Source: a virus
DNA length: 44,124 bases
Strand: one strand, 5' to 3'
Virus record (IMG/VR): IMGVR_UViG_3300035034_003787
Coordinates: 1 to 44,124 of that record
Made by a program: the position numbers and the translations under genes. Numbering within the stretch: position 1 is the stretch's first letter; each line of letters begins with the position of its first letter. Under the pieces are notes generated by a model. The model did not search any database. It worked only from the letters and a program-made list of their open reading frames with translations, and was not told the DNA's origin. Shown here one piece after another: positions 1 through 44,124 of this stretch.

Positions 1-277
1 AGGAAAAATAAGATCCTGGGAATATACGAAAGATAGGGTAAAATATAAAGGGTCTGATGGGAAGGACCATTCATACCTATTGGATTTTAAAATTTTTTGG
101 GAAGATTCTTTTTACTACCTAGAAACTAAAGGATATATTACAGACAATGATAGACTAAAGTGGAAAAAAACTAGAGAGAATTTTAAATTAGTCGTTTGGA
201 TGGAGGAGGATATAAAAAGGGAGGAAGATGAGATTTTGATACCAAGGTCAAAAATAAAGCAGAAAATATACGTGTAG
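1..277 (+). CDS. C-terminal part of a PD-(D/E)xK-like nuclease (partial)
   Basis: The frame is open from position 2, so the gene starts before the window; an internal TTG at 80 is not needed as a start. About 91 residues are visible. The order LLDFKI, then about ten residues, then YYLETKGY followed by NDRLKWK resembles the catalytic D...ExK core of small TnsA-like PD-(D/E)xK endonucleases found in T4-like phages (D in LLDFK, E and K in ETKG). The N-terminal half, which would settle the family, is missing. The gene ends about 35 bases before the tRNA genes, a common position for phage nucleases. Family assignment is inference from a short motif. Confidence 0.5.
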   Translation, partial: GKIRSWEYTKDRVKYKGSDGKDHSYLLDFKIFWEDSFYYLETKGYITDNDRLKWKKTRENFKLVVWMEEDIKREEDEILIPRSKIKQKIYV

Positions 278-312
278 TATCTGCAAGGATCCTAGGTCCT
301 ACTGCACTCTAC

Positions 313-404
<92 letters not shown>

Positions 405-405
405 T

Positions 406-479
406 GCCGAGATAGCTCAGTTGGCTAGAGCGCGTGATTCATGCTCACGAGGTCGAGGGTTCGAATCCCTCTCTCGGTA
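406..479 (+). tRNA. tRNA with CAU anticodon (Met, or Ile2 after modification)
   Basis: Cloverleaf: acceptor gccgaga (406-412) with tctcggt (472-478), D-arm gctc/gagc, anticodon stem cgtga (433-437)/tcacg (445-449), loop ttcatgc with anticodon CAT at 440-442, T-arm gaggg-ttcgaat-ccctc (455-471). The anticodon stem lacks the three G:C pairs of initiator tRNA, so elongator Met or lysidine-dependent Ile2 is more likely. Oddities are a G1:U72 end pair, G rather than A at position 37, and no encoded CCA, unlike the neighbouring tRNA-Ser; CCA would have to be added, possibly by the nucleotidyltransferase at 36619. Confidence 0.93.
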
Positions 480-510
480 CTACTAGCCATGGAACTTTCT
501 TTATTAGTTA

Positions 511-519
511 GATATATAA
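511..519 (+). promoter_or_regulatory. GATATATAA motif, candidate phage promoter
   Basis: GATATATAA lies 21 bases before the ATG at 541. The same nonamer, or one differing at an edge base, recurs before many genes here at similar spacing, including a minus-strand gene. This behaves like the single -10-type box of T4 late promoters (TATAAATA). Confidence 0.55.
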
Positions 520-540
520 CTTATAAAATTACCAGTATTT

Positions 541-2109
541 ATGGAGATATTAAATTTTAATGATTATACTTCGGAGGTCTTTCATATTAAAGAAAATGTA
601 AAAGCCGCTAAAAAATATATGCTTAAGAATTTTTCTGGTGATAAGGGGGAAAATATAGATCCTCGGATAAAAGAAAAGTTTGAAGAAATCTTAGAATTAA
701 CCAAAAAATCCCCTGGGTATACTTACCCATTTACCCTATTCCGTTTTTCTGATCAGGGAGTATCAATAGAAGAACTAGAGAATTTATTAAGTTGGATAAC
801 CCAAAACAAACAGGTCCTTTCAAGGCTTCCAAAGAATATAGAGGAATATTCCAAAATAGACAAAAAAGAAAATGGTGATATCGGAGGATTCGAGCAGCTA
901 AATGATGATATAGCTACTTTAGAATTAGAAAAGGATGCCAGGTGGTTTATTAAAGAACTTCCTGGGGATTTGAGAAGACAGTATAGGGATGCGGACGCTA
1001 CTGAAAAAAAGCAACTCCATACATTAGTTAAAGTTTGGATGAAAGAAATCCCCGGAATAGAAAATGATTTCGAAAATGAAACGAGGAGAGGATTTTTCGG
1101 AAGAATTAAAGAAATTCAAAAAGATTTTTCTACTATTTTCCTTCCGAGGTTTAGTTCTTATATAAAAGGGTTTAATGCAACAAAAACTATTCAGGATAAA
1201 GTAATTAAGCACTATGAAAATAATTTGGGAGCTATAAGTTTAGAATTAACTGATGGGGTTTTTCCAATTTTTACATTTACTGAAAAAGCTCAAAAAGACC
1301 TATGTTCTATGGGTAATTGGTGTATAAATACTGGATCCTTTAAGGGTTATACAGGTACAGGTAGAATCCAGCTAAATATATATAATTTTAACGAAGAGGT
1401 CGGCTCACAGTATTATTTAACCGGAATTACGATAAGAGATGATGAGGGAAATTATTCCATTTCTTCTTCAGCAGATATCAATAATCGCTCCATTGGAGCT
1501 GGGGATTTAAGTAAATGGTTCGAATCCACTGGAAATAAAATTTATTCAGAAGAAGCTACAAAAAAAATAACTATTTCTCTTCCGTGGATGTTTTCAACTA
1601 AAGAGATATTAGAAGAATGTCATTCAGCATCCGCTATTATAGACCTTTTTAAAGAAATAAGAAATGGTTTAGATAATAATAAAACGAGAATAATAGGGTG
1701 GCTATTAGATGGAGTAAATAAAGATGAATTACCAGAATCGCTTAAGGATAGCTCGGAAGCTATAGAGAAATCCGTAAAAATGGTGATAGGAAAAATACTA
1801 GAAAAGGATGAAAATTTAGGCCATTTTTCTGAATATTATAAAATTAAAGGAGTTTTAACTTCCTCTGATATTAAGTTTTATAAAAAATTCGTAGTTAATA
1901 AAATTTCATCCTCAGACAGAAAGGAGATAAGAGAAAAAACTTTAAAATCAATAGATAGAGTAACTGAAGTTTCCGGTTTTATAAATAAAGAGGCTGTCGC
2001 ATATGATTCTGTATCGGATTGGATTAAAGAACTTCCAAAATCTGCGATTGATACTATATTGGAAATAAATAAGAATAAAGAGGAAATAAAAAAGTGTTAT
2101 GAAAGGTAA
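541..2109 (+). CDS. Unknown 522-aa protein with a capsid-targeting-like N-terminus
   Basis: Function not recognised. The N-terminus reads MEILNFNDY...HIKE, a hydrophobic/acidic start ending in an I-x-E site, matching the pattern of T4 internal head proteins whose targeting peptide is cut after (L/I)-x-E by the prohead protease. The rest is mostly charged helix. A central segment (about residues 255-325) with LCSMGNWCINTGSF, then GTGRIQLNIYNF and a second strand-rich stretch, looks like a compact beta domain with a WC core. It is first of four consecutive genes with this kind of N-terminus and overlaps the next by 11 bases. GATATATAA lies 21 bases upstream. Inference: packaged in the head and possibly injected. 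Confidence 0.9.
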   Translation: MEILNFNDYTSEVFHIKENVKAAKKYMLKNFSGDKGENIDPRIKEKFEEILELTKKSPGYTYPFTLFRFSDQGVSIEELENLLSWITQNKQVLSRLPKNIEEYSKIDKKENGDIGGFEQLNDDIATLELEKDARWFIKELPGDLRRQYRDADATEKKQLHTLVKVWMKEIPGIENDFENETRRGFFGRIKEIQKDFSTIFLPRFSSYIKGFNATKTIQDKVIKHYENNLGAISLELTDGVFPIFTFTEKAQKDLCSMGNWCINTGSFKGYTGTGRIQLNIYNFNEEVGSQYYLTGITIRDDEGNYSISSSADINNRSIGAGDLSKWFESTGNKIYSEEATKKITISLPWMFSTKEILEECHSASAIIDLFKEIRNGLDNNKTRIIGWLLDGVNKDELPESLKDSSEAIEKSVKMVIGKILEKDENLGHFSEYYKIKGVLTSSDIKFYKKFVVNKISSSDRKEIREKTLKSIDRVTEVSGFINKEAVAYDSVSDWIKELPKSAIDTILEINKNKEEIKKCYER

Positions 2110-2347
2110 AAAAATAATCAATAAATTCAAGGACTTTCTTATGGAATTTAAAATTTCCTCAGAAAGCGGGCCCGATACTAAACCAGCCCCAACTAAACCA
2201 GCTACTAGACCAGCTACTAGACCAGCTACTAGACCAAGTAGACCTGGTCCTATTCCAACAAAAAGACCTTTTAAAAATCCAGAACCTGCAAAAGCTGAAG
2301 TTTCTGAAGTTCTTGAAAGAATGGAAAAAATAATAAAAGAAAATTAA
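2099..2347 (+). CDS. Small Pro/Thr-rich protein with capsid-targeting-like N-terminus
   Basis: 82 residues. The N-terminus contains FKDFLME, resembling T4 YQEFIAE, with an L-M-E cleavage-type site near residue 16. The middle (about 27-60) is a disordered Pro/Ala/Thr/Arg linker with KPATRPATRPATRP repeats; the C-terminus is a short charged helix. The start overlaps the upstream stop by 11 bases and the next gene follows at once, so it sits in one transcription unit with its neighbours. Function unknown; a small, basic, flexible internal head protein would fit. Confidence 0.85.
   Translation: MKGKKIINKFKDFLMEFKISSESGPDTKPAPTKPATRPATRPATRPSRPGPIPTKRPFKNPEPAKAEVSEVLERMEKIIKEN
2198..2233 (+). repeat. 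Three tandem copies of a 12-bp unit inside a coding region
   Basis: ccagctactaga is repeated exactly three times (2198, 2210, 2222) and encodes the P-A-T-R repeats of the 82-aa protein. Exact identity at the DNA level suggests recent slippage expansion. Confidence 0.97.
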
Positions 2348-2348
2348 A

Positions 2349-3683
2349 ATGAAAAATAGGATTTTTAACTTTTTAGATTTTATAAACGAAGCTGATTTTA
2401 GAGAAAATCCAGCGGTAACTAAGGAATATCTTAATTCATTAGACCAGAGAGGACAAAAAAGAGCTGATGATCTAGGAAGAAAATACGGAAGAGAAATGGT
2501 TCAACTAATGTCTTTCGTTTGGGAAGTAAAAAGAATTCAAAGCGGTAAAGAGGAAAAACTTGAAAAACTAGCTCATAAAGTAATGTTAAATGAATTCGAA
2601 GATATTTTAGGTGGGACTCAAATGATTTTTAAAATTCCTATCGATGAAAAAATAGAATTACCAAAGCCTGAAGAATGTAAAAAATGTAAGATTCCAAATT
2701 GGAAGGAAATAAAAGACAATGACGTAATTAATGCAATACATAAAAGAAAAATTTTAAATATGGTTGCTCAAGGTGAAGCTCTGAATGCTAAAAAAATATT
2801 CTTAAACCCCTTATCTGAAAGGGGAATATTCTTCATTTTCGGTAGAGAAGAAGGTAAAAAATACTTAGATTTACTTGTTAAAATTTCAGATATAGCTTCA
2901 GCTCTCGATTGGAATATTCCAGAGGAAATACAAAAAGAAATGTGGGAGCAAGGGGATTCTTTCGCGGGATTTAGTAAAATTGAATGGGAACCTGAAAAGG
3001 AAAAGAAAAAGGAAGAGGAAGAGGAAGAGGAAGAAAAATATCCTGACGAAGAATCTATAGAGGGAGCGACTATTCATGCAGTTGGCTTAGATTATGCTAT
3101 GCTAATTCATGAAGGGCTTAAGGGAATATGGGGTTTAATAAATCAAGCTGGAATGGCACATTTAGCAGAACCTGATATTGAAAAAGTATTTACTAACGCG
3201 GATACGATAGAAGACGAGATCCAAGATCTAAAAAGAGCAAATTTAACAACAGGGGATTTGAGAGATTTTTTAAATAGTTTTCCTGATTTATCATATTTAA
3301 AAAACGGTAGAGCTTATATTTGGGGAAAAATGATAAGTTCTGAAGTACTTTCGGATAAAGAATTCCTTCATGTTATGAAGCTAATATGGGAATCTTCTCC
3401 TTTATATAATAAGGATAAAGAATATTCAGAGGAGGAAAAAAGGAAAGCTAAAAAAGCTATGGATGAGGTTAGACCTTTAATAGATGGAATAATTAAGGAT
3501 ACACTTAGGGAATATAAAAATTGGGCAGCAGAAGCAGCATACTATGATATGGACATAGAAAATCAAGTAGGTGATTCTGAAGAGATGGAACTTAATTTGG
3601 ACGATATTTTAGATAAAATAAGTGACGTTGGTTTTGAAAATCTAACCCCAATGGAAAAGAATTTCTTAGATAATATAAAATAA
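2349..3683 (+). CDS. Unknown 444-aa protein with capsid-targeting-like N-terminus
   Basis: The N-terminus FNFLDFINEADF is the clearest match here to the T4 internal-protein signal (F-x-x-F-I-x-E followed by A), with a predicted cut after I-N-E. Around residues 210-235 there is a KE-rich acidic stretch. Next comes a helical segment with HAVGLDYAMLIHEGLKGI and GLINQAG; the HEGLK motif is not HExxH, so a metalloprotease is not supported. A pair of cysteines (CKKC, about residue 112) is visible. Function unknown. It follows the previous stop by one base and is co-oriented with the other candidate head-packaged genes. Confidence 0.9.
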   Translation: MKNRIFNFLDFINEADFRENPAVTKEYLNSLDQRGQKRADDLGRKYGREMVQLMSFVWEVKRIQSGKEEKLEKLAHKVMLNEFEDILGGTQMIFKIPIDEKIELPKPEECKKCKIPNWKEIKDNDVINAIHKRKILNMVAQGEALNAKKIFLNPLSERGIFFIFGREEGKKYLDLLVKISDIASALDWNIPEEIQKEMWEQGDSFAGFSKIEWEPEKEKKKEEEEEEEEKYPDEESIEGATIHAVGLDYAMLIHEGLKGIWGLINQAGMAHLAEPDIEKVFTNADTIEDEIQDLKRANLTTGDLRDFLNSFPDLSYLKNGRAYIWGKMISSEVLSDKEFLHVMKLIWESSPLYNKDKEYSEEEKRKAKKAMDEVRPLIDGIIKDTLREYKNWAAEAAYYDMDIENQVGDSEEMELNLDDILDKISDVGFENLTPMEKNFLDNIK

Positions 3684-3694
3684 TATAAAATAAT

Positions 3695-4063
3695 ATGAAA
3701 AATATGAAAAATTTCGTTGATTTTAATAAAGTTAACGAATCCAAAAGAGATCTAAAAATAAGCCAGACTGATTTCGAAAAGATTAAAGCATATAAAGGAG
3801 GAGCTAATCCAAAAGCTACTGAATTGAAAGGTGATTTGGACCAAGCTATAGAACTCATCAATAATATTGAGGATAGAACCGAAGCTATAATGCTATATAA
3901 AGATATTATTTATACATATCCGGAATGGTCAGTAACTCAGGATACTATTGAAAGTAGAGACTCAAATTCAGAATCTGCTAAAAAAATTCAACTTGCTAAT
4001 ATAATGAGTCACAAATTACATTCTGATGATTCAAAAATGGGTATTCAAGGAGAATTATTTTAA
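3695..4063 (+). CDS. Unknown 122-aa protein with capsid-targeting-like N-terminus
   Basis: Starts MKNMKNFVDFNKVNE then SKRD, again an F-x-x-F plus (V/L)-N-E pattern compatible with prohead-protease cleavage after residue 15. The remainder is charged and helical with no recognised domain. The ATG at 3704 is an alternative start but would shorten the conserved N-terminal motif, so 3695 is preferred. Last of the four-gene run 541-4063. Confidence 0.85.
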   Translation: MKNMKNFVDFNKVNESKRDLKISQTDFEKIKAYKGGANPKATELKGDLDQAIELINNIEDRTEAIMLYKDIIYTYPEWSVTQDTIESRDSNSESAKKIQLANIMSHKLHSDDSKMGIQGELF

Positions 4064-4082
4064 AACTGTTAATTAATTTTCA

Positions 4083-4090
4083 TATATTTG
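4083..4090 (+). promoter_or_regulatory. TATATTTG, Bacteroidetes-type -7 promoter box
   Basis: Exact match to the Bacteroidetes housekeeping -7 consensus TAnnTTTG. The box ends only four bases before the kptA ATG, so a transcript from it would be nearly leaderless. No convincing -33 TTG was fixed by eye. Confidence 0.5.
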
Positions 4091-4094
4091 TAAT

Positions 4095-4625
4095 ATGAAA
4101 AAAATAAGTAAACTACTTAGTTTTGTGCTTAGACACAATCCAGGTTCATTGGGCATCGAATTAGACCAGAATGGCTGGGCTAATAAAAAAGAGTTAATTT
4201 TGGCTATTAAAGAACACAACGGTATAGAAGTATCGGAAAGTGACATTGACACAATAGTTGAAACTAACGATAAGAAAAGATTCATTCTTAGCGAAGATGG
4301 TAAAAGCATTAGAGCTAATCAGGGGCATTCTATAAATGTGGATGTTCAACTAAAAGAGTTTCCACCACCAGAATATTTATTTCACGGAACTGTTAATAGG
4401 TTCAAGTCGGATATAATGAGGGAAGGACTGAAAAAAATGAAGCGGAAACACGTTCATTTGAGTTCTGATATAGATACAGCTATTAACGTAGGAAGGAGAA
4501 GAGGTAAGGCTATAATACTTAGAATAAAAGCCGGAGATATGCAGCTGGATGGCTATAAGTTTTATCTATCAGAAAATGGGGTATGGCTTACCGATCACGT
4601 ACCTTCTGAATACATAGAATTTTAA
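4095..4625 (+). CDS. kptA: RNA 2'-phosphotransferase (Tpt1/KptA)
   Basis: Removes an internal 2'-phosphate from RNA, using NAD+ and releasing ADP-ribose 1'',2''-cyclic phosphate. At 176 residues it is close to the bacterial KptA length. Visible family motifs: LSFVLRHNP with the Arg-His pair (R13, H14), NGW, IRANQGHS (R73), LFHGT, HVHLS and an Arg-rich GRRRGKAIILRI segment in the NAD-binding half. It fits the other RNA-repair genes here (RlaP-like, RNA ligase, cyclic-phosphate receiver). It has its own host-type promoter box just upstream, suggesting early expression apart from the preceding genes. Identification is firm; use in healing tRNA damage is inference. Confidence 0.97.
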   Translation: MKKISKLLSFVLRHNPGSLGIELDQNGWANKKELILAIKEHNGIEVSESDIDTIVETNDKKRFILSEDGKSIRANQGHSINVDVQLKEFPPPEYLFHGTVNRFKSDIMREGLKKMKRKHVHLSSDIDTAINVGRRRGKAIILRIKAGDMQLDGYKFYLSENGVWLTDHVPSEYIEF

Positions 4626-4668
4626 GAAACTTTTTCTATTTTCCAGGGTATAAATTAAAAATAATCTA

Positions 4669-5538
4669 ATGATAGAAAATTACATAACCCAGATAGAGAT
4701 AAAGGATGATATTAAGGCTGGTGAGATAAGCTATTTATCTATGGAGGACTCTCCAAAATCTCCTTTAGAGAATTCTTCGGAAATGCCAACTATCTCTCTT
4801 AAACCTGAAAAAATGGCTTTCTCATTGGAAAGGTTTCAGGTATCTTCGGAAATTCCAAAGGAAGCGGAAAGGAATTTAAAAGAGTTTGGAATTGATACCT
4901 ATAAAATGGTAGAAAAAACTCTTATGGAGGAATTAATACATTCCAGACAAAGGGCTATTATAAAAGAAATGTGGGACGTTTCTGAAAAATTTCAAAACAC
5001 TAGAGATGTTAAATGGTGGAACCAAATTTTTGGAAAATGGAATCCTCCAATAAAATCTGAAAAATTAGTAATTAGATTAGCTGAGATGACTCATATGGTA
5101 GCTAAAAATAGTAGGAGAGGACCGGCAAACTTTGCTATAATCTCTTTCTGGGATAAACACATATTTGAAGATTGCGTTAAATTTGTTTATATTAACTCTG
5201 GAGAAATTGAGAATACTAAAGGAATCCACGAAGTTGGCAGCATTATGGGGATTACTATTCTTGTAGACCCTTATGCAGAAAGGAGTAAAATGATAATAGG
5301 AAGAAAGGCTCTAAATAGTGACGGAATTGTCTCCGTATTTTCTAAACCAGAACTAGAAAAGTCTGAGAGATTTGTTTATGACTTAGAGATCCCAAAAATT
5401 GTTTTATCTTTACGTAATAGAAGTAAAATTTTGAGCGTTCCTGAATCTAACCTTAGTTATATGAATACGGAAATAACCTATTCAAGAAGTCCTTTTATAT
5501 CTCACATTAAAGAAAAAATTAGATCGATATTTAAATAA
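4669..5538 (+). CDS. Distant T4 gp23/gp24-like capsid-fold candidate
   Basis: 289 residues. The segment NSRRGPANFAIIS, then GIHEVGSIMGITILVDPYA, then MIIGRKALNSDGIVSVF follows the order seen in T4 major capsid protein gp23 and vertex protein gp24: (R/S)RG-x-(G/A)NF-v-i-s, a Gly-rich strand leading to VDPYA, and a v-G-yKG-x-n-x-DaGv stretch. It is much shorter than gp23 (about 520 aa), so it is more likely a vertex or accessory capsid paralogue, or a structural relative. The neighbouring head-targeted genes fit a head module. A T4-late-like TATAAATTA lies at 4649-4657. The assignment rests on motif order only. Confidence 0.5.
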   Translation: MIENYITQIEIKDDIKAGEISYLSMEDSPKSPLENSSEMPTISLKPEKMAFSLERFQVSSEIPKEAERNLKEFGIDTYKMVEKTLMEELIHSRQRAIIKEMWDVSEKFQNTRDVKWWNQIFGKWNPPIKSEKLVIRLAEMTHMVAKNSRRGPANFAIISFWDKHIFEDCVKFVYINSGEIENTKGIHEVGSIMGITILVDPYAERSKMIIGRKALNSDGIVSVFSKPELEKSERFVYDLEIPKIVLSLRNRSKILSVPESNLSYMNTEITYSRSPFISHIKEKIRSIFK

Positions 5539-5540
5539 TT

Positions 5541-5549
5541 AATATATAG
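5541..5549 (+). promoter_or_regulatory. AATATATAG, weak variant of the GATATATAA motif
   Basis: Positioned 19 bases before the ATG at 5569, the same spacing as the stronger copies. It differs from the consensus at both ends. Confidence 0.3.
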
Positions 5550-5568
5550 ATAAAATATAGAGAATGCT

Positions 5569-5841
5569 ATGAACAACGAGAAATTCTATGTATTATATCT
5601 AGATCTTAGAGGCAATTCACCAGAAAGAGCTAAAAGAAAGGTTAAAGAAATGGAGGACGTAATTAACTCTTCACTAAAAAGACCAGGAGATAGATGGCTT
5701 ATTCTTCCTGCAGAAAAAACAGATCTAGTTTGTATAGATCCTATAATTTTGAAAGGAAAAGAAGCTTCAAATTTTATTGAAACTTTCAATGAAACTAGGA
5801 ATAAGATATATACAAAGTTAGGCTTGGATAAAACCAAATAA
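5569..5841 (+). CDS. Unknown 90-aa protein
   Basis: Not recognised. It begins with a beta strand (KFYVLYLDLRG), then a helix rich in Lys/Glu, a second strand pair (RWLILP, LVCIDPI) and a C-terminal helix: a compact alpha/beta domain. Followed 20 bases later by a strong terminator, so it is the last gene of its unit. Confidence 0.8.
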   Translation: MNNEKFYVLYLDLRGNSPERAKRKVKEMEDVINSSLKRPGDRWLILPAEKTDLVCIDPIILKGKEASNFIETFNETRNKIYTKLGLDKTK

Positions 5842-5861
5842 CCTAACAGATACCAGGATGG

Positions 5862-5892
5862 AAAAACTTACCGAATTCGGTAAGTTTTTTTT
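5862..5892 (+). terminator. Rho-independent terminator
   Basis: A perfect 12-bp stem (aaaaacttaccg, 5862-5873, with cggtaagttttt, 5878-5889) closes on the loop aatt and runs into eight T residues. It separates the capsid-like unit from the PrsW gene, whose promoter motif begins eight bases later. Confidence 0.93.
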
Positions 5893-5899
5893 GTGGACT

Positions 5900-5908
5900 G
5901 ATATATAA
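5900..5908 (+). promoter_or_regulatory. GATATATAA motif, candidate phage promoter
   Basis: Exact motif directly after a terminator and only five bases before the ATG of the PrsW-like gene. The next in-frame ATG codons (M36, M42) lie inside the protein, so either the transcript is almost leaderless or this copy is used unusually. Confidence 0.5.
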
Positions 5909-5913
5909 GTTCT

Positions 5914-6726
5914 ATGATCCTAATAACCTTATATAGTTTATTACCAGCTCTACTTTATGCTTTTTTAATATACGGTACTATCCCCTATAAAACAGTTAAT
6001 CTAAAAAAATCTTCAGTTTATTTAATTTCTGGGTTTATGGTTGCGGTTTCCATGACTCTATTTTACTATTCTATGGGATATGAAAATATAAAGGCTTTCA
6101 ATTACCTCATAGTAAATTCCCTGGAATGGCTAGGGAATCCCTTTATTGACAAGGCTTTTAATACTAACTTTTTAAGAATAGGACTAATGGAGGAATTATT
6201 TAAACTCTATATGTTTCTATTAGTGGCTGGGATTTTAGGTAGAAAAGGTAAAAAAAGAAATCACCCAGTAGCCAATATGTTTTACTTTGCTTTAGTTGGT
6301 ATGGGGTTTGGAGTAATAGAAAATGCTAGCTATATTTATAGCAGATCTATGGACATATATTTGTTAAGGTCCACCTTCCCAATATTACTTCATATGATAT
6401 GTGGCCTTTTCGCAGGGTATTGGATAGCGCTAGGAGAAATGAAACCAAGTTTTAAAGACGAAACCTATTTTGGACTTCTGTTTAAAAAGTACCCTAAATA
6501 TAAAAGGGGCATATTTATCATAATAGCTTTAATCTCTGCTACATTTACTCATGGACTTTATAATTTTAGTGCTACTATTTTTCCTGGTCAGGCATACCCT
6601 ATACTTATGATCATTTTATCTACTGGAATAACCGGAGCTTATTTTGGAGCTATTCATATAAATCAATTGGCTAAGAGTAGGGTAATTATAAACCCCGAAA
6701 AAAGAAATCAAACTAGGCTATTATAA
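5914..6726 (+). CDS. prsW: PrsW-family intramembrane metalloprotease
   Basis: 270 residues with about seven hydrophobic segments. The PrsW signature is complete: MEELFKLY (EExxK, near residue 91), GFGVIENASYI, LHMICGLFAGY and THGLYNF, which supply the glutamates and histidines of the membrane-embedded metal site. In Bacillus, PrsW cuts an anti-sigma factor; other members cut membrane proteins. In a phage the substrate is unknown; an envelope stress regulator or phage membrane protein is possible. A terminator and promoter motif lie just upstream, so it begins a new unit. Confidence 0.85.
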   Translation: MILITLYSLLPALLYAFLIYGTIPYKTVNLKKSSVYLISGFMVAVSMTLFYYSMGYENIKAFNYLIVNSLEWLGNPFIDKAFNTNFLRIGLMEELFKLYMFLLVAGILGRKGKKRNHPVANMFYFALVGMGFGVIENASYIYSRSMDIYLLRSTFPILLHMICGLFAGYWIALGEMKPSFKDETYFGLLFKKYPKYKRGIFIIIALISATFTHGLYNFSATIFPGQAYPILMIILSTGITGAYFGAIHINQLAKSRVIINPEKRNQTRLL

Positions 6727-6780
6727 CGAAACTTCTACTCTAGATTCCCATATAAATTATTATTAAAGGCAATCTAAATA

Positions 6781-6957
6781 ATGAGAATCCATATTTATAT
6801 AGAAAAAGAAAATTTAAAGGATCTAAATGAGGCTTTGGCTCTGAGAAATTTTAATCTAATTCCTAAATATTTTCGTAGGATTGAATTTTCATTAAAGAAT
6901 GAGCTAGAAGTTTCAATAACTACAAATGAATACCTTTGGTTAGAAGATAACAAATGA
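6781..6957 (+). CDS. Unknown 58-aa protein
   Basis: A short open frame from ATG 6781 to TGA 6955-6957, overlapping the Nudix ATG by four bases (ATGA), which argues that it is translated and coupled. The protein starts MRIHIYIEKENLKDLNEAL and has alternating strands and one helix. A TATAAATTA motif lies 21 bases upstream at 6751. Function unknown. Confidence 0.75.
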   Translation: MRIHIYIEKENLKDLNEALALRNFNLIPKYFRRIEFSLKNELEVSITTNEYLWLEDNK

Positions 6958-7382
6958 AAGTTTCCGCAGGAATCGCTATATTTTGGGAGGATAAGATTCT
7001 TATGGCCCAACCTAAAAATTCAAGGCAATGGGAAAGGTATACTCCGCCGAAAGGGGGTATCGAGGAAGGGGAAACTCTTGCTCAGACAGCATCCAGGGAA
7101 ACCTTTGAAGAAGTTGGGATTTATATAGATCCAAACAAACTAAACCCTAAAAAATCCGAGATTATTATTTATGATAATTCCAAAGGTAAAGTATACAAAA
7201 AGGTACATCTTTTTGAGTATAGGATAAAAAAACTTTCTGATATAAAACTAAAATCTGAAATACTTCCCAAAAATATGCTACAATCAGATGAAATAGGGGA
7301 AGCTCATTTTATGGATTGGGAAGAGTGCGAAGAAAAATCTTTAAAACGTTACATTAATTACATCAAAAAAAGAATAGGTTAA
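6954..7382 (+). CDS. Nudix hydrolase
   Basis: 142 residues. The Nudix box G-x5-E-x7-REUxEExGU is complete: GGIEEGETL followed by SRETFEEVGI. The KGGIEEGE context (PPKGGIEEG) resembles Nudix enzymes of the MutT/RppH/diadenosine-polyphosphate type. It hydrolyses a nucleoside diphosphate linked to another group; the substrate (oxidised dNTP, ADP-ribose, RNA 5' end, ApnA) cannot be told from sequence. Translationally coupled to the 58-aa gene and placed in a nucleotide-related stretch. Confidence 0.93.
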   Translation: MKVSAGIAIFWEDKILMAQPKNSRQWERYTPPKGGIEEGETLAQTASRETFEEVGIYIDPNKLNPKKSEIIIYDNSKGKVYKKVHLFEYRIKKLSDIKLKSEILPKNMLQSDEIGEAHFMDWEECEEKSLKRYINYIKKRIG

Positions 7383-7385
7383 GTT

Positions 7386-7673
7386 ATGGAAATGATGAAA
7401 GGCTTAAATTTAAAAGGGTCAACATTAAATGAGGGTCAGCTGGAAGAGCTAATCTCGGGGCAATTAAGATATAAAGGGAAAACTATAGAAGAGATTTCAA
7501 AAAATCCTAGCTGGAGAACCCAAAATAGGTTGACCCTTTCGGAATACAGGGAATGGTGCAGCTGGGCGGTAGATCTTCTAACAACCAAACATTTCTTAGA
7601 TGAAAAGGAAGCTCATGTAGAGTTATCTTGGATGGAATTAAAATTTGGTCTTAATGTAAATTATGGAAACTAG
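7386..7673 (+). CDS. Unknown 95-aa protein
   Basis: Not recognised. A soluble helical protein rich in Trp and Glu (SWRTQNRLTLSEYREWCSWA). It overlaps the following P-loop gene by 11 bases and sits between Nudix and the nucleotide-metabolism genes. No membrane segment or metal site is visible. Confidence 0.8.
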   Translation: MEMMKGLNLKGSTLNEGQLEELISGQLRYKGKTIEEISKNPSWRTQNRLTLSEYREWCSWAVDLLTTKHFLDEKEAHVELSWMELKFGLNVNYGN

Positions 7674-8121
7674 AATTGTATCAGCATTTCCGGGAATAGG
7701 AAAAAGTTACTATTTTAAAGAAAATCCAGGAGATAGTATAGATTCAGATTATAGCTTATTTAGTTGGGTAAAGGATGAAAACGGTAAAAATACTAAGGAA
7801 AGAAATCCAGAATTCCCAGGGAATTATATAAAGCACATTAAGAAGAATATAGGGAACTATAAATATATTTTTGTATCTTCCCATAAGGAGGTTAGAGAAG
7901 CTTTAAAAGAGGCTTGTTTACATTTTTATTTAATATATCCCGGAATAGCTAGGAAAGGTGAATTTCTAGAGAGATATGAAGAAAGAGGGAATCCAGATAG
8001 CTTTATAAATCTAATAGACGAAAACTGGGAATCCTGGATCACTGAATGTGCTTTAGAAGATAGATGTGAAAAAACAGTATTAACTGAAGGGAATCTAACT
8101 GATTTTTTAAAAATTATATGA
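7663..8121 (+). CDS. P-loop protein, possible nucleotide kinase
   Basis: 152 residues. The N-terminal strand runs into SAFPGIGKSYYF, a Walker A variant (GxGKS), followed by SIDSDYS, as in small phage P-loop proteins related to adenylate kinase. A second strand, YKYIFVSSHKEVR, resembles the Walker-B-like/SSH region of that family. It overlaps the start of the ThyA-family gene by four bases (ATGA). If that enzyme makes hydroxymethyl-dCMP, this protein could be the matching monophosphate kinase, as T4 gp1 is for gp42; this is inference from position. Confidence 0.65.
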   Translation: METRIVSAFPGIGKSYYFKENPGDSIDSDYSLFSWVKDENGKNTKERNPEFPGNYIKHIKKNIGNYKYIFVSSHKEVREALKEACLHFYLIYPGIARKGEFLERYEERGNPDSFINLIDENWESWITECALEDRCEKTVLTEGNLTDFLKII

Positions 8122-8885
8122 GAACTTTTCAAAAACCTTCTGATGCTATAAAATGGTCCAAGGAAAGGCTCTATAATAATGGATACGTTGTAAAAACTGA
8201 AAAATGGCAGGGGGTAGATTCTCCAGACGACATGTGGGAAACAATGAACCACTCGTTCCAAATGTTTATTCCAGAAACTCTAGATGAATTGAAAAAAGAG
8301 GTAAGACCAAATCTTCCTTGGGCAGATGAACATTTTGAAGAGAGGGTTAGCGGATTTCCTTTAAATCCTCCCCCATCTCATATTAGATGGCCTTTTGCCC
8401 AAAAAAATAATGAACAATTTGGGGGTAATGAAAAATTCTCCCATACATATCCTGAAAGAATCTGGCCCAAATATGCAGGGGATAAAATAAATACGGGGAT
8501 TAGATATGAATATGGGGATTTTGGTGATGTTGCGGAGTTAATGAATAAGGAGCCATTCACTAGACAAGCATTCCTTCCGCTGTGGTTCCCGGAGGATACC
8601 GGAGTTGTACATAAGGAAAGAGTACCATGCACAATAGGTTACCATTTTATGCGGAGGGGTGACCATTTACACATGAACTATTTTATAAGATCCTGTGATC
8701 TTATAAGGCACTTTAGAGACGACGTATACATGGCATGTAGGAAGTTAATGTGGCTTTTAGATAAATTAAGAGAGTTAAATCCGGCTAAATGGGAAAATGT
8801 CAAGCCAGGATACTATGCAATGCATATAATTTCATTACATTGCTTTAATAAAGAGAAAGGAATATTAAAACAAAATAACATATAA
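8118..8885 (+). CDS. Thymidylate synthase superfamily enzyme, probably dCMP-specific
   Basis: 255 residues, near T4 dCMP hydroxymethylase gp42 (246). The catalytic cysteine is C171 in RVPCTIGYHF. Nineteen residues later comes the phosphate-binding RSCD (R191-D194), the same spacing as in T4 gp42 as I recall it. Where ThyA has Asn (PFNIA) to bind the uracil face, this protein has Asp (HFRDDVY, D202), as gp42 has D179. That change is associated with cytosine specificity, so hydroxymethylation or methylation of dCMP is more likely than dTMP synthesis. Coupled to the P-loop gene. The superfamily is firm; substrate choice is inference from one residue. Confidence 0.82.
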   Translation: MRTFQKPSDAIKWSKERLYNNGYVVKTEKWQGVDSPDDMWETMNHSFQMFIPETLDELKKEVRPNLPWADEHFEERVSGFPLNPPPSHIRWPFAQKNNEQFGGNEKFSHTYPERIWPKYAGDKINTGIRYEYGDFGDVAELMNKEPFTRQAFLPLWFPEDTGVVHKERVPCTIGYHFMRRGDHLHMNYFIRSCDLIRHFRDDVYMACRKLMWLLDKLRELNPAKWENVKPGYYAMHIISLHCFNKEKGILKQNNI

Positions 8886-9218
8886 ATGAATAACGACATA
8901 ATAAAAGCTAAATTAGAATTAGCAGATTCAATCTTAAATCTATCGAAATCCAATCCGAATAATTCTACATTGGGTGCAAAAGTTAGATTAGTAACCAGGG
9001 AATATAATTCGGAAAAAATTAGGATATCAGAAGAAATGGCTTCTAAGATAATAGACGATACGAAGATGAAATTGGAAAGGGAAATGGAGGAGGTTAATAA
9101 ATCAGCTTCTGAACTTTTCGATAAAATAGAAAATAAAATAGATCTGGCTTTTAAAAAAAAGGATCACATTTTCAAAAAGATGGACAAGATATTGGACATC
9201 ATTAAAGATAAAAAATAA
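8886..9218 (+). CDS. Unknown 110-aa coiled-coil protein
   Basis: Almost entirely Lys/Glu/Ile-rich helix with heptad-like spacing; no domain recognised. The ATG directly follows the upstream stop (TAAATG), consistent with coupled translation. Confidence 0.8.
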   Translation: MNNDIIKAKLELADSILNLSKSNPNNSTLGAKVRLVTREYNSEKIRISEEMASKIIDDTKMKLEREMEEVNKSASELFDKIENKIDLAFKKKDHIFKKMDKILDIIKDKK

Positions 9219-9237
9219 TTCATATTAAGACTGGAAG

Positions 9238-9519
9238 ATGAGTAAAAAGAAATACGAATGGAAAAGAATAAAAGAACCGACCGAAAACATGTTGGCTCAT
9301 TATGAAAAGCTTTTTAGAAGGAATCAAAATAAATGGATGAGAAGATCCAAGATGGAGGAATCACACTTTGGTGCTATTTTCGAAAAGAAGGGGAAAGAAT
9401 ATCAACTTCTTGGAAGCGTAGACAATAGGGATAATATGTTGGTTGCTGAAACTAATGGAGAGAACTACTATTTTGTACATTCTGACGTTATAGATTCTTT
9501 CCTTCTGGAAAAGGAGTAG
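9238..9519 (+). CDS. Unknown 93-aa protein
   Basis: A basic N-terminal helix (LFRRNQNKWMRRSKMEE) followed by a strand-rich half (GAIFEKKGKEYQLLGSV, YYFVHSDVIDSFL). This could be a small RNA- or protein-binding beta fold. Not recognised; co-directional with its neighbours. Confidence 0.8.
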   Translation: MSKKKYEWKRIKEPTENMLAHYEKLFRRNQNKWMRRSKMEESHFGAIFEKKGKEYQLLGSVDNRDNMLVAETNGENYYFVHSDVIDSFLLEKE

Positions 9520-9523
9520 GTAA

Positions 9524-9721
9524 ATGAGGTTTCAAGTAATTACATATAAACCCCAAGTCCACATTCAAGTTTGTCATTTAATAGGGTATGTAAAAGCTGA
9601 GATAATTAAAGCCCAGATAGTAAATGAAGATTATTACGGAGAGTTCATATTGGATTCTAAAGGTGATTTGTTTAATAATCTTTCTTTGATGGAGGGTATA
9701 GATGTAAAGGTACTCGAATAA
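9524..9721 (+). CDS. Unknown 65-aa protein
   Basis: Small, beta-rich protein starting four bases after the previous stop. It ends before a 100-base non-coding gap containing a GATATATAG motif. No homologue recognised. Confidence 0.7.
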   Translation: MRFQVITYKPQVHIQVCHLIGYVKAEIIKAQIVNEDYYGEFILDSKGDLFNNLSLMEGIDVKVLE

Positions 9722-9756
9722 ATTTCTAACGATTCCCTTCTTATCAGAAAGTGTAT

Positions 9757-9765
9757 GATATATAG
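9757..9765 (+). promoter_or_regulatory. GATATATAG motif, candidate phage promoter
   Basis: One base different from the consensus (final G). It lies in the 102-base gap, 58 bases before the PAS-protein ATG, farther than usual, so the transcript would carry a longer leader. Confidence 0.4.
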
Positions 9766-9823
9766 GCAGAGAATTAATAGTTTCTTTAATAAAGTTGGAT
9801 GCTTAAATAAAAAACTATTTTGA

Positions 9824-10465
9824 ATGTTAGAGAATTTACAATTTTTAAAAACTACTGGTGGTGCATTTTTTACCTTTCTTGGAGGATTTCTTATAGCATA
9901 TATTGCTAGATATCTTCCATCTGCAAAAAAGCAAAGATCGGAGGATTTTAAATTGCTAATAGAAAGTTACCAAAAACAATATAAAGATATTATGGAAGAG
10001 GTAAAATCTTATAAGCAAAAAGAACAAGAATGTTTAGATAGATATTCAGGTCTAGAGGTACAGCTTCTTAAATTACAATCAAATATGTCTTTACTTAGAG
10101 CTAGCTCTCCTAATATCCCTATACCTATGTGGGTTAAAGATATAAACGGAATAATGTTAGCTCTTAATGATGAATACGAAAGAGCTTTTTTGATGCCTCA
10201 GGGTAAGAGAAGAGAAGATTCAGTAGGTAAAACTGATGATGATATTTGGGGTTCAGAAATGGCTATTCAGCTTAGAGAAAGCGATATGAAAGCTATCGAT
10301 CAGGACGAACCCGTAATTGGAATAGAAACTATAAGAATAGGGGACGAAAAACACCCGAAACTTTGGAATATTATAAAATATCCAAATAAAATAGGTGATC
10401 TTGTAGTAACAATAGGAGGGATAGCATTCCCTGAACCTAAGCACAAACAAATAAGAAGAAGATAA
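9824..10465 (+). CDS. Membrane-anchored coiled-coil PAS-domain protein
   Basis: 213 residues in three parts. First is an N-terminal transmembrane helix (FFTFLGGFLIAYIARYL, about 16-32). Then a Lys/Glu/Gln-rich coiled coil (about 38-95). Last is a PAS-like domain (about 100-205): IPMWVKDINGIMLALNDEYE, VGKTDDDIWG, an ESDMKAIDQDEPV helix and the strands WNIIKYP and VVTIGGIAF. PAS domains bind small ligands or mediate dimerisation. No output domain is attached, so it may act through another protein. Phage role unknown. Its stop overlaps the next ATG (TAATG). Confidence 0.75.
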   Translation: MLENLQFLKTTGGAFFTFLGGFLIAYIARYLPSAKKQRSEDFKLLIESYQKQYKDIMEEVKSYKQKEQECLDRYSGLEVQLLKLQSNMSLLRASSPNIPIPMWVKDINGIMLALNDEYERAFLMPQGKRREDSVGKTDDDIWGSEMAIQLRESDMKAIDQDEPVIGIETIRIGDEKHPKLWNIIKYPNKIGDLVVTIGGIAFPEPKHKQIRRR

Positions 10466-10698
10466 TGAAAGAAGATAAGTCTATAATAAAAGGCGGAAAT
10501 AAAGACTACGAGAAAATAACTAGTCCGGGAAGTCACCCAGCTGAAAATTTTAAAACTCCAGATGGATTTGTTAAATGGTATGACCAAAAAACTTGGGGTA
10601 CTAAAAAAGGATCTTTGGGATTAAAAAGGGAAACTACAGGGAAAATTATGGGATTTCTAGAATTTTCTAAAAGTTCTAAATCTTTGCAGAGTAAGTAG
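10465..10698 (+). CDS. Unknown 77-aa protein
   Basis: Small basic protein with Gly/Lys-rich, apparently disordered segments (KGSLGLKRETTGKIMGF). Start overlaps the PAS gene stop by one base, so it is probably coupled to it. Not recognised. Confidence 0.75.
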   Translation: MKEDKSIIKGGNKDYEKITSPGSHPAENFKTPDGFVKWYDQKTWGTKKGSLGLKRETTGKIMGFLEFSKSSKSLQSK

Positions 10699-10770
10699 TA
10701 AATAATACTCTGTACATAGGACATTTAGGAACTTTATTGGAAATTTCAACTAATAAAAATAAAATGGTTT

Positions 10771-11091
10771 ATGGATTCTATTAACAGTGATAAACTAATG
10801 TCGTTCGAAGAGAAGGAAAAATTCTGGAAAATGTTATTCGAAAAGATATCCAAGTCTGTGTTTAGTAATTACAGATTTACTGTAGTTTTCGGTCTTAACG
10901 AGGTTATAGGGGAAAGAGGTAAAGATAAGGCAGATGAATATACTTTAATAGTCGAGGAAGATCAATATGAAATATTTCTATCTAATTATTTAAAGTGGTG
11001 TGAAGGATTAGAAAGATTCGAAGAATGTCAAGAAATAATAAAAGTTCTTACTGCACTGAAATCCAAAGAACCTAATAATAAAGTAACCTAA
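10771..11091 (+). CDS. Small paralogue 1 of 3 (FEExxxC family)
   Basis: 106 residues, soluble and helical. The C-terminal part LERFEECQEIIKVL matches LEHFEEYEKCKDLYAI in the gene at 11162 and EEFEKCDFIKRFF in the gene at 11362: an acidic helix with Phe-Glu and a Cys, then a hydrophobic helix. The three genes are adjacent and of similar size, so they probably arose by duplication. Function unknown. Confidence 0.8.
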   Translation: MDSINSDKLMSFEEKEKFWKMLFEKISKSVFSNYRFTVVFGLNEVIGERGKDKADEYTLIVEEDQYEIFLSNYLKWCEGLERFEECQEIIKVLTALKSKEPNNKVT

Positions 11092-11136
11092 ATATTTAAG
11101 GTTTAATATTTAGATCCCCCAATATAGTGTATTTTT

Positions 11137-11145
11137 GATATATAA
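11137..11145 (+). promoter_or_regulatory. GATATATAA motif, candidate phage promoter
   Basis: Exact motif 16 bases before the ATG at 11162. This spacing supports ATG 11162, not the upstream in-frame TTG at 11135, as the real start, because that TTG would lie inside the promoter. Confidence 0.55.
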
Positions 11146-11161
11146 AATAAAAAGGAATGTA

Positions 11162-11365
11162 ATGTATACTCTAAAAGATTTAGAATATTCCATATCAATA
11201 TATACAGACGTAATAAGAAAGGGATTGGGGAGCAAATTTATAAAATCTGTATGGGACTGTTTATCAGTTTTAGAGCATTTTGAAGAATATGAGAAATGTA
11301 AGGACCTCTACGCTATAATTGGAGGAATAAAAAATAAAGTAGAACCTAATAAGAATACCAAATGA
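11162..11365 (+). CDS. Small paralogue 2 of 3 (FEExxxC family)
   Basis: 67 residues from ATG 11162. The frame extends upstream to a TTG at 11135, but that overlaps the GATATATAA motif. It contains VLEHFEEYEKCKDLY, matching the adjacent paralogues. The stop overlaps the next ATG (ATGA). It lacks much of the N-terminal part present in paralogue 1. Confidence 0.78.
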   Translation: MYTLKDLEYSISIYTDVIRKGLGSKFIKSVWDCLSVLEHFEEYEKCKDLYAIIGGIKNKVEPNKNTK

Positions 11366-11622
11366 AATATGGAGATTCAATAAAAAGAGAAATTTACGAG
11401 GATACTTATAATAAAATGAAGTCCTTAGGATTATCTAGTATTTTATACTCTCCTGATTTAGTTGAAAAAAGGGTTTTAATTAAAAGGGAACTCATTTCTT
11501 ATTATGAAGGGACAGAAGAGTTTGAAAAATGCGATTTTATTAAAAGATTTTTTTCTAAGTTGGATAAAGATGTTGGAATTTCCTCATTAATTTCTGGTTT
11601 AGGTAAGGAAAATGCCAAATAG
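11362..11622 (+). CDS. Small paralogue 3 of 3 (FEExxxC family)
   Basis: 86 residues. YEGTEEFEKCDFIKRFFSKL corresponds to the acidic Phe/Cys helix of the two preceding genes. Start overlaps the preceding stop by four bases. Function unknown; this is the most diverged copy. Confidence 0.78.
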   Translation: MKYGDSIKREIYEDTYNKMKSLGLSSILYSPDLVEKRVLIKRELISYYEGTEEFEKCDFIKRFFSKLDKDVGISSLISGLGKENAK

Positions 11623-11690
11623 TTAAAATCGAAACTTTTAGCTGAATGCAAGTATAAAATCCGCAAGCTTAATTAAAAGCAAATCTATAT

Positions 11691-13253
11691 ATGAAATTTG
11701 AAGATCTATCAGAGAAGGAGATTAAAAAAATCCATAAAATATACTGGGACAAGGAAATAACATGGGACGAAAGGATGAAGAAACTTTCAGACTATTTAGA
11801 CAAATCTGAAAGGACAGTACAAAAATGGGTTTCTAAATTAGGCATAACAGAAAAAACATCTCCTGAATCCCCTCAATTTTTAAAAGCCAAGGAAAGGAAA
11901 GTAGACGGCAGGAGAAAAAAGTTTATAATTTCGTGGGCTCAAAACAATACAAGTGTTCACAAAAATTTCGTTAAAAATATGGAAGCTTATGCTTCTCATA
12001 TTAGTGCGGGAATCCATATAATAGCTGGAAGATATAAAAATCCTACATCAGTATTTACTGATGTTGATTATGATTTTTGGGCAGATGAGGTACTTCCATA
12101 TTTAGATGCTAATAGACACGAGCTTCATAAGTATATGTGGATTATGTCTGATGTCAAGATTCAACCAACCGCGGTAAATCCTATGACCGGACTTGAAGGA
12201 ATGAGCGGGATAAATTCTTGCGTATTCGGTTCTCCAAAAGTTCATTTACAAACAATTCCAGTACTAGAAGGAAATGTACCAAAATTAATGGTATCTACTG
12301 GATCATGCACACTAAAAAATTATACAGATTCAAAAGCAGGAAAAAAAGGTGAATTTCATCATACTCTAGGATTCGCTATTGTTGAAATCCAGGACGATGA
12401 AACATTTTTCGTGAGACAGGTTACTGCTACCGACGAGGGGAATTTTACAGATCTATACTTTAACGTAACTGATGGAAAGGTAACTAATATAGATTCTATA
12501 GCAGCATGCGTTATGGGAGATCTACATTACGGTCAACATGACGAAGAAGTTGTTAACAAGACTTTGGAAATGTTTGATGATCTACAGCCAGATAATGTAA
12601 TATTACATGACGTCTTTGATGGGCTTTCTATAAATCATCACGAGGAAAAAGATCCGTTCATACAATATAGAAGAGAATTAGACGGAACTAATTCTTTAAG
12701 AAGTGAAATAGATTCCATGCTTGATGGATTGGAAAAATTCCAAAACTATAATGTTTCTATAGTAAGAAGTAACCACGACGATTTCTTGGATCGTTGGTTA
12801 AAGGGAACGGATTGGAGAAAAACAACCACTATGAAAAATTCTGTGGAATATATGAAATATAGTCTTCTTTTATTAGAGGGTATAGCCACAGAGGGAATAA
12901 TTCCGTATATAATTAAAGAGAAATTTCCTGAATTTAATACCTTAGGTAGAAGTAGTAGTTTCGTAGTAAATGGATGGGAACTAGCACAACACGGAGATGT
13001 TGGCTCTAATGGATCTAGAGGTTCTTTACTTCAATTCAGAAAACTAAATACCAAAATAATAGTTGGTCATTACCATTCCCCTGGAAGAAGAGACGGTGCT
13101 TTGGCAGTAGGTACATCAACCCACCTTAGAGTCAATTATAATAAAGGAGCAAGTGGATGGTTACAATCCCATGTTATAATACACCATGACGGGAAAGCTC
13201 AACATATAAATTTCATTAATGGTGAATTCACCACACTAAAACCCGGACCTTGA
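11691..13253 (+). CDS. Calcineurin-like metallophosphoesterase with N-terminal HTH-like region
   Basis: 520 residues. Residues 1-60 hold a predicted helix-turn-helix-like segment (DKSERTVQKWVSKLGI). The C-terminal half (from about 270) has the metallophosphoesterase motifs in order: MGDLHYGQH (GDxH), LHDVFDG (GDxxD variant), RSNHDD (GNHD variant) and VGHYHSPG (GHxH). The domain order suggests a DNA-acting phosphodiesterase or nuclease like the A1-type proteins of T5-like phages. The exact substrate is unknown. Its stop TGA overlaps the TTG start of RNase HII. Confidence 0.85.
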   Translation: MKFEDLSEKEIKKIHKIYWDKEITWDERMKKLSDYLDKSERTVQKWVSKLGITEKTSPESPQFLKAKERKVDGRRKKFIISWAQNNTSVHKNFVKNMEAYASHISAGIHIIAGRYKNPTSVFTDVDYDFWADEVLPYLDANRHELHKYMWIMSDVKIQPTAVNPMTGLEGMSGINSCVFGSPKVHLQTIPVLEGNVPKLMVSTGSCTLKNYTDSKAGKKGEFHHTLGFAIVEIQDDETFFVRQVTATDEGNFTDLYFNVTDGKVTNIDSIAACVMGDLHYGQHDEEVVNKTLEMFDDLQPDNVILHDVFDGLSINHHEEKDPFIQYRRELDGTNSLRSEIDSMLDGLEKFQNYNVSIVRSNHDDFLDRWLKGTDWRKTTTMKNSVEYMKYSLLLLEGIATEGIIPYIIKEKFPEFNTLGRSSSFVVNGWELAQHGDVGSNGSRGSLLQFRKLNTKIIVGHYHSPGRRDGALAVGTSTHLRVNYNKGASGWLQSHVIIHHDGKAQHINFINGEFTTLKPGP

Positions 13254-13828
13254 GCAAATTTTTAATTGGAGTCGACGAAGTGGGCCGTGGAGCATTATCT
13301 GGCCCAGTAGCAGCTGGTGCTGTATTTATTCCCGAAGAAATAGACGATTCTGAGTATGGGGACAGTAAAAAAACATCCAAAAAGAAGAGAGTCAGGCTAT
13401 ATTCACATATTAAAGAAAACTGCAAATTTGGTATTGGAGTGGCAACCAACGAAATTATAGATTCAATTAATATTAAAAATGCTACTCTTAGTGCTATGGT
13501 TTCTGCCGTAGATGATTTATTTTTAAGGAACCCCGATTTAAACCCTAAAGATTTTAAGTTAATGATTGATGGAGATCACTTTGTAAATTCTACAGACCAT
13601 GAATATGAGTGTGTGATAAAAGGGGATTCTAAATTTAAATGCATCGGAGCAGCTTCTATTCTAGCTAAAGTTTATAGAGATAGAGTAATGTCGAGATTAT
13701 CCGAAGCCGTTCCCGGATATAGTTGGGAAAAGAATTCTGGGTATGGAACAAAAGATCATTCTGATGCTATTTTAGAAATGGGTTTAAGTAAATACCACAG
13801 AAAAACTTTCTGTTCAAAATTTTTATGA
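13250..13828 (+). CDS. rnhB: Ribonuclease HII
   Basis: Cleaves RNA in RNA:DNA hybrids; could remove lagging-strand primers or misinserted ribonucleotides. Motifs: GVDEVGRGALSGP (catalytic Asp-Glu), DSKKTSKKKR, MIDGDHF (Asp) and AASILAKVYRDR with Asp. At 192 residues it is a normal length. The start is TTG at 13250, overlapping the upstream stop as TTGA; it puts MSKF before the conserved strand, and no ATG fits. T4 uses an unrelated RNase H (rnh), so an RNase HII in this phage is a different solution to primer removal. Confidence 0.96.
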   Translation: MSKFLIGVDEVGRGALSGPVAAGAVFIPEEIDDSEYGDSKKTSKKKRVRLYSHIKENCKFGIGVATNEIIDSINIKNATLSAMVSAVDDLFLRNPDLNPKDFKLMIDGDHFVNSTDHEYECVIKGDSKFKCIGAASILAKVYRDRVMSRLSEAVPGYSWEKNSGYGTKDHSDAILEMGLSKYHRKTFCSKFL

Positions 13829-13852
13829 ACCCATATTTTATAAGTTGTGTAT

Positions 13853-13861
13853 CATATATAC
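13853..13861 (+). promoter_or_regulatory. CATATATAC, variant promoter motif in a small hairpin
   Basis: Sixteen bases before ATG 13878, the usual spacing, and flanked by complementary tgtgtat (13847-13853) and atacaca (13859-13865). Only a partial match to GATATATAA. Confidence 0.3.
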
Positions 13862-13877
13862 ACAAAAATATATTTAG

Positions 13878-14285
13878 ATGATTACAGAATTCATTTACGA
13901 GATAGAGATAGAAATAAAAAAACCAGAGGTTGGCATTAACCTGGACGAGTTAAAGAATGAAATGGAATTACTTGAATGTAACCCTAATTTATTATTATTA
14001 TTTTTCGATCTCGAAGAGATTGACAGGGAAGGGAATCTTATATATATGTTAGAAGAAAGTATAGAGTCCGAGGAAGATTATTCAGAAGAGGTTGGAGAAT
14101 TATTGGATTTACTTCTAAATAAATATATGGGTTTAATCGAGGAAGGATCCAGATTCAAATACATAAATAGGAATTCGATATCTTCGATAACCTGGATTAT
14201 GGGGGATAATGAATGGGAAATATACCAGGATATAGACAGGGAATATGGATATGGTGAGTTCGAGGATGACTCTGAGGAATGGTAA
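13878..14285 (+). CDS. Unknown 135-aa acidic protein
   Basis: Extremely acidic (runs such as EESIESEEDYSEEVGELL and a C-terminal EFEDDSEEW). Such proteins can mimic DNA or bind basic partners; here this is only a compositional remark. It overlaps the glycosyltransferase start by seven bases. Confidence 0.8.
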   Translation: MITEFIYEIEIEIKKPEVGINLDELKNEMELLECNPNLLLLFFDLEEIDREGNLIYMLEESIESEEDYSEEVGELLDLLLNKYMGLIEEGSRFKYINRNSISSITWIMGDNEWEIYQDIDREYGYGEFEDDSEEW

Positions 14286-15028
14286 ATTTTTACGTTCCAC
14301 CAGATAGGAAATCTCTAGTTAATATAAATTTTCTGAAAGAACCAAAAGATTGGTTCCAAAACATTCCGGAAAATCCGGAAAAGGTAGAATATGAAATTGA
14401 CCAAATTTTAGTATTGACCACCAAAGAATCCGGAAGGTATGATAAGTTTCTAGAAAAAAATAAAAAGGAAACCGAAAGGTTTCTCCCTTATTACGGAAGA
14501 TTTTCCAAAAAGGATCCTAATAAAGCTATATTCGATAACTATATAGACATACTAACATCAGCTTTCAAAGAATCTGATGTAATATCTATTATAGAAGATG
14601 ACGTTGAGCTTTTACCTGGATGGGAAAAAGCTCTTAAAGATTCCATGTATAACCTTCCTAAAGATTGGGACACTCTTTCAGGAAATTTTTCATACATAGA
14701 TAAAATCGTACAATCTTCCGAGAATCTAATAAAGCCAGTTGGTATGACATCTTCTATGAACTTTACTATCTTCCATAAAAGAAGTTTTCCCAAAATAAAA
14801 GAAAATCTACATTTAAGAAATTCGCAAAGACATAAGCATATAGACAGATACTGTTTTTCTGATGAAGTTGGAATTAATTTTTATGGGACTTGGCCGATGA
14901 TATGTAGAGAATTTCCGGGCTACTCTTCAAATAGAAAAGTCTCAACCTCTGGGTTTAATCATCTAATGGAAACTATGCCCTATAAATATTGGTTTATTGA
15001 TAAACCTAAATGGGAAATAAATAACTAA
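14279..15028 (+). CDS. Glycosyltransferase-like protein
   Basis: 249 residues. The key segment ISIIEDDVELLPGWEKAL carries the EDD(V) metal/UDP-sugar motif typical of GT-A enzymes, closest in style to glycosyltransferase family 25. A later SSMNFTIFHKRSF stretch fits an acceptor-site strand. With galE (33245) it suggests the phage makes and uses a UDP-hexose, either to decorate phage DNA or structures, or to alter host surface glycans. Family placement is by motif only. Confidence 0.65.
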   Translation: MVNFYVPPDRKSLVNINFLKEPKDWFQNIPENPEKVEYEIDQILVLTTKESGRYDKFLEKNKKETERFLPYYGRFSKKDPNKAIFDNYIDILTSAFKESDVISIIEDDVELLPGWEKALKDSMYNLPKDWDTLSGNFSYIDKIVQSSENLIKPVGMTSSMNFTIFHKRSFPKIKENLHLRNSQRHKHIDRYCFSDEVGINFYGTWPMICREFPGYSSNRKVSTSGFNHLMETMPYKYWFIDKPKWEINN

Positions 15029-15041
15029 TAGCTTTCCGAAT

Positions 15042-15050
15042 GATATATAA
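15042..15050 (+). promoter_or_regulatory. GATATATAA motif, candidate phage promoter
   Basis: Exact motif 17 bases before the first tail-fibre gene; the match before a structural gene supports a late promoter role. Confidence 0.6.
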
Positions 15051-15067
15051 GAGAAAAAATCCTCTTA

Positions 15068-16900
15068 ATGGCATTCAGAATACAACTTAGAAGAGATCCG
15101 GCGACAAAGTGGGCTGCTAACAACCCCATTTTATTATTAGGCGAATTTGGATTTGAGATGGATACCAGATTTGCCAAAATAGGAGACGGAGAGACTCACT
15201 GGAATGATCTGGACTATTTTTTAGGACCCGCAGGAGGAAGCGGTTCGGGACCAAGAGGGTTTACGGGTCCAACTGGTCCAATTGGTCCACCTTCATTTGG
15301 ACCTACTGGTGGTTCTATAGGGCAGATATTAGCTAAAAAAAGTTCGAATGACTATGACACCGAATGGATAGATAATATTGGCGGGACGGGAAGTAACGGA
15401 CTATCAATAGTAGAATATTCAGGAACCGGTTTATCAAGTACGTTCAATGGATCTTCATGGGAATTAGATCTTAATAATACATATGTTACAGCTAATAATT
15501 CCATACAATATTCAGATTGGGACGGAAGCAAATCTGCCTCCATATATGTAAATGGGCTATTAATACCTAAAGAATACTGGAGCGTATCTGAAGATGGATT
15601 AGGAGGAAATGAAATTAATATAAATTCAGATTTTGAAATTCTATTAATAGATATAATAACAATTAGAGTGGAAGTAAATTCTTCTTTCACTTTGCTAAGT
15701 CCGATTTTTTCCATAGTGGAGTATTCGGGTACGGGTTTATCTAGTATTCAAAACGGATTACTTTGGGAGACAGAACTAGATAATACTTATGTTACTGCAA
15801 ATGGTATGATTCTATATAGCAACTGGATAGATAATAAATCTGCTTCAGTCTATATTAATGGGTTATTAATTCCCATAGATATGTGGGATGTATCAATGGA
15901 TGGGTTTGGGGGAAATAAAATTATGATATCCTCAGATTTTGAGATATTACCTATAGATAGAATAACTATTAGAATAGAAACTGGGGTATTCATTACTCCA
16001 GATCCCGTAGATACTTATCAATTAAAAAACGTAAGCTATACAGACACAGGAATAAGTAGCACTGGTTCAGGAACGGGTTGGGAAGCAACACTAGGTAATT
16101 CCTTTGTGACAGCTAATGGAAATTTAACATATGATGATTGGGAGGGATCCAAGTCTGCTAAAATTTATATAAATGGGCTTTTTCTACCTCTTTCCCGTTG
16201 GACAATATCTTCAGTTGGCTCTGGGTATGAAATAACTCTTAATCCCGATTATGAGATTCTAGTAACTGACGAGGTTACTATAGAAATACTTACCATCGTT
16301 ACATCTCCCTTAGATGTTTACCAATTAAAAAATATCGATTATACAGACACAGGAATAAGTAGCACTGGTTCAGGAACGGATTGGGAAGCAACACTAGGTA
16401 ATTCCTTTGTGACAGCTAATGGAAATTTAACATACTCAGATTGGTCAGATTCTAAGTCTGCGAGAATTTATATAAATGGACTTTATTTACCTGTTTCTCG
16501 CTGGTCAATAACTTCTGGATTTTTATCACGAAATATAATACTTAATACTGATTATGAAATTTTACCTACTGATGAAGTTACAGTAGAAGTAATAAGGAAA
16601 GCCGAAAATGAAGGACAATTACAAGATACCGAATATACAAATATAGGTATAATAAGTACAGGCTCTGGAACAGATTGGGAAGCAACACTAGGTAATTCTT
16701 TTGTGACAGCTAATGGAAATTTAACATACGAAGATTGGGCAGAACCTAAGTCTGCGAAAATATATATAAATGGCCTATTTATTCCAGATTCCAGATGGAA
16801 TATAGGGGTAAACGGGGGATTTAATGAAATTATAGTTTCGACTGATTACCAAATAGAAGCGGGAAATGAAATTACCATACAAATAAAAAATAAAATATAG
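15068..16900 (+). CDS. Tail fibre/adhesin with five tandem repeats
   Basis: 610 residues. Residues 1-52 form a fibre anchor (IQLRRDPATKWAANNP ... GEFGFEMDT ... KIGDG) of the kind opening many phage receptor-binding and Mtd-like proteins, nearly repeated in the gene at 17907. Residues about 58-80 are collagen-like G-x-y triplets. Five repeats of about 100 residues follow, starting near residues 115, 216, 322, 423 and 521. Each has a YTxTGISSTGSG-like strand, then TYVTANG or SFVTANG, then KSAxIYINGLxxP, then SRW. Repeats 3-5 are nearly identical in DNA. Probably a trimeric tail fibre binding a host surface receptor; repeat number could change by recombination. Confidence 0.88.
   Translation: MAFRIQLRRDPATKWAANNPILLLGEFGFEMDTRFAKIGDGETHWNDLDYFLGPAGGSGSGPRGFTGPTGPIGPPSFGPTGGSIGQILAKKSSNDYDTEWIDNIGGTGSNGLSIVEYSGTGLSSTFNGSSWELDLNNTYVTANNSIQYSDWDGSKSASIYVNGLLIPKEYWSVSEDGLGGNEININSDFEILLIDIITIRVEVNSSFTLLSPIFSIVEYSGTGLSSIQNGLLWETELDNTYVTANGMILYSNWIDNKSASVYINGLLIPIDMWDVSMDGFGGNKIMISSDFEILPIDRITIRIETGVFITPDPVDTYQLKNVSYTDTGISSTGSGTGWEATLGNSFVTANGNLTYDDWEGSKSAKIYINGLFLPLSRWTISSVGSGYEITLNPDYEILVTDEVTIEILTIVTSPLDVYQLKNIDYTDTGISSTGSGTDWEATLGNSFVTANGNLTYSDWSDSKSARIYINGLYLPVSRWSITSGFLSRNIILNTDYEILPTDEVTVEVIRKAENEGQLQDTEYTNIGIISTGSGTDWEATLGNSFVTANGNLTYEDWAEPKSAKIYINGLFIPDSRWNIGVNGGFNEIIVSTDYQIEAGNEITIQIKNKI
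15409..16890 (+). repeat. Five tandem ~300-bp coding repeats in the tail-fibre gene
   Basis: Units begin near 15409, 15712, 16031, 16334 and 16628. Blocks around 16078-16132, 16381-16435 and 16675-16729 differ at only a few bases, whereas the first two units have diverged. This gradient points to recent duplication or gene conversion at the 3' end. Confidence 0.92.
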
Positions 16901-16908
16901 AATATATC

Positions 16909-17892
16909 ATGATTGGAATAAAACAAGTTAGAGATCTCGAAGAAAGCCTAGGAGCAGGAGGCGGTACCGGATCTACTGGACCTCAAGGAAACGTAGGACC
17001 TACAGGTCCTCAGGGGCCTACAGGGCCTACAGGAGAAATAGGACCACAGGGGCCTGCAGGAGGAGGAACTGATGGACAAGATGCCGGAGGAACTGATGGA
17101 CAAGATGCCGGAGTCTCTGGAAGATGGGTCCAGGATTCAGAATTTGGAGGATATTTCTCATTAGAAGATAATGAGGTAGGCCAATCAGACGTAACAATCA
17201 TAGATACTATATCACTTTCTACAACTGATTTTGATGGCGTGGATTTTTTAAATACTAACACATCACAAAAAACCCTATTAGATTTATTCTCTAATAATGG
17301 TACTATAGTAATGAAAGGATCAGGTGAACTTGTTGGCGGTGAAATTGTTGAATATGGTCCATGCTCGTGGGTATTTAATGTTACCGGGATAATTATAGAT
17401 TCTGAAGATGGGGATTTCAAAATTAGCGTTGAATTGATTTATTCAACTTCGGATAGAATAAATTCAACATGGAATCCCGCGGATGTCGCGGCTTCTGCAT
17501 TTAGTTTCTCTTTTATACCAAATCCGGCACCTAGTGGACCGGCACCAATTCCTTTATTAGGTTGGATTCAAGGACCCTTGAATGTATCAGGTACTACTGG
17601 GGGATCTTCAAGCCCTGGGCTAACATCGACTGTGGATTTTGTAACTTTAATCAATGGAGATGGCCCAATATGGACTTTTGACACTCCATATGAAGCCAAA
17701 TTCAATTTTGACGACACTAAATATTTTGTAGTTCTAGACATCCAGATTAGAGCAGATGGAGGTGAAACTAAAGTAATCGGAAAGACCTTTAATTATAATA
17801 GCTGGACAATAAAGGACAATAGCCTTTTATCTGAACCATATGTCTTAGAATATACGGCTTTATATTATCCAGCGGGACAGTTTCTTGATTAA
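16909..17892 (+). CDS. Collagen-like tail fibre protein
   Basis: 327 residues. Residues about 15-60 are G-x-y repeats rich in GPTGPQGPTG, with a GTDGQDAG repeat pair. The rest (60-327) is a beta-rich domain with several Thr/Ser/Gly-rich strands and no recognised fold; a receptor-binding tip is plausible. It lacks the IQLRRD anchor of its two neighbours, so it may attach to one of them or to a different baseplate site. It starts eight bases after the first fibre gene. Confidence 0.8.
   Translation: MIGIKQVRDLEESLGAGGGTGSTGPQGNVGPTGPQGPTGPTGEIGPQGPAGGGTDGQDAGGTDGQDAGVSGRWVQDSEFGGYFSLEDNEVGQSDVTIIDTISLSTTDFDGVDFLNTNTSQKTLLDLFSNNGTIVMKGSGELVGGEIVEYGPCSWVFNVTGIIIDSEDGDFKISVELIYSTSDRINSTWNPADVAASAFSFSFIPNPAPSGPAPIPLLGWIQGPLNVSGTTGGSSSPGLTSTVDFVTLINGDGPIWTFDTPYEAKFNFDDTKYFVVLDIQIRADGGETKVIGKTFNYNSWTIKDNSLLSEPYVLEYTALYYPAGQFLD
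17065..17112 (+). repeat. 24-bp tandem duplication
   Basis: ggaactgatggacaagatgc plus ccga/ccgg is present twice at a 24-base period (ggaact at 17065 and 17089), encoding GTDGQDAG twice. It lies at the boundary between the collagen-like stalk and the tip domain. Confidence 0.9.
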
Positions 17893-17906
17893 AATAATAA
17901 ATAATA

Positions 17907-19583
17907 ATGGCATTTAAAATACAGCTTAGAAGAGATTTGGCCCCTAGATGGACCGCAAATAACCCAGTACTTTTACTGGGAGAATTTGGATATGAATACG
18001 ATTCGGGATGGGCAAAAATTGGGGATGGGCAATCCCCTTGGAGAGACCTTCCATATTTCGTTGGAGGTACAGGTCCCTTTGGAGCTAAAGATTTTATTTC
18101 CTTGGAAGATACCCCCTCGGGATATACTGGCTCTAATGAATATTATATAAGAGTCAATCCGAACGGGACCGGACTAGAGTTTATATCTTTGGAAATGGTA
18201 ACATCTCTTATAGATATAAGAGGAGCAACAGGATTTGAACCCGGAGACGCAGGTAAATACCTTAGAGTTAATTCTGGAGGTACTGGATTTGAATGGGCAA
18301 CTATAGGAGGGGGAACTGGAGGTGGAACATATTTTAATGATTCACTTACTTTAACTAAAGTTGGAGGGATAGATTCATTAACTACTTTTGAAAATGTCGT
18401 TCTTGATAGGATGTGGAATGCTTTACTTCATCCTGAGGAAGAACCTGGATTTGAAACTCTTTCAATAAACCCCAACGGATCTACAGGTCCTTATATAATT
18501 TTAGAGGTTGGACAAAACATGACTCCTACTGTAAATTTTTACTGGGAGGTAAGGAACGAAGACGAATTCAAACCTAACACGGTAGAAATATATGACATAA
18601 AGGAGGATTTTCAAATAGCTACAGGTCTGGGAATTACTGGATCAACCCCAGCTGTATATAGTTATTCAAGCTCCGTTGGTTATAATGATAAGGATTCCCA
18701 TACATGGAGATTTACAGGAATAGGAAAAAATGAAATTACATTCTCTAAAGATCTTACAGTTAATTGGTATTACCCAATTTTTTATGGAGGTAGCTCTGAT
18801 GAATTCTTAACTAACGCACAAATCCCTCTATTAGATAGAGTAGTTAAACCTGATAGTGATGGAATTTATGGTTTCGTGTCATCTTTAGATGAATTTAATT
18901 ATATTTGTATTCCAGAAGATAATTCTGATTATGATATTAAGGGAATGACTGTTAATGGAATTCCATTAGTTTTAGCTGATTCTGATGATGGGTATACATC
19001 CTTAGATTCAGTTGGCCTTAGTTACCTTTCTATAAATCCTATTGATATCAATGGAGAAATAAAAACATATAGAATTTATAGAAGTAAATATAGAATTAAA
19101 GATCCTATAGAAATAAAAGTTAGCAAAGAAACCCTCGCGGTAGGACTAAGATTAACTGGTAAAATAAAACCCATGAGTGAATCTGAAACTTACCCAGTTC
19201 TAGATCCTAAGTATGGAGTTGATGGACTTAGAAACGTTTCGCTAATCGGTGAAATGTATTCTATACCCCAAGAAAGAAGAAAGCTGGGTATGGTTGTTGG
19301 GGTTGGGGTAACCGGAAACTCTGGAATTTATTATAAATTAATAAGAGAGCCTGGAAGTACTTTAACTACTTCTCTAGATTGGGGAGTTTTCAATAGCGGA
19401 ACTATTACATATACAGGGGGTACTGGAAGTACAGGAGGTACGGGAACGACCACGATATCGGGAGTTACCGGAATTAATATAGAAGGTGGAGAGAGAATAA
19501 CCGTGGTTTTGACAGAGGATCCTGTTGGAGTTGCGAAATATACAGTGGATATACCACAATTAATCAGTGGGGGGACAGCATAA
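17907..19583 (+). CDS. Tail fibre protein with shared anchor domain
   Basis: 558 residues. The first ~52 (IQLRRDLAPRWTANNP, GEFGYEYDS, KIGDGQSPW) copy the anchor of the gene at 15068, so both probably plug into the same receptor site or are alternative fibres. Glycine/threonine-rich strands follow (for example GGGTGGGTYF). Then come beta domains with TVNFYWEVRNEDEF and a C-terminal GTGSTGGTGTTTISG linker and GINIEGG strand. No enzymatic motif is visible. The stop is followed one base later by the ATG of the secreted nuclease. Confidence 0.85.
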   Translation: MAFKIQLRRDLAPRWTANNPVLLLGEFGYEYDSGWAKIGDGQSPWRDLPYFVGGTGPFGAKDFISLEDTPSGYTGSNEYYIRVNPNGTGLEFISLEMVTSLIDIRGATGFEPGDAGKYLRVNSGGTGFEWATIGGGTGGGTYFNDSLTLTKVGGIDSLTTFENVVLDRMWNALLHPEEEPGFETLSINPNGSTGPYIILEVGQNMTPTVNFYWEVRNEDEFKPNTVEIYDIKEDFQIATGLGITGSTPAVYSYSSSVGYNDKDSHTWRFTGIGKNEITFSKDLTVNWYYPIFYGGSSDEFLTNAQIPLLDRVVKPDSDGIYGFVSSLDEFNYICIPEDNSDYDIKGMTVNGIPLVLADSDDGYTSLDSVGLSYLSINPIDINGEIKTYRIYRSKYRIKDPIEIKVSKETLAVGLRLTGKIKPMSESETYPVLDPKYGVDGLRNVSLIGEMYSIPQERRKLGMVVGVGVTGNSGIYYKLIREPGSTLTTSLDWGVFNSGTITYTGGTGSTGGTGTTTISGVTGINIEGGERITVVLTEDPVGVAKYTVDIPQLISGGTA

Positions 19584-19584
19584 A

Positions 19585-20187
19585 ATGAAGTATTTATTAT
19601 TATTGCTATCTTCTTTAATTATAAATACTTCTTCTGCCCAAAGACTTCGGCCTTTCGTTTATTTCTATAAAGATTCTTTCTGTGGGATATATTCAGAAAT
19701 ATATGAGCAACCAATTTGGGTTTCATACTCGGTAGATTGTACTAGGGGAAAGTTTAGTCGAAAGGGAATGAGATTTAAAACTGATTATTGGATATACACT
19801 TCCGACAATAACGACTATACATATAATATTTGGGACAAGGGACACTTAGTTCCCGCTGAAAATTTTAGCTGCTCTAAAAAAGATATGATGCAAACTTTTA
19901 CTTATTTAAATTGCGCTTTACAACACGAGGGATTAAATAGAGGAAAATGGAAATCATTAGAAAACTTGGAAAGAAGGATTGCTGAAAGGGAATGTACCCC
20001 AATTTACGTTGAGGTAGATGTACATTTTTCCAGACATTGGCGGAGGCTTCCCTCAGGTGCTAAAGTTCCCTCCGGGTTTACCAAGCATATTATAGTTCCT
20101 GGAAGATATACCAAGTGTTTTTATTTTCCTAATTATCCAGCAAGAAAATCTTTGAATTACTATATTATTAATTGTAGGAAGCATTAA
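19585..20187 (+). CDS. Secreted DNA/RNA non-specific endonuclease
   Basis: ATG 19585 gives a clear signal peptide (MKYLLLLLSSLIINTSSAQ); an upstream in-frame GTG at 19567 would spoil it. The mature part (about 182 residues) has the beta-beta-alpha-metal core: WDKGHLVPAENF (the DRGH motif with catalytic His) and LNCALQHEGLNRGKW with the metal-binding Asn. Four cysteines could form disulphides, consistent with export. It lies directly after tail-fibre genes and before a 2-TM protein. It might degrade DNA in the envelope or outside the cell, or clear DNA at lysis; its phage role is inference. Confidence 0.88.
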   Translation: MKYLLLLLSSLIINTSSAQRLRPFVYFYKDSFCGIYSEIYEQPIWVSYSVDCTRGKFSRKGMRFKTDYWIYTSDNNDYTYNIWDKGHLVPAENFSCSKKDMMQTFTYLNCALQHEGLNRGKWKSLENLERRIAERECTPIYVEVDVHFSRHWRRLPSGAKVPSGFTKHIIVPGRYTKCFYFPNYPARKSLNYYIINCRKH

Positions 20188-20200
20188 AAGTATAGCAGTC

Positions 20201-20209
20201 GATATATAA
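20201..20209 (+). promoter_or_regulatory. GATATATAA motif, candidate phage promoter
   Basis: Exact motif 16 bases before the ATG of the 2-TM Gly/His-rich protein. Confidence 0.58.
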
Positions 20210-20225
20210 AGGAAACCTAGAATTC

Positions 20226-20762
20226 ATGCGTTCCTTCTTTGGCTGGATTAGAGCGGTATTTTCGGATTCAAACGGAGAACCGTCTTCAAAAAGATCAATT
20301 TCTATTATAGCATTCATGTTATTGGGTGGAGCATTCATCCTCAACCTTTTTATGGATTTCACTATAGATGAATTTATGTGGGATGGAATGATTACTTTAG
20401 TTATATTCGGGATAGGATTCGTAGCTTCAGAAAAGTTCAGTGGTATTTTAGGAAGAAGACACAGACACGGACACGGAGGTGGTTATGGAGGTGGTTATGG
20501 TGGTGGCTACGGAGGAGGTGGCTACGGAGGTGGCTACGGTGGTGGCTACGGTGGTGGCTACGGAGGAGGTGGACATGGAGGTGGACATGGAGGTGGACAT
20601 GGAGGTGGACATGGAGGTGGACACGGAGGTGATGATTGCGAACCTGGTGGAACAGGAGAGGATAAGATAAACGATAAAGAAGGATCAGTAGATCGGGGGA
20701 ATCCCGCTTCTAACAATGGAAATTATCCACCTACAGATGCGGAGGATTATGAAAATCCCTAA
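20226..20762 (+). CDS. Two-TM membrane protein with Gly/Tyr/His repeat tail; holin candidate
   Basis: 178 residues. After an amphipathic start (MRSFFGWIRAVFSDSNGEPS) come two hydrophobic helices (about 25-46 and 55-70) separated by acidic DEFMWDG, a topology usual for holins. A long low-complexity tail follows: GGYGGGYGGG, then GGHGGGHGGG repeats, then an acidic end. The tail is soluble and rich in His, so it may bind metal or be flexible. Position next to a secreted nuclease suggests a lysis or envelope function, but no endolysin is visible in the window to confirm it. Confidence 0.7.
   Translation: MRSFFGWIRAVFSDSNGEPSSKRSISIIAFMLLGGAFILNLFMDFTIDEFMWDGMITLVIFGIGFVASEKFSGILGRRHRHGHGGGYGGGYGGGYGGGGYGGGYGGGYGGGYGGGGHGGGHGGGHGGGHGGGHGGDDCEPGGTGEDKINDKEGSVDRGNPASNNGNYPPTDAEDYENP
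20475..20630 (+). repeat. Low-complexity G/GGTGG tandem repeats (Gly-Tyr/Gly-His coding)
   Basis: 12-base units ggaggtggttat/ggctac, then five copies of ggaggtggacat/ggacac encoding GGGY and GGGH. Locally G-rich in an A/T-rich genome and likely to expand or contract by slippage. Confidence 0.95.
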
Positions 20763-20950
20763 TTTCCTTCATTCCTTTTTTTATCTTCTAAATATTTCTG
20801 CGCGGTAATCCCCATTTGATCTATTAAAGAAGGCATTTTTGTTTCATACCTTTCTATATTATTTACCCTGTTTGTCCCTCCGTTATCTAAAGCATTCAAA
20901 GCTCCCAGCTTTTTAGCTATAGAATCTAAATATTCTTTGCTTGGTTTCAT
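20759..20950 (-). CDS. Unknown 63-aa protein on the minus strand
   Basis: Starts MKPSKEYLDSIAKKLGAL and is basic and helical. It converges on the preceding + gene (stops overlap) and diverges from the HNH gene, sharing a T/A-rich promoter-like gap (20951-20984). The divergent placement and normal protein composition make it more credible than a shadow. Function unknown. Confidence 0.6.
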   Translation of the reverse strand: MKPSKEYLDSIAKKLGALNALDNGGTNRVNNIERYETKMPSLIDQMGITAQKYLEDKKRNEGN

Positions 20951-20958
20951 GTTCTATA

Positions 20959-20967
20959 TATATATAA
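20959..20967 (+). promoter_or_regulatory. TATATATAA in a divergent intergenic gap
   Basis: Seventeen bases before ATG 20985. The alternating TA run (20955-20966) is also promoter-like for the minus-strand gene starting at 20950. Confidence 0.45.
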
Positions 20968-20984
20968 TAAATTAAAATCAACAT

Positions 20985-21449
20985 ATGAGTGGAGCTAATA
21001 AAGCAACCAATAAAGCAACCAATAAAGCAACCAGTAAAAAAAGAAGCTATAGACAACCAAGGAAAAACCCTAGAGTTAGTAGAGACAAGATTTCAGATCT
21101 TGAGGTAGCTAAAAAAATGATAAATATTTCACAAAGCGCATCCGACAGAGGATTAGAATATAATTTAAGCTTTGTGACGGTTAAGGAATTAATGACAGAT
21201 CAAATCTGTTGGTATACTGGAAAAGTTTTTGAAAGCGAAGGAATTTATTCCAGGAGTTTCGATAGGATAGATTCAGATAAAGGGTATATTGAAAACAATG
21301 TAGTTTCTTGCACTATAGATTTTAATGGTAAAAAAAGTAACCTAACTTTAGATGAAATTAAAATTTTATATGACAAGTTAGTAAAACCCGATTTAGATAA
21401 AAAGGATGAGAATAAAAGCGATATACATAAAGAACCTAAAAATGAGTGA
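20985..21449 (+). CDS. HNH-type endonuclease-like protein
   Basis: 154 residues. The N-terminus has NKATNKATNKATSKK repeats encoded by exact 12-base units. The core ICWYTGKVF, SFDRIDSDKGY, NNVVSCTIDFNGKKSN follows the layout of small phage HNH-type nucleases (Cys/Tyr strand, DRID-x3-GY loop, Asn-rich alpha). The classic HNH histidines are not all visible, so activity is uncertain. Its C-terminus overlaps the PTH2 gene by 44 bases. Confidence 0.6.
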   Translation: MSGANKATNKATNKATSKKRSYRQPRKNPRVSRDKISDLEVAKKMINISQSASDRGLEYNLSFVTVKELMTDQICWYTGKVFESEGIYSRSFDRIDSDKGYIENNVVSCTIDFNGKKSNLTLDEIKILYDKLVKPDLDKKDENKSDIHKEPKNE

Positions 21450-21660
21450 AGGTAAAATAGCTGCTCAGGTAGCTCACTCCGTTAAAAATTTAGGGATAAC
21501 ACCAATAGATTCAGATATAATAGTATTGGGGGTTTCAAGAAATAAATTCAAAGAATTAACTGAATTCAATAAGACCTGCTACATTCAAGTAGATAAAGGA
21601 TTAACCGAAGTAGAAGAAGGTACCCCCACAGCAGCAGCATGGATAGAAAAATACAACTGA
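21406..21660 (+). CDS. Short peptidyl-tRNA hydrolase 2-like protein
   Basis: PTH2 releases peptides from stalled peptidyl-tRNA. The opening IKNLKMSEGKIAAQVAHSVK matches the PTH2 signature (DLkMskGKiaAQ-aHa), and the end YIQVDKGLTEVEEGTPTAAA matches the C-terminal D-G-x-T-x-x-x-x-GT-T motif. At 84 residues it is about 30 shorter than usual; the middle helix and strands are trimmed. The start at 21406 keeps the first beta strand; ATG 21442 would remove it. Overlaps the HNH gene by 44 bases. It could recycle peptidyl-tRNA when phage or defence stalls translation. Confidence 0.8.
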   Translation: MRIKAIYIKNLKMSEGKIAAQVAHSVKNLGITPIDSDIIVLGVSRNKFKELTEFNKTCYIQVDKGLTEVEEGTPTAAAWIEKYN

Positions 21661-21687
21661 AGGTCATTAAAGTATGAGATTTTTGAT

Positions 21688-21695
21688 TATATTTG
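21688..21695 (+). promoter_or_regulatory. TATATTTG, Bacteroidetes-type -7 promoter box
   Basis: Exact TAnnTTTG match, 25 bases before the NMN adenylyltransferase ATG at 21721. This suggests the NAD+ genes are expressed early by host RNA polymerase. Confidence 0.55.
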
Positions 21696-21720
21696 TTTGT
21701 AATTAAAAAAAACAAACACA

Positions 21721-22725
21721 ATGAATCCAGTTAAGAAAGAATACGAGATCGGAGTTATAATAGGAAGATTTCAAGTTCATGAACTTCATGGAGCTCATTT
21801 AAAATTAATAGGTAAAGTAGTTAAAAATCATAAAAGAGTGGTTTTGTTTCTTGGTGTAGCACCAACATTGGCTACTAGGAATAACCCCTTAGATTTTGAA
21901 ACTAGAGCTCGAATGATCAGGGAACAATTTCCAGAAATTTCCATTATGCCGATGAAAGATCGGAATAATGATAAAGAATGGTCTAATGAAATAGACCGAA
22001 GAATTAAAGAAGTATTTCCTATGGGTACCGTAGTTCTTTACGGAAGTCGGGATTCTTTTATACCCCATTACAAAGGAAAATTTGATACATTAGAACTGGA
22101 ACAAGAAATATTTGTTTCTGGAACTGAAGTAAGAAAATCAGTAAGTGAAGAAATTAAATCAGACTCTAATTTTAGAGCTGGAGTAATATATGCTACTCAT
22201 AACCAATATCCAAAGGTTTTTCCAACAGTGGATGTTGTTGTAGTTAAAGGAAATAAATTCGTTTTAGGAAAAAAACCAGGAGAATCTAAGTATAGATTTG
22301 TCGGTGGATTTGTAGACCCTTCGGACGAATCATTAGAAATGGCGGCATCTAGAGAAGCTAAAGAGGAATTGGGAATGATTGAAATTGCTGATTTTGAATA
22401 CATATCATCTAGAAGAATAGACGATTGGAGATATCGAAAAGAAGTTGATTCCATAACAACTACATTTTTTGCTTGTAAATATTTATATGGGGCAATTAAA
22501 CCGGCGGACGATATATCAGAAGCTAGATGGTTTGAGTTTGAAGGATTTCTGGAAAATCCCAAGGAAGATAAATTTAGACATATGAAATTAAGTTCACCCA
22601 TAATGAATAAATTGATAATGCCCGAGCATCACCAATTATTTATGGACTTTTTTGAATACTTGAAAGAGAGAATAGAAACTAACAAAATAATTGAAATAAC
22701 TAAAAATGTCACAATTACTGAATAG
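21721..22725 (+). CDS. nadM: Bifunctional NMN adenylyltransferase-Nudix
   Basis: 334 residues in two domains. Residues 1-165: NMN adenylyltransferase with GRFQVHELHGAH (GRFQ-x-x-H signature) and the C-terminal VSGTEVRKS (ISGTxVR); it makes NAD+ from NMN and ATP. Residues 170-330: Nudix domain with GGFVDPSDESLEMAASRE followed by AKEELG, as in NadM-Nudix proteins that cleave ADP-ribose. It is followed by a terminator and then by NAMPT. Together they convert nicotinamide to NAD+, the pair known as NAD+ reconstitution pathway 2 (NARP2) in phages, which counters NAD-depleting defences. A host-type promoter precedes it. Confidence 0.96.
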   Translation: MNPVKKEYEIGVIIGRFQVHELHGAHLKLIGKVVKNHKRVVLFLGVAPTLATRNNPLDFETRARMIREQFPEISIMPMKDRNNDKEWSNEIDRRIKEVFPMGTVVLYGSRDSFIPHYKGKFDTLELEQEIFVSGTEVRKSVSEEIKSDSNFRAGVIYATHNQYPKVFPTVDVVVVKGNKFVLGKKPGESKYRFVGGFVDPSDESLEMAASREAKEELGMIEIADFEYISSRRIDDWRYRKEVDSITTTFFACKYLYGAIKPADDISEARWFEFEGFLENPKEDKFRHMKLSSPIMNKLIMPEHHQLFMDFFEYLKERIETNKIIEITKNVTITE

Positions 22726-22730
22726 AAGTA

Positions 22731-22756
22731 AAACATCGGATATCCGATGTTTTTAA
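22731..22756 (+). terminator. Rho-independent terminator after nadM
   Basis: A perfect 22-base palindrome, aaacatcggatatccgatgttt, ends in a run of five T residues. It lies between the two NAD+ genes, so NAMPT may depend on readthrough or its own promoter. Confidence 0.85.
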
Positions 22757-22772
22757 TAAGTCAGGAAATTAT

Positions 22773-22853
22773 GTGAAATTTGAATGTAATCTTACAAAAA
22801 GTAAATTAACTGTATTTGGAGATTATAAAGAAATATACACACAAGCAAAATAA
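22773..22853 (+). CDS. Possible 26-aa peptide
   Basis: GTG start at 22773, stop 22851-22853, just before the NAMPT ATG: MKFECNLTKSKLTVFGDYKE... No known family. It may be a short leader or a chance frame; listed because the gap is otherwise empty after the terminator. Confidence 0.25.
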   Translation: MKFECNLTKSKLTVFGDYKEIYTQAK

Positions 22854-22859
22854 AAAGAT

Positions 22860-24353
22860 ATGAAAATGATGAACATTCCGATATTTTCAGAAATGAATAT
22901 CGCAGAAAAAGTTAGATTATTGAAAAATAATTTTGGTCTCAAATCGGACAGTTATAAATTTAGTCATGCTTCTCAATATCCTCCAGGAACAACTAATGTA
23001 ATTTCTTACATGGAAGCCAGAGGATCTGATCATCCATTAAGACAGGAAGTAGCTGTTGTAGGAATGCAAGCTAATTTGATAAAGCATTTTGTTGGAGTTA
23101 GAATGACTAAGGAGCTTCTTGATATAGCAGAAATGTTTTCCAACGCCCACTTTGGTCTGGGTCTTGATGGAAAAACTCCAGCGGTTCCTTTTAACAGAAA
23201 GGGGTGGGAATACATTATAGAAAACCACGGGGGTAAATTACCTCTAAGAATTAAATCCGTACCTGAAGGTATGGTAGTTCCGTTAAAAGAAGTTATTTCA
23301 ACATTTGAAATAACTGATAACCATTCCTTTTGGTTAACTAATTTTTCAGAAACACTTCTTTCTCATAATTGGTTCCCTATAACTATAGCTTCCAATAGCA
23401 GGGAAATGAAAAAGATTCTTAAGCATGGATTGGAACTAACAGCAGATCCCGGAATGGCTGAAATTCTACTTCCAACTAGATTGGTTGATTTTGGTTTTAG
23501 AGGAGTAGAAACCCCGGACGCAGCTGGAGTAGGTGGAATGGCTCATTTAGTTAATTTTGAATCTACCGACAATACCGCAGGAATAATAGAAGCAATGATC
23601 TATTATAACGCAGGAATGATTGGGAGCTCAATACCGGCCTCCGAACATTCTACCATAACCAGTTGGGGAAAGGAAAATGAATCTAAAGCCATAGGTAATC
23701 TATTAGATTCCTATCGAAATGCAAAATATGTTGCATCAGTTTCAGATTCTTTTGATATATTTAATGCAGCTAGGAAAATATACGGAGAAGATTTAAAAGA
23801 CAAAATTTTAGTAGACGGAAAGGTTGTTTTGGTAAGACCTGATTCAGGAGATCCAATAGAGGTAAACCGAAAAGTCATTAAAATTCTTTGGGATAAATTC
23901 GGAGGTCATGTAAATTCGAGAGGATTTAAAGTTCTAGATCCCCATATAAGAATAATCCAAGGGGATGGTATAGATATAGATTCTCTACAAGGAATCTTAG
24001 ATATGCTTATCGAGGAAAAATTCTCTACCGAGATTATAGCTTTCGGATCAGGCGGAGGTCTTCTACAGAAATTTGATAGAGATACATTCAAATTTGCTAT
24101 TAAGTGCTCTATGGCAATTGTAAACGGAGAAGAGGTTGATGTACAGAAGGATCCTATAACATCTAAGGGTAAAAAATCAAAACCAGGAAGGCTAAAACTA
24201 GTCCGAGGAAAAGGTGGGGTTTTATATACAGCTTCTTCAAAAACTCACAAAAATTTTGAAGAATTGGAAGATGTAATGGAATTGATTTTCGAAAACGGAG
24301 AGATGGTTAAAACTTATGATATTGATGAAATTAGAGAAAGAGCATCTTTATAA
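22860..24353 (+). CDS. nadV: Nicotinamide phosphoribosyltransferase (NAMPT/NadV)
   Basis: 497 residues, the usual length. It condenses nicotinamide with PRPP to NMN. Visible signatures: DSYKFSHASQYPPGT near the start, YMEARG, DFGFRGVE with the DxG-R-G, ASEHS (the catalytic His region), SVSDSFDIFNA, VRPDSGDP (PRPP/ribose-binding) and ILDMLIEEKF. With the upstream NMNAT it rebuilds NAD+ from nicotinamide left by defence NADases. Phage-encoded pairs of this kind (NARP2) are established as counter-defence. ATG 22860 is preferred; a second ATG at 22866 is only two codons later. Confidence 0.98.
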   Translation: MKMMNIPIFSEMNIAEKVRLLKNNFGLKSDSYKFSHASQYPPGTTNVISYMEARGSDHPLRQEVAVVGMQANLIKHFVGVRMTKELLDIAEMFSNAHFGLGLDGKTPAVPFNRKGWEYIIENHGGKLPLRIKSVPEGMVVPLKEVISTFEITDNHSFWLTNFSETLLSHNWFPITIASNSREMKKILKHGLELTADPGMAEILLPTRLVDFGFRGVETPDAAGVGGMAHLVNFESTDNTAGIIEAMIYYNAGMIGSSIPASEHSTITSWGKENESKAIGNLLDSYRNAKYVASVSDSFDIFNAARKIYGEDLKDKILVDGKVVLVRPDSGDPIEVNRKVIKILWDKFGGHVNSRGFKVLDPHIRIIQGDGIDIDSLQGILDMLIEEKFSTEIIAFGSGGGLLQKFDRDTFKFAIKCSMAIVNGEEVDVQKDPITSKGKKSKPGRLKLVRGKGGVLYTASSKTHKNFEELEDVMELIFENGEMVKTYDIDEIRERASL

Positions 24354-24355
24354 AT

Positions 24356-24523
24356 ATGGATTACTATTACGTGTTTTATAAAAATCTTGGCTATAATATG
24401 TACGAAAGAACATGTGGAACTAAGGAAAGAGCAGAAGAGAAGAAAAAAGAGCTCGAGGATATTTATGGGCACTCAGAGTATTTTAAAAATGACATTCCGA
24501 AATCTTATAAATGGGCATACTAA
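24356..24523 (+). CDS. Unknown 55-aa protein
   Basis: ATG 24356 lies two bases after the NAMPT stop; the frame ends at TAA 24521-24523. Protein MDYYYVFYKNLGYNMYERTC ... WAY has alternating hydrophobic and Lys/Glu positions as in a real small fold. A larger frame from 24387 would overlap it, but that frame's N-terminus looks basic and unnatural; the real downstream gene begins at 24528. Confidence 0.65.
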   Translation: MDYYYVFYKNLGYNMYERTCGTKERAEEKKKELEDIYGHSEYFKNDIPKSYKWAY

Positions 24524-24527
24524 TATA

Positions 24528-24758
24528 ATGGCTAGATACAGACCAGATCACAAATTAGCAAAGGCTAAAAATCTTATAGAATCATTAGATGATAGTGAAG
24601 AAAGTGAATTGATAAAATACTATATCCAGGACCTAGAAAAAGATATAAAGAAACAAAGCGGTCAACTTTCTGAATATAGAGATTTTTTTAGAAAGCTTTC
24701 TGGTTTTCTTCCAAATAGTAATATAGTTTATGGATCCGGAGGTCCTAGAGAGAAATAA
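24528..24758 (+). CDS. Unknown 76-aa helical protein
   Basis: ATG 24528 (MARYRPDHKLAKAKN...) follows the 55-aa gene by four bases. The frame is open further upstream to 24387, but that extension has unnatural composition and coincides with the better gene at 24356. Helical, Lys/Glu/Ser-rich; ends three bases before the HAD-like gene. Not recognised. Confidence 0.7.
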   Translation: MARYRPDHKLAKAKNLIESLDDSEESELIKYYIQDLEKDIKKQSGQLSEYRDFFRKLSGFLPNSNIVYGSGGPREK

Positions 24759-24760
24759 AT

Positions 24761-25201
24761 ATGATAACTGACTCAATAGATAAAGCATTTAAAACTGCTA
24801 GAGAAAGGAAATGGGACCGAACTTTTTGGGCGGTGGACATTCACGAAACTATCATAGTTCCAAACTATAAGAAGGACGATATCCCAACAGAGTGGTATCC
24901 CAATGCTAAAGAAGCTTTACAAAAAATGTCAGAAAGAAATGACATAGATCTAATACTATTTACTTGCTCTTGGCCGCACGAAATTGAAAAATATCTGGAA
25001 ATGCTAGAGAATGAGGGAATACACTTTAAATATTCTAATGAAAATCCAGACATACCTAATGGTGCATATGGACATTATGAGAAAAAATTCTACTTCAATG
25101 TTTTATTTGAAGACAAAGCTGGATTTCATCCCAGAGAATGGGAACTAGTTATAGATAAACTTGGTGAGTATCCAGATGGTTATGGTCTTATGGATATATA
25201 A
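24761..25201 (+). CDS. HAD-superfamily-like phosphatase
   Basis: 146 residues. AVDIHETIIVPNY resembles HAD motif I, but the usual second Asp of DxDxT is His (DIHET). LILFTCSWPHE supplies motif II (Thr/Ser) and FNVLFEDKAGF the acidic motif III/IV. This pattern belongs to a recurrent phage/Bacteroidetes HAD-like group. Substrate unknown; a nucleotide or sugar phosphate is possible. With the general acid Asp replaced by His, activity may differ from classic HAD phosphatases. Confidence 0.7.
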   Translation: MITDSIDKAFKTARERKWDRTFWAVDIHETIIVPNYKKDDIPTEWYPNAKEALQKMSERNDIDLILFTCSWPHEIEKYLEMLENEGIHFKYSNENPDIPNGAYGHYEKKFYFNVLFEDKAGFHPREWELVIDKLGEYPDGYGLMDI

Positions 25202-25204
25202 TGA

Positions 25205-25861
25205 ATGGGAAAAAGGATTGAAAACTTTACAGGATATATTGGGAGGCTAAATGAAAATGAAACCTCTTTATCTTTTAGAAACACTTTTCTAAAAAAATTA
25301 ATAGAAGATCTTGAAAGGGTAGGTTTTAAATTTACCGATACCGAAAAGGGTTTTATTAAAGGTAAAAAATCATTGGCTAAGGTTTTTGATTCCAGAGTAA
25401 TATTAACTGTCGATGAAATGGCAGAAGAATTAGAAGAGCATTTAATTCTGGCGGGATATAAATTAGAAAAATCTTCTTCCGATAGATTAATAATAAAAGT
25501 ATCTAGTATGGATAACATGTTTATTAGTTGTTCTGCTCCATATATCGGAGGAAATAATTACAAGAATTACCTTCGTTTCAGAATTGGTCCAGCTAGACCC
25601 CCAGAGGTAATAACCGGACTCCCAAAGGGAGATTCAAAAGAGATTGAATTGAAATTTTGGAACGGGTATAAGAAGGTGACGGGTAAATTCTCTGAGAATG
25701 AGAGAGAAATCCCAAAAAACTTTGATGAATTTACTGTAGTTATTTACACTAGCGATTCCTCAAGTGATGGTAATTCGTATGAATTGGAAATATATTTTGA
25801 CGGAGATGAATATTCTGGGTATGAATATTCAGACCACGGGGATATAAAAAAAATAAATTGA
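25205..25861 (+). CDS. Unknown 218-aa protein
   Basis: ATG 25205 lies within four bases of the upstream stop. Helical first half, strand-rich second half (VVIYTSDSSSDGNSYELEIY), ending in acidic/Tyr-rich YSGYEYSDHGD. Not recognised; no membrane or enzymatic motif seen. Confidence 0.8.
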   Translation: MGKRIENFTGYIGRLNENETSLSFRNTFLKKLIEDLERVGFKFTDTEKGFIKGKKSLAKVFDSRVILTVDEMAEELEEHLILAGYKLEKSSSDRLIIKVSSMDNMFISCSAPYIGGNNYKNYLRFRIGPARPPEVITGLPKGDSKEIELKFWNGYKKVTGKFSENEREIPKNFDEFTVVIYTSDSSSDGNSYELEIYFDGDEYSGYEYSDHGDIKKIN

Positions 25862-25987
25862 AACATTTTAGCGTCTTCGATATATAATTATTGAAGACGG
25901 TTTCCTTTACCGTTTGATGTCCTGAGTCCAATTAAGGGCTTTTGAGTAGTTTAAGGCTACTAAAGGATTTTAAAAATAATAAGGAAA
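25862..25987 (+). other. 126-base intergenic region with hairpin and promoter motif
   Basis: Contains GATATATAA (25879-25887) inside a hairpin whose arms are cgtcttc (25872-25878) and gaagacg (25893-25899). A second short hairpin follows (ggtttcctttacc). The motif is about 100 bases before the next ATG, leaving a long leader. No ORF of normal composition and no recognised riboswitch fold. Confidence 0.5.
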
Positions 25988-26827
25988 ATGAAGAAAAACA
26001 AGAAAAATCTTGTGGGAAGTCCAGGACAACCCCAAGCATGGATAGCCATCCACAAAAATAGGCAAAAGTCAAATTCTGGAGGGAAAGTTTATTTTAAAGA
26101 TAGACAGGAATTCGAAATAGAATTATTCAATCCCACAAAATCTCCAACATTAGTCAAAATAAAGCTTAACGGGAATTACATTAGCAACAGGGGTCTTATA
26201 TTAGATCCAGGTCAAAGGTGGTTTTTGGATAGGTATATAGATAATGATAGGAAATTTTCTTTCAGTACATATGACATAGAAAATAACGAAGAAACTAAAG
26301 AAGCTATTTCCAATAATGGTTTAGTTGAGGTTGAATTTTACCCAGAAACTATAAACTTTGGAAACGGAGGAATTAATTGGGGTAAACCGTATTGGGAAAA
26401 AGACTGGTCTCAACCTGGTATCTGGTATAGCGGAACAGGTACGGGAGGATTTGATGGTCCTTTTTTTACCACTACTAGTTTATTTTCAGATTTATCAAAT
26501 ATTGATTCTTCTGAAATGATAACTAAAACAGCTACTTATTCCTCGTCCATAGATATTAGTGAAGTAGCTAATAACGGAGGAGAAAAGAAAGACTCTCTAC
26601 TAGAAACTGGAAGAGTCAAAGAAGGGGGAAAGTCTGGACAATCTTTTAGTGAAGGTTCTGGAACTTTCGATTCATTTACTTCTAATATATGCAGGTATAA
26701 AATAATTCCTATATCTACAAAGCCATTAAAGAAAAGTGAAATGAGGAACTATTGTACTAATTGTTCTCTAAGGATAAGAAAATCTTCATGGAAATTCTGT
26801 CCAAGCTGCGGAGAAAATCTCCAATAA
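25988..26827 (+). CDS. Unknown 279-aa protein with C-terminal zinc ribbon
   Basis: Residues 1-125 are a beta-rich domain (EIELFNPTKS, KIKLNGNYIS, LILDPGQRWFLDRY, VEVEFYPE), a conserved-looking module whose name I do not recall. A Gly/Ser/Thr-rich spacer follows (about 150-245, GTGTGGFDGPFF). The end is a zinc ribbon, CTNCSLRIRKSSWKFCPSCG: two CxxC pairs 16 residues apart. The ribbon suggests nucleic acid or protein binding; a virion or late regulatory protein would fit. It follows a promoter motif and ends just before a terminator, so it may be transcribed alone. Confidence 0.75.
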   Translation: MKKNKKNLVGSPGQPQAWIAIHKNRQKSNSGGKVYFKDRQEFEIELFNPTKSPTLVKIKLNGNYISNRGLILDPGQRWFLDRYIDNDRKFSFSTYDIENNEETKEAISNNGLVEVEFYPETINFGNGGINWGKPYWEKDWSQPGIWYSGTGTGGFDGPFFTTTSLFSDLSNIDSSEMITKTATYSSSIDISEVANNGGEKKDSLLETGRVKEGGKSGQSFSEGSGTFDSFTSNICRYKIIPISTKPLKKSEMRNYCTNCSLRIRKSSWKFCPSCGENLQ

Positions 26828-26852
26828 AATAAAACATAAAGGAAACGTCTTC

Positions 26853-26883
26853 AAAAGTCCTAGATTAATCTAGGACTTTTTTG
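26853..26883 (+). terminator. Rho-independent terminator
   Basis: Perfect palindrome aaaagtcctagattaatctaggactttt (26853-26880) with a run of six T. It ends the zinc-ribbon unit. Confidence 0.92.
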
Positions 26884-26945
26884 TTTTATATCGTTAAATT
26901 CTTATTTTTTAATTATAAATTTATAGATTATTAAAATAGTATAAA

Positions 26946-28040
26946 ATGAAAGAAGATATATCGATAATATTTAAAACTATAATTGGATCACATGCACATG
27001 GGACAAATATAGAAGGATCCGACGTTGATATAAAAGGGATTTATATACAGAGTCCGGAATCCATTTTAGATCATGGATACAGAGAACAATACGAGGTTAA
27101 TCCTGACGAGGTTTATTATGAGTTAAGGAGAGTGGTAGAATTGTGTTGTACTTCAAATCCGACAATGCTGGAAATCATATTCAGTCCAGAAGATTGCATC
27201 TTAGAGAAACATCCTGTAATGGATATCTTATTAAATATAAAAGATCAGTTTCTTTCCAAATCATGTAAATATTCATTTGGTGGATATGCTAAGTCTCAAA
27301 TATCTAAAGCTTCGGGGCTTCAGAAAAAAATGAACTGGAGTGAGGATTCCAAAACGAGATCTTCTATGCTGGATTTTTGTTTCGTCCCCGATGGTAGAGG
27401 GGGTAGCAGAAAACTAGTAGACTATTTAAAAGAAAGGGAAATCAACCAGGAAAATATAGGGTTAACTAGTATCCCTAATATGGGAAATTATTACGGGATG
27501 TTTTATTCACCTAATATTCCCTACCGTGGAATAGTAAACAAAACTTCAACGGAGGTAAGACTTAGTAGCATACCTAAATCTGAAATGGGAAATTACCTAG
27601 GAGCAATGTATTACAACCAAGGAGAATTCTCTAAGCACTGTAAAAATTATACCTCATATCAAAAATGGTTGAAGGAAAGGAACACCCAAAGATATGTTGA
27701 TATAGAAAAACACAATCAGAAAATTGACGGTAAGAATATGCTACATTGTATTAGACTTTGTGAAATGAGTCAAGAAATAGCAGAAGGAAGGGGTTTTAAT
27801 GTTAGAAGGCCTAATCCGGAGTATTTAATTTCTATTAGAAAAGGAAAAGTTGATCTGAAATCTTTATTAGATAGAGTTAATGAAATATTAAAAGAGAGTG
27901 ACAGCAAATACGAAAACTCTAAACTCCCAGAAAAAATAGATCCGGATATTTTCATGGAGGCTGTAAAAAAAATGAGAAAAGCGTATCATAATTCTAGAGT
28001 TAAAGAAAATCATATTTTCCCTAATAAACTGATCAACTAG
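26946..28040 (+). CDS. RlaP-like DNA polymerase beta superfamily nucleotidyltransferase
   Basis: 364 residues. The N-terminal signature GSHAHGTNIEGSDVDIKG is a pol-beta-type nucleotidyltransferase active site (GSxxxGT-x4-SDxD), followed by a helical region with ELCCTSNPTMLEIIF. This matches the RlaP/YcgL-type group (PF10127), linked in bacteria to RNA repair operons. The substrate is unknown; tRNA end or phosphate metabolism is likely given KptA, RNA ligase and the CCA-type enzyme nearby. Its 3' end overlaps a minus-strand homing endonuclease by eight bases. Confidence 0.88.
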   Translation: MKEDISIIFKTIIGSHAHGTNIEGSDVDIKGIYIQSPESILDHGYREQYEVNPDEVYYELRRVVELCCTSNPTMLEIIFSPEDCILEKHPVMDILLNIKDQFLSKSCKYSFGGYAKSQISKASGLQKKMNWSEDSKTRSSMLDFCFVPDGRGGSRKLVDYLKEREINQENIGLTSIPNMGNYYGMFYSPNIPYRGIVNKTSTEVRLSSIPKSEMGNYLGAMYYNQGEFSKHCKNYTSYQKWLKERNTQRYVDIEKHNQKIDGKNMLHCIRLCEMSQEIAEGRGFNVRRPNPEYLISIRKGKVDLKSLLDRVNEILKESDSKYENSKLPEKIDPDIFMEAVKKMRKAYHNSRVKENHIFPNKLIN

Positions 28041-29121
28041 GAGGCTTTAGCATCTTGCAATTATCTCCATGCCATCTTATATAATTTCCTTTAGATATAG
28101 TTGATTTATTACAATTTTTGCATACATAAACATTTGATGAATTCCTGATATTTTCCCATCTTTTTTTATTTGTTTCACTCATTTTTTTTCTAGTTTCCTT
28201 AGAAAAAATCCTACCTTTATTATACAATCCCTTTCTAATTCTAGTTTCATATGAATCCTCCTTCCCTTTATTTTTCCTAGTCTTAGATATTTTTTCACCA
28301 ATTTTATAACCGCGGGTTTCTTTAAGTGAAGTCTTATCTAATATAAATTTCGGATTTTTTTTACATGCATCTCCGTGGAAAGTAAGGTAGTTATAATTAT
28401 TAACCTTCCTATCACAATACTCGCATTCTATTCTATCGGGTTTGTTTTTCTTTTCCATATTAGGGTTTTCTTTACAGTATTTCCCATGATGTATATGAAA
28501 TCTTGTTGGATTTGTTGAAATCCCGCAATATTCACATTCTATTTTAATCTTATCCTTTATTTCCATATTAGGATTTTCTTTACAGTAAGTTCCGTGCCAT
28601 CTTTTATAATTTGCTTTGCTTATATTTTTTTTACAATGTTCGCACTCAACCTTCATATGAGGTTTTAATTTAGATCCTAACACTCTTTTACTAATTCGTT
28701 GTTTCTCTTCTTTTGTAAAAATTCTTCCAGCTCTTCCCTTCATACTTTCGATTATTTCTTCTCTTCTTGGATGATTTGTTAAATTATCTCCGCCAGAGCC
28801 ACCAGAACTAATATTATATCCATTAGGTACAATAGTATTTAATTCGGAAATCCAGTATATTTCCCTCTTTTCTATCATATCTTTAGTTGAAAATTCTATT
28901 ATAGATTTTCTAAAATTAGATTTCCCGTATTTTTTAATGGAATCCTTCAAAGCAATTCCTGAACCAAAATATCTATCATTTATATCCACTGTTTCGTGTT
29001 TCCCTATATACAATTTATTGGAGATTAGGTTTTCTATTTTATAGATATAATATATTTTTTCTTTTATCATAGTATATGTATCTAGTATCTTAATTATTTT
29101 ATTTATATTTATGTTATTCAT
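28033..29121 (-). CDS. GIY-YIG homing endonuclease with four zinc-finger-like repeats
   Basis: 362 residues. N-terminal GIY-YIG domain (YYIYKIENLISNKLYIGKH, then RYFGSG, then FRKSIIEF, EIYWISEL). The middle/C-terminal part has four repeats of the form CxxC-x~12-HG-x3-C: CEHCKKNISKANY, CEYCGISTNPTRF, CEYCDRKVNNYNY and CKNCNKSTISKGNY. A NUMOD3-like stretch (GRIFSKETRKKMSE) precedes the last. Probably a free-standing selfish endonuclease. It may start at 29121 or at an internal ATG near 29070, because residues 1-17 are unusual (Asn/Ile-rich). Confidence 0.93.
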   Translation of the reverse strand: MNNININKIIKILDTYTMIKEKIYYIYKIENLISNKLYIGKHETVDINDRYFGSGIALKDSIKKYGKSNFRKSIIEFSTKDMIEKREIYWISELNTIVPNGYNISSGGSGGDNLTNHPRREEIIESMKGRAGRIFTKEEKQRISKRVLGSKLKPHMKVECEHCKKNISKANYKRWHGTYCKENPNMEIKDKIKIECEYCGISTNPTRFHIHHGKYCKENPNMEKKNKPDRIECEYCDRKVNNYNYLTFHGDACKKNPKFILDKTSLKETRGYKIGEKISKTRKNKGKEDSYETRIRKGLYNKGRIFSKETRKKMSETNKKRWENIRNSSNVYVCKNCNKSTISKGNYIRWHGDNCKMLKPPS

Positions 29122-29145
29122 ACAAAAGCATTTTAAACAACAGAA

Positions 29146-29877
29146 ATGAAAAATTTAATTCTATTAGTTCTAGCAGGATCCCTATTTTCATGTGATGTTA
29201 AAAATCGATCGAGCTTTAATATAATCGAAAAATTCGTTCTTGGTCAATCCCAGGTAGAAGAAACCTCAGGGCTTTGTAAGTGTGGGGATAATATCTACAC
29301 GGTTTCTGACGAAGGAAATGTGTATCAAATAGATTCCGTAGGAGAAATAATTTTAGAATTCCTCATCTTGAGTGAAATGGATCTTGAGGGAATTGCTTGC
29401 TTTGATGATTTTCTTTATGTACTGGACGAAGAATCTGGATTTTTTGTATTCCAGGTTGGTGAGAAGGAAATAGAAAAAATAAGTTTTAATAGAATACTTT
29501 CTGGATCTCAAGACAGCGGATGGGAAGGAATAACCATTTCCGGAGATTTAGCTTATTTAGCTAGGGAGGATGCGGAATACATTCTAGTTTACTCGGTTAG
29601 TAAAAGGGAAGTCATACATGAAATAGTACTTGATAAAAAAATAGATTCTATTTCTGGAATGACCATTGGTAAAAACCACCTTTACTTATTGGATAGGGAC
29701 GGAGGATACATTCATAAATGTGATGTTCTTGGAAGCATAAAAGCTTCCTGGAGAATAGATACTAAGGATTCTAGGTTTGAAGGAATAACTTTAATTGACG
29801 AAGAAACTCTTGAATTTCTAGTTGTTAGCGATGAAACTTCTGAGGTTGTAAAAATAAAAATAACCACTAATGAGTAA
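29146..29877 (+). CDS. Lipoprotein with SdiA-regulated-like beta-propeller
   Basis: 243 residues. MKNLILLVLAGSLFSC is a lipobox signal peptide (cut before C16), so the protein is anchored in the envelope. The rest has repeated strand-turn-strand units: EETSGLCKCGDNIYTVSDEG, MDLEGIACFDDFLYVLD, WEGITISGDLAYLARED, and ISGMTIGKNHLYLLDRD. These match SdiA-regulated/YjiK-type propellers. Bacterial members are surface or periplasmic binding proteins; in a phage it may alter the host surface (for example superinfection exclusion), which is inference. Its stop overlaps the next gene by eight bases. Confidence 0.8.
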   Translation: MKNLILLVLAGSLFSCDVKNRSSFNIIEKFVLGQSQVEETSGLCKCGDNIYTVSDEGNVYQIDSVGEIILEFLILSEMDLEGIACFDDFLYVLDEESGFFVFQVGEKEIEKISFNRILSGSQDSGWEGITISGDLAYLAREDAEYILVYSVSKREVIHEIVLDKKIDSISGMTIGKNHLYLLDRDGGYIHKCDVLGSIKASWRIDTKDSRFEGITLIDEETLEFLVVSDETSEVVKIKITTNE

Positions 29878-30793
29878 TATATTATTGTGGTTGGATGATG
29901 TAAGAGATCCTCATTCTGAAAATTGGATTTCAGATTATGCTCCAGAATTTACTAATTCTGGAGAAGTATTCTGGGTGAAGTCATTCTACGAATTTAAAAG
30001 GTGGATAATGGAAAATGGTCTACCGAATAAAATAGCTTTTGACCACGACCTTTCTATAGACGAGATCTGGAGGGATTCTTACTTGCATAGCATAGAGGTT
30101 TCTAATCTAGGTAGGGTTAGAGCTAAATTTGATAAAACAATAAAAAATATTAGCACTGGCGTAGGATATTTAACCATATCCTCAGGAGGTAAAAATCATA
30201 GGGTTCATAGATTAGTTTGTGAAGCTTTCCATGAGAATCCAGAGAATAAAAGGACTGTAAATCACAAAGATGGAAATAGATTTAATAATCACGAAGAAAA
30301 TCTAGAATGGGCTACAGATTCTGAAAACATAAAACATTCCCACGAGGAATTAAGGAGAGATTTTACATCATATGGAGAAAATCACGGAAACAGTAAATCG
30401 GTCAGTCAATATGATAATGAGGGAAACCTTTTAGAAATTTATGGAAGCGTCGCTGAGGCTGGTAGGATCCTTAAGACGCCATACACAAATATAGCTAAAG
30501 CTGCTAGAGGGGAGAGAGAAAGTTGTTTGGGATTTAAGTGGAAATATGAGGGGAAAAAGCCGACTAAAAAAGCTAAAATAAAGCATAATCCTAGGACTAG
30601 GGAAAAAATTGCATCAGATTTTTACATTCCGGATTTTGAGAAAACGGGTTACGAAGCAGCAAAATGGCTTGTAGACCATTGCGATAATAAAAATCTAAAA
30701 TTGCCGGAATTTGTAATTCAGAGTGCCAATCCAGTGGGAAGAAAAAACATAGAATCATACTTAAATAATGCCAAGAAGCATTTAGGGATATGA
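29870..30793 (+). CDS. Cyclic-phosphate receiver-like protein interrupted by an HNH module
   Basis: 307 residues. Residues 1-64 (ILLWLDDVRDPHSENW, AFDHDLSID) and 235-307 (EKTGYEAAKWLVDHC, SANPVGRKNIESYL) fit together as one cREC-type receiver domain, associated with cyclic-phosphate and RNA repair systems. Between them, about residues 65-232, is an in-frame homing module: NUMOD4 (EIWRDSYLHSIEVSNLGRV), HNH (NHKDGNRFNNHEENLEW) and NUMOD1 (SVSQYDNEGNLLEIYGSVAE). No splice residues are seen: the insert has no obvious Cys/Ser at its start, and HN at the end is followed by Pro. It may therefore be a permanent insertion in a loop. Confidence 0.82.
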   Translation: MSNILLWLDDVRDPHSENWISDYAPEFTNSGEVFWVKSFYEFKRWIMENGLPNKIAFDHDLSIDEIWRDSYLHSIEVSNLGRVRAKFDKTIKNISTGVGYLTISSGGKNHRVHRLVCEAFHENPENKRTVNHKDGNRFNNHEENLEWATDSENIKHSHEELRRDFTSYGENHGNSKSVSQYDNEGNLLEIYGSVAEAGRILKTPYTNIAKAARGERESCLGFKWKYEGKKPTKKAKIKHNPRTREKIASDFYIPDFEKTGYEAAKWLVDHCDNKNLKLPEFVIQSANPVGRKNIESYLNNAKKHLGI

Positions 30794-31194
30794 ATAGGAT
30801 AACCCCAGATAAAATTACAAATCTTTACGATAACCAAATATTTGTATTTGGAAGTAATGAAGCTGGGAGACATGGAAAGGGAGCGGCTAAAAAAGCTATG
30901 GAGTGGGGAGCAATTTACGGCCAACCAATAGGGTTACAGGGTAAAACTTATGCAATCCCAACAAAAGATAAGAAGATAAAAAGATCACTAAATCTACTAG
31001 AAATTAGCATTTACGTGGAGCAATTCATAGAATTTGCTAAAAAAAATCCCGAATTAAATTTTTTAGTTACAAAAATAGGATGTAATCTAGCAGGTCACGT
31101 TCCGGAAGATATCGGACTTTTATTTGAAAACGCTATAGAAGTGAAAAATGTAAATCTGCCGATAGAATTTTGGAAATCCCTCGGAAAGTTATGA
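30790..31194 (+). CDS. Macro-domain-like phage protein (A1S_2505-type)
   Basis: 134 residues. IFVFGSNEAGRHGKGAAKKA followed by YAIPTKD is the hallmark of a widely spread phage family related to macro domains, which bind ADP-ribose or its derivatives. No catalytic role is established for this family. It overlaps the receiver-like gene by four bases and belongs to the RNA-repair/ADP-ribose group here. Confidence 0.7.
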   Translation: MNRITPDKITNLYDNQIFVFGSNEAGRHGKGAAKKAMEWGAIYGQPIGLQGKTYAIPTKDKKIKRSLNLLEISIYVEQFIEFAKKNPELNFLVTKIGCNLAGHVPEDIGLLFENAIEVKNVNLPIEFWKSLGKL

Positions 31195-31472
31195 ATAAAT
31201 GTAAAAATGGATTTAGTTATAGTAGAGAAATATTCGAAGGGTATAAATCCAGATCTAAAGTCCTAATAACTAATACTGAAGGAGATTCACATTCAGTAGA
31301 TATCTACTCGGACCAAAATTCTAGGTTTGAGATACAAAAATATTTTGACGTATTGGCAGAAGGAAAGAAAGAGGATGTTGAGGTAATTTACTTTTCGACT
31401 AAAGAAAATGACGAAGCAGATTCGGAATTAATATCTGAAATTTTAGGAAAGAATGACAAAATATTGGAATAA
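31191..31472 (+). CDS. Unknown 93-aa protein
   Basis: ATG 31191 (ATGA overlap with the upstream stop) is preferred to an in-frame TTG 21 bases earlier. The middle is strand-rich (KVLITNTEGDSHSVDIYS); the end is acidic and helical. Not recognised. Confidence 0.75.
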   Translation: MNKCKNGFSYSREIFEGYKSRSKVLITNTEGDSHSVDIYSDQNSRFEIQKYFDVLAEGKKEDVEVIYFSTKENDEADSELISEILGKNDKILE

Positions 31473-31947
31473 AGAATATCCAGAATTTAATACAAACCTT
31501 TCCCCAACGGAAATGTTTTCTATGGGAATTTTTGGCGGATCTTATTTTTTCAATAGTAAAATACATCCAGATCCTTCATTCTTTATAAATACAGTAAATC
31601 CGGAATTTATTGATTCTTGCAAAAAGTTGGGAATAGATTTTGAAGATAAAATCTCTAGAAAAATCCCTGACTATTCCATAAATTATTACTACCCGGGTTT
31701 TTGTGGATCAGATTACGAAACGTGGGATTCTAAAGGATGGATAACAGAAGAAAACCCATATGGTTGGGTTAACTGGTATATAAATTTCTACTACGGAGAA
31801 AGAAAAGAGGAGGATGCAAAACAAATTAAAAGATGGAAAAGTTTTATATCCAGGCATTCAGGAATGATTAAAAAATACGAAAAAGAAGGAAAATCTACAA
31901 AGAAATCCAAGCAGAATTTATTACATTGGGCATATCATATAAAATAA
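31453..31947 (+). CDS. Unknown 164-aa conserved-looking protein
   Basis: ATG 31453 overlaps the preceding gene by 20 bases. Features: FNTNLSPTEMFSMGIFGGSY, GWVNWYINFYYGERKEEDAK and KRWKSFISRHSGMI, then QNLLHWAYHI. The pattern (S-P-x-EM, FGGxY, WYINFYYG, IKRW, LLHWA) looks like a conserved domain I have seen in large viruses without a known role. Trp-rich and basic; no catalytic motif visible. Confidence 0.75.
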   Translation: MTKYWNKEYPEFNTNLSPTEMFSMGIFGGSYFFNSKIHPDPSFFINTVNPEFIDSCKKLGIDFEDKISRKIPDYSINYYYPGFCGSDYETWDSKGWITEENPYGWVNWYINFYYGERKEEDAKQIKRWKSFISRHSGMIKKYEKEGKSTKKSKQNLLHWAYHIK

Positions 31948-31948
31948 C

Positions 31949-32109
31949 ATGTCCACAGTTTATAAAATAGAAATTAAAACAGTTATCCCTGGGTTAGTTA
32001 TTCTGAAGAGCACGTTAAAAAAATGTTCTCCGATTTTGTAAAAGATTATAGAAACCCACAAGGTATGAAATTCGAATCCACTAAAGTTGAAGTTAAAATA
32101 AAATCATAA
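31949..32109 (+). pseudogene. Small gene broken by an apparent -1 frameshift
   Basis: ATG 31949 opens MSTVYKIEIKTVI, which soon ends in a stop. A -1 frame, available from the run at 31975-31980, continues as PWVSYSEEHVKKMFSDF and ends at TAA 32107-32109, overlapping the next ATG (TAATG). The joined protein would be about 54 residues. One missing A in attaaaacag would explain the break: a sequence error, a decayed gene, or rarely programmed slippage. Confidence 0.5.
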
Positions 32110-32933
32110 TGGGACTAGATATAAATTTAAATTGGTATAATAATTTTAGCGAAGCTAAGAAATTAGAAGCTAAATATGAAATCAAGTCTAAGCTAATTTG
32201 GGAAGGTAATGATGAAGACGGTAAATATGAATTACTTTCTAAAGAGCAAAAAGATGCTTACAAAGAAAAAGAAGGAGAAGCTGCCAAATCTTTGGGTTTA
32301 GACGAACGGGGAAGTTTTTCAAATTCTGAGGAATATAAAAGAATTGAGAAAACACACGAAAAATATCCAGATCATTATTTTAAAATAGGGTATTTTAGAA
32401 GTTCTTATAATGAAGGAGGAATTGAAAGGATACTTAAAAACCTAGGTTTAAATACAATGGCTTGGGCATTCCAAAGGGAAGATGAAGAGGAATATGAATT
32501 TATTCCTGATTGGGAATTGGCTTTGAAAAGAATAACAGAGATAAAAGGGAAATTAGAAATTATGGACCCAATTAGATGTTATTCAGTTGGAGAAAATATT
32601 TTTGGAGAACCCCCTAAAATAAAATCTGAATCTGATGCTATAAAAGCTTTTCTTGAGGAAAAAGATAGAATGTTAGAAGGCCTCCAAAAAAGCTCTCACG
32701 AACCATATAATTATTCAAACTCTGTTGGAGAATTCAGAATGGCTCAACCTGAATCTATCCTAGCAATGATTCCAGGACAGAAAAAAATATTAGGGGTCAC
32801 TTCTTGCGTTTATATGATTGTAGAATCTGATAATCAATGGTATATAGAGGCATTAGAGATTGTTCAGGATACTATAAAATTTGTTCTATCACAGAAAGAT
32901 AAAGAAAAATATTCTTTGTCATGGAGCGGATAA
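32109..32933 (+). CDS. Unknown 274-aa protein
   Basis: Begins MGLDINLNWYNNFSEAKKL. Mainly helical and very charged, with a FKIGYFRSSYNEGGIERIL segment that looks conserved and a C-terminal half with FRMAQPESILAMIPG and SCVYMIVESDNQWYIEALE. Resembles phage proteins opening with MGLD and containing YFRSSYN, of unknown role. Placed between two frame-broken small genes. Confidence 0.75.
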   Translation: MGLDINLNWYNNFSEAKKLEAKYEIKSKLIWEGNDEDGKYELLSKEQKDAYKEKEGEAAKSLGLDERGSFSNSEEYKRIEKTHEKYPDHYFKIGYFRSSYNEGGIERILKNLGLNTMAWAFQREDEEEYEFIPDWELALKRITEIKGKLEIMDPIRCYSVGENIFGEPPKIKSESDAIKAFLEEKDRMLEGLQKSSHEPYNYSNSVGEFRMAQPESILAMIPGQKKILGVTSCVYMIVESDNQWYIEALEIVQDTIKFVLSQKDKEKYSLSWSG

Positions 32934-33033
32934 AAACTACAATAAAAGTCTATAAAGTAGGAATCCGGAATACCTAAGTTGGAGTGAATTGGATCTTGGG
33001 AAACCCCCAGAAGAACTTAAAATAAATTTATAA
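32921..33033 (+). pseudogene. Second small gene broken by an apparent -1 frameshift
   Basis: ATG 32921 opens MERIKTTIKVYKVG and then stops. A -1 frame continues PEYLSWSELDLGKPPEELKINL-like to TAA 33031-33033, overlapping the next ATG as TAATG. The break is the same direction as in 31949-32109, and the two products share a (Y/W)xSxSE motif, so they may be paralogues. Confidence 0.4.
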
Positions 33034-33224
33034 TGGATCACGAGGAAATCGGGAGAAAAATTAGAGGAAATTTAACCGAGAAAGAATGGGACGAGATCGT
33101 TGCTTTAGAATATGTTCTTACGTGGCGGTATTCTGACGATATGGAAAGAGACGAGAAAAGATACAAAGAGCTTTCAGAGATGAAAGATGCCACATCTCAC
33201 CGAATTCCTCCGGAACTTTTCTAG
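33033..33224 (+). CDS. Unknown 63-aa protein
   Basis: Acidic, helical: MDHEEIGRKIRGNLTEKEWD, ending SHRIPPELF. Starts on the stop of the broken small gene. Not recognised. Confidence 0.7.
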   Translation: MDHEEIGRKIRGNLTEKEWDEIVALEYVLTWRYSDDMERDEKRYKELSEMKDATSHRIPPELF

Positions 33225-33244
33225 ATTCCCTGATATGATTAGGG

Positions 33245-34237
33245 ATGAGAATATTAGTTACAGGTGGTCTCGGTTATATAGGTTCTCACACTTGTGTAGA
33301 ATTAATGGAAATGGATCACGAAGTAATAATCGTAGATAACCTATCCAATTCTAAAGAGAGTGTTCTAAAAGGAATAGAGAGGATTACTAATAAAATTCCC
33401 AAGTTTTATAAAGTAGATATAAACAACCTGGATAGGATGAAGGTCATAATGAAAGAAAATCTTCCAGATTCAGTAATTCATTTCGCTGCATATAAATCTG
33501 TACCTGAATCTGAAAATCATCCGATACCTTATTATAGAAATAACTTAGGAGGATTAATAAACCTTTTATTTTCTATGGAGGGCATCGTTAAAAGCTTCAT
33601 ATATTCTTCTTCTTGTTCAGTATATGGTGAACCTTCTAAGTTTCCGGTTAAGGAAGATAGCCCAACAGTTTATGCAGAAAGTGTATACGGGGACACCAAA
33701 ATAAAAGGAGAGGAAATACTTAGAAGATTAAAGCATTTAAATACTGTTTCTCTAAGATATTTTAATCCGATGGGTGCTCACGAGTCTTTAGAAATTGGTG
33801 AGAATCCTTTAGGAACTCCTGAAAATTTGCTACCTAAAATGATTCAATATTCATTGGAAGGTAAGAAATTTATTATTAATGGAAATGATTGGGAAACCCC
33901 AGATGGAACTTGCATAAGGGATTTCATTCACGTAGTAGATTTAGCTAAAGCTCATGTTAAAGCTTTAGATTTTATATTGAAAAAGACTGAACCAGATTTT
34001 ATACCATTAAATATTGGGACTGGAAAGGGAACTTCAGTAAAAGAAATCGTTGATGTTTTTAATAGAGTATCAGAAAAAAAGCTGGAATATTCTTTCGGAG
34101 AGAGGAGAAATGGAGATATAGGAAAAATTTGGGGTGACTGTAAAAAAGCGGAGATGCTATTAGGATTTAAAACGAAGTTTGGTATAGTAGATATGGTTGA
34201 ATCTGCTTGGGCTTGGGAAAATAAAAAAAGAGACTGA
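33245..34237 (+). CDS. galE: UDP-glucose 4-epimerase
   Basis: 330 residues, normal GalE length. Short-chain dehydrogenase fold: VTGGLGYIGSH (NAD-binding Gly-rich loop), HFAAYKSVPES, SSSCSVYG and SVYGDTKIKGE (catalytic Tyr-x3-Lys), DGTCIRDFIHVVDLAKAH (GalE hallmark). It interconverts UDP-glucose and UDP-galactose. With the glycosyltransferase at 14279 it points to phage-driven glycosylation, of phage DNA, virion or host surface glycan; the target is inference. Confidence 0.95.
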   Translation: MRILVTGGLGYIGSHTCVELMEMDHEVIIVDNLSNSKESVLKGIERITNKIPKFYKVDINNLDRMKVIMKENLPDSVIHFAAYKSVPESENHPIPYYRNNLGGLINLLFSMEGIVKSFIYSSSCSVYGEPSKFPVKEDSPTVYAESVYGDTKIKGEEILRRLKHLNTVSLRYFNPMGAHESLEIGENPLGTPENLLPKMIQYSLEGKKFIINGNDWETPDGTCIRDFIHVVDLAKAHVKALDFILKKTEPDFIPLNIGTGKGTSVKEIVDVFNRVSEKKLEYSFGERRNGDIGKIWGDCKKAEMLLGFKTKFGIVDMVESAWAWENKKRD

Positions 34238-34251
34238 AGGAGTTAATTAAT

Positions 34252-35730
34252 ATGGATATAGATTTTAATGCAATTCGAAATAGTAAGGACCCAAGTAAGA
34301 AAGCAAGTCCAAGTAAAACTAAGACCAAAGCTAAAATAAATTTAGATATACTCAACCCTGACCAAAGGGCTGCTTTTGGAAAACTGGTTGAGTATATTCG
34401 AACCGGAGATGACCATATACACGTTTTAAAAGGGTGGGCAGGTACTGGTAAGACCTTTTGTGTTAGTTTACTTGTAAATTATTTACTCAAAGAACTTTAT
34501 TCTAATAAGAGACATTTTAGAATCGCAGTTACTGGGCCAACGAATAAATCTGTTAGGGTACTTAAAAAAAGTTCAGGCTTAAATCATAATAGGGTAGAGT
34601 TTAAAACCATACATAAACTTCTTGGGCTAAAGGAAAGAATTACTGATGACGGTCAACAAATTTTTGTTAACGATAATTGGAAAAACGACTCGGATCTGGA
34701 TAAAATAAGCGTCCTTATAATAGATGAGGTTTCTATGCTTAACGACGAACTTTTTGAAAAAATAATCCAATATAGAAGAAATTTAAAAATCATCTGTATG
34801 GGAGATCCTGCTCAGATCCCTCCTGTCGGAAGGCCTGATTGTATACCTTTTAGAGAAGAACTTTTAGATGAATATAGAATAAAAACCATTCAGCTAAAAA
34901 CTATAATGAGACAGAAAGAGGGAAATCCCATAATAGATGCTTCGGTAAAAATTAGGGAAAACTTAGGATTTAAAAGCCCAATAGTACCTCCCGTAACAAA
35001 ATTAAACGAAGATGGTCAAGGTATAGAATTTCTGAATCTGAATGATGAATCGGTAAGAAGAGGATTTTCATCTATCCTAGAAAAATATTTTAAATCTAGA
35101 ATATTTGAAGTTGATTCAGAATATGTAAAAATAATATCGTGGAGAAATTCAACGGTTACCACTATGAATGAAGTAGTGAGAAAAGTAATATATGGAGATA
35201 AAAGTAAGGAATTTAGAATTCTTCCTGGTGAAAAACTAATAGTAAACAAGCCCATACTTGAAGGAGAAGTTATAAGATTTAATACAAATGACGAACTTAC
35301 GGTAGATAACTATACCATAATGTCAGAGACCCATAAAGATGGTCTCGGGTCCTCTGTCCTTAAGTATTATGCAACCAATGTTAAGTGGGTAGACGAAAAC
35401 GGAGAAGTTTGTAGGGATAAAATAGCTATCTTACACGAAGAAAGCAAATCTGAATTCGCTAGAATAGCTTTAGGATTTAAAAATAGAGCTTTAGATATGG
35501 GGGGTAAAAATAAATCATGGGTTGATTACTACAACTTTCTAAGGAAATATGCCGATGTTAGTTTTGCATATTCTATAACCGCTCATAAAGCTCAAGGAAG
35601 TACTTATGATACGGTTTTTCTTATGGAGGATGACATTGATGTAAATTGGAAAACGGTAGAGAAAAATAGAATTAAATATACAGCTTATACAAGAGCCAGT
35701 AGAAAAATTTATATAGCTAGAGCATTTTAA
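34252..35730 (+). CDS. dda: Dda-like SF1B DNA helicase
   Basis: 492 residues. Motifs: LNPDQRAAF (Q-like), GWAGTGKTF (Walker A), IIDEVSML (Walker B), MGDPAQIPPVG (motif III), MRQKEG (IV), SITAHKAQGSTYDTVF (V) and YTAYTRASRKIYI (VI). This order matches T4 Dda and RecD2-like 5'-3' helicases. Dda helps start replication and clears proteins from DNA. It starts 14 bases after galE. Confidence 0.93.
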   Translation: MDIDFNAIRNSKDPSKKASPSKTKTKAKINLDILNPDQRAAFGKLVEYIRTGDDHIHVLKGWAGTGKTFCVSLLVNYLLKELYSNKRHFRIAVTGPTNKSVRVLKKSSGLNHNRVEFKTIHKLLGLKERITDDGQQIFVNDNWKNDSDLDKISVLIIDEVSMLNDELFEKIIQYRRNLKIICMGDPAQIPPVGRPDCIPFREELLDEYRIKTIQLKTIMRQKEGNPIIDASVKIRENLGFKSPIVPPVTKLNEDGQGIEFLNLNDESVRRGFSSILEKYFKSRIFEVDSEYVKIISWRNSTVTTMNEVVRKVIYGDKSKEFRILPGEKLIVNKPILEGEVIRFNTNDELTVDNYTIMSETHKDGLGSSVLKYYATNVKWVDENGEVCRDKIAILHEESKSEFARIALGFKNRALDMGGKNKSWVDYYNFLRKYADVSFAYSITAHKAQGSTYDTVFLMEDDIDVNWKTVEKNRIKYTAYTRASRKIYIARAF

Positions 35731-35732
35731 AT

Positions 35733-35945
35733 ATGATATCCAAGAAAAAATATAAGAAATTAAAGGAGAGGCATAAAAAAGCTTGTGAAGATAATGATTA
35801 TTCCAAGATGATTATAATCGGGGACAAAAATTATAAAAAGTTGAGAGAATATGAAGCGGAATTTATCTGTAAACATCTATCAGTAAAAGAAATCCAAGGA
35901 GGGCAAATAGAAGAATGTATTAGCTGTGGAAAAAGATGGGGATGA
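35733..35945 (+). CDS. Unknown 70-aa zinc-finger-like protein
   Basis: Basic N-terminal helix (KKKYKKLKERHKKACEDND) followed by a C-terminal finger CKHLSVKEIQ...CISCGKRW, a possible CxH/CxxC metal site. It follows Dda by two bases. May bind DNA or RNA; role unknown. Confidence 0.7.
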   Translation: MISKKKYKKLKERHKKACEDNDYSKMIIIGDKNYKKLREYEAEFICKHLSVKEIQGGQIEECISCGKRWG

Positions 35946-36112
35946 TAAATTAGAAATTTAAAATAAAAATATAAAAAAATAGATACCATAAAATAGGAAA
36001 CAGTACCGGATGCGCCACTATATTAATATCAGGACCTTGGGATAGGGAGTGGGAGGAGTATAAAAACGGAGAGGTAATTAAGTATTCTTGGGGAAGAAAA
36101 GATATATAGGAT
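35946..36112 (+). other. Intergenic remnant containing an open frame without a start
   Basis: One frame reads from about 35976 as NSTGCATILISGPWDREWEE, with natural-looking composition, then KNGEVIKYSWGRKDI and a stop at 36107-36109. No ATG, GTG or TTG starts it; an ATG at 35942 in the same frame is followed by two stops. Likely a decayed gene or a third sequence break. GATATATAG at 36101 overlaps its end. Confidence 0.4.
36101..36109 (+). promoter_or_regulatory. GATATATAG motif, candidate phage promoter
   Basis: One base from the consensus. It ends only three bases before the ATG at 36113, similar to the close copy at 5900. Confidence 0.35.
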
Positions 36113-36538
36113 ATGAGAAATATTAAAACATTCGAAGAACTTAACAGCCTAAACGAAGGAGAAAATAATAATAGTATGGAGGGATCCGTTACATTTTTAT
36201 CTAGTGTAGATGACTATGAACATTCAGGAGATACTGACAGAGAGGTAAAAAAATGGAAATCACTAGGAGCAAAAACCAAAGTGATCCAACCAGACATTCC
36301 AGAAGACGATCCAGCTCCTATGATAGAGGTAACGATGAGGTTATCCGATAGATTAGCTGATGATGCTATATCTAAAGCTAAATCTAGTTTAGAAAGAGCA
36401 AATAGAACCGGGGATTACGGAACAGCAATATATTCTTGGGATCTTGAGGAACTATTTAGAGAATACGATAAAAAAAATAAAACCACCTTCATGGAGGTTT
36501 ATGCTAAGGAGCTTAAAGGATTGGAAGAATTACATTAA
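36113..36538 (+). CDS. Unknown 141-aa protein with capsid-targeting-like N-terminus
   Basis: Starts MRNIKTFEELNSLNE then GENN, the F-x-E-L plus L-N-E pattern shared with the head-targeted candidates at 541-4063. The rest is acidic to helical, with KVIQPDIPEDDPAPMIEVTM. Closed by a terminator. The distant location of this fifth member argues that the N-terminal motif is functional, not only inherited by local duplication. Confidence 0.82.
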   Translation: MRNIKTFEELNSLNEGENNNSMEGSVTFLSSVDDYEHSGDTDREVKKWKSLGAKTKVIQPDIPEDDPAPMIEVTMRLSDRLADDAISKAKSSLERANRTGDYGTAIYSWDLEELFREYDKKNKTTFMEVYAKELKGLEELH

Positions 36539-36556
36539 AACTAAATTCAAAAAAAT

Positions 36557-36591
36557 AAATTCCACATAGACTTAGTTTATGTGGAATTTTT
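36557..36591 (+). terminator. Rho-independent terminator
   Basis: Stem aaattccacata (36557-36568) pairs with tatgtggaattt (36578-36589) over 12 bp, followed by a T-run. It ends the unit of the 141-aa protein. Confidence 0.9.
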
Positions 36592-36594
36592 GTT

Positions 36595-36602
36595 TATATT
36601 TG
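36595..36602 (+). promoter_or_regulatory. TATATTTG, Bacteroidetes-type -7 promoter box
   Basis: Exact TAnnTTTG match directly after a terminator and 16 bases before ATG 36619; good placement for a host-type promoter driving the RNA-repair stretch downstream. Confidence 0.6.
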
Positions 36603-36618
36603 AACTAAAATAGAGGAT

Positions 36619-37368
36619 ATGCCAAAATTGTTTGAAGTAGGAGGTTGTGTAAGGGACGAATTCCTAGGAATTCAGTCTGATGATATAGACTTTACCTTTG
36701 TCGCGGATGATTTAACTTTATCTGTAGATGAAGGATTTTCTAACATGACCAAATGGCTAGAAAAGGAAAAATTTAAAATTTTCCTTTCAACCCCTGAAAT
36801 GTTTACCATAAGAGCTAAATTTCCAGATTCAATAGGAATTAGAAAAAATCTAGTAGCAGATTTTGTGATGGCTAGAAAAGAAATAGGATACACCGAGGGA
36901 ACGAGGAGACCTATACTAAAACTAGGAACTCTTGAAGATGATTTGATTAGAAGAGACTTTACCGTTAATGCAATGGCTAAGGACGAGGATGGAAAAATAA
37001 TAGATTTATTTAATGGGGAAAAACATCTATCCGAAGGAATTTTGGATACCCCTTTAGACCCCATGGTAACTTTCATGGACGATCCATTGAGAATGATTAG
37101 AGCTATGAGATTTAGTATTACTAAAGATCTCAAAATAGCTCCTAGAGTATGGGAAGCAATTTCACAACCTGGACTAATCCAGAAAATGAAAGAAACCACA
37201 AGCCAGGAAAGAATTGCGGTAGAAATAACTAAAGCAATGAAGTTTGATACTCTTAAAACACTTAGAATTATAGCTAAGGTGGACGACCACGCTCCAGGAT
37301 TTTTGGAAGCTATATTAGGTAAGGGACTTTGGTTCAAACCTACATTTGAAAAAAAGAAAAAGGATTAG
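36619..37368 (+). CDS. CCA-adding/poly(A) polymerase-like nucleotidyltransferase
   Basis: 249 residues, covering the head and neck of class II tRNA nucleotidyltransferases. Motifs: GGCVRDEFLG, SDDIDFTFV (catalytic DxD-type), RRDFTVNAMA and DLFNGEKHL, DPLRMIRAMRF. The C-terminal body/tail of full-length CCA enzymes is missing, so it resembles the compact phage versions. It could add CCA to the CAU tRNA at 406, which lacks an encoded CCA, or repair host tRNA ends. Preceded by a host-type promoter. Confidence 0.92.
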   Translation: MPKLFEVGGCVRDEFLGIQSDDIDFTFVADDLTLSVDEGFSNMTKWLEKEKFKIFLSTPEMFTIRAKFPDSIGIRKNLVADFVMARKEIGYTEGTRRPILKLGTLEDDLIRRDFTVNAMAKDEDGKIIDLFNGEKHLSEGILDTPLDPMVTFMDDPLRMIRAMRFSITKDLKIAPRVWEAISQPGLIQKMKETTSQERIAVEITKAMKFDTLKTLRIIAKVDDHAPGFLEAILGKGLWFKPTFEKKKKD

Positions 37369-37438
37369 AAAAGCTACTTTTAATAAGACTAATCAGAGAA
37401 TAGAATTCAAACGGGAACAATTAGAAAAAGAAAAATAA
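37346..37438 (+). CDS. Possible 30-aa basic protein (TTG start), or frameshift extension of the preceding gene
   Basis: In the +1 frame to the nucleotidyltransferase, TTG 37346 opens MKKRKRIRKATFNKTNQR, ending at TAA 37436-37438, which overlaps the next ATG (TAATG). The coupling suggests translation. Alternatively an indel in the preceding A-rich run joins it to the nucleotidyltransferase. Confidence 0.35.
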   Translation: MKKRKRIRKATFNKTNQRIEFKREQLEKEK

Positions 37439-37650
37439 TGACAATCATACACCAAATCCTTTTTACAATAACTTTTGGGATATCCTTATTTAATTTATTA
37501 TATTATATTTCGGTTTTATTTGGAAATGGAATAAGTTGGCCTGGAATTTTTGCATACAGTAAAACTGGCCCTGGAATGTGGTATATTTTATATCCCTGCT
37601 CATTTTATCAGATATGGTTTTGGTTTAATCTCTATGGGTTTTTTAACTAA
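37438..37650 (+). CDS. Unknown 70-aa membrane protein
   Basis: Hydrophobic N-terminal helix (HQILFTITFGISLFNLLYYI) and a second aromatic hydrophobic stretch (WYILYPCSFYQIWFWFNLY), so one or two membrane segments. Coupled on both sides by TAATG overlaps. Role unknown. Confidence 0.75.
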   Translation: MTIIHQILFTITFGISLFNLLYYISVLFGNGISWPGIFAYSKTGPGMWYILYPCSFYQIWFWFNLYGFFN

Positions 37651-37841
37651 TGGAAGAACTAGTCGATTTAAACTGTATGGTATGCGGGAAAGAATTTAAA
37701 GGCGAAGAGCCTCAAATGTGTTGTTCAGGTAGGGAATGCGGATGTATGGGAATGCCAATAGATCCAATAGTATGTTCAGAAAAGTGTTATACCAATTTAC
37801 TAAACAAACATGATAAAAACAATAAACGAGACATTCAGTAA
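37650..37841 (+). CDS. Unknown 63-aa cysteine-rich protein
   Basis: CMVCGKEFKGEEPQMCC...CGC..PIVCSEKCY holds two CxxC pairs and several extra Cys, a probable zinc-binding fold. It overlaps the downstream gene by 32 bases. Confidence 0.72.
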   Translation: MEELVDLNCMVCGKEFKGEEPQMCCSGRECGCMGMPIDPIVCSEKCYTNLLNKHDKNNKRDIQ

Positions 37842-38106
37842 TTCTGGTCCTTGGGTTGGTCCTCTCGGAAGCTACGAGAGGATAGAAATAGGAGAAATAA
37901 CCCAGAAAGAATGTGAAATACTTGACCTTTCTTCACCCCAAGTAGAAACTCTTAGATGCAATTTAAAAAACATAGACCCCAGAAAACTAAGATTGAATTG
38001 TTACTATGTTTTAGAATATAGTGGGGGAGCAAAGGAAACTTGGCTATATAAGGGGTTAACAAGAATAAACAAAAATTTCTGCTTCTTTAGCAGACCAAAA
38101 AATTAA
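37810..38106 (+). CDS. Unknown 98-aa protein
   Basis: Beta-rich, with SYERIEIGEITQKECEIL, a LRCNLKNI segment and KETWLYKGLTRI. Not recognised. Ends eight bases before the RNA ligase ATG. Confidence 0.72.
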   Translation: MIKTINETFSNSGPWVGPLGSYERIEIGEITQKECEILDLSSPQVETLRCNLKNIDPRKLRLNCYYVLEYSGGAKETWLYKGLTRINKNFCFFSRPKN

Positions 38107-38113
38107 TCAAGAA

Positions 38114-39277
38114 ATGGAAGAAAGAAAATTAGCTAGTATACAAAAAGTATTAGAAGTTCTGCCAATAGAGGGAGCAGATGCTATAGAGGTTGTTAGAATA
38201 AATGATTGGAAAGTAGTAGTAAAAAAATCAGATGGTTATAAACCAGGAGATTTAGTAATCTATTGTGAAATTGATTCTTATCTACCAATTAGGGAAGAAT
38301 TTGAATTTCTTAGGGGAAGTTCATATAAGAAACTCGTTGATGGGACAGAAGGATTTAGGTTGAAAACCATTCGTCTCAGAAAGCAAATTTCACAAGGTTT
38401 AGTTTTACCTCTTAGTATTCTGGAGGATCACGATCCTAAATGGGAAGGCGAATTTACTATAGGTACAAGTAACCAGCCTTGGGGGGATCAGCTACAGCTC
38501 GGACCTTATGACGATGCTCTTTTAATAAACGAAGGTGTTGATGTTACAGAAATTCTCGGGATCGTCAAATGGGATCCGCCCGTTCCAGCTCAGTTATCTG
38601 GGAAGGTAAAGGGATACTTCCCTTCATTTATAAGAAAAACTGATGAACCCAGAGTTCAAAACCTAACAAGAGATTACTACAAATGGGTAGAACTAGGTCC
38701 GGTATTTTACTCTGCAGAAAAACTCGATGGATCATCAGCTACTTATTATTTGAAGGATGGAGTATTCGGTGCATGCTCTAGAAATATGGATCTAAAGCCA
38801 CCTGAAAGTGAGTTTAAGGAAGAAATAATAATAGACGACAATGGAATAGAAAAAAAAACACAGGAGAATTCTTTCTGGAAGGTTGCAAGAGAACTAAATT
38901 TAGAAAAAAAGCTCAGAGATTATGGTAAGAATTTATCTATAGCTGGGGAATTAATCGGGGAAGGTATACAAAAAAACCCGTATAAGATAAAAGGACAAAC
39001 AGTTAGATTCTTTAATGTTTTTGATATAAATGACCAAGAATATTATTCTTATGAGGATTTCATAGAATTTATGAAAGCTTTAGAACTTGAGATGGTTCCG
39101 ATTATAGAATCTGAATTCCAGCTTCCTGAAAAAATATCTGATTTAATTGAATTGGCTGATGATAAATCAATCTTGAATAATCAAGCTAATAGGGAAGGAT
39201 TGGTTATTAGAAGTCATGATAGAAAGATAAGCTTTAAAGTTATAAGTAATAGATTTTTATTAAAGAACGAGAAATAG
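38114..39277 (+). CDS. RNA ligase of the DRB0094 (Rnl5) type
   Basis: 387 residues. An N-terminal OB-like domain (1-150: ASIQKVLEVLPIEGADAIEV, WKVVVKKSDGYKPGD) precedes the adenylyltransferase domain. Ligase motifs: AEKLDGSSATYY (motif I with Lys-x-Asp-Gly; attacking Lys), AGELIGEGIQKNPY (III), REGLVIRS (IV) and ISFKVISNRFLL (V). This arrangement matches the Deinococcus DraRnl family, which seals nicked RNA, often 3'-OH/5'-P in duplex. It probably repairs tRNA cut by anticodon nucleases, with KptA and end-healing enzymes. Start is the ATG eight bases after the prior stop. Confidence 0.93.
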   Translation: MEERKLASIQKVLEVLPIEGADAIEVVRINDWKVVVKKSDGYKPGDLVIYCEIDSYLPIREEFEFLRGSSYKKLVDGTEGFRLKTIRLRKQISQGLVLPLSILEDHDPKWEGEFTIGTSNQPWGDQLQLGPYDDALLINEGVDVTEILGIVKWDPPVPAQLSGKVKGYFPSFIRKTDEPRVQNLTRDYYKWVELGPVFYSAEKLDGSSATYYLKDGVFGACSRNMDLKPPESEFKEEIIIDDNGIEKKTQENSFWKVARELNLEKKLRDYGKNLSIAGELIGEGIQKNPYKIKGQTVRFFNVFDINDQEYYSYEDFIEFMKALELEMVPIIESEFQLPEKISDLIELADDKSILNNQANREGLVIRSHDRKISFKVISNRFLLKNEK

Positions 39278-39279
39278 AG

Positions 39280-39471
39280 ATGAAAATGGATATAAAATGG
39301 TCAACCGACCACTACGAGGGGTATAGTTTATCTACCATGCTAATAGGAGATTATAAAGGGCACAGAGCCATAAAAGATTATAATGGACACTGGAAATTTC
39401 CTTTCGCTCAATTAAGTCTATGGTGGACTAAAACGCTAATAAAATGGGAACTAAAAAGCCTTGCAAATTAA
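39280..39471 (+). CDS. Unknown 63-aa protein
   Basis: Starts two bases after the ligase stop; Trp/Tyr-rich (WSTDHYEGYS, GHWKFPFAQLSLWW), could be a beta domain. It overlaps a small membrane-peptide gene by 28 bases. Confidence 0.65.
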   Translation: MKMDIKWSTDHYEGYSLSTMLIGDYKGHRAIKDYNGHWKFPFAQLSLWWTKTLIKWELKSLAN

Positions 39472-39566
39472 TAAAAATAGGATTTAACGAAAAAACTAGG
39501 AAAATAGTTTTAAGATCTTCTTTATTTTTAGTACTTTTGATTACCGCAATAATAATGATAGGATAA
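39444..39566 (+). CDS. Unknown 40-aa single-TM peptide
   Basis: ATG 39444 to TAA 39564-39566: a basic N-terminus (MGTKKPCKLIKIGFNEKTRK) then a hydrophobic helix (LFLVLLITAIIMIG). Size and topology suit a small membrane peptide of the kind used by phages to affect the host membrane. It is followed one base later by the YqeY ATG. Confidence 0.55.
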   Translation: MGTKKPCKLIKIGFNEKTRKIVLRSSLFLVLLITAIIMIG

Positions 39567-39567
39567 C

Positions 39568-40026
39568 ATGGAAATAAAAAAGAGAATACAAAAAGACTTC
39601 ATAGATGCTATGAAAAAAAAGGACTTGGTTAGGAAGTCAACTCTTAGCGGAATAAAGGCTAAAATTACTGAAGCTGAAAAAGTTAAAAACCAAGGAGATC
39701 TTTCCGATGAAGAAATAACTAAGGTTTTATTGACTGCAGCAAAACAAAGAAAACAATCTATAGAATCTTTTCAAAATGGAGGAAGGAAAGAGTTAGCGGA
39801 TTCAGAAAGGGCAGAGCTAAAAATACTAGAAGAGTATCTTCCTCAACAGATGTCGAAAGAAGAGATAGCAAAGGAGTTAGCTTATATAATAACAGAAATG
39901 AATTACTCTGAAGGAGGGAATAAACAGAAAATGATAGGTCAAACGATAGGAGCATTCAATAAGAAATTTGCAGGGAAAGCGGATATAGGTAAAGTTAGAA
40001 TTTTGATAGAAAGTTTATTAGGATAA
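39568..40026 (+). CDS. YqeY/GatB-domain protein
   Basis: 152 residues with the full YqeY fold: KRIQKDFIDAMKKKD, RKSTLSGIKAKITEAE, AAKQRKQSIESFQNGGR, EEYLPQQMSKEEI and a C-terminal GATB-like helical tail (IGAFNKKFAGKADIGKV). YqeY resembles the tRNA-binding tail of the GatB subunit of Glu/Asp-tRNA amidotransferase. Its biochemical role is not established; tRNA binding is likely. It fits the translation-support set in this region. TAATG overlap with the next gene. Confidence 0.93.
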   Translation: MEIKKRIQKDFIDAMKKKDLVRKSTLSGIKAKITEAEKVKNQGDLSDEEITKVLLTAAKQRKQSIESFQNGGRKELADSERAELKILEEYLPQQMSKEEIAKELAYIITEMNYSEGGNKQKMIGQTIGAFNKKFAGKADIGKVRILIESLLG

Positions 40027-40490
40027 TGACATTTAGCAGCACATTACCATTATTTGGAGATCGAGAAATAGTAGAATTTAACGGGGAGCATAGATTCCTT
40101 TCGAATTTTTATCCGTGTGAGATTCATTTCGAAGGAAAAATATATCCAAGCACTGAACATGCTTATGTCGCAGCTAAAACTTTAAATGAAGAACATCGCG
40201 AAAAAATAAGAACCCTTTCAGCAGGACAAGCAAAAAGGTTCGGTAGACATAACATAATAATAAGAGATGATTGGGAAGAGGTTAAACTAGAAATTATGGA
40301 ATACCTGGTAACTCAAAAGTTTTCCTCGGGTCCATTAAAAAGAATGTTAATAGATACCGGAAGCTCTAGTATTACGGAAGGTAATTGGTGGGGTGATAAA
40401 TTTTGGGGAGTAGATCTGGAAACTGGGGTTGGTAAAAACCATCTTGGTGAAATTTTAATGAAAATAAGAAAGGAAATAAACCATGAGTAA
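40026..40490 (+). CDS. NADAR (YbiA-like) family protein
   Basis: 154 residues. EFNGEHRFLSNFYPC, YPSTEHAYVAAKT, KRFGRHNIIIRDDWEEVK and WWGDKFWGVDL are the full set of NADAR motifs, with the conserved Glu and WGD core. Family members act on N-glycosidic bonds and ADP-ribose; some remove ADP-ribose from guanine as antidotes to DarT-type toxins. A phage copy could reverse defence ADP-ribosylation of its DNA. Family firm, role inference. Confidence 0.93.
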   Translation: MTFSSTLPLFGDREIVEFNGEHRFLSNFYPCEIHFEGKIYPSTEHAYVAAKTLNEEHREKIRTLSAGQAKRFGRHNIIIRDDWEEVKLEIMEYLVTQKFSSGPLKRMLIDTGSSSITEGNWWGDKFWGVDLETGVGKNHLGEILMKIRKEINHE

Positions 40491-41382
40491 ATTAATATTT
40501 AAGTTTGACAAAAAAGACGTAGATCATTTAATTCAGAGAGAATTAGATTTACCCCATAGAATAGGGAAATCATTCGATTACGTTTACGAGAAGTTAAAAT
40601 CTCTTGGCCAACATCTTTCCTTTTCTGGGGATATCTCTATTCCTGAAGAGGAATATTCAGATCTTATAGAAAGGGGAATATTCAAAAAGGGTAAAAATTA
40701 TCATTGGACATCTTTAGATTCTGGAGATGTTAAAATCATAATTAGAGCATACCGTCAGCATCTAACTATTTTTACTAGATTGGAAAGGGAAACAGGAGGG
40801 AAATTTTCATACAATAAAAAAACATATTCTTGCTTTGAAATCAATACAGATTCTGATATAGAGTATCATTTAAATGAGGAAGGAAAATCTGAAATCCCCG
40901 AATATAATGATTTTGGTGAAGATTTCTTTTATTGTAAACCTTTTTATGACTTCAATTTATTAATTGGACCTATAGTTAAACACATTAGAGAAGATAGACT
41001 ATGGTTAATATGGAACCCGACATCGATCCCAAGACCCAAAAGAGTGGATATGAAGTTATATTTTGATTTCAAATATTCAGATAAAGCAATAGAAAATATA
41101 GATAAAACCATATTCGCTGCTGAAGAGCTTTCTAACATTCACTCAGGACTATTTTCTGAAAATGAAATGCTAGAAAAAATAAGAAAACTTAAGGTTAACG
41201 ATATGCTGGGAGCTTATAAAGTAACCGAAATAAAATCCGAAGTTCAGAATAATTATTTCCATGGAGTTGGACTAAAAATATTGAATACTAATTTCGAAAG
41301 TGAATCTCCTAAGTGGGCAGATCTATACTCCCTAACCAGTTATTATATAGAGAACCTTTTTCCCAGTCTAGAGAAAGCTTGA
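40483..41382 (+). CDS. Unknown 299-aa protein
   Basis: Overlaps the NADAR stop by eight bases. Mixed alpha/beta, no recognised motif; segments such as DRLWLIWNPTSIPRPKRVDM and FDFKYSDKAIENIDKT are strand-helix units. It converges with the minus-strand release factor gene; the two stops nearly meet at 41382/41383. Confidence 0.78.
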   Translation: MSKLIFKFDKKDVDHLIQRELDLPHRIGKSFDYVYEKLKSLGQHLSFSGDISIPEEEYSDLIERGIFKKGKNYHWTSLDSGDVKIIIRAYRQHLTIFTRLERETGGKFSYNKKTYSCFEINTDSDIEYHLNEEGKSEIPEYNDFGEDFFYCKPFYDFNLLIGPIVKHIREDRLWLIWNPTSIPRPKRVDMKLYFDFKYSDKAIENIDKTIFAAEELSNIHSGLFSENEMLEKIRKLKVNDMLGAYKVTEIKSEVQNNYFHGVGLKILNTNFESESPKWADLYSLTSYYIENLFPSLEKA

Positions 41383-42045
41383 TTATTTCCATATTTTGTT
41401 TATTTTACCCCTTTTAAAATGTTTAAGTGACATTTGAGATCCTGTTAAATGATCTATTGCTCTATCCTGGTTATCTTTATATGTTCTAACGTGGTTTACT
41501 TCCCTATCAGATATTGTTCTATTATCTACATAAGATTTAGAATTTAAAGAATTTACCTTTTCTTTTAGTAATTTCCAAGCAGCTTCTTCGTTTCTATTTT
41601 GTGATTTCTCCCCCTGAGAAAACACCTGCAACCCAGTAGGTATATGTGTTAATTGGACTGCTGTTTCTACTTTGTTTCTGTGCTGCCCTCCTGCTCCAGA
41701 ACCTCTAGTATACTTTCTCCTTACTGAAGAAAAATCTAGATCTATTTCGGGTTTATTAGATTCCTCGTAAACTAAAACTATTACACCAGAAGTGTGAGTA
41801 CGGTTTCTTTTTTCCGTAGGTGAAACACGGTGCCATTTGTGAAGGCCGTTTTCTTGAAAATATTTATTTAGGGTTTTTGAGGGTCCTTTAAGAATTATCT
41901 TACTGAACCCGTCTCTTCAGTCTACTACTTCAGATTCTATAGATAATACTGATGCTGACTTTTGGTAAATGTCAGTCATCTCCTTAACTAGGATCTTGGC
42001 TTCCTTTCCACCTTGATCTTCTCTTAATTCGATTGTTAGTTTCAT
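41383..42045 (-). CDS. Peptide chain release factor family protein with in-frame TGA
   Basis: A frame of 220 codons plus stop runs from ATG 42045 to 41383, interrupted only by TGA at codon 43 (41919-41917). The downstream part has RGSGAGGQHRNKVETAVQL, with the GGQ motif (119-121) for peptide release. HRVSPTEKRNRTHTS occupies the codon-recognition site (RF1 PAT, RF2 SPF); here it reads SPT. Spacing SPT-to-GGQ (44) equals RF1. Residues 1-42 match a short release factor N-terminus (REDQGGKEAKIL). No ATG, GTG or TTG follows the TGA until codon 139, after GGQ, so restart cannot make a working protein. The TGA could be readthrough, a TGG-to-TGA error, or mutation. Overlapped on neither side; preceded by GATATATAA. 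Confidence 0.9.
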
Positions 42046-42060
42046 GACTGTTTTCTTTAA

Positions 42061-42069
42061 TTATATATC
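42061..42069 (-). promoter_or_regulatory. GATATATAA motif on the minus strand
   Basis: Read on the minus strand, the exact motif lies 15 bases before the release factor ATG. It forms a divergent pair with the + copy at 42137, which strongly supports promoter function because orientation follows the gene. Confidence 0.65.
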
Positions 42070-42136
42070 TAATTTAAAAATTGTTCCTATTTTTCATTCA
42101 CCCATATTAAAAAGTTTCAAATATAATAAAATTATA

Positions 42137-42145
42137 GATATATAA
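42137..42145 (+). promoter_or_regulatory. GATATATAA motif, candidate phage promoter
   Basis: Exact motif 33 bases before the metalloprotease ATG at 42179, divergent to the minus-strand copy at 42061. Confidence 0.58.
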
Positions 42146-42178
42146 GTAAATAATTTATAAAAATATTATCCATATAAA

Positions 42179-44124
42179 ATGAAAAGAAAAGAAATTTTAA
42201 AAAGAGCTAAATTCAAAACCAAAAGAGGGTTAGATAGACTTGGGCTTTCTAAATGGGAGGGAGAACATTTAAAGGATTCGTGCAGCCACGAAATACTTAA
42301 AAAAAACATAGAAGATCCCAATACTGATGAAAAAATTCCCGGGGATTCTTTTACTACTTATACAGAAGAAGAGTTAGAAGAAATAGTAAAAAAGGGTGCC
42401 AAAAAATTACAAAAAATTAAGGAATCTAAACCCCAAGCAGACGGGGAAGAAGAAATGCCCGAAGCGAATATTATTGTAGACATTTGTATTATTCATCTTG
42501 AAGCTAATGATTTCGGTAATGAGTTGGGTAAAATATCCGAAGATCAAGCTATGTCCTCTATTGAATCACTACATCATTCTTTTAGAAACAGTGGATCTCA
42601 TCAGGAAACTAATGGAGTAGATACTAAAATTAATTTTGGTCCAGGAAAAATAAGATACCTTAATGGTTCAGAGGTATGGGGTGAGCAGTTTACAGCAACA
42701 GGTGTAAACTACACAAATGCTGCTGGTCAAGGACCAAATAGTTCAACCATTCTTGAGTATGTTAAAAAGAACGTTATGGATTCCTGGAATGATCCGACCA
42801 GATACTTAATAGTTTCCTTCCCAAAAATGAACGGCAGTCAAAGTATTGCGGGTTGGGCATGGGTTGGTCAACAGGCCACCAGTAGATTAGCGGGTCATTT
42901 TGTGCGTTATTTTTATCTCGGGCACCGAGATTACATGGAAGAGCCTGGTTTTTATTCTCGAAGAAATAAGGTGGCTATCCATGAGGTGGGTCATTCGTTT
43001 GGGCTTTTTCACACTTTTAATAATACTTCAGCTTGCGACTCAGAAACAAATCCAGCATTTCAGGGTGATAGGGTAATAGATACGCCACCTCACCCGTTAG
43101 GTAGTAGATGTGGATATGAATTAGATGAACTTCCACATAATTCTCACATGAGCTATAGTAGTAGCACCCGAAGGGTCTTATTTAGCCAGGGTCAAGTGGA
43201 TAGAATGAGAAGTGTTATTGCATTTGGGTATCCTGAAACATTTAATAATCCTTATCATGATTGGGATAATCCAGGGCCAAGATTAGGTTGTACAGACCCA
43301 GAAGCTAATAATTATAGCCCTAGTGCTAATCAAGATGACGGGAGCTGCACCTATGATCCTATAATTTTAGGTTGTATGGATTCTACCGCTAACAATTATA
43401 ATGCTGAAGCCACAGAAGATGACGGTTCTTGTACCTACGATGCGGAAGGAACAAAGACTTATAGACAAAATGATGCCGTTTTATCAGATGATTATGACTC
43501 GGATAAAGATATGAATTTTGAAGCAGACATAGTTTTTCCGAATAAATCCATTTCTACACCCAGAGGAACTATTTATGAAGCTGGTGGTTCAGGAACTGGG
43601 ACTTTTGTAGGATATAACACAGAGGGTATTTTTACAGCTAGATCCGGAAGTGGAGCGGAAATTATTTCCAATGATTCAGCAAGATTAGTAATCCCAACAT
43701 CGGTTTATGATTTTTCTGGGAAATCTGGAAAATTAAAGTATTCAGTAAACCTAGGAACTAACTCAATAAGAATCCAATTTGATGAAGGGAATACTGGAAC
43801 TTATGATCTTGATTTAACCAATACAGCAGAAGGATCTATAACAAATTGGTCAGGTGGGGATGAAGGAGGTGTAGGATTTGCATCAGGAAATTCTATATCT
43901 GGACCTGAAGTTACTTCACCTTCTACCTTTTATGGAACAATAACTAAATTATTTTTTAGTCAATTAGAAACTGAAAAAATATTAGGTTGTATGGACTCTA
44001 ATGCTAATAACTTTAATGCAAAAGCTACTGAAGACGATGGAAGCTGTACTTATGATCCCGTTGTTATAAAAGGTTGTATGGACTCTAATGCTAATAACTT
44101 TAATCCAGAAGCTACTGAAGACGA
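42179..44124 (+). CDS. M43-like metalloprotease with GCxD repeats (partial)
   Basis: Open from ATG 42179 to the window edge (648 codons and counting). Residues about 100-345 form a zincin domain with HEVGHSFGLFH (268-278, HExxHxxGxxH) and a Met-turn SHMSYSS (Met 324), the pappalysin (M43) pattern. Then come 28-29-residue repeats GCTDPEANNYSPSANQDDGS and GCMDSTANNYNAEATEDDGS near residues 370 and 398. A beta jelly-roll-like segment (about 430-595) follows, then two more repeats near 603 and 632. These repeats are frequent in Bacteroidetes secreted proteins. No signal peptide is evident (MKRKEILKRAK), so it may be a virion protein that cuts host surface protein or glycan layers. The C-terminal end is outside the window. 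Confidence 0.88.
   Translation, partial: MKRKEILKRAKFKTKRGLDRLGLSKWEGEHLKDSCSHEILKKNIEDPNTDEKIPGDSFTTYTEEELEEIVKKGAKKLQKIKESKPQADGEEEMPEANIIVDICIIHLEANDFGNELGKISEDQAMSSIESLHHSFRNSGSHQETNGVDTKINFGPGKIRYLNGSEVWGEQFTATGVNYTNAAGQGPNSSTILEYVKKNVMDSWNDPTRYLIVSFPKMNGSQSIAGWAWVGQQATSRLAGHFVRYFYLGHRDYMEEPGFYSRRNKVAIHEVGHSFGLFHTFNNTSACDSETNPAFQGDRVIDTPPHPLGSRCGYELDELPHNSHMSYSSSTRRVLFSQGQVDRMRSVIAFGYPETFNNPYHDWDNPGPRLGCTDPEANNYSPSANQDDGSCTYDPIILGCMDSTANNYNAEATEDDGSCTYDAEGTKTYRQNDAVLSDDYDSDKDMNFEADIVFPNKSISTPRGTIYEAGGSGTGTFVGYNTEGIFTARSGSGAEIISNDSARLVIPTSVYDFSGKSGKLKYSVNLGTNSIRIQFDEGNTGTYDLDLTNTAEGSITNWSGGDEGGVGFASGNSISGPEVTSPSTFYGTITKLFFSQLETEKILGCMDSNANNFNAKATEDDGSCTYDPVVIKGCMDSNANNFNPEATED

What the first reader, a model, noticed from the sequence alone, without database searches (positions are those of the whole stretch)
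41383..42045. Release factor gene with an in-frame UGA that its product may itself recognise
The minus-strand frame is complete from ATG 42045 to TAA 41383 except for TGA at codon 43. Both sides of the TGA look like one release factor (REDQGGKEAK before; SPT and GGQ after). After the TGA the first ATG, GTG or TTG is codon 139, past GGQ at 119-121, so restart cannot rescue it. Neither a +1 nor a -1 shift opens a longer frame, unlike the prfB +1 site (CTT TGA C). Many genes here end in TGA, so a general code change is excluded. Remaining options: programmed UGA readthrough (termination factor level sensing, analogous to prfB autoregulation), a TGG-to-TGA mutation, or a sequence error.
Basis: partly seen in the sequence, partly recalled or inferred. 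Interest (0 to 1): 0.85.

Follow-up and report, generated by a model that had tools for sequence, protein, structure and literature searches.

The report
Phage release factors gated by stops
The stop codon inside this phage translation-termination gene looks real and deliberate: nearly all of about 200 related genes, mostly from phages, carry a stop signal at the same early place that the ribosome must read through or slip past, a design long proposed for such genes but reported absent from bacteria, so the factor is probably made only when termination in the infected cell falters.

Summary
Confirmed: window 42045-41383 (minus) is one release-factor frame broken only by TGA at codon 43. Error or private mutation is very unlikely: the four nearest huge 'Mahaphages' carry in-frame TGA, and only TGA, in the same stretch of this gene, although 45-89 sampled genes of each end in TGA and no other convincing gene is interrupted. 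Profile searches gave about 200 distinct short RF1-like genes: 106 with in-frame stops at codons 30-63 (nearly all TGA), 82 with a prfB-type +1 frameshift cassette (CTT TGA/TAG/TAA) at codons 33-51, 12 uninterrupted. Both sides of the TGA are under equal purifying selection, +4 bases are the leaky C or A, and one 69-member clade has a covarying 17-bp hairpin 7 nt after the UGA, which replaces RF1's conserved Trp. Best reading: programmed UGA readthrough gates the factor. A 2016 review states that early in-frame UGA in RF2 genes, and the UAG/RF1 counterpart, are unknown; the nearest precedent is Mimivirus. No experiment yet shows readthrough here.

The parts
41383..42045 (-). N-truncated RF1-like release factor gene, 220 aa if UGA is read through (start ATG 42043-42045, stop TAA 41383-41385)
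41917..41919 (-). in-frame TGA, codon 43, followed by A (UGA-A); proposed programmed readthrough site
   Evidence: same column as a TGA of LR756504 (L003) and LR745206 (L001)
41776..42039 (-). PCRF domain (residues 3-90), split by the TGA
42007..42012 (-). GG at residues 12-13, equivalent to the RF1 GG(D/E)EA segment that contacts the first stop base
   Evidence: contact from PMC3974865
41815..41823 (-). SPT, residues 75-77: place of the stop-codon recognition tripeptide (PPT in most relatives, PxT in RF1, SPF in RF2)
41683..41691 (-). GGQ, residues 119-121, peptide-release motif
41452..41751 (-). RF-1 domain (residues 99-198)
41879..41913 (-). possible RNA hairpin starting 4 nt after the UGA (weak, z -1.6; no comparative support for this phage)

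Best explanation
The gene encodes a domain-1-less RF1-type release factor whose synthesis is gated by an early UGA. Most ribosomes stop at codon 43 and release a 42-aa peptide; when UGA termination is slow, a near-cognate tRNA (most likely tRNA-Trp) is accepted and the full 220-aa factor is made. The phage thus senses a shortage of UGA termination (host RF2, or total termination capacity) and answers by making a factor that relieves termination at UAA, the phage's main stop. Shown by sequence: conservation of recoding sites in the family, selection on both halves, leaky stop context, an RNA element in one clade, and absence of genome-wide UGA reassignment. Inferred: that readthrough occurs, the inserted residue in this phage, which host factor is sensed, and the benefit to the phage. 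The confidence given is for programmed readthrough; for the RF2-sensing logic alone I would say 0.45.
For: In-frame TGA in the same gene of four Mahaphages, with 45-89 genes of each ending in TGA and the RF gene the only convincing TGA-interrupted gene in about 400 kb of each. In the wider family 106 distinct in-frame and 82 distinct +1-frameshift genes against 12 uninterrupted, all 188 keeping GGQ. Median dN/dS 0.10 before and 0.11 after the TGA. In the 33 genes with the stop after codon 36 the +4 base of TGA is C 23, A 22, T 0, against T 96 and C 13 of 279 ordinary TGA ends (p 6e-8 and 4e-14); +4A and +4C favour readthrough (PMC5289835). In the codon-35 clade synonymous codons are nearly frozen after the UGA around a 17-bp hairpin with 77 double-change cells against 25.9 in shuffles, and the UGA column is Trp in 21 of 29 cellular RF1s. 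No UCA tRNA was found in the stretches scanned. The family moves between +1 frameshift and in-frame stop on the tree. Precedent: Mimivirus class-I RF, UGA-C readthrough tested in E. coli (PMC3521657).
Against: No experiment shows readthrough in any of these phages. The window is a long branch whose place in the family is unsure; it has no second isolate and no comparatively supported RNA element. The product is RF1-like in most members, so a UGA gate does not give simple negative feedback. The TAG sites and the CUA tRNAs beside some of these genes do not fit a pure RF2-sensing model.
Confidence: 0.8

Rival explanations
1. Negative autoregulation: the product itself terminates at UGA, so readthrough falls as the factor accumulates, as in prfB but with in-frame continuation.
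For: The window has SPT in place of PxT; Ser at the first place is RF2-like and could permit G at the second stop base (own knowledge of Ito et al. 2000). prfB logic is established (PMC12421855). RF1-type members with a CTT TAG site (18 of 82) would be self-sensing at UAG.
Against: 182 of 188 recoded genes do not have Ser at the first place of the motif and 176 have Q three residues before it, which is RF1-type, while the site is TGA in most. SPx members are enriched for TAG/TAA sites (4 of 6 against 18 of 182, p 0.002, not corrected for kinship), the opposite of what self-sensing at UGA predicts.
Confidence: 0.25
2. Sequencing error, private mutation or pseudogene.
For: One contig only; no second isolate found.
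Against: Same interruption in many independent assemblies, purifying selection on both halves, GGQ kept throughout.
Confidence: 0.04
3. UGA is reassigned genome-wide, or a suppressor tRNA or selenocysteine decodes it constitutively.
For: Huge phages carry many tRNAs and some phages reassign stops.
Against: TGA ends about 11-23% of genes and is otherwise absent inside convincing genes; no UCA tRNA in the stretches scanned; no Rfam SECIS match at the window site or in four codon-35 loci; Cys is not typical of these columns in relatives.
Confidence: 0.05
4. Two separate proteins made by restart after the stop.
For: Some family members have a start codon soon after the stop.
Against: In only 37 of 106 genes is there a restart codon before the recognition motif; in the window the first is past GGQ; a restart product lacks the GG segment used to read the stop codon.
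Confidence: 0.03

Closest known systems
Bacterial prfB (RF2) programmed +1 frameshift
   Same: Early stop in a class-I release factor gene that the ribosome must bypass; the sister group uses the same cassette (SD-like purines, CTT TGA C) (PMC12421855)
   Different: Here the product is RF1-like and lacks domain 1; the frameshift site is at codons 33-51, not about 26; 18 of 82 frameshift sites are CTT TAG, seen in 0 of 8,164 prfB motifs; the window and 105 others continue in frame
Mimivirus/Megavirus class-I release factor (R726/mg280)
   Same: Viral release factor gene with UGA-C readthrough and CUU UAG/UAA C frameshift (PMC3521657)
   Different: Eukaryotic/archaeal-type factor of amoeba viruses with both events in one gene; the phage genes are bacterial RF1-type and each uses one kind of event
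PrfH (RFH)
   Same: Class-I release factor without domain 1, about 200 aa
   Different: Weaker match than RF1 (window 61 against 135 bits) and far below the PrfH cut-off of 167; motif PPT/SPT, not the SxY of RFH
Stop-recoded phages that carry their own release factors and suppressor tRNAs
   Same: Phage-encoded release factor, suppressor tRNAs in some genomes
   Different: UGA is an ordinary stop in the genomes tested and only the release factor gene is interrupted by it

Membership tests
Class-I bacterial release factor | PCRF and RF-1 domains with GGQ, release-factor fold | tested here: met
RF1 (prfA) | PxT recognition motif with Gln at -3 | tested here: not met
   Not met in the window (SPT, His at -3); met in most relatives (PPT; Gln in 176 of 188)
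RF1 (prfA) | Curated prfA score and domain 1 | tested here: not met
   135 bits against cut-off 400; domain 1 absent; separate group from cellular RF1 on the tree. So 'RF1-like', not prfA
prfB autoregulatory frameshift | CTT stop C slip site with SD-like element and +1 continuation | tested here: not met
   Window codon before TGA is GAC and the downstream part is in frame; met in 82 sister genes
prfB autoregulatory frameshift | Product reads the gating stop codon | not testable with these tools
   needs a release assay; motif argues against it for most members
PrfH | TIGR03072 score above 166.65 | tested here: not met
   61.3 bits
Programmed stop-codon readthrough gene | Conserved in-frame stop with both sides under selection | tested here: met
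Programmed stop-codon readthrough gene | 3' stimulatory RNA element (common, not obligatory) | tested here: inconclusive
   Strong in the codon-35 clade, weak in others and in the window
Programmed stop-codon readthrough gene | Readthrough product detected | not testable with these tools
   no proteomics or reporter available
UGA-reassigned phage | TGA inside many genes | tested here: not met

The most novel reading that the evidence does not exclude
Phages carry a widespread class of RF1-type factors whose production is gated by a stop codon that the factor itself cannot read, so that the phage measures the host's other release factor (RF2) rather than its own product; the gate has switched repeatedly in evolution between +1 frameshift and stop-codon readthrough, with a dedicated RNA hairpin in one lineage.
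Probability: 0.45. Interest if true: 0.95.

Novelty: new variant of a known kind. Interest (0 to 1): 0.9.

Why it matters
Regulation of a release factor by readthrough of an early in-frame UGA was entertained before the RF2 gene was sequenced, and a major review states that no RF2 gene has it and that the UAG/RF1 counterpart is unknown (PMC5009743). Here it appears in over a hundred RF1-like genes, mostly of phages, beside a sister group that carries the prfB frameshift cassette in RF1-like genes, where a 12,753-genome survey found no programmed frameshift in prfA (PMC12421855). It offers natural series for studying how frameshift and readthrough signals interconvert, a readthrough hairpin to test, and evidence that huge phages, like giant viruses, control termination during infection. 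It also means that standard gene callers truncate or miss these genes.

Tried and rejected
General UGA reassignment. UGA-decoding (UCA) tRNA in the phages: not found in the parts scanned, which are not whole genomes. Selenocysteine: no Rfam match and Cys is not typical at the sites. Hirsh-type tRNA-Trp: by eye the LR745206 tRNA-Trp and one of two in LR756501 have U11-A24 (sequences), but I judge this too common to count as evidence. RNA hairpin as a general feature: only the codon-35 clade is convincing. PrfH membership. A second isolate of the window locus (none). Literature searches for phage release factors with recoding found no report, but the library lacks most subscription journals. 33 loci could not be parsed automatically and are outside the counts; most of these are bacterial genome hits, and eight of the phage ones read by eye or by another script were also recoded: +1 frameshift in L095, L210 and L243, in-frame TGA in L099, L100 and L110.

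Full report
OBSERVATION. The minus-strand frame 42045-41383 is intact except for TGA at codon 43. Read through, it gives a 220-aa protein with the PCRF and RF-1 domains of class-I release factors on either side of the stop. The window is an IMG/VR virus record of 44,124 bases. It uses TGA as a stop in 11 of 57 ORFs taken as genes and carries only two tRNAs, Ser and Met.

RELATIVES. The nearest annotated-phage relatives are the huge phages LR745206, LR756502, LR756504 and LR756501, whose 634, 642, 636 and 735 kb lengths are those of the largest Mahaphages, predicted to replicate in Bacteroidetes (PMC7162821). All have in-frame TGA in the same early part of the gene: two in LR745206, one in LR756502, one in LR756504 at the window's position, two in LR756501. 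LR756511 (L005) is uninterrupted. In about 400 kb of each of these four genomes TGA ends 89/452, 67/456, 45/420 and 78/384 genes (LR745206, LR756502, LR756504, LR756501); a scan for reading frames open only if TGA is read through returns the release factor as the only convincing gene in each, the rest being gene fusions across normal stops or noise by my reading.

THE FAMILY. Three profile scans of IMG/VR and one of GTDB genomes, with the loci, were parsed together. Among short, domain-1-less genes there are 106 distinct with in-frame stops (one Gracilibacteria hit, L286, was set aside because UGA is Gly there, own knowledge), 82 distinct with a +1 frameshift, and 12 without interruption. Some of these lie on bacterial genome records, among them Minicystis rosea, Nannocystis, Achromobacter anxifer and Thalassospira xianhensis; whether these are prophages was not settled. 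The search seeds were mostly interrupted genes, but the search patterns themselves do not involve the stop.

FRAMESHIFT GROUP. All 82 sites are CTT followed by TGA (62), TAG (18) or TAA (2), with C next in 71% and a purine run at -11 to -7; SD-like runs are seen in 73 of 82 frameshift genes against 2 of 106 in-frame genes. This is the prfB cassette, moved to codons 33-51 of an RF1-like gene. In a survey of 12,753 bacterial genomes prfA showed no programmed frameshift and TAG occurred in 0 of 8,164 prfB motifs (PMC12421855).

IN-FRAME GROUP. Before L286 was set aside the counts are one TGA in 86 genes, two TGA in 17, TGA with TAG in 2 and TAG in 2. The first stop sits at several positions, codons 30-63, in genes that then stay open to GGQ and beyond (105 of 106 at least 200 aa). 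Median dN/dS is 0.10 upstream and 0.11 downstream in sampled pairs. In the 33 genes with the stop after codon 36 the base after TGA is C 23, A 22, T 0, whereas ordinary TGA ends of the four Mahaphages are C 13, A 136, G 34, T 96. +4U lowers readthrough, +4A favours misreading of UGA by tRNA-Trp in E. coli, and +4C raises readthrough in yeast (PMC5289835). The window's site is UGA-A.

RNA ELEMENT. In the 69 genes with the stop at codon 35, synonymous codons are much more conserved than expected for about 24 codons after UGA and then fall towards background. The alignment folds into a 17-bp stem beginning 7 nt after UGA; 94.5% of cells pair, 7 pairs show double changes, 77 double-change cells against 25.9 in shuffles and at most 15 in slid controls. 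Mean folding z of the 80 nt after the stop is -3.5 there against -1.0 in the other in-frame genes and -1.6 in the window. In this clade the UGA falls on the column that is Trp in 21 of 29 cellular RF1s, after a conserved Gly, so reading UGA as Trp restores the RF1 residue. The window's site is a variable column.

EVOLUTION. A tree of the part after the sites groups these factors apart from cellular RF1 and RF2 (98/77, so not starred). The in-frame label needs 8 changes (at least 5 forced by starred branches, one of which concerns L286) and the frameshift label 11. L135, with CTT TAG at codon 51, lies inside an in-frame clade (100/90) and L316 inside another (100/96); L109 reads CTA TGA in frame at the frameshift position. 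The two mechanisms therefore replace one another. The window is a long branch and its placement is unsure.

PRODUCT. Best matches are RF1 by profile (135 bits against 103 for RF2 and 61 for PrfH), by PDB sequence for relative L121, and by fold for the window: an AlphaFold2 model with mean pLDDT 89 aligns with ribosome-bound mitochondrial and Thermus RF1 (TM to query 0.69-0.76). Residue 43 lies at the end of a strand in the codon-recognition part. The recognition tripeptide is PPT in most members, SPT in the window. PxT goes with UAA/UAG recognition and SPF with UAA/UGA (PMC1976341; PMC3974865). I therefore think most of these factors do not read UGA and that the gate measures host RF2 or general termination stress; the window's SPT leaves self-sensing possible. 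This step is inference.

PRIOR ART. Atkins et al. 2016 write that an early in-frame UGA in the RF2 gene was entertained before sequencing, that no RF2 gene has one continuing in frame, and that the UAG/RF1 counterpart is unknown, noting the amoeba giant virus exception (PMC5009743). That exception, Mimivirus R726, has UGA-C readthrough and a CUU UAG C frameshift, tested by expression in E. coli (PMC3521657). RF2 mutations raise UGA readthrough in Bacillus subtilis from 6% to 19-54% of a reporter (PMC7918605). I found no report of recoding in phage release factors.

LIMITS. No experimental evidence of readthrough; one contig for the window; raw reads unseen; sequence counts reflect database sampling; 33 loci unparsed; p-values are not corrected for kinship.

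Noticed in passing
L053:10585-10738 (LR756501); L107:5635-5707 and 8109-8180; L121:6503-6576: tRNAs with CUA anticodon (amber suppressors, called Pyl by ARAGORN), close to the release factor gene in L107 and L121. Odd beside an RF1-like factor that should read UAG; LR756501 also uses TAG as a stop rarely (15 of 384 genes).
   Followed up: partly
L288, L289, L290, L294, L298, L323, L333 (myxobacterial records), L324 (Achromobacter anxifer), L296 (Thalassospira): Domain-1-less RF1-like genes with a CTT TGA/TAG frameshift or in-frame TGA also lie in bacterial genome records; prophage or cellular was not settled.
   Followed up: partly
L107:1720-2074; L146:125-1487: tmRNA gene about 2 kb upstream of the interrupted release factor gene in L107; in the codon-35 clade the gene often lies beside a tRNA cluster (as in L146).
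   Followed up: no
window 28033-29121 (-): Homing endonuclease-like gene (PHROG match) on the minus strand inside a plus-strand gene array.
   Followed up: no
window 21721-22725 and 22860-24353: Nicotinamide phosphoribosyltransferase (PHROG match) preceded by a gene that looks like an NMN adenylyltransferase (by eye): a possible phage NAD salvage pair.
   Followed up: no
window 4095-4625, 36619-37368, 38114-39277: RNA-repair-like set: RNA ligase (PHROG match at 38114), and by eye a KptA/Tpt1-like 2'-phosphotransferase and a tRNA nucleotidyltransferase-like protein.
   Followed up: no
window 42180-44124 (+), open at the end: Secreted metalloprotease-like protein (HEVGHSFG) with repeated GCMDxxANNxNxxATEDDGSCTY units; by eye, of a type seen in Bacteroidetes.
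   Followed up: no
L134 and L142; second site in L101, L102, L105: In-frame TAG instead of TGA at the same places; L142 is shorter and has a further stop, so it may be decaying.
   Followed up: partly
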